Shown here: positions 1 to 64,000 of the stretch, piece by piece
How the letters are laid out: every line of letters starts with the position of its first letter
How positions within the stretch are numbered: the stretch's first letter is position 1
DNA from: Vitis vinifera
Lineage: Eukaryota; Streptophyta; Magnoliopsida; Vitales; Vitaceae
Direction: 5' to 3'
DNA: 64,000 nucleotides
NCBI RefSeq assembly: GCF_030704535.1
Contig: NC_081819.1
Coordinates: 17,766,001 to 17,830,000, forward strand
Translations under genes and position numbers: made by a program
Notes under the pieces: model-generated
What the model was told of the DNA's origin: nothing
The model's database searches: none
The model's input: the letters and a program-made list of their open reading frames with translations, nothing else

Positions 1-2088
1 AATCAAGACATGATTGATAGGTGTGAAACTCTTAACAATGTCATATAATGCCACATTTTGCACATAATGCAAATTCTAAAAAGCAAGTCATTGTATTTTC
101 CTATTTAACCCATTTTCTGTTCCATAAGATTTTCATAAATGGCTCAAGTGAGAAATGAGGTATTTGAAGGAACCTAACTCTAGTTCGATTCTTAGACCTA
201 ACCCTATCCGTCATGGGCTTAGTTAGATTCTTCACCCCGAAATCCCTAATGTCATAGCCAACTCAACTGTAACTATATTCCCCTTATGACCTATGTTTGT
301 GTTGAATGTTCCTTAATACTAGGAAGTATTCTCTAGGCAGGTAATGACCCTCTTATTCCCAAGTAAGAGGTAAGCTAGCCCAACCCTAATCTAAGCAAAA
401 AGGCATGGAGAAGTACAAAACCTTCTTAATATTCCCTAATCGTTTAGTGTCTACTACCTAGTATGGAGTAGCTAGCCAACAATAGTTAAACACCTAGTCT
501 CTTACTTAACCCTAACTTATCCCTACCTAATCATGGTAGTTGAGATAGTATAAAAATGGCCACCCACTTTTAAAGAAGCTTCCAATTTTATTGTCATACA
601 CTGAGAGTTATGGTTGTTAACCAAGCTTTCATAAACTTTATGCGGGAAATAATTATTTTTGAAAACAATTTTGGATACATAAAACAAATAAATGGAAGTA
701 CTAAAATAATGATCATATTCTTACCTTGATCCATGAAGTGAGATTGAGTCACCTTGTGAATTGTATTGTCAAGGTCTTCAACTCACTACTCTCATATAGT
801 GGATGAGTCACTTGTGTGGTGTATGTTGTTAAAAAATAAACAAAAAAAAATAAAAAGACATAAGAATGAGAGTGTGGGTTGGAACCTCAATTTATAATAA
901 GTTGTACATTTCTTAGTCTTCCCATCAAAGACTATATGGGAGTTATACTCATTATTTACACCCATTATGTACAAATTAATGGGTAATGGTGGGTTATGAA
1001 CTTGAATGCATCCATGTAATTGCATAGGTTATACCTTTCCATTTTCCTCCATTACTCATAAACATAATGTACAAATAAATTTCATAAAGATGGGGTTACA
1101 AAAATTGTAACACCACATTCATATGAGTTAAATTTTCTAACTCCCCATTTGTAATTTGAGTCTTCCATACATAAGACTCTTGGATGCTCAATCAATTGAT
1201 TCACCTACCTATCAATTGATACCTTTAAATAATATTCATATAAATATAATTATATATGACCACACATTATAGGAAAAAAAGCTAACAATAGTCACCATCG
1301 GCCTCTTTATTCTATTTCATTTCCTAAAGCTAAACCCGATACCATTACAATGCTTTCCCTTTTACACTTTCATTCATTCCTACATATATTTGATCATTAG
1401 ATGGGAAGATTGGATGAATCTCTCGACCTTCTTATATTACAAGTCATTGTATAGTTTAACAAGAAGTTAATTTGCCACACCAACAACTTCCTTAATGAGT
1501 TGTTAGTGACTTTAAAGAATTATCTCTTTTGAAAAGCTAGCTATGGTCTTTAATTTATTTTAAAAGTCACTAATTACTATTGTTGGCAGATCGGAGGGTT
1601 GGCCGTGTCCATCAACTCCCCTTGTGTTCGCCGTGGGCGCTTGGGTGAATGCATTATAAGGCTAAGGTATGCGTCTTTCCTAACAGCAATTGCTTTTAGG
1701 AGAGTTGGTAACGCCTGAGGTCCTACAACTATTTTTTAAAAATATTCATTATCATTCATCATTGTAAATTTTTTAATCATAACTAATGTAAAGTTATTTG
1801 TTCATTTGTAATTACCAGTAACTCTTGAAAGCATGGATGAAATAAGGTTTGCTCGAGTCTTATTTTATCCCGAGCAACATATTATGTTAATTAATAAATA
1901 GGTGACATGTTTATTAAAAATATACAATAACAATCAAATAGAAATACTAATTTTTTATCGAATAAATATATTTTTATTTTCTAAAATTTTAATTTTGTGA
2001 AAAATATAATGATATAATAAGAAAACGATGAAAGTAGAAGTCAACAAAATAGAGTATAAAAAGAATTATTAAATTTAAACTAGACTTA
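1..2088. other. Intergenic, no gene recognised
   Basis: AT-rich sequence with no convincing reading frame. A short GC-richer patch at about 1590-1730 stands out from its surroundings, but I could not assign it to an RNA gene or a known transposon. The stretch at about 540-1210 has the texture of a decayed LTR (short direct repeats such as the duplicated TCAATTGAT near 1190-1220), but no LTR ends or primer site are visible. Confidence 0.4.
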
Positions 2089-2525
2089 GGGGTGTTTGAT
2101 AAAACTTATTACTTAATGACTTAATCTAACTTTAAGTTAAATTATACTTAAGTTGTTAACTTAAAATTTATTACTTAATTTTTACTTTAAGTATTAAGGT
2201 AATTTGATAAAATTAATTTTAAATCATTAATGACATACTTATCCTCATAAATTATAACTAAGATAAATGAGATCAAGTAACATTAGAGGTTGTGACGTAG
2301 TAAAAGATATTATGAAGGTAAATAGGATAAATACCGTTGAAAAAGTAAAATAAAGATATGAACTTAAAAATAAGTTAATTGATCTTACTTATTACTTAAA
2401 GTTATTTTTGACATTAAGTTATATAATTAATTTATTTTATCAAATATATATAATTTACTTAATGACTTAAATTAAGTTGTTAAACCACTTTAAGTTACTA
2501 AGTTAATTTACTAAATACTCACTTA
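2089..2525. mobile_element. Miniature element, family A, copy 1
   Basis: Begins GGGGTGTTTGATAAAACTTA and is built of repeated TTAAGT/ACTTAA words. A central part (about 2270-2360, ATGAGATCAAGTAA...) closely resembles the copy at 32.93-33.19 kb. The terminal motif reappears inverted at 18.54-18.56 kb. It has no coding capacity. The layout fits a non-autonomous DNA transposon (MITE). Its right end is poorly defined. Confidence 0.55.
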
Positions 2526-2689
2526 AATAAGATATTTTTTCTTTTATTTATTTATTTATTTTATTGATTTTATAAATATTTTTATAAAATTAAAAATATT
2601 TATATATAATATAATATAATTAAAAATTTAAAATATTTTTGCACGTGATATTTTCATTAAAATTTCTTAATACCCTTTTCAAATTATTG

Positions 2690-2812
2690 GTCATCCAAAG
2701 GCTCATGGTTGGCAATTGTACCAATTGCAGATGTATTAATTGCAGAGGAGGCAACTCCACTTGCCCAGCCAGCTCCATATGCCACAATAAATACCTCTGC
2801 CAACTTCTTTCT
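2690..2812 (-). pseudogene. Short protein-like fragment, unrecognised
   Basis: On the minus strand an open stretch of about 37 codons reads as a small-residue-rich hydrophobic segment (LAEVFIVAYGAGWAS...), then polar NHEPLDD and a stop. Codon composition looks more protein-like than the surrounding AT-rich DNA. No start codon, splice partner or continuation was found on either side. It may be an isolated exon of a dead gene. I do not recognise the family. Confidence 0.2.
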
Positions 2813-3275
2813 AATTTACCATTCTATCCTTCGAATATTATCTCTCTTAACATCAACATTATGAAATGAAAGTATATAAGAAGGTTCTTTTCGTCATTGA
2901 AGTTCCCCTAGTCCATCCCAGATCGGTCTAAGCGGAACAAACGAGAAATTTAATGAGCCACTCTACAACGACACCAAGTGAGCTGTGAACTTGACAGCCC
3001 ACTTCTCTGCCGTTGGATTTCATGCTCGGTCCACCCAGCTCTGACAATCGTGTCGATCTACGGTGGACATAAGGACAGCTGTGATAAGGCACGTGAGAGT
3101 ATATGTTTCCAAGTTTTAAAAACATTTAGCACTGTTTTTCGCTACAACTGTTTCCAGTTTTCTTTATTTTCTGAAAACATTTTTCTTCAGACGAACCCTA
3201 AGTGGGTTTTTCCGAAATCAAATTTCGACGAAATATTTTATTTAATTTTACAGTGAAATCTGTTGAATCAGAGTC

Positions 3276-5386
3276 ATGACCACCGGAGATCTCCTCAATA
3301 TTCATCCTACGGAGCTCAAATTTCCATGTAAGTCCCCTTCTGTTGACCTGATTTCGTGTTTTGTTGGAGAAAAACTGAGCTAAAGGAAACAAAAATTTTC
3401 AGTCTTTTGTTTTATGTTGGTTTGATTTTTATTTTTTTTTTATGTTGGCCACGGTTGAGTTAGGGTTTTTGTTGTCTGGGGTTCATGGAAAACCCATGTT
3501 TTGAAATTTTGTTTTCTTTTATTTTCCTGATTCTTTTCTCAGCAACCAAATGGAGCATTACTTCTTTTAGCACTTCAATTATGGTTAGAGACTAGACGGA
3601 TAACTTTTCTTTACTTTTTTTTTTTTTTTTTTCCGGTAACAAACTATGAAAATTTAAGATTAGAAATGTAATTTCTTTTATTGCCTATGTTTTCTCAGCT
3701 ACCAGTTTCCTAAGTCTCTGTCAACCCTATGTTTGTTGCTGAGAAAATGTTGGGAAAAGCAAGGAAAATTAAAATCTTGGTGAAGTACATGTTGTTGATC
3801 CATCGAGTTAATATCCTTCTGGTCATTATTTGGCATTAGTTTCTGCTATGTTGATTTTCTTTATTGGAAATTTTAGTGTGTGTTTTTGATTCTGTGATGG
3901 GTATTTGGCATGTGATTGTAAAGTTGAATTGAAGAAGCAGAGTTCATGTTCCCTGCAATTGACCAACAAGACTGATCAATATGTGGCCTTCAAGGTAGCT
4001 TTTATTTTATTTAATTTTTTTTGTTTTTAAAATGGAGGTTTTGGGGTGGTTGTGCTACATGTTAATCTGATTTATATATGGTTAACTTTCAATATTATGG
4101 TGCTGATATTAATATTGTGATTCAAAGGTTAAAACAACAAACCCAAAGAAATATTGTGTTCGACCCAACACCGGTGTTGTCTTGCCAGGAGCCACATGCA
4201 ATGTTACGGGTAAGCTCTCGATCTTTTCTTATTGTTCTAAGGGGAGGGAGTAGTTTTTTGTTTTTCTCTTTTTGTTCTTTGCTTTCTGGGCCCTTGCATA
4301 CCACCTATGTAGTTTGGTGTGCCCTTTTGCTAGGCACTGTTAATAGATTTCTTTGCTTGCCTATCAAACAAGGAATTATTTTCTTATTGTAAACATTAGT
4401 CATTCTTCACTGTAATTCTTGTTGTTTTTACCTTTATTTTTTTAAAATAGATCTTGAGTTGCATTTGATGGTTATTTTGAATCTTCTTTTTTCAGCTATT
4501 AATCCATGTAAATTTTTTTAAAAAAAATTTAAATCCTTGTTGATGTGCTGTATGAATTTCATCTCTTTAGCAATTGTTTCATTTATTTTTATTTAATTTT
4601 GATTAACATACTTTCACTATGAATTGGCCTTGGCAGTTACAATGCAAGCCCAGAAAGAAGCACCGCCAGATATGCAATGCAAGGACAAGTTCCTCCTTCA
4701 GAGTGTTGTGGCCCCCACAGCTGCAACTGCCAAGGACATAACCACAGAAATGGTGAGATGATCTAATTCCTGCGCTTTCTTTCAGTAGGATTTTGTTTTG
4801 GATTTTTTTTCTTGGACTTAGACATCATGTGAATTGGTTTTGTAGTTTAATAAGGTGGATGGGAAGGTTGTTGAGGAGTTCAAATTGAGGGTGGTTTATA
4901 TTCCTGCTAATCCTCCCTCACCTGTCCCTGAAGGATCTGAAGAAGGATCTTCTCCCCGGGCATCTGTGCATGAGAATGGGAACCAAAACACTTCATTGTT
5001 TTGTACTGTAGGTGCTTCTTCTGGCTGTTTTGATTACTTGTCCCCCGTTGGTGGAAAATATATCACGAATTTGGTTTTAACATTGTTCCATACTAAAAAA
5101 ATTATATTCGTTTTGGGCAATATAAATTTCAGGTAAAAGGATCTCCAGAGGAGGCTAAAGAGGAAGCTTTGGAGGTAAGTTCCTTAGTGCCCCTATTTTT
5201 CTGAAAAATTTGCAACTCTGCACATGAAGTCAGATTCCATCATACTAGTTGTGATTAAAATATCATTTTCTAGGAAATTAGTCTAATATTCCTCCATTTT
5301 TAATCTGTTTGTGAATGGGGGTCCTTGAATTTCAAATGTATGGTTGAAGGTCCTTTTTTCCTCTCGTACTTAATTTTAAGTTTTAT

Positions 5387-5461
<75 letters not shown>

Positions 5462-8400
5462 ACTGGGCTATGAGGTTAATGTTGCAGGCTTGTACTGATT
5501 GTAGGAAAGCCTACAGTAGTTTGAATTTTTTCAATGTCACGAATTGAATAGTGTTAAATCTTTTCTGCTTATTCACTGAGTAGTCGATAGGGGTCTAAAG
5601 GGTTGGTTAAGGAAGATGAAGCTGTATTTGAACTCATGAAAGCACAATCTGCATGTTAAAACTGAGGAGCTTCACTAAATATTTACAAAATTCAGTTAAT
5701 TAAAGTTCATTGAGGCCGAAATTCTCTTTCTACTTGTCTTCTTTTGACTATCATCACCTAGTTGGTATGATCTTCTGAATTCTTGGATACTAGCTGCTTT
5801 GGGGCGATTAAGTTCCTTGTGTTGTTTATTAGTTAACATTCATGCTATTTCCAAACAAAATTTATTGAATTAGTATTTAGAAAGTGGCACATGTTTGAGT
5901 TAGCATGTGAATGTCTTGTCAAGACCAGTTTTGGTCTAGACTCTTTGTGTTGGTCTTTTGTAGAGACCAGTTTGGAGTGCTATCTTAGGTTGTTTTGATA
6001 TTGCCATTAAATTAAAAGAGGGTTGGTTGTGAATGAGGTTATTGTTAAGAATTTGGCAATAAAAAGTTAATGATCATTTGTTTATACATTGGAGAAGACT
6101 TACTTAGGAATTTCTCAATAAAGCTTTTGTGAATCAATAAATAAATTTACTCAAGTTTTTGTGCTTTTTGTAGTATTAGTAGGTATTTCTATGTAAAGTA
6201 GAAACTTAGTGTTTGTTTGAGGGGAAAGTTTCTATCCTTAGGTTAAAATTTTCTGTATATCAGAAAGTTGGAGTCTCCATTTAATCAAAGGAATTCTTTT
6301 AGTGTCTTTGTGTTTTTCCTATTTTTATTTTTATTTTATTTACTGTGGAAGTTGACATAGGTAGTCAACGCTGAGGTGCACTGTCAGGATGATGATTTAG
6401 TGTTGCAGTATTGAAGCAGTGCATAAAAAATGTGGTGTCAAGATTATGAGGATGCTTTTCTTGAGGGCAGAGTGGGGTGAGTGAGGGGAGAGTATGGGTT
6501 GGCTTTCAAGCCTCTAACTTTCATGATTTAAAGAGTCATGAAGAGATCTATAAATAGTTTTTCATGTCTCTATGACCTGGTTTGAAGGATCATGAAGAGC
6601 TCTTGATTATTTTACTATTCAGCTTTAAATTAGTTTTATTTTAAAATATTCTTTGAAGCTCCTATATAAAATTTCAATTTACTCTTTCTTCAATCATTTT
6701 GATATAGTTTCCTCAAAAGGTTTAACAAACACTCTATGATAATTTTAGCATTTTTTAATAGGAATAATATGAGTGTTTCCCACAGGCTTCTGAAAATCTT
6801 CTCTTATCTTTGATGTAAAGTGTTTTGATGACAAGATGAATGTCTGTCACTTAAAACAGGATATTTATCTTTGTGCAAATTATCCAAAAGATTCCTAGAT
6901 GTTCAATAAATATATGATGCCCTCAAAGAACCAATGCAACGGTATGGCCAACTTAGTCAATGAGACAAGACTTAGTCTGTGTTCTAGCCGCGAAGCTAAG
7001 ACCATTGAGGTGTGTAGTGTTGTAGAATCGAAATGGAGTCCTCAGATACTTTAGGACTCCCAAACCTTACAAAAACTTTGGTAGACCATAAGCAAACTTT
7101 GTTAGCAACATTTCAAAATAGTGCCTAATTTTCCCCCACTTCAATATCTTTGCAGTGCCAAATTTGCATTGGGGACTTACCTGGCTACATATTATTTTCC
7201 ATCTTGCCTTGTGTCATTAGGCTATCACCATTTGTTGTTTGGTTGTGGCTACATATTACTTGGCCATTGTCCTTTTGTTCTTGATTTTATGAATTAGTGA
7301 ATTATTTGGCCATGAGTTAGTGACTAGGAGAGTAAGGCATTGACAGGGAAATTAATATATATTGGAGGGTTTGGTGGCTTGGGTCCAATAGAGGCCTAAA
7401 GTGAAAAGGAGAAGGTTGTAGATGTGGGCCGAGATTCAGTTAGCCCAGTATGCTCACTTTTAAATCAGATTGCTTAGCCCAAAGTTGAGCTCGGTTGGGT
7501 AGGGCCCAACCATTGGGGGTTAGGGTTTGATACCTTCCTTTGGTTGTTTGAGTTGGGCCTCAACAGGCTTAGATGGGTTAAAAGGCCTGATGCCCATGGA
7601 AGACTTGAAAAGGGGTGTCGCCTAAGTTGGAGTGGATCACCTTTGTGAAGTCAATGAGGATGATTTTCAAAACCATGTTTCCTTTTCAAACCCATGCAAT
7701 TTTGTAAGTAGGATGGTTTTCAATGAACAACTTCAACTTATAATGGCCTCCTTTGACTAGTTATGGTAGTCTTCTCATTCTTTTTAGTTGTTTGATCGCT
7801 TTGAACACCTTGGACAACAACTATATTCTTATGTAACATAGTATCAAAGTGCACAACTATCGGTTTTCTTGAACCTTGGTGTAACAACTTCTTTCTCATC
7901 ATTAAGGTATATTCTCAAGCATCTTCTAAGTTGAATAAATGAACTACCCTTATGTTGTCTCTAATTGATGCATTTAAGCCTGGAAGGTAACAAGATGTCA
8001 TTTATTCATTAATCTTGTTTAAACCAAGCTGAATTGAGAGGTTATCAAACTCACAAGTATGTTCTGCAATTAGCATACTTCTTTGTTTAAATGGGTGGAG
8101 CTAATCATACAACTCTATGACATAACCCACCCATAATCTATAACATAACCTGCCCATAAGAATTGCTTCTGCATATCTGCTTTCTTGTAATCCCATGTGC
8201 TTCTTTTTTAGTTTGCTTGTTTGGCATGTTGCTTTTCAACTCTCTTCCACTGTTAAGGTGCAATGCCCTTCAACTTATGCTTTACGAACACCATTTTCTT
8301 TATTCAGCCATAGGCTTCTTCTCAAGGTGGTTCCCCAAACTTGCTTCCCAACCCAAATCATAATGTTCATCATGTATCTTTTGGAAATAATTAGCAACTT

Positions 8401-11400
8401 CAATTTTGATTCTTTCCCTGTTCCAATCAAGGTCATGAACTAATTTATCTTCCAGCCCACTTTGCTCTATTTTATTTCTTTGTCTAACATCATTAAAGGT
8501 TTTCTTCTACTTCAGAAGGTTCATCCTTGTGACTACCTTTCAGTATATCCAAGGAGTTGAGGCTGCCTTTGGAACTCTCCATGTGGGCTTCCATCAATTT
8601 GCTCTACTGCAGTATTTGCACAATCTGTGACAAATCCTCAATCATTTGCCTCATCTTTTCTGTTTGTTGGGCTTGGTTTCTGCTTTCATCATGACCTCTA
8701 CCATTCAAACCATAGTATTGATTTTTTGGGCTCTGATATCAATTTAATGCAGTGAAAAAAAATGACAAAGATGTGATAAAGAAAGAATAAAGAACTACTC
8801 TTAGAATAAATTCACGAGTGTGTTTCTAAATAATTCTTTTTGTTGAATGAATAATGAATTATTAATTGTCTACAATCTTAGCTAATTGTAGAGTTAATCA
8901 TAATTCTAAATATAATAGGAAAACGATTATAATCATAATTGAATTGTTCCTTGTAAGAAAAATTGAAATAGAAACCTAAATAAGGTATAAAACTAATAAA
9001 AGCCTAATCAGTGTGGAAACCTAAATATATGGAAATCTAATCTACATGAATTCCTAATTGCTAAACAATTTTATTTTATTACATCGAGGTGGTTTGACCT
9101 TGGTATAAATATAAGGACTCAAGAAAGAGAATCTTACACTGCCCTAGGCTCTATTTGATGTCCAAAAAAAAATGTTGAGGAATAAAATTTTCAACTGCAG
9201 TTCCAATTGCTGTAGACCTTCTAAGATTCTTCGAACACATTCCTTTCATAAATTCTAATAACAGATGATCCATTTTCCACTCTTTTCTTGTATATAAAAA
9301 GTATTTTATTAATTTATTTTATGATGTCGTGGATTATGCTGTTGATCTGGAAAGCTGAACTGGACCCTCTTATGCAGGTGTGAAAACATTAGTGCATACT
9401 CAACAAGGACTAATCATTATAAAAGTGATCATGTGCTAATTTTTTTTGGTGGGGAAGAACATGGAATAACATATTAGTGTAGTTCCCCCAAGTCTAAATG
9501 CTTCCCAGTTGGTAATCATGTAATATTATGTGATCTTTCTATTAAAAAAATCTTGAGCTTCTTCTTAGAGGAGACGATCAGTATAAATATCAAATTAGTA
9601 TTGAGAAATTTAGGTTACAATCACATATCGATAAAAGAGAGAAGAATAGAGGAGAAGGGGTAGAAGTGTATACATGAATATTCATTTGTTTCCATCCATT
9701 ATTTCAAAATTATTTAATTATGAAAAAATTGGCAAGAAGTGAATGAACAACTAATTGTTTACTTATTTACCTTGTTATTGGAGTTACCTTCAGTACCTTT
9801 GCATGAAGTGGCAACATTTTGCATTCAGAATAGCAATTTGATGTTGGACTGCCTAAGAAGTTAGCATTGCGACAGGCATTGGGTTGTTTAAAGACACAAG
9901 TGTGTTAGATTCTCTATCCCTTTATATATATATATTTTCTTCTATGGGAAGAAACTGTTGTCAGTTTTGGAAGATAGTTCTTAATGCAAGACCCAAAAAA
10001 TGCCAGCAGTATAAAAGTTTTTTCTTTGTTGTATAATGAGATAAGAGATTAAAGGAGCAAAAGAAAATGAAAGAAAAGGGAGTCCTTGACAATCACACCA
10101 AGGCTCCTAGGCATATATTCTAAAACTTTTATTAAAATTCTACTTCTCTGCTTTGAAAGACTACATAGGTAGGTATAGGCTTTTTCTCTTAATAGGACAA
10201 TGGAAGAGATATATAGGAAATGAATATTGTTCAGAAACAAAAAGAGGAACTTAGCGAATGTGAACCACCACCTAAGTAAGAAATTTAGCGAATGACTGAA
10301 CCTAAACTAACTATGGTAAGTCCTAAGAGGAACTTAGAATCATCATTGGTATCCCAAATTAAGGCTTGGGCATTGATACCTGCTTTTCCCCTTCAAAGAA
10401 AATTTCCAGCAATGTTCCCCATCAGTTGCTTTATGCCTGTTTTGGTTGGAGTGAAATAGAAGCTGCTTTGAAGGAATGGAACAATTGGATGTGATGTTGA
10501 CAAATCTCTTTACAAAAATGTTGTTCTCTTGGTTAAAATGTTGATATAAACTATAACTTCGCCTCCATGCTTGGACTTCTTCAATTTTTTGGGGAGGAGT
10601 TTAGTTGATTAAGTATTGTGCCTTTTGCACATTTTATGTACTCCTCATGTTCATGGATTGGGCCCCTTTTTTGTTGGGCATTCTTGAATGTAGGTTTCTT
10701 TATTTGCCTATAAAAAAAGAAAGAAAAAAATTCCTTTCTGCCAAATACCTGGTCATTTTGAGTCTGTCTTTCCGTCTGCTTGCATTTCCATACAAGTTAC
10801 TTTTGTGAGTGGATCCTTTCTTCCCTTTCTAATCCTTCCTAGTTACTTTGATTCTATAACTTGATGCAAATGATATGACTGGACAATTTAGTGCAGCAAC
10901 CATTAGGATGTATGGAAATATTGTCACAAAAAGTTTTAGTTTAGATCTAATTGATGTAGGAAAATATGCCTACAAAGTGGTGCTTGACTAGTCTGTGGCT
11001 TGTTTTCTCCTTAAATTAAGGGATGGACTTTGATCACTATGGTGGCATGAAAGCTTCAGTTCTTGCAGCAATTTCATCCAAGATTTTCTTTAGGGTGGGT
11101 TACCTATTTGGTGCAGCAAGTGGACATGTGCACATGTCCATATTGGTGTATGTTTGATTTTGAAATTCTAGCACTTGGAAGTTGGATGACAATGTCGTGT
11201 CTTGTAAATTGTAATTACCAAAAAAGTTAAACGAGTATAAATGCAATCAAGTAACCAATTCCACAGTTGGTAATTGTGTAGTTCTTCACCAAAGTGGAAA
11301 ATATTTTAATGAACTGCCAACTTGAGCAGTTAATAGTTCTACACCTAAACAGTAATTTATTCTCTTAACTACATAGCATATAGTAATTTTCTAATAAATT

Positions 11401-13302
11401 CTTATTCAGGCATGGTCAATGGTTACCAAGTTGACTGAGGAGAGGGCTTCTGCCCTTCAACAAAATCAGAAGCTTCGTCAGGAGTTGGTATGTTCAAAAG
11501 TGCTTATTGACTGATTATGATTTTTCATTGTTTGAACTTGTTCATTTTGCTGCTGTGTGTATTTTTTTTTGCTCTATTGTATATTTCTGTGAATTTTAGC
11601 TATAATTTTTAGTTCCAAATTCCAATACATACACACCCACACACACTTATATATGTTGTTCATATGTATTTGTTTATGTGTCACCTTCAAAGTTTCAGCT
11701 TCCTATGTTTGTCATCATTTCCTCCACCCACCAAAAAAAAAAAAGAAAGAAAAAAAGTGTAAAAGTAAATAGTAAGCAAAACTTTTTATTCCTCATAATT
11801 GTCAATATCAACATATCAATCAAATCATTCAATTGACAATTCCTCAATATTTATTATAAGAACAAATTTACTTAATTTTCAACATATCATGTGTGCCTTT
11901 GGCGAGAGTATATTTTTCATGTAGGATTAATTACCTCTTTATTTTCCTTTTATGATCAAATTTTGACCTTAAAAGTACATTTCAATGATTAATACAATAA
12001 TTCTTTAAGAATTTTCTTTTCTGTAAAATTTGATTTTACTTAGAAACTATGCAAAATAGTTAAAGGTGTATGTATTGTTGTATTGCATATTGTATTATAT
12101 ATCATATATGTATTATAAGATACACTGAAGATATACACTAGTGATATGCATCGAATTATATAAAAAAATGTATTTATCGTTCTCGTGTATTTTAAGTTTT
12201 TAACAACCATGACCTAAAGGAATTTTAACTGATCTTGTCTTAGACAATGGTCATAAACTTGGTTGCACTTCTTTTTGGTTTGGTACCTAGTCAAAACTGA
12301 GCCAATCTGAGACAGTTCTCACTTTTGACTTGTTGAGTATCAGAAGTGAATGATCCCAGCTTATGTAGCTTTGTGGTTGGCTTGGATAGTTCCAGTCATA
12401 ACCTCATTTTTTTGCATGGAAAATTTTGAATGTAGGAGGAAGGAAAGATTTTTCATATGTCCTCTGTTAGTGAGTGTTCTGCAAACAGCTTGAGCCAAAG
12501 CTCTAAGATCACCATTTGTTTTTTCTTGTTTGTAAATCTTGTTAGTGCTTTGTCGTTTCACTTTTCTTTTTCAGATAGAGAAGTTCTTTTAATTCAAGGG
12601 GGGAGGGAGAAAGAATATTCTAGTATAAGAATTTTTACTACTGATGTTATAAACATAACACTTCCAATTTGCATAGCAATTTAATAGATTTAATAGAAAT
12701 TCTGTAAGATTTTATAGAATAAGTAACATTAAATGTTAAGAATAAGATTTTAGCTGTTGTATATTTGACATTGAATCCAACCTACAAATAAGAAGTAACA
12801 TTAAAATGAAGGAAAAAACAGATAGAGCTGCCTTCTGCTGTTCAAGTAATGTCATGATCTACTTCCCCTGGTGGACAATATAATTAAAGCTTCAAATTGG
12901 CTGCTAACCTGCACCCTTCATTTTCTCCAGTTGGGATGAAAGCATTGGAACACCATACTGGTAGTCTGGCAATCTGTCTGATGCCAAAATGAAAGGAAAT
13001 TGGTTCTAAGTAAAAAGTTCTATTTTACTGGTTTCCATACAAGATTGAAGTAGATGATGGGCACAACATCACATTAACATGCCTGTTGATCCCCTACATC
13101 CTTTCTAGTGAATATCGATGGTGATTTGTTTGTTTCTGTTCACTTTGGATGTAACCTGTCACAATGACATTTTTCTGTCGAACAGGAGCTGGTGAGAAAA
13201 GAAATCAGCAAAAGTCGAGCTGGTGGTATCTCCTTATTTTTTGTCGTTGTGCTGGTTGGTCTCATTGGTATCCTGCTCGGCTATTTTGTTAAGAGGACCT
13301 AA
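3276..13302 (+). CDS. VAP27-type vesicle-associated membrane protein
   Basis: A tail-anchored ER protein of the VAP (VAMP-associated) family, which tethers ER to plasma membrane, endosomes and cytoskeleton through FFAT-type ligands. Eight coding exons: 3276-3327, 3924-3994, 4128-4209, 4637-4752, 4846-5007, 5133-5174, 11410-11487, 13186-13302. All have GT-AG borders and matching phases, and give 239 residues. Residues 1 to about 125 form the MSP domain (starts MTTGDLLNIHPTELKF; ligand-binding strand KTTNPKKYCVRPNTG). A Pro/Ser linker follows, then a short coiled coil (TEERASALQQNQKLRQELE-like) and a C-terminal membrane anchor of about 20 hydrophobic residues ending GYFVKRT. Length and domain order match the family. 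Intron 6 (5175-11409) is very long and carries an antisense retrotransposon remnant. The linker reads SLFCTVKGSP, so the exon 5/6 border is the least certain. Confidence 0.93.
5389..5459. repeat. (TC)n(TA)n compound microsatellite
   Basis: About 30 bases of CT dinucleotides run directly into about 40 bases of TA dinucleotides, inside intron 6 of the VAP gene. Likely length-polymorphic. Confidence 0.9.
5460..7630. other. Left part of the long VAP intron, no gene seen
   Basis: Non-coding intronic sequence. A GC-richer block at 7370-7640 (repeated GGGCC/GGCCC words and 'taggcc') resembles transposon terminal sequence, but no ends or target duplication could be fixed. Confidence 0.4.
7630..9140 (-). 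mobile_element. Degenerate Ty3/gypsy-type retrotransposon fragment (LTR, primer site, gag)
   Basis: Reading the minus strand from the right: an LTR-like block (about 9137-8749), then TTGATATCAGAGCCC at about 8729-8744, close to the initiator-Met tRNA primer-binding sequence TGGTATCAGAGC. A broken gag region follows: NGRGHDESRNQAQQTEKMRQ and, at about 8070-7900, CEFDNLSIQLGLN...YLPGLNASIRDNI, which looks like the retrotransposon gag domain. In-frame stops and frameshifts interrupt it. No pol and no second LTR were found, so the element is truncated. It sits antisense inside VAP intron 6 and is presumably spliced out. Confidence 0.6.
9141..11409. other. Right part of the long VAP intron, no gene seen
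   Basis: AT-rich intronic sequence up to the acceptor at 11408-11409. No reading frame with a recognisable product on either strand. Confidence 0.5.
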
Positions 13303-13756
13303 AAGCTATCAGGGTCAAAAAAGCGATCTACAAAATGTTGCTTGGATGATGCTAGTATCAATGGTTATGGTCTGCCAAATTTTTCAGTACTTTTTTTTTT
13401 TGGGAACATTCACTCTCTAGTGTAAAAAAAAACTGTTGGTAGTCCATTATGTATTATTGACATTGGAATGATTGATTTCTGAGTTTGAATAGGGCCTTTC
13501 TCGGGTTAGAGTCACTATATTTGCAGTGATTGTGGTGTTGATGCACTGAAGCTCATGTGAAAGAAACATGTTGCCTAGGGCTGGATTGGTTTGAACTCGA
13601 AGTATTCCCTCCCTAACGTATGGAATGGACTGGTTAAGAATCAACTTCTCTCTCCCTTGATCGCTCTATATGTTTAGGTTAAATTTTCATTTCCTACCCT
13701 CTATTTTCTTATACCTTTTCCAGTGTAAATTCTTGCATAATAATCTTCCAGTGGAA

Positions 13757-13849
<93 letters not shown>
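13757..13849. repeat. Long (TA)n microsatellite
   Basis: About 90 bases of uninterrupted AT dinucleotide, 450 bp downstream of the VAP stop codon. It creates artificial open frames of alternating Tyr-Ile on both strands, which are not genes. Confidence 0.95.
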
Positions 13850-13850
<1 letters not shown>

Positions 13851-13939
13851 CGGGAGAAATGCCTGGCTTGCCCGTGGAGATTGTAGCTTTGAGTCTGGTT
13901 GTCAGGGAGAAAGAGCTCACTTTTTTGGATGGGTTAACC

Positions 13940-14660
13940 TGACCGATCTATTTTGTACTTAATCGGACAGGTTTGGATAATTATTTTCAATATTCAAGTT
14001 AGGTTTGAGTTAACTTTTTTTAACTCGAACATAATTTGGATTGGGTGGAAGCTAAAATTCATGTTAAAATTCAAACGTTTTTATAATGGATATTTTTTTT
14101 TTTAATATCAAATTATATTATATTATATTATATATTTTTTTATGTTTTTAAAAAAATATATAAATTTATGTTTATTCTTGAAATTATAATTTATTTAATA
14201 TTTAAATTTTAATATAAATATATTAAAAATAGTCTTCTAAAAAATCTAATAAATGAATTTTAAATTATATAAATCAAATAATTTAAACTTAATCCCATCA
14301 ACTTAAATCTAATTTAAATAATCTAAATTTAATTTGAGGTTTAAAAAATAAGGTAAGATTCGACTTGGGTTGCATATTGGATTGGGCGATCAACCCTTGC
14401 TGCCTACTTTTAATCAAATAACCCTTTAACATTTTATGCGCCCTTTAACATTTTATGCGCCGAAAAATAGAAATGGTAAAAGTTCATGTTGGATGACATT
14501 TTTATTGGGAGAAAGTAATTTCAGAAAAAAAAAAAAAAAAAAAAACCCTGAAAATAAACTTCCTTTTCCCCTCAATTCAGTGGGTGTGGGAGGAGATGAG
14601 ATTCAACACCAAAACATGAAAAACAAAAATCACCCTTTTCAATTACTCAATATCACTTTC
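13940..14660. other. Intergenic, AT-rich with small duplications
   Basis: No gene. Holds a 20-base tandem repeat at about 14424-14461 (CCCTTTAACATTTTATGCG twice) and a poly-A tract at 14524-14544. Confidence 0.5.
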
Positions 14661-14741
14661 GATGAGAATTACAAGAGATCCTCAGAAATCGTCGTAAATT
14701 GAGAAAACCCTAGAAAATGAAGAAGACACCCGAACGGAAGT

Positions 14742-14924
14742 CTAATCGGAAACGTCGTCGTCTCGATTCTTTTTGGGCTTGCGATAATTCTCCTCGATGT
14801 GCTTAGCCATGACAAGGCCAGTATTAGCGAGTTTCCTGACATTGGGAACGTTGTAGTTCTGAGCGATATACACTCCACAGACGGTTCCCACCATGAACAT
14901 GAAACTGCTTCTGATTATACCCAT
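14742..14924 (-). CDS. STMP1-like short transmembrane protein, copy 1
   Basis: A complete single-exon gene for a 60-residue protein. Residues 1 to about 22 are hydrophobic (MGIIRSSFMFMVGTVCGVYI), followed by AQNYNVPNVRKL, then a charged tail rich in Lys, Glu and Asp. The GxYxAQNYxxPN core matches what I know of STMP1 (short transmembrane mitochondrial protein 1), a mitochondrial inner-membrane micropeptide of animals. That relationship is by motif only. A second intact copy lies at 21410-21595 and a broken one between them, showing the frame is conserved and therefore real. The mitochondrial role in plants is an inference. Small size means it would be missed by many gene callers. Confidence 0.8.
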   Translation of the reverse strand: MGIIRSSFMFMVGTVCGVYIAQNYNVPNVRKLANTGLVMAKHIEENYRKPKKNRDDDVSD

Positions 14925-15456
14925 TTTTTTATCTTGATCTTGATCTGATCCACCGACACAGAGGGCTTTGCGAGATGGAGACGGAAATGGGTTTAAGAGT
15001 TCAGAGCTTGATGCAGCTTTAAATGGACGCCCTCAGCGTTAACCCCTTCTCCAAGGCAAAGAGTCAACCGCTCCTCATCACTTGATTGGCTTATTCCTAT
15101 TCCAAAAGCTTCATTTAAAAGCACTTCCTTGTTTTCTTTTTTAAAGAAAATTATTTTTTAGGAAACTTATTAGTTTTTTCAATGGCTGGACATCTTTTCC
15201 AATTTTTATTTTTTTTTTACCTTTAAGGATAATATGAAAAAAGAAAAAAAAAATTAAAATTATCTATGGACCAGCGGGTATATGAACTATTATACTAATT
15301 ATAATCTATTAGGAAGGATGATATGTATATTAAGAGTTAATTTTGTAGTGATTTTTTAAAATATTTTTAATATTTATAATATTTAGAAAAATTATCATTC
15401 AAACATTAAAAATATTAGAAACGTTTTTTAAAATTATTATCAAACACATTCTATAT

Positions 15457-15732
15457 TGTTTGTTTTTTTAGCTTTTTACTTAAAATAATTTATTTTCAAA
15501 ATTTAGGTTATTTACTTTTTTTATTTTTTCATAATTTATTATATATTTTTTATTAAATAGAAAAAACTAAAATATGTAGTTTTTTTTAAATAAAAAAAAA
15601 TAACATATTGATTTTTCTTTACTTTTTATTTTTTAATACTTAATAGAAATAAAATACTATAAAAACAAATAACTTAATATTTAACATTATTAAGTATTAA
15701 GGTTATATTTAAATTAAGTAAAAAAACAAACA
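15457..15732. mobile_element. Miniature element, family B, copy 1
   Basis: Starts TTGTTTGTTTTTTTAGC and ends AGTAAAAAAACAAACATC, an imperfect terminal inverted repeat. Internal words (TTTTCAAAATTTAGGTTATTT, AATACTTAATA, TATAAAAACAAATAA) recur in copies at 34.46-34.71, 35.24-35.51 and, inverted, 35.52-35.65 kb. Non-coding; fits a MITE. Confidence 0.6.
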
Positions 15733-16839
15733 TCACTAGGTTCAAAATCCTACAAGATTAAATTTTTAAGAAAATTGGTGTTCAACGTAATATTAAATGA
15801 TATTTATCATTTTCTTTTATTAAAAGGAATTAACTGATAGTTTATGGATTTTTTTCCCCCTTCAAAATAATTAAAATTTAAATTTGATTATATTTTTTTT
15901 GTTCACAAAAAACAAATTTGTATATACAAATTTATGTGTTTATGCCAAAATTTCAAGAAGGAAAAAATTAAATAAATTGAAATTTATACTTGTTTGAAGA
16001 AGTATAACTCTTATAAATTTTTTTCGGTAATATTTGGTTCTCAAAAAATACTCAGATAAAAAAAATCTTAAGAAAAATTATTTTACAATATTTAATAGCA
16101 TCATGGAAAATGATTAAATATAGTTAAAATTAATTAAAAACTTATATATTTTAAAATTATTTAATTTTAATATTAAAAAGTTAAAATAAGTAAAATAAAT
16201 TTGAAATAACTTATAAAAATAATTTATTAATTTTAAATCTTTTTTTATTTTTATTTTTTTGTATTTCATTTTTAATTTTCCTTTCCTTACATGTTCTTTC
16301 AAACTTTTCGAACCAAACATAACCTTATTTGCAAAGGGAAAAAACAACTTTAAATTTTAAACAATATTTTTTAGCAACTTATTTAGGTTTGAGATAAATC
16401 AAGATTAGAAGTATTCTCTTAGACTTTCAAGTGGTCTCTCTCAGATTCCGAGTGTTGTGAAATATCCCATAACGTTTAACTTCCATATCTTGATACTTTT
16501 AATCCCTTTAAAATATTATTTATCAATTAAAAATAAAAATAATAAATACAAATAATTGTTTTTTATATATAAAATCAATTTAATTTAATTTTTTATTTTT
16601 TATTTTTAATATAGATAAAATAATAATAATACAATACCTTTCAATAAAATAAATTATAAAAAATTATAATATTTTAATTATTTATAACATATAATTATTT
16701 TAATGTGACTAAATCTTTTTAAAAATGATTTTCTTAAAAAAATTTAAAATTTTTCAACAAAAAGTTAAATGGGGCTAGGTAGGCACGACTTTGCAAATTT
16801 CTATGAAAATATTTTTAAAATAATTAAAAATTAAGGTTA

Positions 16840-17060
16840 TTTAATTAAAAGAGTTATTGAAAGCCCTCATTCGAAAATCTAATCTTCTATTTTTTTTTTC
16901 TCTTTTTAATAAAAATGTCCTTGAAACAACAATTAAAAATATTTATGTAAAAAAAACGTGACCCTTCAAATAAAAACGTTTCGAGGAAAAATATAGAAAT
17001 GGTTAGATTTACAAAATTGAGAATTATTTCATAGTTTTTATTACTCGATTATGGATTTTA
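16840..17060. mobile_element. Miniature element, family D, copy 1
   Basis: Contains GGTTATTTAATTAAAAGAG and TTGAAAGCCCTCATTCGAAAAT, followed by TTAATAAAAATGTCCTTGAA. A similar series occurs at 47.62-47.83 kb and, inverted, at 22.27-22.50 kb (ending AATCAAATAACCC). Non-coding; limits approximate. Confidence 0.4.
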
Positions 17061-17841
17061 ATTATTGAAGAACTTACCCATATTAATCTATAAAAGACAA
17101 ACGTTGCTCTGCAAATTCAGGATGATGTTCTCAAATTCAAAAGAAGAACAATAGAAAATGTTAGAAAAATCTAAGAGAAAGGAAGAAAAGAAAAAAAAAA
17201 GAAGAAGAGAAAAGTGGAGACGAGACCATCCCAATACCATAAAATTAAGGGATAATTGTGTTTCGGATCTAGTTGGATCAAAAAATTAAGTCTTGATTCA
17301 TATAAGTTCAATATTTAAGCCCTAGACTTAGACGAAGTGGAAGTGTGAAAATTGAGAAGAAGAATATGAATTTTTTATCTTTCCAAAAATGAACTTGACT
17401 ATGAAATAAATAAAAAAGTAAAAAAAGTTAATTTAAATTTTATTTCTTTTGCAAACCTCAATAAAATTTAATATAATTTAGTGATTTGAAAAAAAAATAC
17501 ATTATTTTCCAAAAAAATAAAAATAAATTATTATTATTTAAAAGTCAAACATCTTGAAAAATATATATATTTAAAATTATGTACATAAAAAATAATTGAA
17601 AATATATCAAATTTATTTTTTAAATGATATTTTTATAATATTTTTTAAAAAAATTCTAAAAATAATTATTAAAAAAAAATTTAAGATAATAACATTTCTC
17701 AAATATTATGATAGAAAATAGTTTTGAAACCTATATTGATCTCTTTATATTTTATATCCTCCGGTATCAATTATGCAATTTTTATGACAAAAAACAATTG
17801 TCCCTCGAATTAAAACACAAATACATACACATGTGATAGCA

Positions 17842-18010
17842 ATTTGTGTCTGGTGTCACCGACCTTCTGCAATTACTCTCACAGAACGACGTCGTCTGTC
17901 TTAGCCTTGGAATTCCCATAGTTTTGGTCCATGTGCTGAGCCCTGGCGCATTCAATGTGGATCCGTTTCTCAGTTCTGCAGTTTTTAGCAGCATGAGCCC
18001 CCCTTTGATT
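17842..18010 (-). pseudogene. STMP1-like gene, copy 2, broken
   Basis: The minus strand aligns base for base with the gene at 21410-21595. The 3' half keeps its frame (ECARAQHMDQNYGNSKAKTDDVVL then stop, against CARAKHMEQIYRKSKAKTDD in copy 3). A deletion of about 50 bases removes the start codon and the hydrophobic N-terminus. The conserved YVARNYTVPD core is degraded to HAAKNCRTE. No other start could restore the membrane segment. It is closer to copy 3 than to copy 1, so it probably arose from a local duplication of the copy 2/3 ancestor. Confidence 0.75.
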
Positions 18011-18369
18011 TTGATGAATGAATGTGAGAGAAAATGAGAATGGGTCGGTTTGGAGCTTTTACTGAGGGACAGTGCCCAACATTTCTTGGGAGTTGGGTCA
18101 CGTTCCAACTAATTTTTGAGATTTAATTGTTAAAAAAATACAATAATTTTATTTTTTAAATATGATATTTCAAAATATATATTTAAATTTACCATACTTT
18201 AAAAGAATCCAATCGAAAATTATAGATAATTTTTAACTAATAATATAAAATATATCATATTTCAGTAAATATTTCAAAATATATATATATATAATCCTTT
18301 AAATATGGATGTTTTATAAATAAATTTATGACTTAAAAATAATAAAAATAATAAGGATAAATATTAGTT

Positions 18370-18556
18370 AAAATTAGTGAGGGTAAATGTATCACTTTGA
18401 TAATTTAAAATAAATTTTAAATTAACTTTATTAAACAACCTTAATACTTAAAATAAAAAATAAGTAATTAATTTTAAGTTAATCATTTAAGGTTAATTTA
18501 ACTTAAAATTAATTTAAATCATTAAAAAATAAATATTAAGTTTTATCAAACATCCC
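18370..18556. mobile_element. Miniature element, family A, copy 2
   Basis: Ends AAGTTTTATCAAACATCCC, the reverse complement (one mismatch) of the start of the family A copy at 2089. The body has the same TTAAGTTAA/TTAACTTAAAATTAA words. Non-coding. Confidence 0.55.
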
Positions 18557-18946
18557 ATTTGAAAAAAAAAAATTGATGATTCCTTTCTATTTCTTTTTTA
18601 TTTTTCATCGGTATCCTTTTCCATGTTAAAATATATTTTTATAAAATTTATTAGCAAAATGAAAAAAAAATATATTAATATCACAATCTATTAACATTGT
18701 CATTACTATAGAGAAAATATATTCGTGATTTATTTAGTAACAAATCTAAAGAAAATAAATTTTAAAAAATAATATTATACGATAAAAATAGATTCATATA
18801 AGATTTACTAAGTAGCTTCTAACAATCACTAACCATTTAGATAAGAAAAATATCTATTTAAAATAAAATTGATTTGCTTTTCATAATAATTAATTGGATA
18901 AGAATGAAAAGAAAAAAGGAAAAAAAACATGAGAGTGATTAGAATG

Positions 18947-20351
18947 CTTCTGATTAAGGGTCCCCAACGGGCCGGGCCGGGCCCTTGATATATCTAAGGC
19001 CTGTGACCCGGTCCGTGGGCCCTCAGTTGGGCGAGCTTGGCGGGCTGGGCTGGCGGGCCGGGGTAAAAATTAAAATAATTTTTAATTTTGAGGAGCTAGC
19101 CACCAACTGAGCTGACCCTCTTTTGTGTAACTATTTTGCATTAGTTATATATATATATTAGAAATGTTGTATGATTTTTGAAAAAAAATAAAAGTGAGTT
19201 GGCTGTTCAACGGTCACATGACCGTTGGACATGCCACTCATAATTCAATTTTAAATATATGACCGTTGAACGGTCTTGAAATTTAAAAAAAAAAAAAAAA
19301 ATCCTAATATTTAAATCCCTATAAATATTAAATACCCTCAATTTTTTTCTATTCTCTTAACTCTTAAGCTCTCTCCCATTCCACAATATTTCCGATTATT
19401 GCATTTTGTTTCAAATTATTCAATATTATTGGTGGTGAAAAACAAGTATTGGTGGTTCAAAGAGTTCAAATTTGAAGGAATTTCTGTTTCGATTCTCCAA
19501 TTTAGTAACATACTTCACATTTTCTTTTATTTATTTGTTACATTTTAATTTTACATTTATTATTTTTAGCATAATATTTTATCAATAATTATAATTATGT
19601 CAAGTGGTTCTTGTTCTTCATCTAATGCATGTGATAGCAAAAAATTTACTTCAAATATATGGAATTTTTTTGATAGAATAGAAATAAATTTAGAAAATAA
19701 TAAAAAAGAAATAAAAGAAAAATGTAAAATTTGTAACAAACTTCTTAGTGGTGGCTCAAATGCAGGTACAAGTCATTTAAAAAGGCATCATGAAAATTGT
19801 AAAACTAAAAATAATGTAGATATTAGAAATTATATGCAATTAGGTAAATATGAAAGTGGAAATTTAAAAACATTTTCTTATGATGAATCTTATTGTCGTG
19901 AAGAAATGATTGGTTATATAATAAGAGCAGAACAACATTTCAATTTCACTAATTCGCCATCACCGCCAAGAGATAATGATTAAAATATTTTACTAAATGT
20001 ATGTCATATTTTTATTTTTATTTTTATGGTTGAAAAGTACAAATGATTGACAAATAAGTAGGTGCCAACCTAGTTGGGATGTATTTATTTTGTAGTAATG
20101 TAAACTTTTCCCACATTTTCAAATGTAATGTATACATTCAATGAATAAAATAGTTAACAATAAATATTTTTATTAATGTAACATTTTCCATTTCTTGAAT
20201 TTTTTATATATATATATATATTTTTTAAAGTGGCGGGCCTACGGGCCGACCTGTATGGCCGGGCCGGGCCTAATTTGGGGCCCATGGCCTGGCCCATCCA
20301 GAAATGGGCTCGGGCCGGGCTGCGGGCTTTTTGGAGACCCTTACTTCTGAT
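18947..20351. mobile_element. Non-autonomous hAT transposon with 8-bp target duplication
   Basis: CTTCTGAT at 18947-18954 is repeated exactly at 20344-20351, the 8-bp duplication typical of hAT elements. The element itself (18955-20343, 1389 bp) begins TAAGGGTCCCCAACGGGCC; the reverse complement of its right end begins TAAGGGTCTCCAAAAAGCC, giving imperfect terminal inverted repeats. Subterminal zones at both ends are packed with GGGCCGGGCC-type words, as expected for transposase binding sites. The only gene is a 128-codon BED-finger frame (19597-19983). The catalytic and dimerisation parts of a hAT transposase are absent, so mobility would need a partner element. Confidence 0.88.
19597..19983 (+). 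CDS. Truncated hAT transposase, BED zinc-finger part only
   Basis: Encodes 128 residues. After a Ser-rich start, residues about 20-70 form a BED-type zinc finger: TSNIWNFFDRIE, then CKICNKLL and SHLKRHHENC carry the Cys/Cys/His/His-or-Cys ligands. Residues about 75-128 resemble the start of a hAT transposase but end SPPRDND with a stop, where a full transposase would continue for hundreds of residues. It sits centrally in the 1.39 kb element with a possible TATA-like TATAAATATTAAATA about 280 bp upstream. It may bind the element's GGGCC-rich ends without cutting; that is inference. Very AT-rich codon use. Confidence 0.7.
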   Translation: MSSGSCSSSNACDSKKFTSNIWNFFDRIEINLENNKKEIKEKCKICNKLLSGGSNAGTSHLKRHHENCKTKNNVDIRNYMQLGKYESGNLKTFSYDESYCREEMIGYIIRAEQHFNFTNSPSPPRDND

Positions 20352-21380
20352 AATAACTTAGACCATATGCCCCAAACATCATTAGTTGTCCATACATCGG
20401 TAAGGGATGTATGGATTTTCAGGAAAAGAGGTGTCATGCTGGTCCTCATCAAGCCGCTCGGATCCCTAAAGTGAATAGAAAATTGGATCTATATTGGATC
20501 TTACTTAAATCGCTCTGTTCATCCTCTTCGGAGGAAGGTACAAAGGGATATAAATATACAAAATCAAGGTACAAAGGGACACAAAGATACAAAGGGATGC
20601 CTTTAAAGTACAAAGTAATGAGACTTTTGATAAATTGCTTTTGGAGTACAAGAAAATGCGAATTTGGATAGATTGTTTATGGGGTACTAATAATTTTGTC
20701 CTTGGAGCGAAATTGGAGGACAAGAGAGCAAAATGGATAAAGAAAGGTATGGTTTGTGAATGTATTGGAGTGGAATGACTCAAATTAAGAAAAATTAATA
20801 AATGTAAGTATCAATCATCTACACTTACTCTAAATATCATGAATGATCTTTTTAATATAGTACCATAGTTATTTTTTTAAATTCCTTCCCATGTTTATCA
20901 TTTTAATTTTGTATCTTAATAATTTTTTTATATAAATTTATTTACGTGGAAAAACAAATATATTTTAATTACATCTTTATAAAATATTTTTTCTAAATTT
21001 ATTTATTGATTTTGGATTAAAGAAAAAAACTACCCACTTTTTCAAAGTGTTTATCTTATTAAAATATTAATAGATTTATATGTTTTTATGAAATTAAAAA
21101 ATTTTAAAAAAATAAAAATCCAATCTACCACCTCACTTCAAGCTTATCAGAAATAACAAGTTTTGGATTTGTACAGAAAAAAAAAAAAAACAAAAAAAAA
21201 ATAGAATCCAAGAAAAATCTGTCCTATTTTCTACCACAACCAATTAAAAAGAGGATTTTTATTTTTTTTTAATCTAATAACTTCCACATTTTAATCTATA
21301 AAAGCCTCTAACACTCTTCTAAGTTCAGATTACAGGAGACAATCACAGACAAACCCAATACTAAACAACCCCATAACAAT
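20352..21380. other. Intergenic, no gene recognised
   Basis: Contains short local repeats of the word TACAAAGGGA at about 20540-20600. Otherwise AT-rich with homopolymer runs. Frames here are short and lack family resemblance. Confidence 0.4.
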
Positions 21381-21409
21381 TTGTGTCTACTATCACTGAC
21401 TTTCTGCAA

Positions 21410-21595
21410 CTACTCTTCCAGAACGATGTCGTCTGTCTTGGCCTTGGATTTCCGATAGATTTGCTCCATGTGCTTAGCCCTGGCACATCCTGTGTGGGTC
21501 AGTTTCTTCATGTCTGGAACTGTGTAGTTTCGAGCAACATAAGCCCCCCAAAGGGACCCCAGTACGAAGATGAAACCACCTTTGATTATGCCCAT
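21410..21595 (-). CDS. STMP1-like short transmembrane protein, copy 3
   Basis: A complete single-exon 61-residue protein. A hydrophobic N-terminus (MGIIKGGFIFVLGSLWGAYV) is followed by ARNYTVPDMKKL and a Lys-rich tail ending TDDIVLEE. It shares the MGII start, the G-x-Y-x-A-x-NY-x-VP core and the charged tail with copy 1, but replaces AQNY by ARNY and VPN by VPD. The start is fixed by the shared MGII. Location in mitochondria is inferred from the STMP1 resemblance. Divergence from copy 1 suggests an older duplication, with copy 2 a recent derivative. Expression cannot be judged from sequence. Confidence 0.75.
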   Translation of the reverse strand: MGIIKGGFIFVLGSLWGAYVARNYTVPDMKKLTHTGCARAKHMEQIYRKSKAKTDDIVLEE

Positions 21596-22264
21596 TTTGA
21601 TTTTGAGAATGGTATGGGAGTTGGGTCTTGAGAGACTTCAGTTTGGAGCCTCTTAATAAGGGCCAGTGCTAACATTCATGGATCTATCTTGTTGCCCAAG
21701 ATTTCTTTCTTGGGGGTCAGGTAAGGTTAGTAACAACCCCTCCTCCACGGGTCAACCACGTCTTCCTCAAGTAATTCAATGAAATTTAATTGTTTTATTA
21801 GACACAATCAATTATCTGTCCCAATCTGGACTAGTATATTCTATGCTTAGAATATTATATTGGGCACAGGGGGATGATTTGGTTGGACCACCTCAAACTT
21901 CCCATGACAAAAAAGAAAAAAAATGAAGGCAGGAAAAACTGTCAGAAAGGCAATGGGCAAGGAGAAGAAAGTGAAATGAAATAACATTCTCTGTTTCATT
22001 ACTTCTCCTTCTTTTTGTCGGAGTTGGGTTTGGATGTCCGAATGGCTTACGCAACCTGACTTGACAAATAAAACTGGGAAGTTTTTAAGAGTTTTAAAAC
22101 TGCCCAAAAACTATTATATAATATATAAATAAAAAAATAAAACTTTTTTTTTTCACTCCCCCTGATAAGATCTCATGGGGTTTCATTTTGTTCGAAGTTG
22201 GGTTTAGGTGTCCAAATAGGTAGACCCAACCTGACCCAATAAATAAAAGTGAGGACAGTTGGTT

Positions 22265-22500
22265 GACATAAATGAAATAATCCTCATGTTTGTGAATTTA
22301 ATATTTTTTATGTTTTTGTTTAAAAAGCAACCCATTTTTTATATAAATGTCTTTAATTATTTTAAATATTTACATGTAGGTTTTAAATCATAAGAAAAAA
22401 ATAATGATATTTTAGTCAAAATATGACAAAAAAAAATGAAGAATTAGATTTCTCAAGTTAGTTTTTAATGTCCTTTTTAATCAAATAACCCATAAAAAAA
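22265..22500. mobile_element. Miniature element, family D, inverted copy
   Basis: Runs from ATGAAATAATCCTCATGTTTGT to TTAATCAAATAACCCATAAA and matches, in reverse orientation, the series at 47.62-47.83 kb (GGATTATTTGATTAAGAGGG ... AGAATCATTTCAT). Non-coding; limits approximate. Confidence 0.4.
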
Positions 22501-22618
22501 ATAAAAATATTCTTTTCTCTTCCTAAGAAGACATCCCTATTTCTGATTTTCTATGTTTTTGGTCTCTCTCTAAAAACCATATTTCTAGAAAAATAAAAAA
22601 TAAAGTCTTCTCTTTATT

Positions 22619-22847
22619 TATTTGTTTATTTTTTACTATTTTCTCCGTCACAACCATGGTTAAGACACTTGTATTGTAGATGTAGAGTGATTCTCATATT
22701 CGTAATTTGACGACATAAAATAGGAAAATTAGTCATTTATTTATTTTTTACTATTTTCCCATCACAACCATGGTTAAGACACTTGTATTGTAGATGTAAA
22801 GTGATTCTCATATTCGTAATTTCACAATATAAAATAGAAAAATTAGT
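22619..22847. repeat. Tandem duplication, 114-bp unit, two copies
   Basis: The segment ATTTTTTACTATTTTC..ACAACCATGGTTAAGACACTTG... occurs twice with a 114-base offset and only a few differences between copies. Non-coding. Confidence 0.85.
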
Positions 22848-23433
22848 CCGAATGGAAATTTTTGGGCATATCATAAGATAACCACAAATCCTTAATTTCC
22901 GCCACATTTCTTCCATGAAAAAATGAAATGAAACTCTCTTTTACTGCATTCGAATTTTGTACGACAACCAATTAAAAAGAGGAACTAGCATTTTCCCCTT
23001 TGTTTTTTCGACTTGTGTGTGGTCAAATACAACAATGATCTATAACACCAGTGTGATGAAAAAGCTGGGATTCAATAAAGGTTAGTTCTTGGTTCCTACC
23101 TTAGCTACATCCTCCACCCAAACTATGGTCCCCTAGAGAAGTGGAAATCATCAAGAAGAAACAAAGCAATTCCCTGGGGCCTCAGTGCTCTTGGATTTTT
23201 CTTCTGCCATGGAATCTTTTGAGATATTGCAGAAAAATTTAGAGCTGCTATCATCCACTACATTTTTACGTGGGCCATTGGAATCAATTTTCTTCCATTG
23301 ATGCCAATCACACATTGTTAAAAATCCAGCTTCAACACCATCCATGGCCTAATACTAGCCACTGCTCTCACATGGATGTTACTTTCAATCTCATATACAT
23401 ACAAACTAAGCTGTTTGAGCACATATTTTTCTC

Positions 23434-23441
23434 TATATAAA
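23434..23441 (+). promoter_or_regulatory. TATA box of the proline-rich protein gene
   Basis: TATATAAA lies 49 bases before the ATG at 23483. Transcription would start near 23465, which puts the other in-frame ATG (23459) at or before the transcript start and favours 23483. Confidence 0.7.
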
Positions 23442-23482
23442 CCCTTTCAGTACTGCTCATGGTTTGCTGCATGAAAAGAGAA

Positions 23483-23923
23483 ATGGCTTCCTGGGGTTCT
23501 AAGGTAGCAGCTCTTCTCATTCTCCTGAACATCTTCTTCTTCTCTTGTGTCTCATGTAATGGGGTTCCATGCCCCCCCAGTACGCCTCCAGCTCCCACTG
23601 TCCCAAAGTCTCCTCCGAAGAAACCAGCTCCCACTGTCCCAACGCCTCCTCCGAAGAAATCAGCTAAGTGCCCAAAAGATACCCTTAAGTTTGGGGCGTG
23701 TGCCAACTGGCTAGGATTGGTGGGGGAGGTTGTTGGGACTCCACCTAGCAGCAAATGTTGTGCACTGGTGGCGGGTCTGGCTGATCTTGAAGCTGCATTG
23801 TGCTTTTGCACTGCAATTAAGGCCAATGTGTTGGGGGCTATCAAGGTTGAAGTGCCTGTGGCCCTGACTTTGCTTGTGAATGCATGTGGGAAGAAGGTTC
23901 CTGAAGGCTTTGTATGTGCATAG
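23483..23923 (+). CDS. Hybrid proline-rich protein with 8-cysteine (LTP-like) domain
   Basis: Encodes 146 residues from the chosen ATG. An in-frame ATG at 23459 would add 8 residues (MVCCMKRE) ahead of the signal peptide and is disfavoured by the TATA position. Order: signal peptide (MASWGSKVAALLILLNIFFF...), a short Pro/Lys-rich stretch with repeated APTVP and PPKK words, then the eight-cysteine motif C...C...CC...CxC...C...C (KCPKDTLKFGACANW, SSKCCALV, ALCFCTAI, NACGKK, FVCA). This is the HyPRP branch of the plant lipid-transfer/protease-inhibitor superfamily, secreted and often wall-associated, with roles in elongation, stress and defence. There is no intron. An AATAAA signal lies at 23989-23994. 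The precise role is unknown. Confidence 0.92.
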   Translation: MASWGSKVAALLILLNIFFFSCVSCNGVPCPPSTPPAPTVPKSPPKKPAPTVPTPPPKKSAKCPKDTLKFGACANWLGLVGEVVGTPPSSKCCALVAGLADLEAALCFCTAIKANVLGAIKVEVPVALTLLVNACGKKVPEGFVCA

Positions 23924-23988
23924 TTTCACTGTCATGGGGTGTACAAGTCCTTGGGATTGCGGTTTTATGTACTAAATGATCTTTATTA

Positions 23989-23994
23989 AATAAA
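23989..23994 (+). terminator. Polyadenylation signal AATAAA
   Basis: AATAAA 66 bases after the proline-rich gene's stop codon, a normal plant near-upstream position. Confidence 0.6.
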
Positions 23995-24429
23995 GCAAAG
24001 TTTGTTTCATATAAAGCTAATTAGTGAATAATAGAACAAGGCATAAATACATCTAACCTCCATTAATTTGAAAATTCATCATACCTCGCTTATTTTAGTT
24101 TGAAAATTCATTAGATATTCCCGTTATTTTGAGTGAGAGAGGTAAATCAATAGAAATGAAATATACTTAACCAAATTAAACCTCTTGTTTTGCTGATATA
24201 GAGGAACTCTCCTCGGTGGCATTGTTCAATTCATGTAATGATATTTTTCAAATCACGACTTTAAAACATGTTTATATGATTAAAATGAGTCTTTGGAAAT
24301 ATAGCATCAAGAACTTTTTTCTCAATCCGATGTAAGATATCAAAACTAATGTTTCTACAATCTTCAACAAAACAACATGCCCTACTTCACCCTAATGATT
24401 GATTCATTCTTCTTTAGCTTCTTGATTAG

Positions 24430-24800
24430 AATGATTAAAAAATCCTTATATTGTGTCGGTCATTCTGTGATTTAGCACCACTGCGGAGAAACCATACATC
24501 CCTTTCTCTGCTGTATCATTAATCCTCTTAGTTATAGTGATTAATGATGGTTTTGACGGAACATGCCTTCTAGGAAGCGGTGGCTCTGCTATCTGCTTAC
24601 CACTGAGATAAACTCAAGTTGCAAAACCATGAAAGCCACAAAAATATACAGCTAGGCAATAAATCCATTAATTGTTCTTTTGATGCTGGCAAAGACTGTG
24701 ATGTGAGGCACAATTGTGTGGAAAAGATCATTCTTCTCTTGCAAGGCTATCCACATCGATGCCCTCAGCACAAAGGGCACCCTATTGCAATACCAGACGT
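24430..24800 (-). pseudogene. Unrecognised protein-like remnant
   Basis: Minus-strand frames here read in a protein-like way but are broken. One gives YCNRVPFVLRASMWIALQ...HTIVPHITVFASIKR then a stop; another, after a possible acceptor TCTCAG, gives SGKQIAEPPLPRRHVPSKPS...KGMYGFSAVVLNHRM. They do not join in one frame and no start was found. It may be a dead gene or untranslated exons. I do not recognise the family. Confidence 0.2.
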
Positions 24801-25038
24801 ATCCATAAAGTCAGACATGCAAACAAACAAAAATGTAATTTCTCATTTACTTCGAACGATAAGAAAACTTGGGTGAAGATGTATCTGCAGCTAGGATCAT
24901 TATACACTGAACCTTTTTCTATGTTAATCTATATTTGACAATAGGAATGTTTTTATTTTAGTCTTCGCATCTGCCTAAAAATCACACACTCTCATTTTGG
25001 ACAGCCAAACTCAATTTCCAACAAAATGGTTGTTGTGG

Positions 25039-26346
25039 TTAGGAAATATCTAAGTTCGTGACATTAAGCTGGCTTTGAACTTGTGCAATGATCTCAGCTG
25101 AGTCCCGGAGTCGCTGAGCTTCCTCATCGGTTAGATGAACGTTAGCCACACCAAGAACCCCGCTCCTTCCAAGCTGCACAGGCAGGCTCAAGAACACCTC
25201 ATCACCATCAATGCCATAGAAGCCCTTAGCAAGAATGGACACAGGATGGATTCGCCTCTGGTCCCTTAGTATGGTTCTAGCCAGGCTGGCCACCGAGTAA
25301 CCTATCGCCCATGACGTACACGCCTTCAGACTAATCACTTCATATGCGCTATTGATAACTTCTTTGTGTATATTCTCCAGGGTCTCCTTACTGAAGGTGA
25401 TCTGTTGATTCTCTAAGAAACCCAGTATTGGAACTCCTCCCACACTTATGCTCGACCACAGCGCCACCGAGCTGTCACCGTGCTCCCCAACAATGAACGC
25501 CTGCAAGAAATGGTAAAGTATAGGACTTATTTCCTGATTGGCTGCCAAGAAATCGGTGAGAAAGGAGGAGAAAATTGGAATGCTGACCACAAAAACTAGG
25601 TGTTGAATAGTAGCCATAAGACTAACCTTTTTTTCAAAGTCTCACCATCAATTTTTTTCATGTTTATATATATATAATATGAATAATTATGTTATTAAAT
25701 ATTAGAAAAAATAATTAAAACATCTTACCTGAACATCTTGAGCGCTAACATCAAGATGATCTGCTATTAAAAATCGAAACCTCGATGAATCAAGATTAGT
25801 CCCCGATCCAATCACCCGATTAGATGGAAAGCCGGACAACTTCCATGCAACATACGTTAGTACGTCCACCGGGTTCGTTACTATAAGTAGTATGGAATCA
25901 GGTGAGGAGTGTGCAAGTTGAGGTATGATGCAAGAAAACAATTTCACATTACGTTGAACTAGGTTTAGTCTAGACTCTCCAGAACCTTGTCGCACCCCAG
26001 CTGTGACTATGCAGAGATCGGAACCGGCGGTGACCGAGTAATCAACCGACGCAAGAATCTTGGTACGCGGCAAAAATGCGGCGGCGTGCTGGAGATCGAG
26101 CATCTCGCCACGTAATTTATCGGGGTTGACGTCGACCAGCGCAAGTTCGTCTATAAGGCCCTGGGTCAGTATGGTTTGGGCAATGGCCATGCCAACATTT
26201 CCGACACCGATGACTGAAATCTTGGTGTGGCGTTTGGTGGGGGAGGGTGGCGCCGCCTGTTGGATGGGCTTGAAGAAGGATTGGGCTATGTCTAGGCCCA
26301 GTGGGCCGAGGGAGGATGCTGAAGAGCTCTTCTCCATGCTAGTCAT
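25039..26346 (-). CDS. L-lactate dehydrogenase
   Basis: NAD-dependent L-lactate dehydrogenase: pyruvate + NADH to lactate in the cytosol, induced by low oxygen in plants. Two exons, 26346-25729 and 25500-25039, joined GT-AG in phase 0 (...SAQDVQ | AFIVGEHG...), giving 359 residues, normal for plant LDH with its N-terminal extension. Visible residues: GVGNVG nucleotide loop 47-52; Asp72 for the NAD ribose; Gln120 at the position that selects lactate over malate; Arg126 of the mobile loop; Asn158 in VTNP; Asp186 and Arg189 in NLDSSR; catalytic His213 in GEHGDSS. All active-site residues are present, so it should be active. A TATA-like CTATAAAG lies about 52 bases upstream. The intron is 228 bp. 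Confidence 0.95.
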
Positions 26347-26397
26347 GAGGGAAATGGTAATGATAGTTTTTGTATGGTTGGAGATTTGGAGTGGGGG

Positions 26398-26405
26398 CTT
26401 TATAG
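26398..26405 (-). promoter_or_regulatory. TATA box of the lactate dehydrogenase gene
   Basis: CTATAAAG on the minus strand, 52 bases upstream of the ATG at 26346. Confidence 0.55.
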
Positions 26406-26419
26406 GGGAAGTCGGGATG

Positions 26420-28180
26420 ACGGTTGGGAGTGGTTAGTTGTAACCAAACAACCCCTTTCTTGGGACTCAATCCACCACGAAGCTTGGGAATTCTAAGTCC
26501 TTACTTTGAAAATGGCTTGCACTCCTTTTCTTCATGTCCAGTCTATAGGCGACAAGTTTACATTTTCTGATTAAGGATTAAAAATATTTTTACCATATTA
26601 CACTCAATTAAACATGATTAGTTCTTAATTTTGTGAAGACCCACATGAATGCACCTAAATTTATTGCTATTCAATTCAATATTTTGATTGTTTTATCAGT
26701 TTCTTACTTACTTTCAAGAGGGAAACCATTGGCATGGTTGAGAATCGCACCAGTGCCCCTAGAATTGAAGTGTTGGCTTTGTTGGGGATTGGGAATCATG
26801 GAGAATATACAACTACTTTTTCCATTGAAATTAGAAGGCACATGCTTTGACCTAATTCGAAGGGAGCTGTATTCCTTTTCTTTTTCCTCAGACAATTCCA
26901 CATCTTTTACAGCTTCTAGGCTCTTGACTTTTCCTTTGTGTAGCTTAGAATTCAAGGCAATAAGTGAAGTTGAATTCCCATTTTGGCCTATTCATCTGTT
27001 TAATTACCATAATTAGTTTTGCTCTCCTAAAATAGTTTTGAAAAACATGTTTTTGAAAACAAAAATAAAATGCATGCAAAGTTTAATATATTTCCCACTA
27101 AAAAACTTGTTTGATGAGATATATAATTTGTAAGATTATAAAATAGCAATGGGACAAATTTGTTCGAGTATTTGTCACATTCTATAAGACGATTTTAGAA
27201 TAAAGATAGAAGCAAACTCTCAAATCATCCCATAAGGCTAATGGTAGCACAAGCTATGCTCATTAATAAGGTGCATTAACAGTAGGGCAAGCCAAGTTCA
27301 TTGGCAAGGTGCATATAAGAGAAACTTGTAATAACAATAGTTTTTTTTCACTAGTAGTAGAATATTTCATAAAATCATACCATAAATAATTATAAAATTG
27401 TTGTATTTTTTGGATTTTAAGTAGAACTCATTTTTTCAAAAGACGAGTTTAATGTAAAAGTGAATTTGTTTTTTGAAAAGACAAATTCAACATAAATAAG
27501 ACAAGCTTTTTTTATTTATTTCTATAAGGAAAATCCCCATAACAACTTCCTAAGTGATCTTCTTCCTCTCAATCCAATCAAAATGTGCTTGGTAACACCT
27601 CATTAGATCTCAAAGCAAATCACATGGTAACATGTGATTATATTTTTTTTTGGGTATATCCACCAACAAAATCATCTCATCGTCTGGTATTTCAAATTGG
27701 TTTTCATTAAAAAATATCGGTCATGATTTGAAAGGCTGAAATTTACTCTCCGAGGTTGTCTAGACACCACCCTTCCAATGCTCCATAAAAGTGAATATAT
27801 GGTGTTTAAGGCACCATCCTTTGCTCAACACCAGGAGATTATTAAAAATAAAATGATAATTTTAATCTTCATGCATTTTTCTAACTACTGTTACAACTAA
27901 AAATGATGATTATTCTGAAATGATTCTAGGAGATGGTATGAATCATGATTTCCTGAGTCTACCTGACGCTTGCAATTCTTTCCTGGTCACCAGCCATACA
28001 AGCAAGAATTTGGGACACATACATCAACCTCATTTTTTTCTTTTCATGTCTAATAAATCGAACTCATTCCAGTTAATTTAAAGTACAAAAGGTATTTCTG
28101 TTCTGCTGGTACTGGAAACATTCCAGCCATGTATTGTATATGAAGTACCTTGGGTTTGCTAATCCAAATGTAAATCAGGT
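26420..28180. other. Intergenic between LDH and SKA1
   Basis: No gene recognised. Frames of 83 codons (minus, 26704-26955) and 127 codons (plus, 26633-27016) overlap on opposite strands and neither resembles a known family. The rest is AT-rich. Confidence 0.4.
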
Positions 28181-28184
28181 CCTT

Positions 28185-31100
28185 TCATTGAGGCTTTGAA
28201 AGAATGATCACACGGTGATGCCCGATCCGGATCTCGCTTATGCGACCCAGGTGACGAAGAACCTGCCAAAGCACCATATGCTGTAAAGATTCATCCCTTT
28301 ACTTCACTGACTAATAAATGACATTTATTTTTTTATGTAAAATGAAGGGGGAAAAAAAGAAGAAGAAGAAAAAGGATAGTATCTGTTTGTTGGAAGAAAC
28401 ATCTCATCACTATGATTGTGTAATGTTGTTATGTAGTAATGAAGTTTATATATATATATATATATAACATAAAAGAGAAATTACATATTTTTTCAAAATA
28501 GAAAATATTGGAATATAATATAATGTTTATTTTAAACATTAAAAAATAATATATATTTACAAACTAAATATAAATATAACATAATATATCACATTGGATA
28601 TACTATCTTAGGATATCATGTATATTAGATTTAATATCCAAGGATATTATATATCATTAGAAATCATATCCTCACATATGTATTTCCTATTCTATCATAT
28701 CCCGTCAACCAAAAACCTAACCTTAATGCTGGTAAAAGAGCCTATGACAATATGGCTAGAAATTTTACTCCAGGTACTCAATGGAAAGACTATGTTCTAG
28801 TTTTACATCAATTCAGGTTATATTATAACTTTCTCCCTTTCCCCAGATCTTGTATCTAGCAAATAAGAACACTCACTGTTAGTATTGCTCTTCCAGTGTT
28901 GTCCAGCTTTAGCGCAGGTCCTTTGATGTCAGTTTCAAGAAAAAAATGTTTGCCCTTTACTCCTCCTGTCATTGCAATATCTCTTATTTCCTGCAAAGTT
29001 TCATGGTAATACTGAAAATTAGTTGCACAAGTCAACATTGTTTTATATGTTCAGGAAGCTGAAGACTAGTCGAAGCTCCCTATTAACAAGCTGATGTCTT
29101 GAAATTGGTGAAACAAGTATAACACCTTGGATCCTAATACACACACATAGATAGATAGATAGATAGATAGATAGAGAGAAAGAGAGAGAGCTTGGATCCT
29201 AATGCTAGAAAGATTGTACTTCTTTCAGCACATCTCAGATGCTCAGAGATAAGGATTGTACTGCTGGATCCCAAATCATAGCAATCTTAGCAATAGGCAT
29301 TCATCCTCCAGTTGAACAAGTACTTAAAAGGGAATTTCAGATGGTGAAGCCAGGACTAGGTTCACTTACCAAGGCCCTTTCCCATACATTTTCCGCCAAC
29401 TTCATGAAGAAAAATGAAAGTAGTTAGAACAAGTGAAGATTAAGTGCAATCAAATAGGATAAAAAGGCATATGAATGGAGGACCTTCTTTTTTGGGGCTG
29501 CAATGAGCTGAGCATTTGCTTCGGCATATGTTGCCATGTCATTTATAGCTGCATTTACCTTCTCTAGTGTAAGCCTTCCCCTCATGTATCTGCAGGCAGG
29601 GAGACAGAACTAGAAATTGAATAAAAGACACACATACTCAGGAAAAGGAAGGGAACAATAAAATCCTATGCTGATACAGTCAAAGGTATTTGGATGATTT
29701 TGCATTAGGTTGTCTAGAGTCTAAGCTAGTAATTGGTTATTTGTGCCTCAATTAGAATTCTTTTAAAAGTCTATTTTCCTTTCTTTCTTTTTTTGGAACT
29801 TCAATTCTAGTAGTTTCCATTCTATAAGAATATTTATTTGAGTTATTTTTAAAAAATTTATAACCTTCTTTGATGAAAATTTCTTACTACAAAAGTTCCT
29901 ATGACTTTTAAACTTTCTAATTACTCCTATTATTTGGAAATTTTACAAGTTTTAGGGGAGAGAGTGTATCATAGATTAACATACAGATAGAGTTTCCTTT
30001 TTATTTTTATGGTTTCTTGGAATTTATAAGGTTTTCTTAGAGCCTACAACAAAGCTAATTGATGTGAAATGAAAATATAATGATAAATGATAATGATGTC
30101 TGAATCACTTTGTGATGAGACTCTTATATTTCTTTTCTTCAAGAGAGACTCCTAGAAAGGTTTAGAGTAATTTCAAGGTGCTTCCATGTCTTCTTTTCTC
30201 TTCTAAGTCACCTTAGTGAGATTCTAAGGTTCGTCAGTGATTTAGTCCGTCTTTTTGCATGTTCTTTTCCTCTTTATTTTTCCACTTCTACAACCTCAAT
30301 TTCTCTTTCAATTGCTAAAAGAGTGAGCCCTTGCTCCATCCTCATTTGATTGTAGATAACCATGCTAGGAGGGTTGTCCAAAATCAAAGATTCCAAAACT
30401 ATACCCACCCTCCCACTATCCCAAACATAAGAAAAGGTTGGAGAAGATATGAATGCAGTAAGAAGCATACAAATAACCCATTGGAGATGCGTAAGGACAT
30501 TTGCAGTTGGGATTCTTGATCAACCCAAGAAAAGAAATATGTTATCCAGTAAAGAAGAACCATGTACTTACGATGACAGAGAATCCAGCTCATCAATAGT
30601 AATAAACCACAGTGGTGGAGGGGCTCGGCCCTTTTTCTCCTGGATGAACAATCAAAAAGAATAAGTGACTAAGATAGTTTTGACATTCCAAAATCAGCTA
30701 TATGTATTTAAAAAACATTTGCTTCTCTCTATGTTTTTTCCCCCAATTCATGCCATCATTTTCCAGCTTTATGGAGTTTTCCTCATTAAGCTATACAACA
30801 ATGTTTAACTTCAACATGTATAACACAAGTTTTCTTCCATATTTCCACAGCCTAAGGCAACACTTAAACTAATATACTTCAATCCATCTTGGAGTGGTAT
30901 TGTTATATCCAACAGCTCACTTCCTTGATGAATGATCTAGATGCAGTCACTTTAATACTTGCATATACCTTTTCCTTCAGTACTTCATCTCTCAATGGCA
31001 CATTAGTTGATATTTTCCCCCAAGAACTATTTAGATTTTCCTATGCAATGCTTCACTCCTAATTCCTTCCTCCTTTTCATCACTGTAAATACTGAACCTC

Positions 31101-32630
31101 ACTTATGATTTGAAATTTTTTTAGCTTTCAGTGGTTATATGAACTTGTTTGCTTCCATCAAAGCATGGCCAAATGTTTCAATTTACATACACATGCAGAT
31201 TTGGTATCTCATATGCATATAAACAAGAGTGTCAATCCCTAAATGTCAACCTCCTTAAAAAAAGGTAGAAGAACATGTTCCACCTATTTATTATCCAGTT
31301 CATTATTTGTTACCCCTGCTTTTGTTTGGTGTCATCCCTAGTAAGGGATACAACATCATTTCAGTCAGCCCCCGTTATGCAGTAAAATTAGGATATGAGT
31401 TAAAACTCAGATCATAATATAGCACATTGGCTTAATGTTAAATCATCCATAATCTGAAGCCTCAGTGGAATTTAAGATACGCCCATTTTGAAAAGGATCT
31501 GAAGCATATAAAACTCATCCTATGAGACGTTCAAATTTTAATGTATGCTAGGTTGGAGAGTTGGCCACATTGTGGGACTCTATATCTCAGCCCTGGTGTC
31601 ATAACAAGGTTTCTTAACTTAATTTCTTATTACAGAACGAAAAGTAACCTTTTATCTACAGAGTTCTCAGAGAAGCAACTCCTTGGAAATTACAGCTGTG
31701 CCAACTTGAATTTGAGTTGAGGATGTTTCACAATCCCATTCTAAAACAAAAACAAGGAAAAGATGAGGATCATCACCTTGGGCGGCGCTGCAGGCTCCTC
31801 CTCGTGTTTTTCAGAACCAAAATTTGTACATTGTTTAGAGGTTTCTGACATCAAACTGGAATTCAAAAGAAAATATCAGATCTGGAAGTCTAAAGAGAGT
31901 AGATGAAACTGTATTAAAATTGCAAAATTATTATATATATACCTTTTACTTGACTCTAGATTTGAGGGCGCCACTCTATCAGGAAAATTTGAGGGGACAT
32001 AAGAATACATACTCTGCAATTTCTTCTGCTGCCGCAAGGAGGCATCAATGAGTTTCTGCAATTCAATCCAAATCAACACCAACATCAAGCTTTGGCAGCA
32101 AAAATGATCACAATTTTCTGAAATTTTCTCGAAAAATGAAAGTAAAAATGAACATCTTCAAAAAGTTGTCTTCTCAAGGTCGAATTTTCATTTCTCAAAT
32201 AACTTCAAAACTAACAACGAGAGTACTAATGTTAGCTACAATTCGTCTTTCTTTTCTTGCATTTTCTGATCAAGCAAACAAGGCCTAATTCCAGAAATAG
32301 AACGGAAAACTACTTTGGCTTTGGGAATAGCTTCGATCTCGTCTCGCAAGCGGTCCTTGATAGCCTGCACCTGAAGCTCCATCGCCTTCAATGATGCATC
32401 GACCGCCGTCAGATCAGTAATGCTACTGGCGGGATACACTGCCAAACGGAAAAATGGACGGTTCTCATCTGCCGAAAATTGGATATGTATGAAAAGCAAA
32501 ACACAGTGGAATCTAGGGTTTTCTGTCACTCACTGTTTCGGCCGATGACGAGTTCTTGAAGCTCCGTAATGCGAGTGTTGAATGAAGATATTATAGAATC
32601 GAGTGAAGTACCAGCTTCCTTCACATCCAT
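28185..32630 (-). CDS. SKA1, spindle and kinetochore-associated protein 1 homologue
   Basis: SKA1 is the microtubule-binding subunit of the SKA complex, which stabilises kinetochore attachment in mitosis. Nine exons on the minus strand: 32630-32534, 32438-32314, 32055-31943, 31855-31777, 30639-30572, 29589-29484, 29399-29370, 28990-28877, 28262-28185. All junctions are GT-AG with compatible phases, giving 269 residues. The N-terminal half is helical/coiled-coil (DSIISSFNTRITELQELV, LKAMELQVQAIKDRLRDEIE, RQQKKLQSMY). The C-terminal half is the winged-helix microtubule-binding domain (YMRGRLTLEKVNAAINDMA, GKHFFLETDIKGPALKLD, ILTVLRHLGRISEIRIG). Exon 7 is only 30 bases and could be missed by a gene caller. 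The promoter carries an E2F-like site, which fits S/G2-phase expression. Intron 7 (28991-29369) contains a GATA microsatellite. Confidence 0.93.
29149..29190. repeat. (GATA)n microsatellite
   Basis: About seven GATA units followed by GA-rich sequence, within intron 7 of SKA1. Confidence 0.85.
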
Positions 32631-32711
32631 CTCTCTTCTTCTGCTTGATCTGTGATTCTCAGTTCTCACCACCGTGAATCTGTCTCTCAAAATTTCGAAT
32701 CCAACAGATTG

Positions 32712-32723
32712 TTTTGGCGGGAA
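32712..32723 (+). promoter_or_regulatory. E2F-like site in the SKA1 promoter
   Basis: TTTTGGCGGGAA, 82 bases upstream of the SKA1 ATG, matches the E2F binding consensus TTTSSCGC-type core closely (TTTGGCGGGAA). Expected for a cell-cycle gene; binding itself is inference. Confidence 0.6.
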
Positions 32724-32929
32724 GTTTTGAAAGAACTCAAGTCGGTTGGTTAAAAGACTGGGCCGAACCTAAATATGGCCCTCTTCGTCTTGGGTTGGGC
32801 CTGGGCTGGTGTGCCAAGTAGGTCCATTGTAGTAGGTTGGATTTAAGATTTTAGTATGGTATTTTAAAAATAATAATAATAATAGAAAATTAATTAAGTA
32901 TTTCTATCAAGATTTAATAACATGGATGT

Positions 32930-33186
32930 ATTGGGAAATTATAATTAGGGCAAAAGAGGTCAAGTAATAGTGAAAGTTGTGGAGATTGTGAAAGTAATTA
33001 AGACAAATGAAAATAAAAAGGTAAAATAAATATATGAACTTAAAAATAAATTAATTTATTTTTACTTATTACTTAAAGTTGTTATTTTTTACTTTAAGTC
33101 ATATTATGAAATTATTTTATCAAACATATTTAATTTACTTAATAATCTAAATTAAGTTATTAAATTGGTTTACCAAACACCTACTA
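32930..33186. mobile_element. Miniature element, family A, copy 3
   Basis: Closely tracks the right-hand part of copy 1: GAGGTCAAGTAATAGTGAAAG, AAATATATGAACTTAAAAATAA, CTTATTACTTAAAGTTGTTAT, ending GGTTTACCAAACACCTAC. Non-coding. Confidence 0.6.
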
Positions 33187-33559
33187 AATGATTTAATTGA
33201 AAAATTATTAAGAATTCTTAATCACCAACTTCCTGACCCGTTGAGGGAAAAGCTAGATCGAACCTTAATTAACCTTTGCTTTGCCCAAGAGTATTTGAGC
33301 GTACCCATATTTTCAACCCTTGTATTAATATTTAATATCAACTTGTAATTATATAAAGTATGCTCTTAGCTTAAAAATTAAGAACAATTTTTTCCAGACT
33401 CCAGAGTATGATCACAATAGCATGTAGAAATGAGAAATCAAAATTTTAATAAGAGTGAGATTTAATTTCTATACAAATCAAATTTTTATTTCTATTCCAT
33501 TTTTAAAAACAATTCAAACATCTCAACAAATTCAAATGAAATTTATTACGAGGAAAAAT

Positions 33560-33716
33560 ATGTTAATCTAATGATTTAAAATATGTTTTAAATTAATTTA
33601 ATCAAACAATCCCAATACATAAAGTAATAAGTTTCAAGTTAACAACTTAAAAATAATTTAACTTAAAATTAACTTAAGTTATTAAGTAAAAAGTATTAAA
33701 TTTTACTAAATACCTT
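33560..33716. mobile_element. Miniature element, family A, copy 4
   Basis: AATTTAATCAAACAATCCCAATAC, then TTAACTTAAAATTAACTTAAG and AAATTTTACTAAATACC: the same series of words as copy 2 in the same orientation. Partial. Confidence 0.5.
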
Positions 33717-34454
33717 TTTATTATAAAATCTTAAATAAAGTTAATTACAGAAACAAAATCTAACTAGGCCGCCTAATGGAGATTAGGGGCATGTGGTTTC
33801 ATGGGGAAATGCCACATTTGTGGAGTGGTGGCCTTCATTAGGGATCCGGATCCAGGATGTTTGTTTTCATGATGGTGCATAACTTTTTTCTTAATCTTAT
33901 TTATTGGGATTTTAAAATTAAAGTTATGCATGTGTTTGTGTATTTCATGTGCTCCGGGGACACCCTTGGAATGCTTCCATTTTGTGTCTCTGGCTAGGCT
34001 TGGGACCTGCTCCTAACCAACTTTTGAGTCGACCGTACATTCATCTCATCAATGTACTTCAATTTTAAAAAATAAAATAAAATAATTGCTTTTATTAAAA
34101 TACTAATCAAGACCTCGGAAGTGATCATATGGCAACCATTTATATGAATTAATTATAGCACTTTTTTACTCTTTCTATTAAACTACTAATTTAACCCCAC
34201 AAGTTTGAGGTATTAGAGAATAGTAAATCAATGATATAGAAGCTACTAAGATCAATTGTTTGGATCCACTATTGAGAGGTCAATTTTTTTTATTTTTTTT
34301 TATCTTCATAAGAATTTTTATCATTAGTTTGTTCGATTTTATTCAAAAACGTTATAACTTAAAAAAATAACTTATTGTGAAAGTTATAATTTATTTATTT
34401 TTTAGTTATAGGAGAAGTTTTTTTATATTTAGAGGGTCTTCGTTCTTTTAATTT

Positions 34455-34708
34455 TGTTCGAAGTGATTAATTTTCAAATTTTAAGTTGTTTATTTTTTTA
34501 CTTTTTTAATGACTTATTATAAATTATTGGTCGAATGAAAAAAGTCAAAATATTTGACTTTTTCCAAATAGAAAAAGTAATATACGGTTTTTCTTTTTTC
34601 TTTTTAATATTTAATATAAATAAAATATTATAAAAACAAATAAACTAATACTTAATACTATTAAGTCCTAACTTAAAATTAGAATTAAGTAAAAAAAACA
34701 AATACCAT
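34455..34708. mobile_element. Miniature element, family B, copy 2
   Basis: Shares TTTTCAAATTTTAAGTTG, GACTTATTATAAATT, TTTTTCCAAATAGAAAAAGTAAT and AAATAAAATATTATAAAAACAA with copies 1 and 3, ending AGTAAAAAAAACAAATACC. Non-coding. Confidence 0.6.
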
Positions 34709-34799
34709 CTTACTAAAACTTTACTATATGTAAAAAAAAAATGATTTTGGCTTTAATTTTAATTTTTAATTGAAATAAAAAATAAAAAATTATGTCAAA

Positions 34800-35220
34800 T
34801 GAAGCCTAAGCCCTGCTACCTTGGCCTTGTGAGCATTTGCCTTAGATTGGCATGTACAGCTCAATAAATGAAGGAAATAAAAGAAAGTTTTCATAAGGTG
34901 TGAACACATGACCTAAAAGCTTCTAACATGATACCTGAGTTTTCAAAGCCATATTTTCTGATGATATGAAAGAGTTTGGTTGCAATTAAAATTGTAGGGT
35001 TGAATACATTGCACCAAGACTGCCAATTGCCCCGTCAATATCTACCCATCTTGGACCATTCTTTGCTAGGAAGCTTCCCAAGATATGTCACCAGTGTTAG
35101 ACTCTTCAAAACACTTCTTGTAATGTATACATATCCTTCATTTATTGCATATCATAGAAACCATCAAAACATAGATTGGAATAACCAGATGGTCTCCTCA
35201 TTCTAACCACTAACGTATAG
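34800..35220. other. Intergenic, possible decayed transposon piece
   Basis: GC slightly higher than its neighbours at 34985-35215, with a 76-codon plus frame of no recognisable family. No start context, splice partner or terminal repeats. Left unassigned. Confidence 0.25.
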
Positions 35221-35239
35221 GATTAAGATTAAGACTAGT

Positions 35240-35652
35240 GGTGTTTGTTTTTTTAGTTTTTTGTTGAAAGCAATTTGTTTTCAAAATTTAGGTTATTTGT
35301 TTTTCTATTTTTTCATGACTTATTATAAATTTTTTACTAAATAAAAAGAGTCAAAATATACAACTTTTTCTAAATAGAAAAAATAATAGATTGATTTTTT
35401 TTACTTTTTAATACTTAATATAAATAAAATACTAGAAAAATAAACAACTTAATATTTAACACTATTAAACATTAAGGTTTTATTTGAAATTAAGTAAAAA
35501 AATAAATACCATATTTTATAATATTTTATTTTTATTAAGTATTAAAAAGTAAAAAAAACTAATATGTTATTTTTTCTATTTAGAAAAATTTATATATTTT
35601 GATTTTTTCTATTTTATAATAAGTCATAAAAATTTAGAAAAACAAACACAAC
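35240..35652. mobile_element. Miniature element, family B, copy 3 with an inverted partial copy
   Basis: 35240-35512 is a full-length copy (GGTGTTTGTTTTTTTAG ... AAGTAAAAAAATAAATACC). It is followed directly by 35515-35652, which reads as the reverse complement of its left part (AGTATTAAAAAGTAAAAAA ... TATAATAAGTCATAAAAATT ... AAAAACAAACAC). The pair forms a large inverted repeat. Confidence 0.6.
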
Positions 35653-36485
35653 GTAAGACGTACATAAGTGATACGAAGATTAAAAATTGTAAGTATAAAA
35701 AATAGAATGGCAATAATACGAGAAGGGTATGAATAGGATAGCTAGTTGCAGAAGATATGATGTATCTTTCTCTCAAAACACACACATAGAGGAGAAGAAG
35801 ATTAATTGCTTGAGACCAACATACCAAAGACCATGTGCGAGGGAAGCTTCAAACATCAACCGAAAGTGCAGAGACTAACTGATAACTGTCACCTCATTTA
35901 AGAAGAACCAACTACCACTCTTCAAACGAACTACATGCCCACCCCCCCTCAATATCTTCTCTTTTATTTCTTTCATTCACAACCTCTGAACGCACTCTGT
36001 ACTCTGTAGTCTCATCCCCAACAAATGGAGGAGAACAATTCAAGGGATATGAATTCAAGAAACCACGCATGCATCATCACCATACATGCATGCATGCATG
36101 TATATATAAATATATATGCCATGGCTATGGTGCAACTAGCTGCATGTAGCAAACCCACATGAAAAAGATGGTATTAACCTCTCATTTTCTGCAGTCCTTC
36201 CCTATCAGCAAACATTGATTTACCCATTAATGAGAAGATGACGAAGAAGAAGTTGATTAATAATGGAGAAAGTCGATATATTTCTCACTCAAAAACATTA
36301 TCTGATGTACAGTAACTAGGACATAAAAAGGCTTGGAAACACATAAAATCCAACAGCCCATATATGTTATGGAGTTATAACTAAGGTGTAAGTTTTGTCG
36401 CATGTGGTAGCAGCAGAAAATACTTGGTAACTTGAGCCCTTGGAGCTTGAGGCTCAACTGCAGCTCTTTATACTTGGTTAATTGT

Positions 36486-37018
36486 TCAGTTGTGAGAAGG
36501 AGGGTGAATCTTTGGTGGTGCGTAGTCCAAGTTGAAACCCGGGTGTTTATCGCTGTTTTTCGTGCGAGGCACAGTCCAAGAAAATGATCCCAGAGACCCT
36601 TTTTGAACAACATGATCTGAAATTTGTCCTGCGTCCTTGATCTTTTGAGTGGCTTCATGAATTGCACTCTCCTCAATCTTGTTGCCATCCCCCATGGCCG
36701 CCTCGAGTTTGTTTGAAAAGGAAGCCTTCTGGTCATCTGCTGTAACTGAAATCTTATCTGGATTGATCACCTTCTCACCACCATTATTCTGCATGCCCAA
36801 GTATGGAAGATTATTTATTCAAGTACTGCTCACTAATAAATCCTATATATCAAATAAAATTCAAGAAGTGATGATCAAAATGGAAAAGTTCATACACCAA
36901 CCTTGTTGGAGAGAAGGAACTTCTTTTCTGCACCAAGAAGCCGAGCGCTACATGCATTATCATTCAAAGAAATGCACAGAAAGAAAAGAAGAAAACAAGA
37001 TACGATGGACATGTTCAT
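36486..37018 (-). CDS. RGF/GLV/CLEL-type root meristem growth factor precursor
   Basis: A secreted peptide-hormone precursor of 139 residues in two exons, 37018-36902 and 36788-36486 (GT-AG, phase 0). Residues 1 to about 25 are a signal peptide (MNMSIVSCFLLFFLCISLN). The middle is variable and acidic/basic. The extreme C-terminus, DYAPPKIHPPSHN, fits the family's 13-residue hormone: an Asp-Tyr start for tyrosine sulfation, an internal Pro for hydroxylation and a His-Asn end. Such peptides are freed by proteolysis and sensed by LRR receptor kinases to set root meristem activity or gravitropism. An upstream in-frame stop sits just before the chosen ATG. A TATA-like TATAATATA is about 80 bases upstream. 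Which paralogue it is cannot be decided here. Confidence 0.88.
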
Positions 37019-37094
37019 AACCAAAATTAAACTGCAAAGGGAAAAAGGCAATTGTGTGTTGTTTCAGAGAGAACCGGTAGAGGGTATGGTAGTT

Positions 37095-37103
37095 ATAATA
37101 TAG
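37095..37103 (-). promoter_or_regulatory. TATA box of the RGF-type gene
   Basis: TATATTATAA on the minus strand about 80 bases upstream of the ATG at 37018. Confidence 0.45.
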
Positions 37104-37699
37104 GTAGTAGTTGCTGTGTTGTTGGCTGTGGCTGTGGTGGGTATTTGTAGGAGAAAGAAACAATACGCATTAAATGCAGATTTCTCAACAGAGTTAAGAG
37201 GTTCTCTTGCAGAACATGGCGGTGTTTGGATGAGGAGGAGTAAGAAAGGAAAAGAAGATATGGGTGGCCTCCCTTTTGTCTCTTTCTCTTCACATTTCCA
37301 TCAGTTGGGACCCAAGACAGAGACTCCCACAAGGGAAAGAGAAGCTTAACACTCAGCCTTCAATGGTAAATATATGGAGTCTAGATGATGATGATCATGA
37401 GGAATATACACAATTTCCCATTGAAATAAGTCAATAACCCACCGAGAAAACGCAAGAAAATAAAATAGAATTAATTCTATGAGAAGTAAAACAACAAAGA
37501 AAGTCCAGAAAACTAGAGCATGCCTAATACTGATTCGTTTATACCGAGGAAGTAGTCCATTTTTTGTCTGTGTTAGGAGTTTCTGTGTGGGACATGGCTT
37601 GTGGTTCCTCGTTTCTTTGCTCTTGCCCAGTTGTCCTGATGCCCCCCTTCTCACCTTGAAAAACTTACTGAGATTATTCTATGAGAAAATACACTAGTT

Positions 37700-38580
37700 G
37701 GAAAAAGCAGGACACCTTTTTAGGAAGATGGAGGACCAAATATCCTTGACAATGGAGTAATATCTGACATGGACAGACTACAAAGATAGACAAGGATGAA
37801 CAGCTTGATTTTTATATTTGGAAACTAATGGAGCATTAGTGTTTGTGTGAGACATGCTTGTGGAACAGTGGATGGTTGTAGTGTTTGGTTAATAATATGA
37901 CTTGCATGGCTGGAGTCAACTATAAGGATATGTATTTTCTATGGAATTAATTAGAAAATTGAACCTTTTCTTGAAGGGTATTTAAAAACTTTATTTGGAA
38001 ATAAATTAAAAAATAATAATTTGTAATTTGGGACACATTGAATTGGTCAACTACTCTTTTCTTATTCTTGGTCATCACCATTTATACTTAAAGCCCAATT
38101 TAATTTTTTAATTTTTTCTACATTTGCAAGTGATAAAATGATAAAGTCATCATTAAGCAATAAATTGATGCATGACATGTACATATTATATTCTTTTCAC
38201 ATTTGGGTGTTTTTAAGGACTTATTTTTAATTTAAAATTAAATTTAAATTTAAGTCAAAATAAAAGTCATCATTTTTTAAAAGGTAAGATAAATTTTGTA
38301 AATATTTCATTAAATATAAACTAGTTTTCAACATAATTCAAAATTTTATATAAAGTAATGTTTTTTATTATAATTTTTTTATTAATAAAATTAATGTAAA
38401 GAGTCTTATAAAAATGTTCCTTTTTATAAAAATTCTATTTTGAATTAAGTAGTTTTTTTTTTATTTAATAAAAATTTTACAGCTATGACTACTTTTAGCT
38501 AAAGCCAAAATAGGAAAGGCTAAATTAGGGAAATTAGAGTAATATATGTTAAAGAAAGGGAAATGTGGGGAGGCACATGT
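37700..38580. other. Intergenic, no gene recognised
   Basis: AT-rich. Nothing beyond poly-A/T runs and weak similarity to the miniature families. Confidence 0.4.
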
Positions 38581-38591
38581 TGAATGAGGAC

Positions 38592-38767
38592 ACACGTGGG
38601 ACCTATTTGAAAACGCGTGTGAGAATCACGTAGGGGACAACCCAGTATGGCCACCCCATCTCTCTGTTCCTCCTCCCGCCTACACAAAACACGGTGTCCC
38701 AACCGCCATTACCGGTTAGCATTGCCACGTGTCACCTCCCATGTGCCACCTTCCTTTGCCACGTGTA
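38592..38767 (+). promoter_or_regulatory. Cluster of G-box/ABRE motifs
   Basis: ACACGTGG (38592-38599), CCACGTGTC (38725-38733) and CCACGTGTA (38759-38767) are strong ACGT-core elements. An ACGCGTGTG word near 38614 resembles the CE3 coupling element and CACGTAG lies near 38627. This density is typical of abscisic-acid or stress-responsive promoters. Confidence 0.5.
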
Positions 38768-39191
38768 CATTTTACAGTGTACTGGCCGCCACAGCTCCAT
38801 GCCGCCTTTCTTCTTCTCCCTCTGCTGCTCTGTTTAAGCTTAGGAGCTGGTGGTAGTCTCTTCGATTTTTAACTTCGTTACGATTTTCGATCAATGTTTT
38901 TTTTAATTATTTACTGTGTGGAAGCAGGGTTTTAAGGAGAAGAAATGGGGACGACGGCGCGACACAACTGGGTCCCGAGGCTGCATGGGGATTCGGGAGC
39001 CGGCGTTGACAACCGGCTCGACTCAACTTGTGGTGTCTTGTAAAAGTCGGGCATTCTCGGCTGCCTCGCAACGTTGTCGCCACGGCATTGTGGGGAATCA
39101 AATGCTTAAACTGCGCACTCTCGTTCAATTTAGACCAGGGGCTGTGTTGATGTTACAAGTATTCAAAGCCTCAACAGTATTCTCTACATAA
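38647..39191 (+). other. GC-richer island, possible transcribed unit of unknown product
   Basis: This stretch has clearly higher GC than its flanks, and several short frames are open: 69 codons from 38647, 91 codons from 38916, and a 32-codon frame MGTTARHNWVPRLHG... starting at 38945. A possible intron runs from GTAGTCTC (about 38854) to GTGTGGAAGCAG (about 38931). The first frame overlaps the G-box cluster, which argues that it is promoter rather than protein. No frame resembles a family I know. It could be a non-coding transcript, a short-peptide gene or a decayed stress gene. Confidence 0.3.
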
Positions 39192-39484
39192 ATTTTTCAA
39201 AATTTATCTCTGGAATCTACATTCAAATATTAGAGATTCAGAACATGGCAAGGGAAGGGAAGGGGCGAATTTATTATGTGAGGACCTGAATCTATTTGGG
39301 ACCATATAGTCTCTGAGTGCGGCGGTGCCGACCATAGGAAAAAGGCATCTTACTGTAACAACTTTCTTTCTCAAATTTAATTTTGCAAATTCCCAGAAAA
39401 AAAAAAAAAAAAAAAAAACCCTTTATTTTATCATCTAGAACCTTACACAACATTTAATTAAAAAGTACAAGGAAAAATTAGATT

Positions 39485-39715
39485 CAAGATACTTGGGATT
39501 GGCTTTTGGAGTAAGGTATCCAAATATTGAGAAAGCAACAATTTTGATCCTCCTTCAAAATTGAATTTGTTTTCGTAACTGAGAGATCCAAATAATGAAA
39601 AAGCAACAATTCCAATCTTTCTTCAAAATTTGACTGTGTTAAGGGTGAGAATCCCTCCCTCATAAGAGCTTTTCTGTTAAGAGGTACTTGGGATTGGCCT
39701 TTCATAGGTCCTGTG
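39485..39715. repeat. Imperfect local duplication
   Basis: ATCCAAATA..GA.AAAGCAACAATT and the following TTCAAAATT recur with a 68-base offset, and ACTTGGGATTGGC occurs at both edges (about 39491 and 39690). Confidence 0.5.
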
Positions 39716-40034
39716 TGTTGACATCATCTTCATATACTGGTTGATCATTAACAAAAGCAATTTTTGTTGTTTCAGAAAAGGAAAAAAAAAAAAAAGCTAA
39801 GAAACTGTATTCAGCTTCATCAACCCATCAGAGAAAAAGCAACTGATTAATGCATTAATAAGAATAAAGTGTTCACCATTTGGCTTGTGGAGAAGCTATA
39901 CACAGTATATATACTTGTTATCATTAGCAGGATTATATATATATATATTAAAGGCAAGATGCGAAAATTATTTAACATGAGGCAATGAGAAACAAGCGGC
40001 AACACAGATGACAAAGGAATGTAGGTGATGAGAG

Positions 40035-45362
<5,328 letters not shown>

Positions 45363-45375
45363 ATTAGTTGAAAAA

Positions 45376-45800
45376 CTGCAAAGAAATAAGGGAGCAATAC
45401 CTTCAACGGAGATCAGGTCAAAACATAATAACCAAAATAAAAATTCAACACTAGTTTATCAATCCATTACTAATAGATGATTAATAAAAATCATTCACGA
45501 CTTGTGAATCTAACGATACTACTCCATGACACCAAATCCAAGGAACTCAAACCTCAACACCAAATTTCGATCAAAACTGTGAATTCAAAAGAAAAATGGA
45601 ACAAAGACAAAACCTTGAACTTAAAGTTCAAGTGATCAAAAACCCTAATAATAAAGATCATACATGAAAATATATACAGAGAGAGAGGAAAACCTAACAA
45701 TCCGTTTGGATACAAAGAAAACAGATGAAGAGAAACCGAAGAATAAAATCTTAATTACCCGCTTAAAAGGAAACGATATGAATTTAAGAAGAAGACTTAC
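45376..45800 (-). other. 5'UTR intron of ATG8
   Basis: On the minus strand, ATCTAT|GTAAGTC at 45801/45800 and TTTCTTTGCAG|TTTTTC at 45376/45375 are good donor and acceptor signals, 14 bases upstream of the ATG. Leader introns are common in plant ATG8 genes. Confidence 0.6.
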
Positions 45801-46289
45801 ATAGATTGATTCAGAGAAGAAGAACAAGCCCCTTTCTGTTCTGAGTCTTTGAAGAATATGGCACTATTATAATAATGTGGGGGGGTTGGGGGTTTGGCGG
45901 TCCCTCCGGTTCGCTACGGTGAGGTATGGGAAAGTTAGGAATCAAATCCCGCCACGTCAGCATATAATGGTACTGGATATACATCGTACGGTTGGAAAAC
46001 GTTATCTTTCTCTTCTTGATTTGATTTATTGGCATATGATAAAATATCTCTCTTGTTGAGAGGTCATGTGAATATATTTTATTGTTTAAATAAAAATTAT
46101 TCAATTTTGTTTTTTTTTTAAATTACCAAATTATGTTCTAATAAAATTTAAAATTCTCAATATTTTCTTTTCTTTCATGATTTATAATGATTCTTCAGTA
46201 CTTTTTAAAAAAATTTCTCAATGATGATAGATTAAATGTGCATGTGGTATTGAAAGACAAAAAAAATGAGATGGTAGTAAATTATGAAA

Positions 46290-46675
46290 ATTAGGGTATG
46301 TTAGGTAACCATTTATTAAAATAATTTTTTGTTTTTTAAAACAAAAAAAGTAAAAAATATATATATATTTCACAATTAAAAACTGTTTTTTATTTTCTAC
46401 TTTTAAAAACAAAAATAATATGTTTTAGAAAATATATTTCAATTGTTTTATATTATTTTTTAATAACTATTTTTAAAAATAATTATACTAGAATGATTAA
46501 AAACAAAACATTAAATGTAAAAATATTTTTTAAAAAATATTCAAAAATATTAAAAATTGATTAAAATTATTTTAAGTTTCAAACAAACTTTTATTTACAA
46601 AACATGAGAAAATAAAATTAAAAAACTGTTTTAAAAATTAGTTTTTAGAAAATCAGTTAATAAACATGTCCTTAA
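46290..46675. mobile_element. Miniature element, family C, copy 1
   Basis: GTAACCATTTATTAAAATAATTT ... TTTAAAACAAAAAAAG ... TTTTTAGAAAATCAGTTAATAAACATG. The core words (GTTTTTAAAAACA, AAAACTGTTTT) and an imperfect inverted end also appear at 58.46-59.18 kb and partly at 54.68-54.88 kb. Confidence 0.45.
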
Positions 46676-46679
46676 TTTT

Positions 46680-47620
46680 TTATTTAAATTTTTTAAATAT
46701 CATTGTATTCATTTTTATTTTTATCTTTAATTTTAAAAAATAAAATGTAAAATAAATTAGTTAAGATGTTTGTAATTTATTTAATTTTTTTTATATAAAT
46801 TTCAGTGTAAAAAAATAAAATTGAAAATAAAATGTAGCATTTCATTTCCCTTTCATGTATTCTATTTTTTAAATATTATAAAACCAAAAAACTCTTATAT
46901 GATTTTAAAAAAAAAATCGAGGCACTAAAAACAAAAAATTTAAGCAAAAATTTTGATATAAAACTACATTTGGTTATTGAAAAATTTAAGAAAAAAATAT
47001 TAGGAAAATAATATGAAAAGGAAAAGTAGAAAAAAAAATTTAAAAATTAAAATTAATAAATTCTTTTTATATGTTATTCTGAACCCACTCATTTATTTTA
47101 ATTAAATTATATAATTTTAACTAATTTTATATAATATTTTTCATAATAAAATCAAATATAAAATATCATTTTCCTTAATATTTTTTTATTTCTTTAATAA
47201 TTTCATATAATCAAACCTAACATAAAAATTTATATTTTTATATATCTATTTTCTATTTTTAGAAATAAAATATAAAATACATTAAAACAAGAGGAATAAT
47301 TTTCTTAAAGTAAAAGCAATATCATGACATGTAAGTTGATTGGCGGATTGAATTAATGAATTTATTTTATTTATTACTCCTTTGTTTGGTGCAATTTCAT
47401 TTATTTAAAATAATCGTCATTATTCAAATGAAATATCTTTCACTAGGTATGAATAAAAGTATTTACACAATATTAGGTTGTTTTTATTTATTTTACATGT
47501 CATCTTCCTTAATTAATATTTAATTACATTTTTGTATCATGGTCACATTATTTTTATCCAAATTATAATTTTTTCCATATTTCTCAGATCTCCAATCATA
47601 ATTTTTGTACCATAATCATA
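46680..47620. other. AT-rich intergenic, nothing recognised
   Basis: Extremely AT-rich with no frame or repeat structure I can name. Confidence 0.5.
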
Positions 47621-47830
47621 TCGGATTATTTGATTAAGAGGGTCATTGAAAATCCAATTTTGTAAAGTTAATCTTTCTTTATTTTTTGACCTTATTTAGA
47701 CAAAAATGCCTTTACATATATGTAAATATTTGAAATAATTAAGGATATTTAAGTCAAAAATGAATTACTCTTCAAACAAAAACATGGAAAATGTTGTATT
47801 CACAAGTATGAGAATCATTTCATTCATTTT
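47620..47830. mobile_element. Miniature element, family D, copy 3
   Basis: GGATTATTTGATTAAGAGGG, TCATTGAAAATCCAATTTTG and AACAAAAACATGGAAAATG, in the same order as the copy at 16.84 kb. Non-coding. Confidence 0.4.
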
Positions 47831-47834
47831 AACC

Positions 47835-48130
47835 AATTAATTCAATCATATTTTTCGTACTTTAATCACATTCTTTGTACTCGAGTAACATTTTTTGTAC
47901 CTTAATACCTTAATCATGTTTTCACATTATAATTTTTGTACTTCAATCATATTCTTTGAACTCTAATAATATTTTTTGTACATTTATATCATTCTTCATA
48001 TCCTATTATATTTTTTTATTACCTAATCATGTTCTCAATACCCTATCAACAATTTTTTATCTCAGCACTTCAATTATATTTTTTGTATTTTGGACACATT
48101 TTTTATATCCTAATCATAATCCTCTACATA
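47835..48130. repeat. Degenerate minisatellite
   Basis: About a dozen loosely repeated units of roughly 20-25 bases around the consensus TTTTTGTACTTTAATCATAT (for example TTTTTCGTACTTTAATCACA, TTCTTTGTACTCGAGTAACA, TTTTTGTACCTTAATACC). The 66-codon plus frame here is a by-product. Confidence 0.7.
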
Positions 48131-48169
48131 CTTTTGTGCTTGAGAATAATTTTTAAAAATTAAGGCAGT

Positions 48170-48206
<37 letters not shown>

Positions 48207-48239
48207 ATTAAAAAAATTTAATAAAAATTTTCAAGTACC

Positions 48240-49150
48240 ATATAGAAAGAGGTTAGAAAGACTTCTTAGCATCACTCTACCCAATGGCTTCGAAGAAATG
48301 CAACAAGTATTTTTAGATTTTTTTTTTTTTTAATCAACATTGAATGTTAAATTGATACAATAGTATTGTAGAATTTTCCATGTCATGATTTCTTATTCAT
48401 TGTTTTATCTGCGCTTTTCAGGGGAAAGCTGCAGTTTTCAGCTTCAAGCCTCTGAATGTTAAGGGATTCCCCACCCCCTTAAAGCATAAAGATCCCCAAA
48501 TCTAAGTCAGTTAATCATGCTCCACAGAGTGAAACAATTTTATTGTGGTCTGGTCATCAACCAACCCTTCAGCTTCTCACCTTTGGTGTAGGGCCTGGTA
48601 AAGATATAAGAGGAAAACAATCTCAATCTTTCCTTTACACCTCAGCATGATCTTCAACCAAACCCTTCTGCAATGAGAAGGGTTAGAATCATCCAAGTAG
48701 GTCAATGAGAAGCACTATATCAATCTGGAACATTTAATGCCAAGCACTCATGAAGAAACTCCATGAACGAATCTCGTCATACCTTCAGCGTATTTTTAAG
48801 GGTAAATTTCCAGATGTTGGATGTAATAAATTCTTTATGTTTATCAGCTGTGGCATTCAAGTTCTAGGGTCGGGCTGGGAAGGAAGAATGAGGTTTCAAA
48901 AAAGGGTAGAATGATATATAATAATATTTGCTTGTAAGTTAACTAATGGATGTTGTGGCATTACTCAAACCAAATGTAATTCATAAAAACAACATTTTAG
49001 TCGAGAATTGATAAATGTAAGTGCAAAACACAAATTGGTTCAATAATCCATCAAACAACTGTTTTCCCCCTGATCAAAAACACAACTAAAATTCTTGAAA
49101 ATCTTGCTTGAGTACGCTCATAACCTATGCCCAAAACTGCTACCAAATGA
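48240..49150. other. Intergenic downstream of RPS13
   Basis: Holds a short protein-like but stop-ridden stretch at about 48420-48510 (GKAAVFSFKPLNVKGFP then stop). Otherwise it is probably 3' flank of RPS13. No gene assigned. Confidence 0.3.
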
Positions 49151-49157
49151 ACTTTTC

Positions 49158-52647
<3,490 letters not shown>

Positions 52648-52722
52648 GGTGTAGTAGGATGGAAGCCTCGGCGCCGCCTCTCCGGGGGTGACTGCTGCTG
52701 CTTTGCTCTGTGAGGAAGAGAG

Positions 52723-52760
52723 AAACCCTAGAGAACAAATGGGCGCTGAGATTAGGGTTT
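52723..52760 (-). promoter_or_regulatory. Telo-box motifs of the RPS13 promoter/leader
   Basis: AAACCCTAA on the minus strand (52752-52760) and AAACCCTA on the plus strand (52723-52730), 76-113 bases upstream of the start codon. GGCCCA/TGGGC site II-like words lie farther up (for example 53084-53089). This pairing co-regulates plant translation genes. Confidence 0.55.
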
Positions 52761-53109
52761 TTATCTTTGTTTGTTTTATTACATTCGAGTCCTTGAATTT
52801 TGTGTTTTTTGCGTTTTGACCCCTCACAGGCAAGGCGTTCAGCCCAATCCAACCCGATTCCAGCCCAAAAAAATACTAGTTTGGCTTGGCTGGGCTGGGT
52901 TTGGGTTTGGGTTTGAATGGAGACGATCATAATTTTTAGCAATTAAAAGTTAATTGCTTTCATAATGATCATGAATATGATATTTAAATTTTTATTTATT
53001 GAACCCGACCAACCTAGAACCTCTGACAAATCGGGTTCGGACTTGGGTCAAAAAGTCTCTAGCCCATATTAGATGGGCTCTAAGGCCCAACCTGCACATG
53101 TTACAATCC

Positions 53110-54660
53110 TTCTCATGGACAACATATTGACAACCATGCTATTGGGCTTAGTCTTGGTTCATGGGTTTTGATGTCTTATATGAAGAAAGAATAATTTGAA
53201 ATATAAATTTTTAAATAAATCAAATAACAAAGATGTGAATTTTTGTTTTTTCTTTCTCTAATATTTTTTTAAGATTCAAACAAAACCTAAACCTTTAGGT
53301 TGATTGTCATAGCTTTGAAATTTCATTTCTTTTGAGTTGAACATGTTTATGTTCTTATTTTTATTTTTTAGCTCATAAATCATGACATTTCATATACGGG
53401 ATAGAAAGATAAAAGAAAAAGATTCATAGTAAGAAAATAAAAATAAAAATATTCCTTTAAATATTTTTCTTTATTTTTCAAATAATGAATTAAGAGTTTG
53501 AAATTGTATAAGAAAATATTTCTTCCTTCAAAACTTTTCTTTGTTTTTTAAGATAAATAATTAAAAGTTTAAAATTGTATAAGACCTCAAAATAATTTTT
53601 TTATAAGTTTTTACTATTTTCTTCAAAATAAAAGTGGAATTAATATTTTTTTTTTCTTTTCAAGGGAATTGAGAGATAATCTCTATTAGGGACGATGTTG
53701 GATAATGTTTTTTGAAAGTTGTTCTTGTAAAACCAAATATTGGTTAATTTCAATTAACAAGACAAAAAATTTGGAGTTAATGTTTTATGTTTACTGTGCT
53801 TAAGTAATACGGTTTCCAAATTGGTAAATCGCAAAGATAAATCAAGTTAAAAGAAAATCAATAATAAAAAGAGAACCTCAAAAAGAAGATCAATCAAGAC
53901 TTTTTTATACAATCTCTTTGTAAAGTTCTTATTACACTATACTCATATCGCATTTTATTTTTATTCAAACACCTAAAATCATCAAAGTACTAAATTATTT
54001 TTAATTATTTTAAAAGTTAGATGGTTTCACGTTTTTATTAAAACCTTTGATCAATTTTTTTTTTGCACTTGTTTTAAAAGATTTTAAGAGGTTACACATA
54101 TAGTGCATTTACTTTCAAACTTGCATCTTATCTTAGTGCACCATTCGACCTGGTTTCTTTGCATTCCACTTGAGCAAATATTATAAGCCAAAAATTATTT
54201 CTTCATTAATATATTTTGTTTTGAAACTATAATCCAAAGGAGGGAGTTTAAAGATTTTGTCTTGTTGTAAAAGGTGCTTAAAGTCATGATCCAAGAGGGT
54301 GATTAGAGCCATAAGTTTAAGAATATTGATTAAAACCATAATTCAATTGTGAACATTAAAAACTTTGATTGAAAGCCTTGTTAATAGAACTTTCACTAAG
54401 TTAGGAGCTTGACAAGAGTATGTATAAACTAGGTTGCATCAATCCATGACAGAAGCTAGTGTTTGCAATTTTTATTTTTTACTCATTTTCTTTTATATGC
54501 AAATTGTTATTTCGTCATATTTTTTATATAATTGCATATGACGTCATATATATTCTCTAAGTTAAAATTCACAAATGTTGATCATCACCCTATTCATCCC
54601 TATCTTTGTGCTAAGGTGATTATCTTAGGTTGGTATAATTAGAATCCCATGTTTTGTAGG
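53110..54660. other. Intergenic, possible decayed LTR
   Basis: No gene. At about 54240-54450 the sequence repeats words such as AAAGTCATGATCCAAGAGGG, AGAGCCATAAGTTTAAGAAT and GAAAGCCTTGTTAATAGAAC, a texture seen in copia-type LTRs, but no LTR ends were found. Confidence 0.25.
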
Positions 54661-54679
54661 GAAAAGGATAGTTTGAGAA

Positions 54680-54885
54680 CTTAAAAGTGTTTTTAACTTT
54701 TTTTTTGCATTTTTAAATGTATTTTAAAAATAATTTTTATATAGTCATTTATTTTAAATAATTATTTATATAATTATTATTATTTAAATATCTCTTAGAA
54801 AACAAGTAAAAATAACTAAAAAAATTCTCTGGAACATCATATTTTCTATTTTTGAAAACAAAAAACTGTTTTCCATTTTTTTTAT
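54680..54885. mobile_element. Miniature element, family C, partial copy
   Basis: AAAAATAATTTTTATATAGTC, CAAGTAAAAATAACTAAAAA and TTTTTGAAAACAAAAAACTG resemble the elements at 58.46-59.18 kb. Partial and diverged. Confidence 0.35.
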
Positions 54886-55628
54886 TACCTAAAGAATTAG
54901 ATTTGAACCAGAATCAAATATGTGAAATCACTTGAGTTTTTGACATCCTTGACAACTAAAAGTCCACCAAAAGACTACCTATATGGCTATATCTAGATTT
55001 CCAGCTAACTGGGCTTAAAAAAGGCCTAAAGCTCTAATCCTCTGACAAGTAGTCCATTCATTGAGGCCCAACATTTGTACATTGCTTTGGTGGATTACTG
55101 GCTTTTCCATTTGTCTTCACACTTCTTGTTGAGTAAAATAAATAAATAAATGAAAATAAGTAAACAGGGTATTGTTAAGGTGTGGCTGAAAAAGCAGAGT
55201 CATCCCCTCCCTCTGCAAAGGGATTGAAAAAGTAGCAAAATGGACAAAGAAAGCACAAATTCTCCTTTTCCCCTTGTGCTTGTCTCTTTCTAATGCCATA
55301 TATCTACTGTGGAATCCCTATTTATCTCAGGAAAAAAAGGGGATGTTCTGAAAAAAAAAAAGTGTTCAAATTTTTAATCAGACTTTTATTAAAAAAAAAA
55401 TTTAAAATTCCCTATTTTTAAAAATATTTTTCATAATATTTTAATAATAATAATATTGAAAATTTAAAATTCCATTTAAAAAAAAAATATTGCAATATAT
55501 TATATAAAGCAATTTTTTTAGGAAAAGAGAAAAGGTATCAAATATATTCTATATATGCTCTTTACCTAGGTAGGTGTTACATTATTTGCAGTGCGCAAGA
55601 TTTTAAAGTTTAAAGTGGCCTTTGTCCC

Positions 55629-55706
55629 ACACATATGGTATGTTTATGGGAGGGAATCAAAACCCCATTTGAGTTTATTAAATGATCAAAGATTTATGGA
55701 CAGAAA

Positions 55707-55738
<32 letters not shown>

Positions 55739-55915
55739 AGGGAGAGAGGGAGAGAGAGAGACGACACATATGGCATTGTTTATGGGAGGGAATCAAACCC
55801 CATTTGAGTTTATTAAATGATCAAAGATTTATGGACAGAGAGAAGGGGGGGTGTGGGGGGAAGAGAGAGAGGGAGGGAGGGAGAGAGGGGGAGAGAGGGA
55901 GAGAGGTCGATCACA
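55629..55915. repeat. Tandem duplication (135-bp offset) with (GA)n tracts
   Basis: ACACATATGG..TTTATGGGAGGGAATC and the following 55 bases occur at 55629 and again at 55764, each followed by a GA/GGGA-rich tract. The duplication and the microsatellite probably expanded together. The 115-codon plus frame is a by-product. Confidence 0.85.
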
Positions 55916-55929
55916 TGATGTATAGGAGA

Positions 55930-57040
55930 AGAGAATAAAAAAAGAAACTCTACTCTGACCCCCCCTGCTAAAAAGCAGAAAAGATGGAGAGAAGGGGAAC
56001 CCTTTTCAAGAGCAAGCCAGCAAGGATAGATGATGGCTTGATGAATGGTAGATTACACCTCCATCTGCCCGTCACGCCCTAAGATATTTGAAAGTTGATG
56101 AAAAAGGAAACCCTAAAAAAAAGGGACTTTGGTTATGACTTCCACCCATTTCTTTCGCAATTCCAATCATGAGTGACAAATGACAATCACCTCTTTGTTT
56201 TCTTTTGGTAGGTAGGACAGTGCACATCTATGGGGTTTTGTATTTTCTATTTTTCATTAACTAACTTTTTTCAAATTTTTTTGAAGTTTGGAAGCAGGAG
56301 AGATGAGCTTGACTTTATACACCAATGATTTTCAGACATAATCATCCTGGATATGAACAATAAATTCTAAATGATGGGTGGGAGGTAACCAATTAGCCAT
56401 ACCGACATTTCACACCTCCAGGCTCCAACTATGTTACCAAATTTTCCTAATGTAACCATTTTGACACGTGGAAACTGAAGGGAATTAAGCCAAATTTTTG
56501 AACCATAAGAAACAAAAAAAATTAAAAAAAAACACATGTTAAAGAAAAATAATCACATGCACAAGACAATATTGAAGAATATAGAGTACAATATTTGACT
56601 ACAATATTTTCTCTCTATATAAAACACGGCAACCACACCACACTAAAAAACCATAATTACAAAAAGCGGTTTCACAATGAGCTAAATGGGCCCAAGATTT
56701 TTTCCCAAGGGTGCTGTCCCCGGACCCCTAGGAGGCTTGTCCATGAGCACTCTGGCTTGGACCAATAGTGAAACATCTGTAAATCTTCCATTAAAAAACC
56801 ACACAATATTATTCGAATCGCATCGTCAAACCGGATCAAATAAAACTAGGCTCCATAAAACCCGACAGGAACTAAACCGAGAATGAAAAAAATTAATTAA
56901 TTAATTATAATATCCTTATATATCATTTAAAATAATTTTTTATTTTCATTTAAAAATAATATTTCAACTATATTGAGTTATTACCGATCAATTAAATACT
57001 GTCTGTTTTGAATTCAATATTCACGTGATCTTAAAACATG
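55930..57040. other. Intergenic, no gene recognised
   Basis: Nothing assigned. A GC-richer patch at 56680-56770 (GGGTGCTGTCCCCGGACCCC) has a 66-codon frame without family resemblance. Confidence 0.35.
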
Positions 57041-57856
57041 TCTACTGTTGTCGCCTCGCATATCCGGTGATCCACGTTGCTGCTAGAGGGATGGACACGT
57101 GATTCTCAACACACAAGGGGTTCTTGATTCAGCGATTACACCTGCAAAAGGCATCCGGACAGGGTGTCCGGACGCACCCTCCGATGGTTTTGTTAGCCAT
57201 GGTGAAAGAGAGATATATAAATCAGTTGGCCTTTTACTAGGTATCAAGAGGTTACCAGGGGATCCCCCCTTCTTCTTCATGCGAAGGCATATATATCCAG
57301 CTTCAGGGGTACTGTTCCTCTCATTAATGGTAAGGAGATCTTTTCTGTTGTGATGATGACAATAGGTGTTAGTAGGAGCACTATCATCCTACGAATGGCT
57401 GTCAGAGACCATGGTAGGTGATGCGGCTGTCAGAGATCGTGGGAAGCGATTATGCAGAATGATCGTGGGAAGTGACTTGCTGTCACTTCCTCTTGTCTTC
57501 TCATTCTGCAGGTGATGGGATGTGGGTCATGGCTGCTTGTTGTGGTTGCGTGTAAGACTCGCTTTACTTTAATTGACCATCCAGACGATTTATATCCGGA
57601 TGGATCATGCTGAATATCCGGATGTGTTGTGGAGACTATCCGGGTGTCTACGCTCTGCCAGCGTCGTTTGCTCTTCCTTGGATAGGAGAAGCTGAAACGT
57701 TGTTTGTCTTTCCTTGAGGGGTTCCGGATAGGATAGCCGCACCATGCATATCTTTAGGGGAATCCGGATGATGATGGTCCGGCTGATAACACGTGCCACG
57801 CGTCACCATGAGCCGCGTGCCACGTGTTTCCCAAGGGGAGGGATCCCTACATCTAC
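57041..57856. mobile_element. Solo LTR with 5-bp target duplication
   Basis: TCTAC at 57041-57045 is repeated exactly at 57852-57856. Between them lies an 806-bp block (57046-57851) that starts TGTTGTCGCCTCGC and ends GAGGGATCCCTACA, i.e. TG...CA as for an LTR. It is much richer in GC than its flanks, has no internal coding region and carries a TATATAAAT word at 57213-57221. The exact duplication and lack of a second LTR indicate recombination between two LTRs that removed the element body. The parent is probably a gypsy- or copia-type element; which one is not shown. Frames inside it are not genes. Confidence 0.85.
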
Positions 57857-57905
57857 ATGATTAAAAACACGTCCTATTTTTTCTTTCATTTACATCAATT
57901 ATCAT

Positions 57906-58105
57906 TTAAATTATCTAGAAAATAAATGAGATGTAAATTCCGACATTATAAGACCACCTCCCAAACTTAAGAACTAAAAACGATTGATGGGATGGGGGAG
58001 TTCCTTTAAATTATCTAAAAGTAGGAATAGATGAGAAAATAAATGAGATGTAGCCCCTTGAAGCAACCTCCCAAGAACTAAAAATGATTGATGGGATGGG
58101 GGAGT
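57906..58105. repeat. Imperfect tandem duplication of about 100 bp
   Basis: AAATAAATGAGATGTA, then ACCTCCCAA, then GATTGATGGGATGGGGGAG occur twice in the same order, the second copy with a small insertion and deletion. Confidence 0.75.
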
Positions 58106-58450
58106 GCAGGCATTTACCAAGCCGGGCAGCATTGACAACAAAAATCATATCCCACCATATTGCCAGCTCTAGACATTAAACAGTATCAGATGATCATAAA
58201 GATAGGATGTGAGGTGAGCCCCCTCTAATCCATGGCCCATGAACTCTCACAGGCTCTGATGGGTGAGGAGGACCTCTGTCCTATAACCCTAGAGACAGAG
58301 ATGCATATATCCGGAAACTCACATGCACCATCTCCCGAATGGTCCTATCCTCTATTTTTATGTCTAACTACTTCTTCACAGGCCTCTGATATTTGGATTC
58401 TTTTAAAAGTTGCAGTGCTTCAGAAAGGAAATTGTAAAAGAAGATAAAAC
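58106..58450. other. Intergenic, unassigned
   Basis: Contains a 71-codon plus frame (58232-58447, MAHELSQALMGEEDLC...) with fairly balanced codons but no recognisable family, no promoter and no splice partners. Probably chance or a decayed element. Confidence 0.2.
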
Positions 58451-58456
58451 CCCCTT

Positions 58457-59180
58457 TGATAACTATTTTTTAAAACTATCCTGAGAAACAGTTTTTGAAA
58501 ACTGTTTATGTCGTGTTTAATAACTATTTTCGAAAACAGTTTTAAAAAATAGTTTTTAAAAAACAGTTTTTAAAAATTATTTTATAATATTTTGTAAAAC
58601 AAAAGTTTATTTGAAAACCTGAAATATTTTTATTTTATTTTAAATATTTTAAAAATGTTTTTTATATTTAGTATACTATTTTTAATCATTCTTCGTGCTT
58701 ACATAATTATTTTCTAAAACCGTCCTAACAAAAAATAAAAATAATAGAAACCAATCAAAAAATATTTTCTGAAAATACATATTTTATGTTCTTAAGAACA
58801 TAAAACAAAAAAATAGTTTATGACTATCAAATAATGTTTTTTTTTGTTTTGTTTTTTTGTTTTAGGGAATAGAAATCTGTTTTGAAAATAATTACCAAAT
58901 AGATTCTTAATGTTTTGTAGAACAAAGTTTAGTTTGAAAATTTTATTTTTTATATTTAGTTCTTTATTTTTAATAATTCTACAATATTTGTATAATTATT
59001 TTTTAAAATAATTTTTAAAAAATCAATAAAAATAACTAAAAATAATTAAAAGATATTTTTCAAAAACATTCCATTTTCTGTTCTTAAGAATAAAAAACAT
59101 GAAACGGTTTCTTGTTATCAAACACATTTTCTAATAAAGAATATAAAACTATTTAAAAAAACGGTTCTCAAATAACTCCT
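58457..59180. mobile_element. Miniature elements, family C, two adjacent copies
   Basis: 58457-58905 and 58905-59180 both carry TTTGATAACTATTTT/ATTACCAAATAGATTCTTA ends, the words GAAAACAGTTTTTAAAAA, TTTTTAATAATTCTACAAT and ATAAAAATAACTAAAAATAA. The second seems a shortened copy of the first. Non-coding. Confidence 0.5.
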
Positions 59181-59514
59181 AATTTTTTTTTCTTCTATGA
59201 ATAGATTTGTTAAGTTAGGTAATGGTAAAATTTTGAAAAAACAATGGACCTCAACGGCTCATGGGTGTGTTCAAGTTTGGGTAGTCTGGGTTGTGGGGAT
59301 CACTACTGTCCCTTTCTACTATAATGGACTACAGCATTGTCTCTAGGTTTTGAATTTTGATTTAAAGAGTAGCATTACCTAATTCATGATAGGCTGATAG
59401 CATCCTCAAAATGATTCCCAAAAATAGAGTTTTAGAAGGTCTGATTTGGTCATATATGAAAACTAAATTGATATTTTAAGGATAGAAAAATCAAACAAAT
59501 TAAGGTTGTTTGAA

Positions 59515-59624
59515 GTTGGTGTGGTTTGATTTAGGCGGTAGGTTTGATGTAAATCAATTTAGGCATATAGTTGGTGTGGTTTGATTTAGGCGATCGACTC
59601 AATGTAAATCAATTTAGGCATAAA
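59515..59624. repeat. Tandem duplication, 55-bp unit, two copies
   Basis: GTTGGTGTGGTTTGATTTAG...AAATCAATTTAGGCATA occurs at 59515 and immediately again at 59570, with 6-7 differences. Confidence 0.9.
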
Positions 59625-59934
59625 GTCAAGCATATAATATGCATCGTGATAAATATAAAAGAACTCATTTTAAATAATTATAAATTACAAGATATACAAG
59701 TTTCAGAACGTTATTTTGATTTCATTTTTATCGATTATAAAACAAGAAAATTGAAAATCAAACTGAAAACCGATGAAATTGGTTTTTAAAATTTTCAAAC
59801 CAAATAAACTTTTATAATCGTTGGATTAAATTAAATCGGGTTTTTCAATTTTCAATTCTCACTTACACCCTTACCTAAAAATGTTGGTAAAGTCTAAATA
59901 TTACCAATTATATAATTACATTTCCATGACAATT

Positions 59935-59967
59935 TAATCTCTCTCTCTCACACACACACACACACTC
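59935..59967. repeat. (CT)n(CA)n microsatellite
   Basis: CTCTCTCTCT followed by about ten CA units. Confidence 0.85.
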
Positions 59968-59969
59968 CT

Positions 59970-61190
59970 CTCTTTGAAGTGAATTAGAGGAGATTGAACT
60001 TTTGTCCAAGTGACAGAGACTCCAGTGAATCATATGCTGTCATGCAGGCATGGGCCCATGGAGAGGGACATCTTTTTTTTTTCTCCATCCTTTTCCATTA
60101 AAGTGGGGCATGTGGAAAGGGGCCATCATTATGATTTTTCAAAGATGGGCATCATATTCCCTATGAAAATGACTATCTCCTAACCTTTCTCTTCTCTTTG
60201 GTCTCTATATGCATTCTTCCAACACCAAGACCAAGTTTTTATCATGTGGATTTGCATTGGAAGCCACCATATGGTAAAGACTAAGACTAATTCTTGATCC
60301 TTCTCAAGTGTGTCTTGCCTCTTGGTCTAGTTTAATTTTGCACCCCACTAGATTGTTGCTTTTTTACCAAATGATGAAACTTTCAAAGAGAATTATAATT
60401 CTTCTCCCAATAAAATCAATCATAAATGTTGTAATAAAAAATTAAGGATTAATTAAATATAATTATTTTTTATTGATTTTAAAATTTTTCAGATACCTCA
60501 TTCATTTTGAAGAAAGCGAGTGAAAACAACAAATGACAAAAGAATGAGAGATATTTGATAAAATTTCAAACAAATTTGATGAAATATATTTAATCAAAAT
60601 TTTATGAGACTGATAAAATTAACCCAAAAATTAATGTCAATTTCTCATTAATATCATACACCCATAAATTTCTATTTAACATTTATAGAAGAATTATTAT
60701 TTCATATATTACTTTATGTATTAAATATAACAAAAAATTATATTGATGAAGAAATAATATTTTTTTTCATGTATACAAATAATATTACATTGATATATAT
60801 ATATATATATATATAAAATAATATATATATATATATTTTAAATTTACGTATAAATAATTGAAATAATGAAAGATATTTATATATTTAACGGATTTTTTTT
60901 TTCTTCATAGTTCATTTCTTTCCGCCCATAGAGTCAGACTTTGAAACAAACAAACAAAATACAAAACAATAAATCACAAAAAATATAATTAAAAAAAGGA
61001 AATGGAGAAACAAACAGATGATATATTCCTTACTAAGCAAAGAGAGAGGCAGAGGTTGACTATTCTGAGGTTTGGTGTTGGGGAAGCGTGTGCGACCGGC
61101 TACCTCCACTTCCAAGTTCCAAGCACACTTTAGCGCTGGGATTCGAATCCTCAGAGTCACTCTCGAAACCCACTCTACTCTCGTCTCAGC
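59970..61190. other. Upstream region of the receptor kinase gene
   Basis: No gene. Contains a (TA)n run at 60790-60835 and a CATGGGCCCATG palindrome at about 60049-60060. The last 300 bases are probably promoter and leader of the downstream gene. Confidence 0.4.
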
Positions 61191-61295
61191 TTGTCCTCTC
61201 CTCCTAAATCCATTTTAAACCACCTAACACTCGTTTTTCTCACACAAACAGAGAAAAATACCAACTTTCCTCCTGTTTTTTCCCTCAGACCAAAC

Positions 61296-64000
61296 ATGGG
61301 TCTCTCTCTTTACCTCCTTTCTTTCATCCTCGCCTTGCATCTCAACTATCCACAAGCTCTTTCTTCAAATCCTGAGCTTAGAGTCCTCATGGCCATGAAA
61401 GCTTCACTGGATCCTGAGAACAGATTCCTTTCTTCTTGGACCAGTGACAATGACCCTTGCAGTGACTCTTTTGAAGGTGTGGCTTGCAATGAGTATGGCC
61501 ACGTTGTTAATATTTCTCTGCAGGGGAAGGGGCTGATGGGTCAGATACCAAAGGAGATTGCTGAGCTCAAGAGCTTGTCTGGGCTTTTCTTGCATTTCAA
61601 CTCTCTGTATGGGGAGATACCGAAGGAAATCTCAGCCTTGGCTGAGCTTTCTGATTTGTACCTGAATGTGAATAATCTCTCTGGGGTGATACACCCTGGG
61701 ATTGGGAATATGTCTAATCTTCAAGGTGGGTTGTGGATTTTAGTGGAAAATTCACTGCCTTAATTCTTGGATCTATGGTTTTTGGTGGAAATATTCAATC
61801 TTGGCTTTGGGTTATATAGTTTCTAGATAAATAAGGTATAATATTGTAAGTTAGAGAAATGTTTCCAGCTTATTTCATCTGGGCATATGGGTGGACAATA
61901 AAGCTCTAGCCTTGTTTATTACTGATATCACAAGATTATTTCATCCGGGGTTCTTTTATATGAACAAAGGGTGTCCAGTGAAGCTCTAAACTTGCTTGTT
62001 ACTGAATTTTTTTTTTCCCACACGTTTTCATCTGGGTTTTCTTCATTTGGGCTCCATGTTACCCACCATGCTAAATGGTTATGTCGCTTGCTTGGTTTTT
62101 ATTTGCCTCATGTTCAGTTCCCTATTTGCTTACATATTATGTTTTGAACTTTCTTTGTTTGTGTAGCAGTAATGACATCCTGGGTTAGATGCAAAGAAGA
62201 TTTGATTTTCTTTACAATTATTTTTTCAGTATCTTCCACCTTACCATCTGATTAAATTAAATTACTAGGAGAACTGTGTTAAAACTGAATAGTAGAGCCT
62301 TGATATGTTTTTTTTTTTTCTTTTTGTATGCAGTTTTACAGCTCTGTTACAACAAGTTAACTGGGGGCATACCTACACAGTTGGGGTCTCTGAAGAAGCT
62401 TAGTGTCCTAGCTCTGCAATCTAATGAATTGACTGGTGCTATTCCTGCGAGTTTGGGTGATCTGGAGATGTTAACTAGGTTGGATCTGAGCTTTAATAAC
62501 CTTTTTGGTCCTATTCCTGTAAAATTAGCAAATGCCCCTATGCTAGAGATTCTTGATATCAGAAACAACACCCTTTCAGGAAATGTTCCTCAAGGTAAGA
62601 TAGTTTATCTGATTTTCATTTGCTTATTTGTGTTATTATTGTTGATGTGTTGAATTTAGGTTAAAAGGGAAAAACCCCAATTTGATTCTGGTTTTCTTGT
62701 GTGTTAAATTGAAGCTCTGAAGAGACTGAATGATGGATTCCAATACAGAAACAATCCAAGCTTATGTGGAGATGGATTTTTAGCATTGGATGTTTGTAGT
62801 GCATCTGATCAATTAAATCCAAACAGACCTGAACCATTTGGGCCTAATGGTACTGATAAAAATGGCCTCCCAGAGTCTGCAAATTTGCAGCCTGATTGCA
62901 GTAAAACTCACTGTTCAACTCCATCAAAAACCTCACAAATTGCTATCGTTTGTGGAGTAATAGGAGTGATAGTTGCCTTGACAGTTTCTGGGCTTTTCGC
63001 ATTCTCATGGTACCGTCGCAGAAAACAAAAGATTGGAAGTGCTTTTGATGCTTCTGATAGTCGGCTTAGTACTGACCAGGTTAAGGAGGTTTACAGGAAG
63101 AGCGCCTCTCCCCTTATCAGTCTGGAATATTCCCATGGGTGGGACCCCTTAGGTCAAAGTGGAAACGGGTTCTCTCAGGAAGTTCCTGGGAGTGTTATGT
63201 TCAACTTAGAAGATGTGGAGTCTGCAACACAGTACTTCTCGGACTTGAATTTGTTGGGGAAGAGTAATTTCTCTGCAATCTACAAGGGAATTCTGAGAGA
63301 TGGGTCAGTTGTTGCAATTAAATGCATTGCCAAGATAAGCTGCAAGTCTGATGAAGCTGAGTTCTTGAAGGGACTAAAGACATTGGCCTCATTGAAGCAT
63401 GAAAATCTTGTTAGGTTGAGAGGTTTTTGCTGCTCCAAGGGCAGGGGAGAGTGTTTTCTCATCTATGATTTTGTTCCCAATGGAAACCTGTTGCAGTATC
63501 TTGATGTGACCGATAACAGTGGGAAGGTTCTTGAATGGTCCACCAGAATTTCTATCATCAATGGCATTGCCAAAGGTCAGTGGGTCATAGTCCCTTTTTA
63601 TCTTGTTGAATTCCTTAATTTGCAAATCCATAATGTGTTTTTAATCATTTAAATTTAATGTTTATCTGAATCTAAGAATCATTCAGGCTCAAAGAATCAA
63701 GTTTATGATGTTGTGAAAGAAGGATTTCATGGAAGCTCATTCCATGAATTTTTTACTTTCTCCATAAAAAACCTACTCGATCAATTATTTCAACACAAAC
63801 TTGCTTACAAACTTACCTCTAGCCTTGCAACAGAGCATGGAATTCTGTTGTTTTTGTTAGAATAACTTCATTGCTTGCCTTCTCTAAATTTGTTAATACT
63901 AAAATTTGATGTTTCTTCCTAACCAGGTATCGGGTATTTACATGGGAAGAAAGGAAACAAATGTGCTCTAGTTCACCAAAATATATCAGCTGAGAAAGTG
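61296..64000 (+). CDS. LRR receptor-like kinase, incomplete at the right edge
   Basis: A plasma-membrane receptor-like kinase. Exons seen: 61296-61725, 62334-62594, 62715-63575, 63927 onward to the window edge; junctions GT-AG, phases agree. Order: signal peptide (MGLSLYLLSFILALHL), N-terminal LRR cap with SSWTSDNDPC, about six LRRs (for example LVLQLCYNKLTGGIP-like, LALQSNELTGAIP, LDLSFNNLFGPIP), a Cys-containing juxtamembrane stretch, one membrane helix (IAIVCGVIGVIVALTVSGLF) and RRRK stop-transfer, then a kinase domain. The glycine loop is atypical (LLGKSNFSAIYKG), the lysine is present (VVAIKCIAK), and the catalytic loop reads LVHQNISAEKV, so the HRD aspartate is replaced. It probably signals as a pseudokinase. 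The ATG at 61296 is chosen over 61191 because the signal peptide starts there. Confidence 0.93.

What the first reader, a model, noticed from the sequence alone, without database searches (positions are those of the whole stretch)
14742..21595. Cluster of STMP1-like micro-genes in a plant
Two intact single-exon genes of 60 and 61 codons (14742-14924 and 21410-21595, both minus) share MGII, a hydrophobic N-terminus, the core GxYxAxNYxVP and a charged tail. The core resembles the animal mitochondrial micropeptide STMP1. Copy number, order and same-strand arrangement show local duplication. Plant members of this size are usually left as hypothetical, so a conserved respiratory or mitochondrial micropeptide may be under-annotated here.
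Basis: partly seen in the sequence, partly recalled or inferred. Interest (0 to 1): 0.75.

Follow-up and report, generated by a model that had tools for sequence, protein, structure and literature searches.

The report
Plant STMP1 microprotein gene pair
A plant chromosome, probably grapevine, carries two intact tiny genes and one broken copy for the plant version of STMP1, a known mitochondrial membrane microprotein; the family was already reported to reach land plants, so this is real but fairly ordinary.

Summary
Two intact single-exon ORFs of 60 and 61 codons lie at 14742-14924 (-) and 21410-21595 (-). Both match Pfam PF15054 (DUF4535), E 2.7e-27 and 1.4e-20. Human STMP1 (letters recalled) matches the same family, 4.2e-10. 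A profile built only from three full-length copies of this genome finds it at 28.2 bits against at most 10.8 for 20,000 shuffles, so the STMP1 link is homology, not a short motif. Searches of the whole genome (495.6 Mb, 21 contigs; grapevine by inference) found five copies: these three, an intact gene on contig 16 and a 5'-truncated one on contig 13. Divergence suggests purifying selection (dN/dS 0.12 and 0.26). [quoted passage not shown] Most likely role, transferred from animals and untested here: inner-membrane helper of respiratory complex III.

The parts
14742..14924 (-). intact single-exon gene, 60 aa, PF15054/STMP1 family ('copy a')
   Evidence: translation; Pfam E 2.7e-27; 73% identical to the contig-16 paralogue
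21410..21595 (-). intact single-exon gene, 61 aa, PF15054/STMP1 family, more divergent ('copy b')
   Evidence: translation; Pfam E 1.4e-20; 48-50% identical to copy a
17876..18003 (-). decayed copy (pseudogene) closest to copy b: first 46 nt of the coding region missing, a further 8-nt and 1-nt gap, one TGA in frame
   Evidence: blastn 79% identity to copy b; protein match 51% with 1 TGA; alignment
18004..18083 (-). upstream stretch of the decayed copy, homologous to positions -81 to -1 of copy b
   Evidence: local alignment score 39 against a shuffle mean of 22.3, 0 of 200 shuffles as high
18955..20343 (.). 1389-bp hAT-like transposon, apparently non-autonomous, inserted between the decayed copy and copy b; not part of the gene family
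   Evidence: 13-nt terminal inverted repeats (12 of 13 alike) and 8-bp target duplication CTTCTGAT; BED zinc finger in the ORF at 19597-19983 +

Best explanation
These are plant STMP1 (PF15054) genes, in what is probably Vitis vinifera. Each encodes a 56-61 residue microprotein: a short N-terminal hydrophobic helix with conserved glycines (G13, G17), the family signature GxYxAxNYxVP just after it, then a basic, charged tail. By transfer from animal STMP1/mitolamban, the protein sits in the inner mitochondrial membrane and associates with complex III, supporting its assembly or activity. Shown here: the genes, the family, constraint on sequence, number of copies found. Inferred: membrane topology, mitochondrial location, complex III partner, and the history, namely two old duplications (contig 15/16, and copies a/b, order unresolved) followed by a later duplication of copy b that decayed.
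For: PF15054 matches for the three full-length copies; recalled human STMP1 in the same family; a profile of the three plant copies finds it at E 1.3e-6, 28.2 bits, best of 20,000 shuffles 10.8 bits. Constraint: a vs contig 16, 15 amino-acid differences against 23.6 expected from random placement of the same changes, P 0.0004; a vs b, 31 against 36.4, P 0.02; b vs contig 16, 28 against 37.8, 0 of 5000. In animals STMP1 localises to the inner membrane, associates with complex III, and cardiac knockout lowers complex III activity (review PMC12190854, section 16 read); it is called a CIII assembly factor in PMC13303939 (passages). No solved chain is a clear member, which suits an assembly or accessory factor better than a fixed subunit.
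Against: No localisation, expression or translation data from a plant. Even in animals the location is disputed (both inner and outer membrane in PMC9932084, passages; OMM/IMS/IMM in a table of PMC12455275, passages), and effects on complex IV and DRP1 are also reported, so complex III is not the only candidate. The N-terminal segment is only modestly hydrophobic (best 17-residue mean 1.18-1.50, recalled human STMP1 1.45). P 0.02 for a against b is weak, and the null counts stop-creating changes as amino-acid changes, which makes it a little generous. PDB chains of unknown residues are not in the search, so an unassigned subunit would be missed. No structure prediction was obtained.
Confidence: 0.6

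Rival explanations
1. True STMP1 homologues in plant mitochondria, but acting on another target: complex IV, supercomplexes, cristae shape or division.
For: Animal STMP1 is reported to raise complex IV activity and to activate DRP1 (PMC12190854); the vertebrate relative STREMI oligomerises with MIC10 and showed no effect on complex III (PMC13303939 passages).
Against: Proteomics in heart ties animal STMP1 particularly to complex III. Nothing here separates the two for plants.
Confidence: 0.25
2. Only copy a and the contig-16 gene are functional; copy b is a relic on its way to decay like its neighbour. (Compatible with the best explanation for the other copies.)
For: Copy b is the most divergent (73.1 against 94.6 and 92.9 bits) and changed at family positions (AQNYNVPN to ARNYTVPD); its own duplicate is dead.
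Against: Frame intact, still 45 bits above the Pfam cut-off, and its differences from the contig-16 gene are biased against amino-acid change (28 against 37.8 expected, 0 of 5000). That bias can also come from the other branch or from past constraint.
Confidence: 0.2
3. Small secreted peptide, as suggested for a tomato DUF4535 gene strongly induced by Trichoderma.
For: PMC6312540 (one passage): Solyc01g090980, a DUF4535 gene, was the most induced gene in tomato roots at 24 and 48 h and was called a possible short secreted protein.
Against: The family includes animal STMP1, shown in mitochondria (PMC9932084 passages), and the conserved part includes the hydrophobic segment itself, unlike a cleaved signal peptide.
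Confidence: 0.07

Closest known systems
STMP1 / mitolamban / Mm47 (animals), Pfam PF15054 DUF4535
   Same: Same Pfam family, similar size, N-terminal hydrophobic segment, GxYxAxNYx(V/I)P core, basic tail (human letters recalled)
   Different: The plant proteins are 9-14 residues longer, with an extra 10 residues after the VPN and an acidic end; function untested in plants
STREMI / SLC35A4-MP (vertebrate uORF protein)
   Same: Carries PF15054 (PMC4383229, passage) and its C-terminus resembles STMP1 (PMC13303939, passages)
   Different: About 102-103 residues, reported as vertebrate-only, acts in cristae with MIC10; the genes here are short stand-alone genes
Tomato Solyc01g090980 (DUF4535)
   Same: Plant gene assigned to the same domain (PMC6312540, passage)
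   Different: Strongly induced by a fungus and described as possibly secreted; its sequence was not compared here
NDUA11 of complex I, PDB 8e73 chain AK
   Same: Stretch GTxxGxxxAxxYxVPxV
   Different: E 0.85 and 0.077, no better than ribosomal proteins uS15 at 0.044; taken as chance

Membership tests
PF15054 (DUF4535) | Score over the curated Pfam cut-off | tested here: met
   94.6, 73.1 and 92.9 bits for the three full-length copies, cut-off 28.3
STMP1 | Homology with animal STMP1 beyond the short motif | tested here: met
   Plant-only profile finds recalled human STMP1 at E 1.3e-6; best of 20,000 shuffles 10.8 bits against 28.2. Singly, copy a E 3.4e-5; copy b weaker, E 0.0047
STMP1 | Small single-pass membrane protein | tested here: inconclusive
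   Most hydrophobic segment at residues 2-18, mean hydropathy 1.18-1.50 against 1.45 for recalled human STMP1; no structure model obtained
STMP1 | Mitochondrial (inner-membrane) location | not testable with these tools
   Needs an import or tagging experiment
STMP1 | Association with complex III or effect on its activity | not testable with these tools
   Reported for animals (PMC12190854)
Fixed subunit of a solved respiratory complex | Sequence present among solved structures | tested here: not met
   Best E-values 0.85, 0.049 and 0.044 in three searches of 177,635 distinct PDB sequences, the lowest two to unrelated proteins; chains of unknown residues are not searched

The most novel reading that the evidence does not exclude
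Flowering plants keep two kinds of STMP1 that split long ago, a conserved housekeeping form (copy a, contig 16) and a divergent form (copy b) that works as a conditional, perhaps stress-induced variant tuning complex III, much as isoform swaps tune respiratory complexes in animals.
Probability: 0.12. Interest if true: 0.55.

Novelty: new member of a known kind. Interest (0 to 1): 0.25.

Why it matters
If the animal role holds in plants, STMP1 would be a complex III helper shared by plants and animals, and plants with few copies offer a direct genetic test. It would also question the description of a tomato DUF4535 gene as a secreted peptide. The locus itself is an ordinary old tandem pair with one dead copy.

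Tried and rejected
Complex I subunit idea: I recalled AT1G67785 as a possible plant member and searched for it; it is SGDH of complex I (PMC3671202, passage). Dropped.

Solved structures: the plant queries gave one respiratory-chain hit, NDUA11 of PDB 8e73 (E 0.85 and 0.077). It ranks beside uS15 ribosomal proteins at 0.044, and the recalled human query gave unrelated top hits at 0.049 and worse. All taken as chance.

Promoter: TTGAC occurs once upstream of copy a (-143), copy b (-160) and the contig-16 gene (-211) within 400 bases. A 5-mer in 400 bases means little. The best upstream alignment of copies a and b is matched by only 1 of 200 shuffles, but it is a T-rich run, so no shared promoter is claimed. 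Of the six pairs tried, only copy b and the decayed copy share convincing upstream DNA (0 of 200).

Faster evolution of copy b: with contig 16 as outgroup b has 16 private changes against 3 (P 0.004), but contig 16 need not be an outgroup; with recalled human STMP1 the counts are 4 and 4. Not claimed.

Synteny of contig 15 and contig 16: the 64-kb window against 260 kb of contig 16 (E up to 1e-4) gave one further pair in the same order and orientation, window 36489-36818 (-) and contig 16 near 16739828 (-), 39% identity over 56 residues, E 6e-5; its end looks like an RGF/GLV peptide (motif recalled; no Pfam match at 0.01). Other matches were judged by eye not to be collinear genes: one at window 51 kb (same strand, other order, matching in several frames, repeat-like), short AT-rich stretches, and LRR genes in the opposite orientation. 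Two genes are thin evidence for a block duplication.

Papers: nine text searches. Makarewich 2022 and Zhang 2012 are not held; their content is taken from a review and a later paper.

Full report
Observation. Both ORFs are present and intact: 14742-14924 (-), 60 aa, and 21410-21595 (-), 61 aa. They are 50% identical over 58 residues. A third copy lies between them on the same strand, 17876-18003 (-). It is 79% identical in DNA to the 21.4 kb gene over 177 columns, lacks the first 46 nt of the coding region and has an 8-nt and a 1-nt gap and one in-frame TGA. Its differences from the 21.4 kb gene are spread evenly over codon positions (8 of 41, 8 of 43, 6 of 44). Its upstream 80 bases also match those of the 21.4 kb gene (0 of 200 shuffles as high). 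So it is a decayed duplicate of that gene.

Genome-wide inventory. The window lies in a held genome of 495,616,077 bases in 21 contigs, at contig 15, 17766001-17830000. Size and contig number suggest Vitis vinifera (19 chromosomes plus two organelles; inference from recalled facts, not tested). A PF15054 search scored 6 candidates and gave 4 matches; a search with the 61-aa protein scored 5 candidates and gave 5 matches: the two intact window genes, the decayed copy, an intact 56-aa gene on contig 16, and a copy on contig 13. These are six-frame searches; a copy split by introns or very divergent could be missed. The contig-13 copy matches the contig-16 locus over 763 aligned columns at 96.6% identity with 11 mismatches and 4 gaps, including about 600 bases of 3' flank; the match starts about 20 bases inside the coding region, so the first codons are absent. 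It is a recent, 5'-truncated DNA duplicate.

Family. The three full-length proteins match Pfam PF15054 (DUF4535) at 2.7e-27, 1.4e-20 and 9.2e-27. Because a Pfam model may be built from both groups, I made a profile from the three sequences of this genome only; it found recalled human STMP1 at E 1.3e-6 and 28.2 bits, while the best of 20,000 shuffles of the same letters scored 10.8 bits. Single proteins did so too, copy a at 3.4e-5 and copy b, weaker, at 0.0047. The relation is therefore homology. The columns invariant in the four aligned sequences are M1, F10, G13, G17, Y19, A21, N23, Y24, P27, A40 and E44.

Selection. Nei-Gojobori estimates from a script: copy a vs contig 16, dN 0.137, dS 1.104, ratio 0.12; copy a vs copy b, dN 0.326, dS 1.270, ratio 0.26; copy b vs contig 16, synonymous sites saturated, no ratio. 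Against 5000 random placements of the same number of changes, amino-acid differences are too few in each pair: 15 against 23.6 (P 0.0004), 31 against 36.4 (P 0.02) and 28 against 37.8 (0 of 5000). The null counts stop-creating changes as amino-acid changes, so it is a little generous, and with about 60 codons the figures are rough. The a-b split is about as old as the contig-15/contig-16 split; one further collinear gene pair hints that the latter is a block duplication, which would fit the ancient hexaploidy of core eudicots (recalled).

Mechanism. In animals STMP1 (mitolamban, Mm47) localises to the inner mitochondrial membrane, associates with complex III, and its cardiac loss lowers complex III activity; effects on complex IV and on DRP1-driven fission are also reported (review PMC12190854, section 16 read). 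PMC9932084 (passages) places it in both inner and outer membranes and found a 10.94% lower complex IV rate on knockdown; a table in PMC12455275 (passages) gives OMM/IMS/IMM. PMC13303939 (passages and one methods section) calls it a known complex III assembly factor. No PDB chain is a clear member, although plant respiratory complexes have been solved (titles); this fits an accessory factor rather than a fixed subunit, with the caveat that unassigned chains are not searched. I therefore favour a complex III helper in plant mitochondria, with topology, location and partner inferred. No structure model could be obtained because the machine was busy.

What is known. [quoted passage not shown] PMC4383229 noted PF15054 in the SLC35A4 upstream ORF (passage). 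PMC6312540 reports a tomato DUF4535 gene as the most induced gene in roots at 24 and 48 h with Trichoderma, suggested to be secreted (passage). I saw no functional study of a plant member in the listings of my searches, which cover only open-licence papers and only these terms. So the finding is a correct identification of individual members of a known family; what stays open is what the protein does in plants and whether the divergent copy b has its own role.

Noticed in passing
18955-20343: A 1389-bp hAT-like element with 13-nt terminal inverted repeats (12 of 13 alike), 8-bp target duplication CTTCTGAT, GC-rich ends in an AT-rich setting (by eye) and a BED zinc finger ORF (19597-19983 +) but too short for a full transposase.
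   Followed up: partly
L002 1502-2259 (contig 13) and L003 (contig 16): A 5'-truncated copy of the contig-16 STMP1 gene with about 600 bases of 3' flank, 11 mismatches in 763 columns, lies about 1.1 kb from an ORF that resembles a photosystem II 5 kDa (psbT-type) gene (name recalled).
   Followed up: partly
36489-36818 (-): Open frame containing DYAPPKIHPPSHN, similar to the end of RGF/GLV/CLEL signalling peptides (motif recalled); a relative lies on contig 16 near 16739828, in the same order and on the same strand as the STMP1 gene there.
   Followed up: partly
25039-26343 (-) and 23459-23920 (+): Lactate/malate dehydrogenase domains in two open frames (probably two exons of one gene) and a hydrophobic seed/lipid-transfer type gene beside the cluster.
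   Followed up: no
44652-44835, 22640-22848 and 55629-55896: Three local two-copy direct repeats of 92, 95 and 133 nt (93%, 92% and 78% alike).
   Followed up: no
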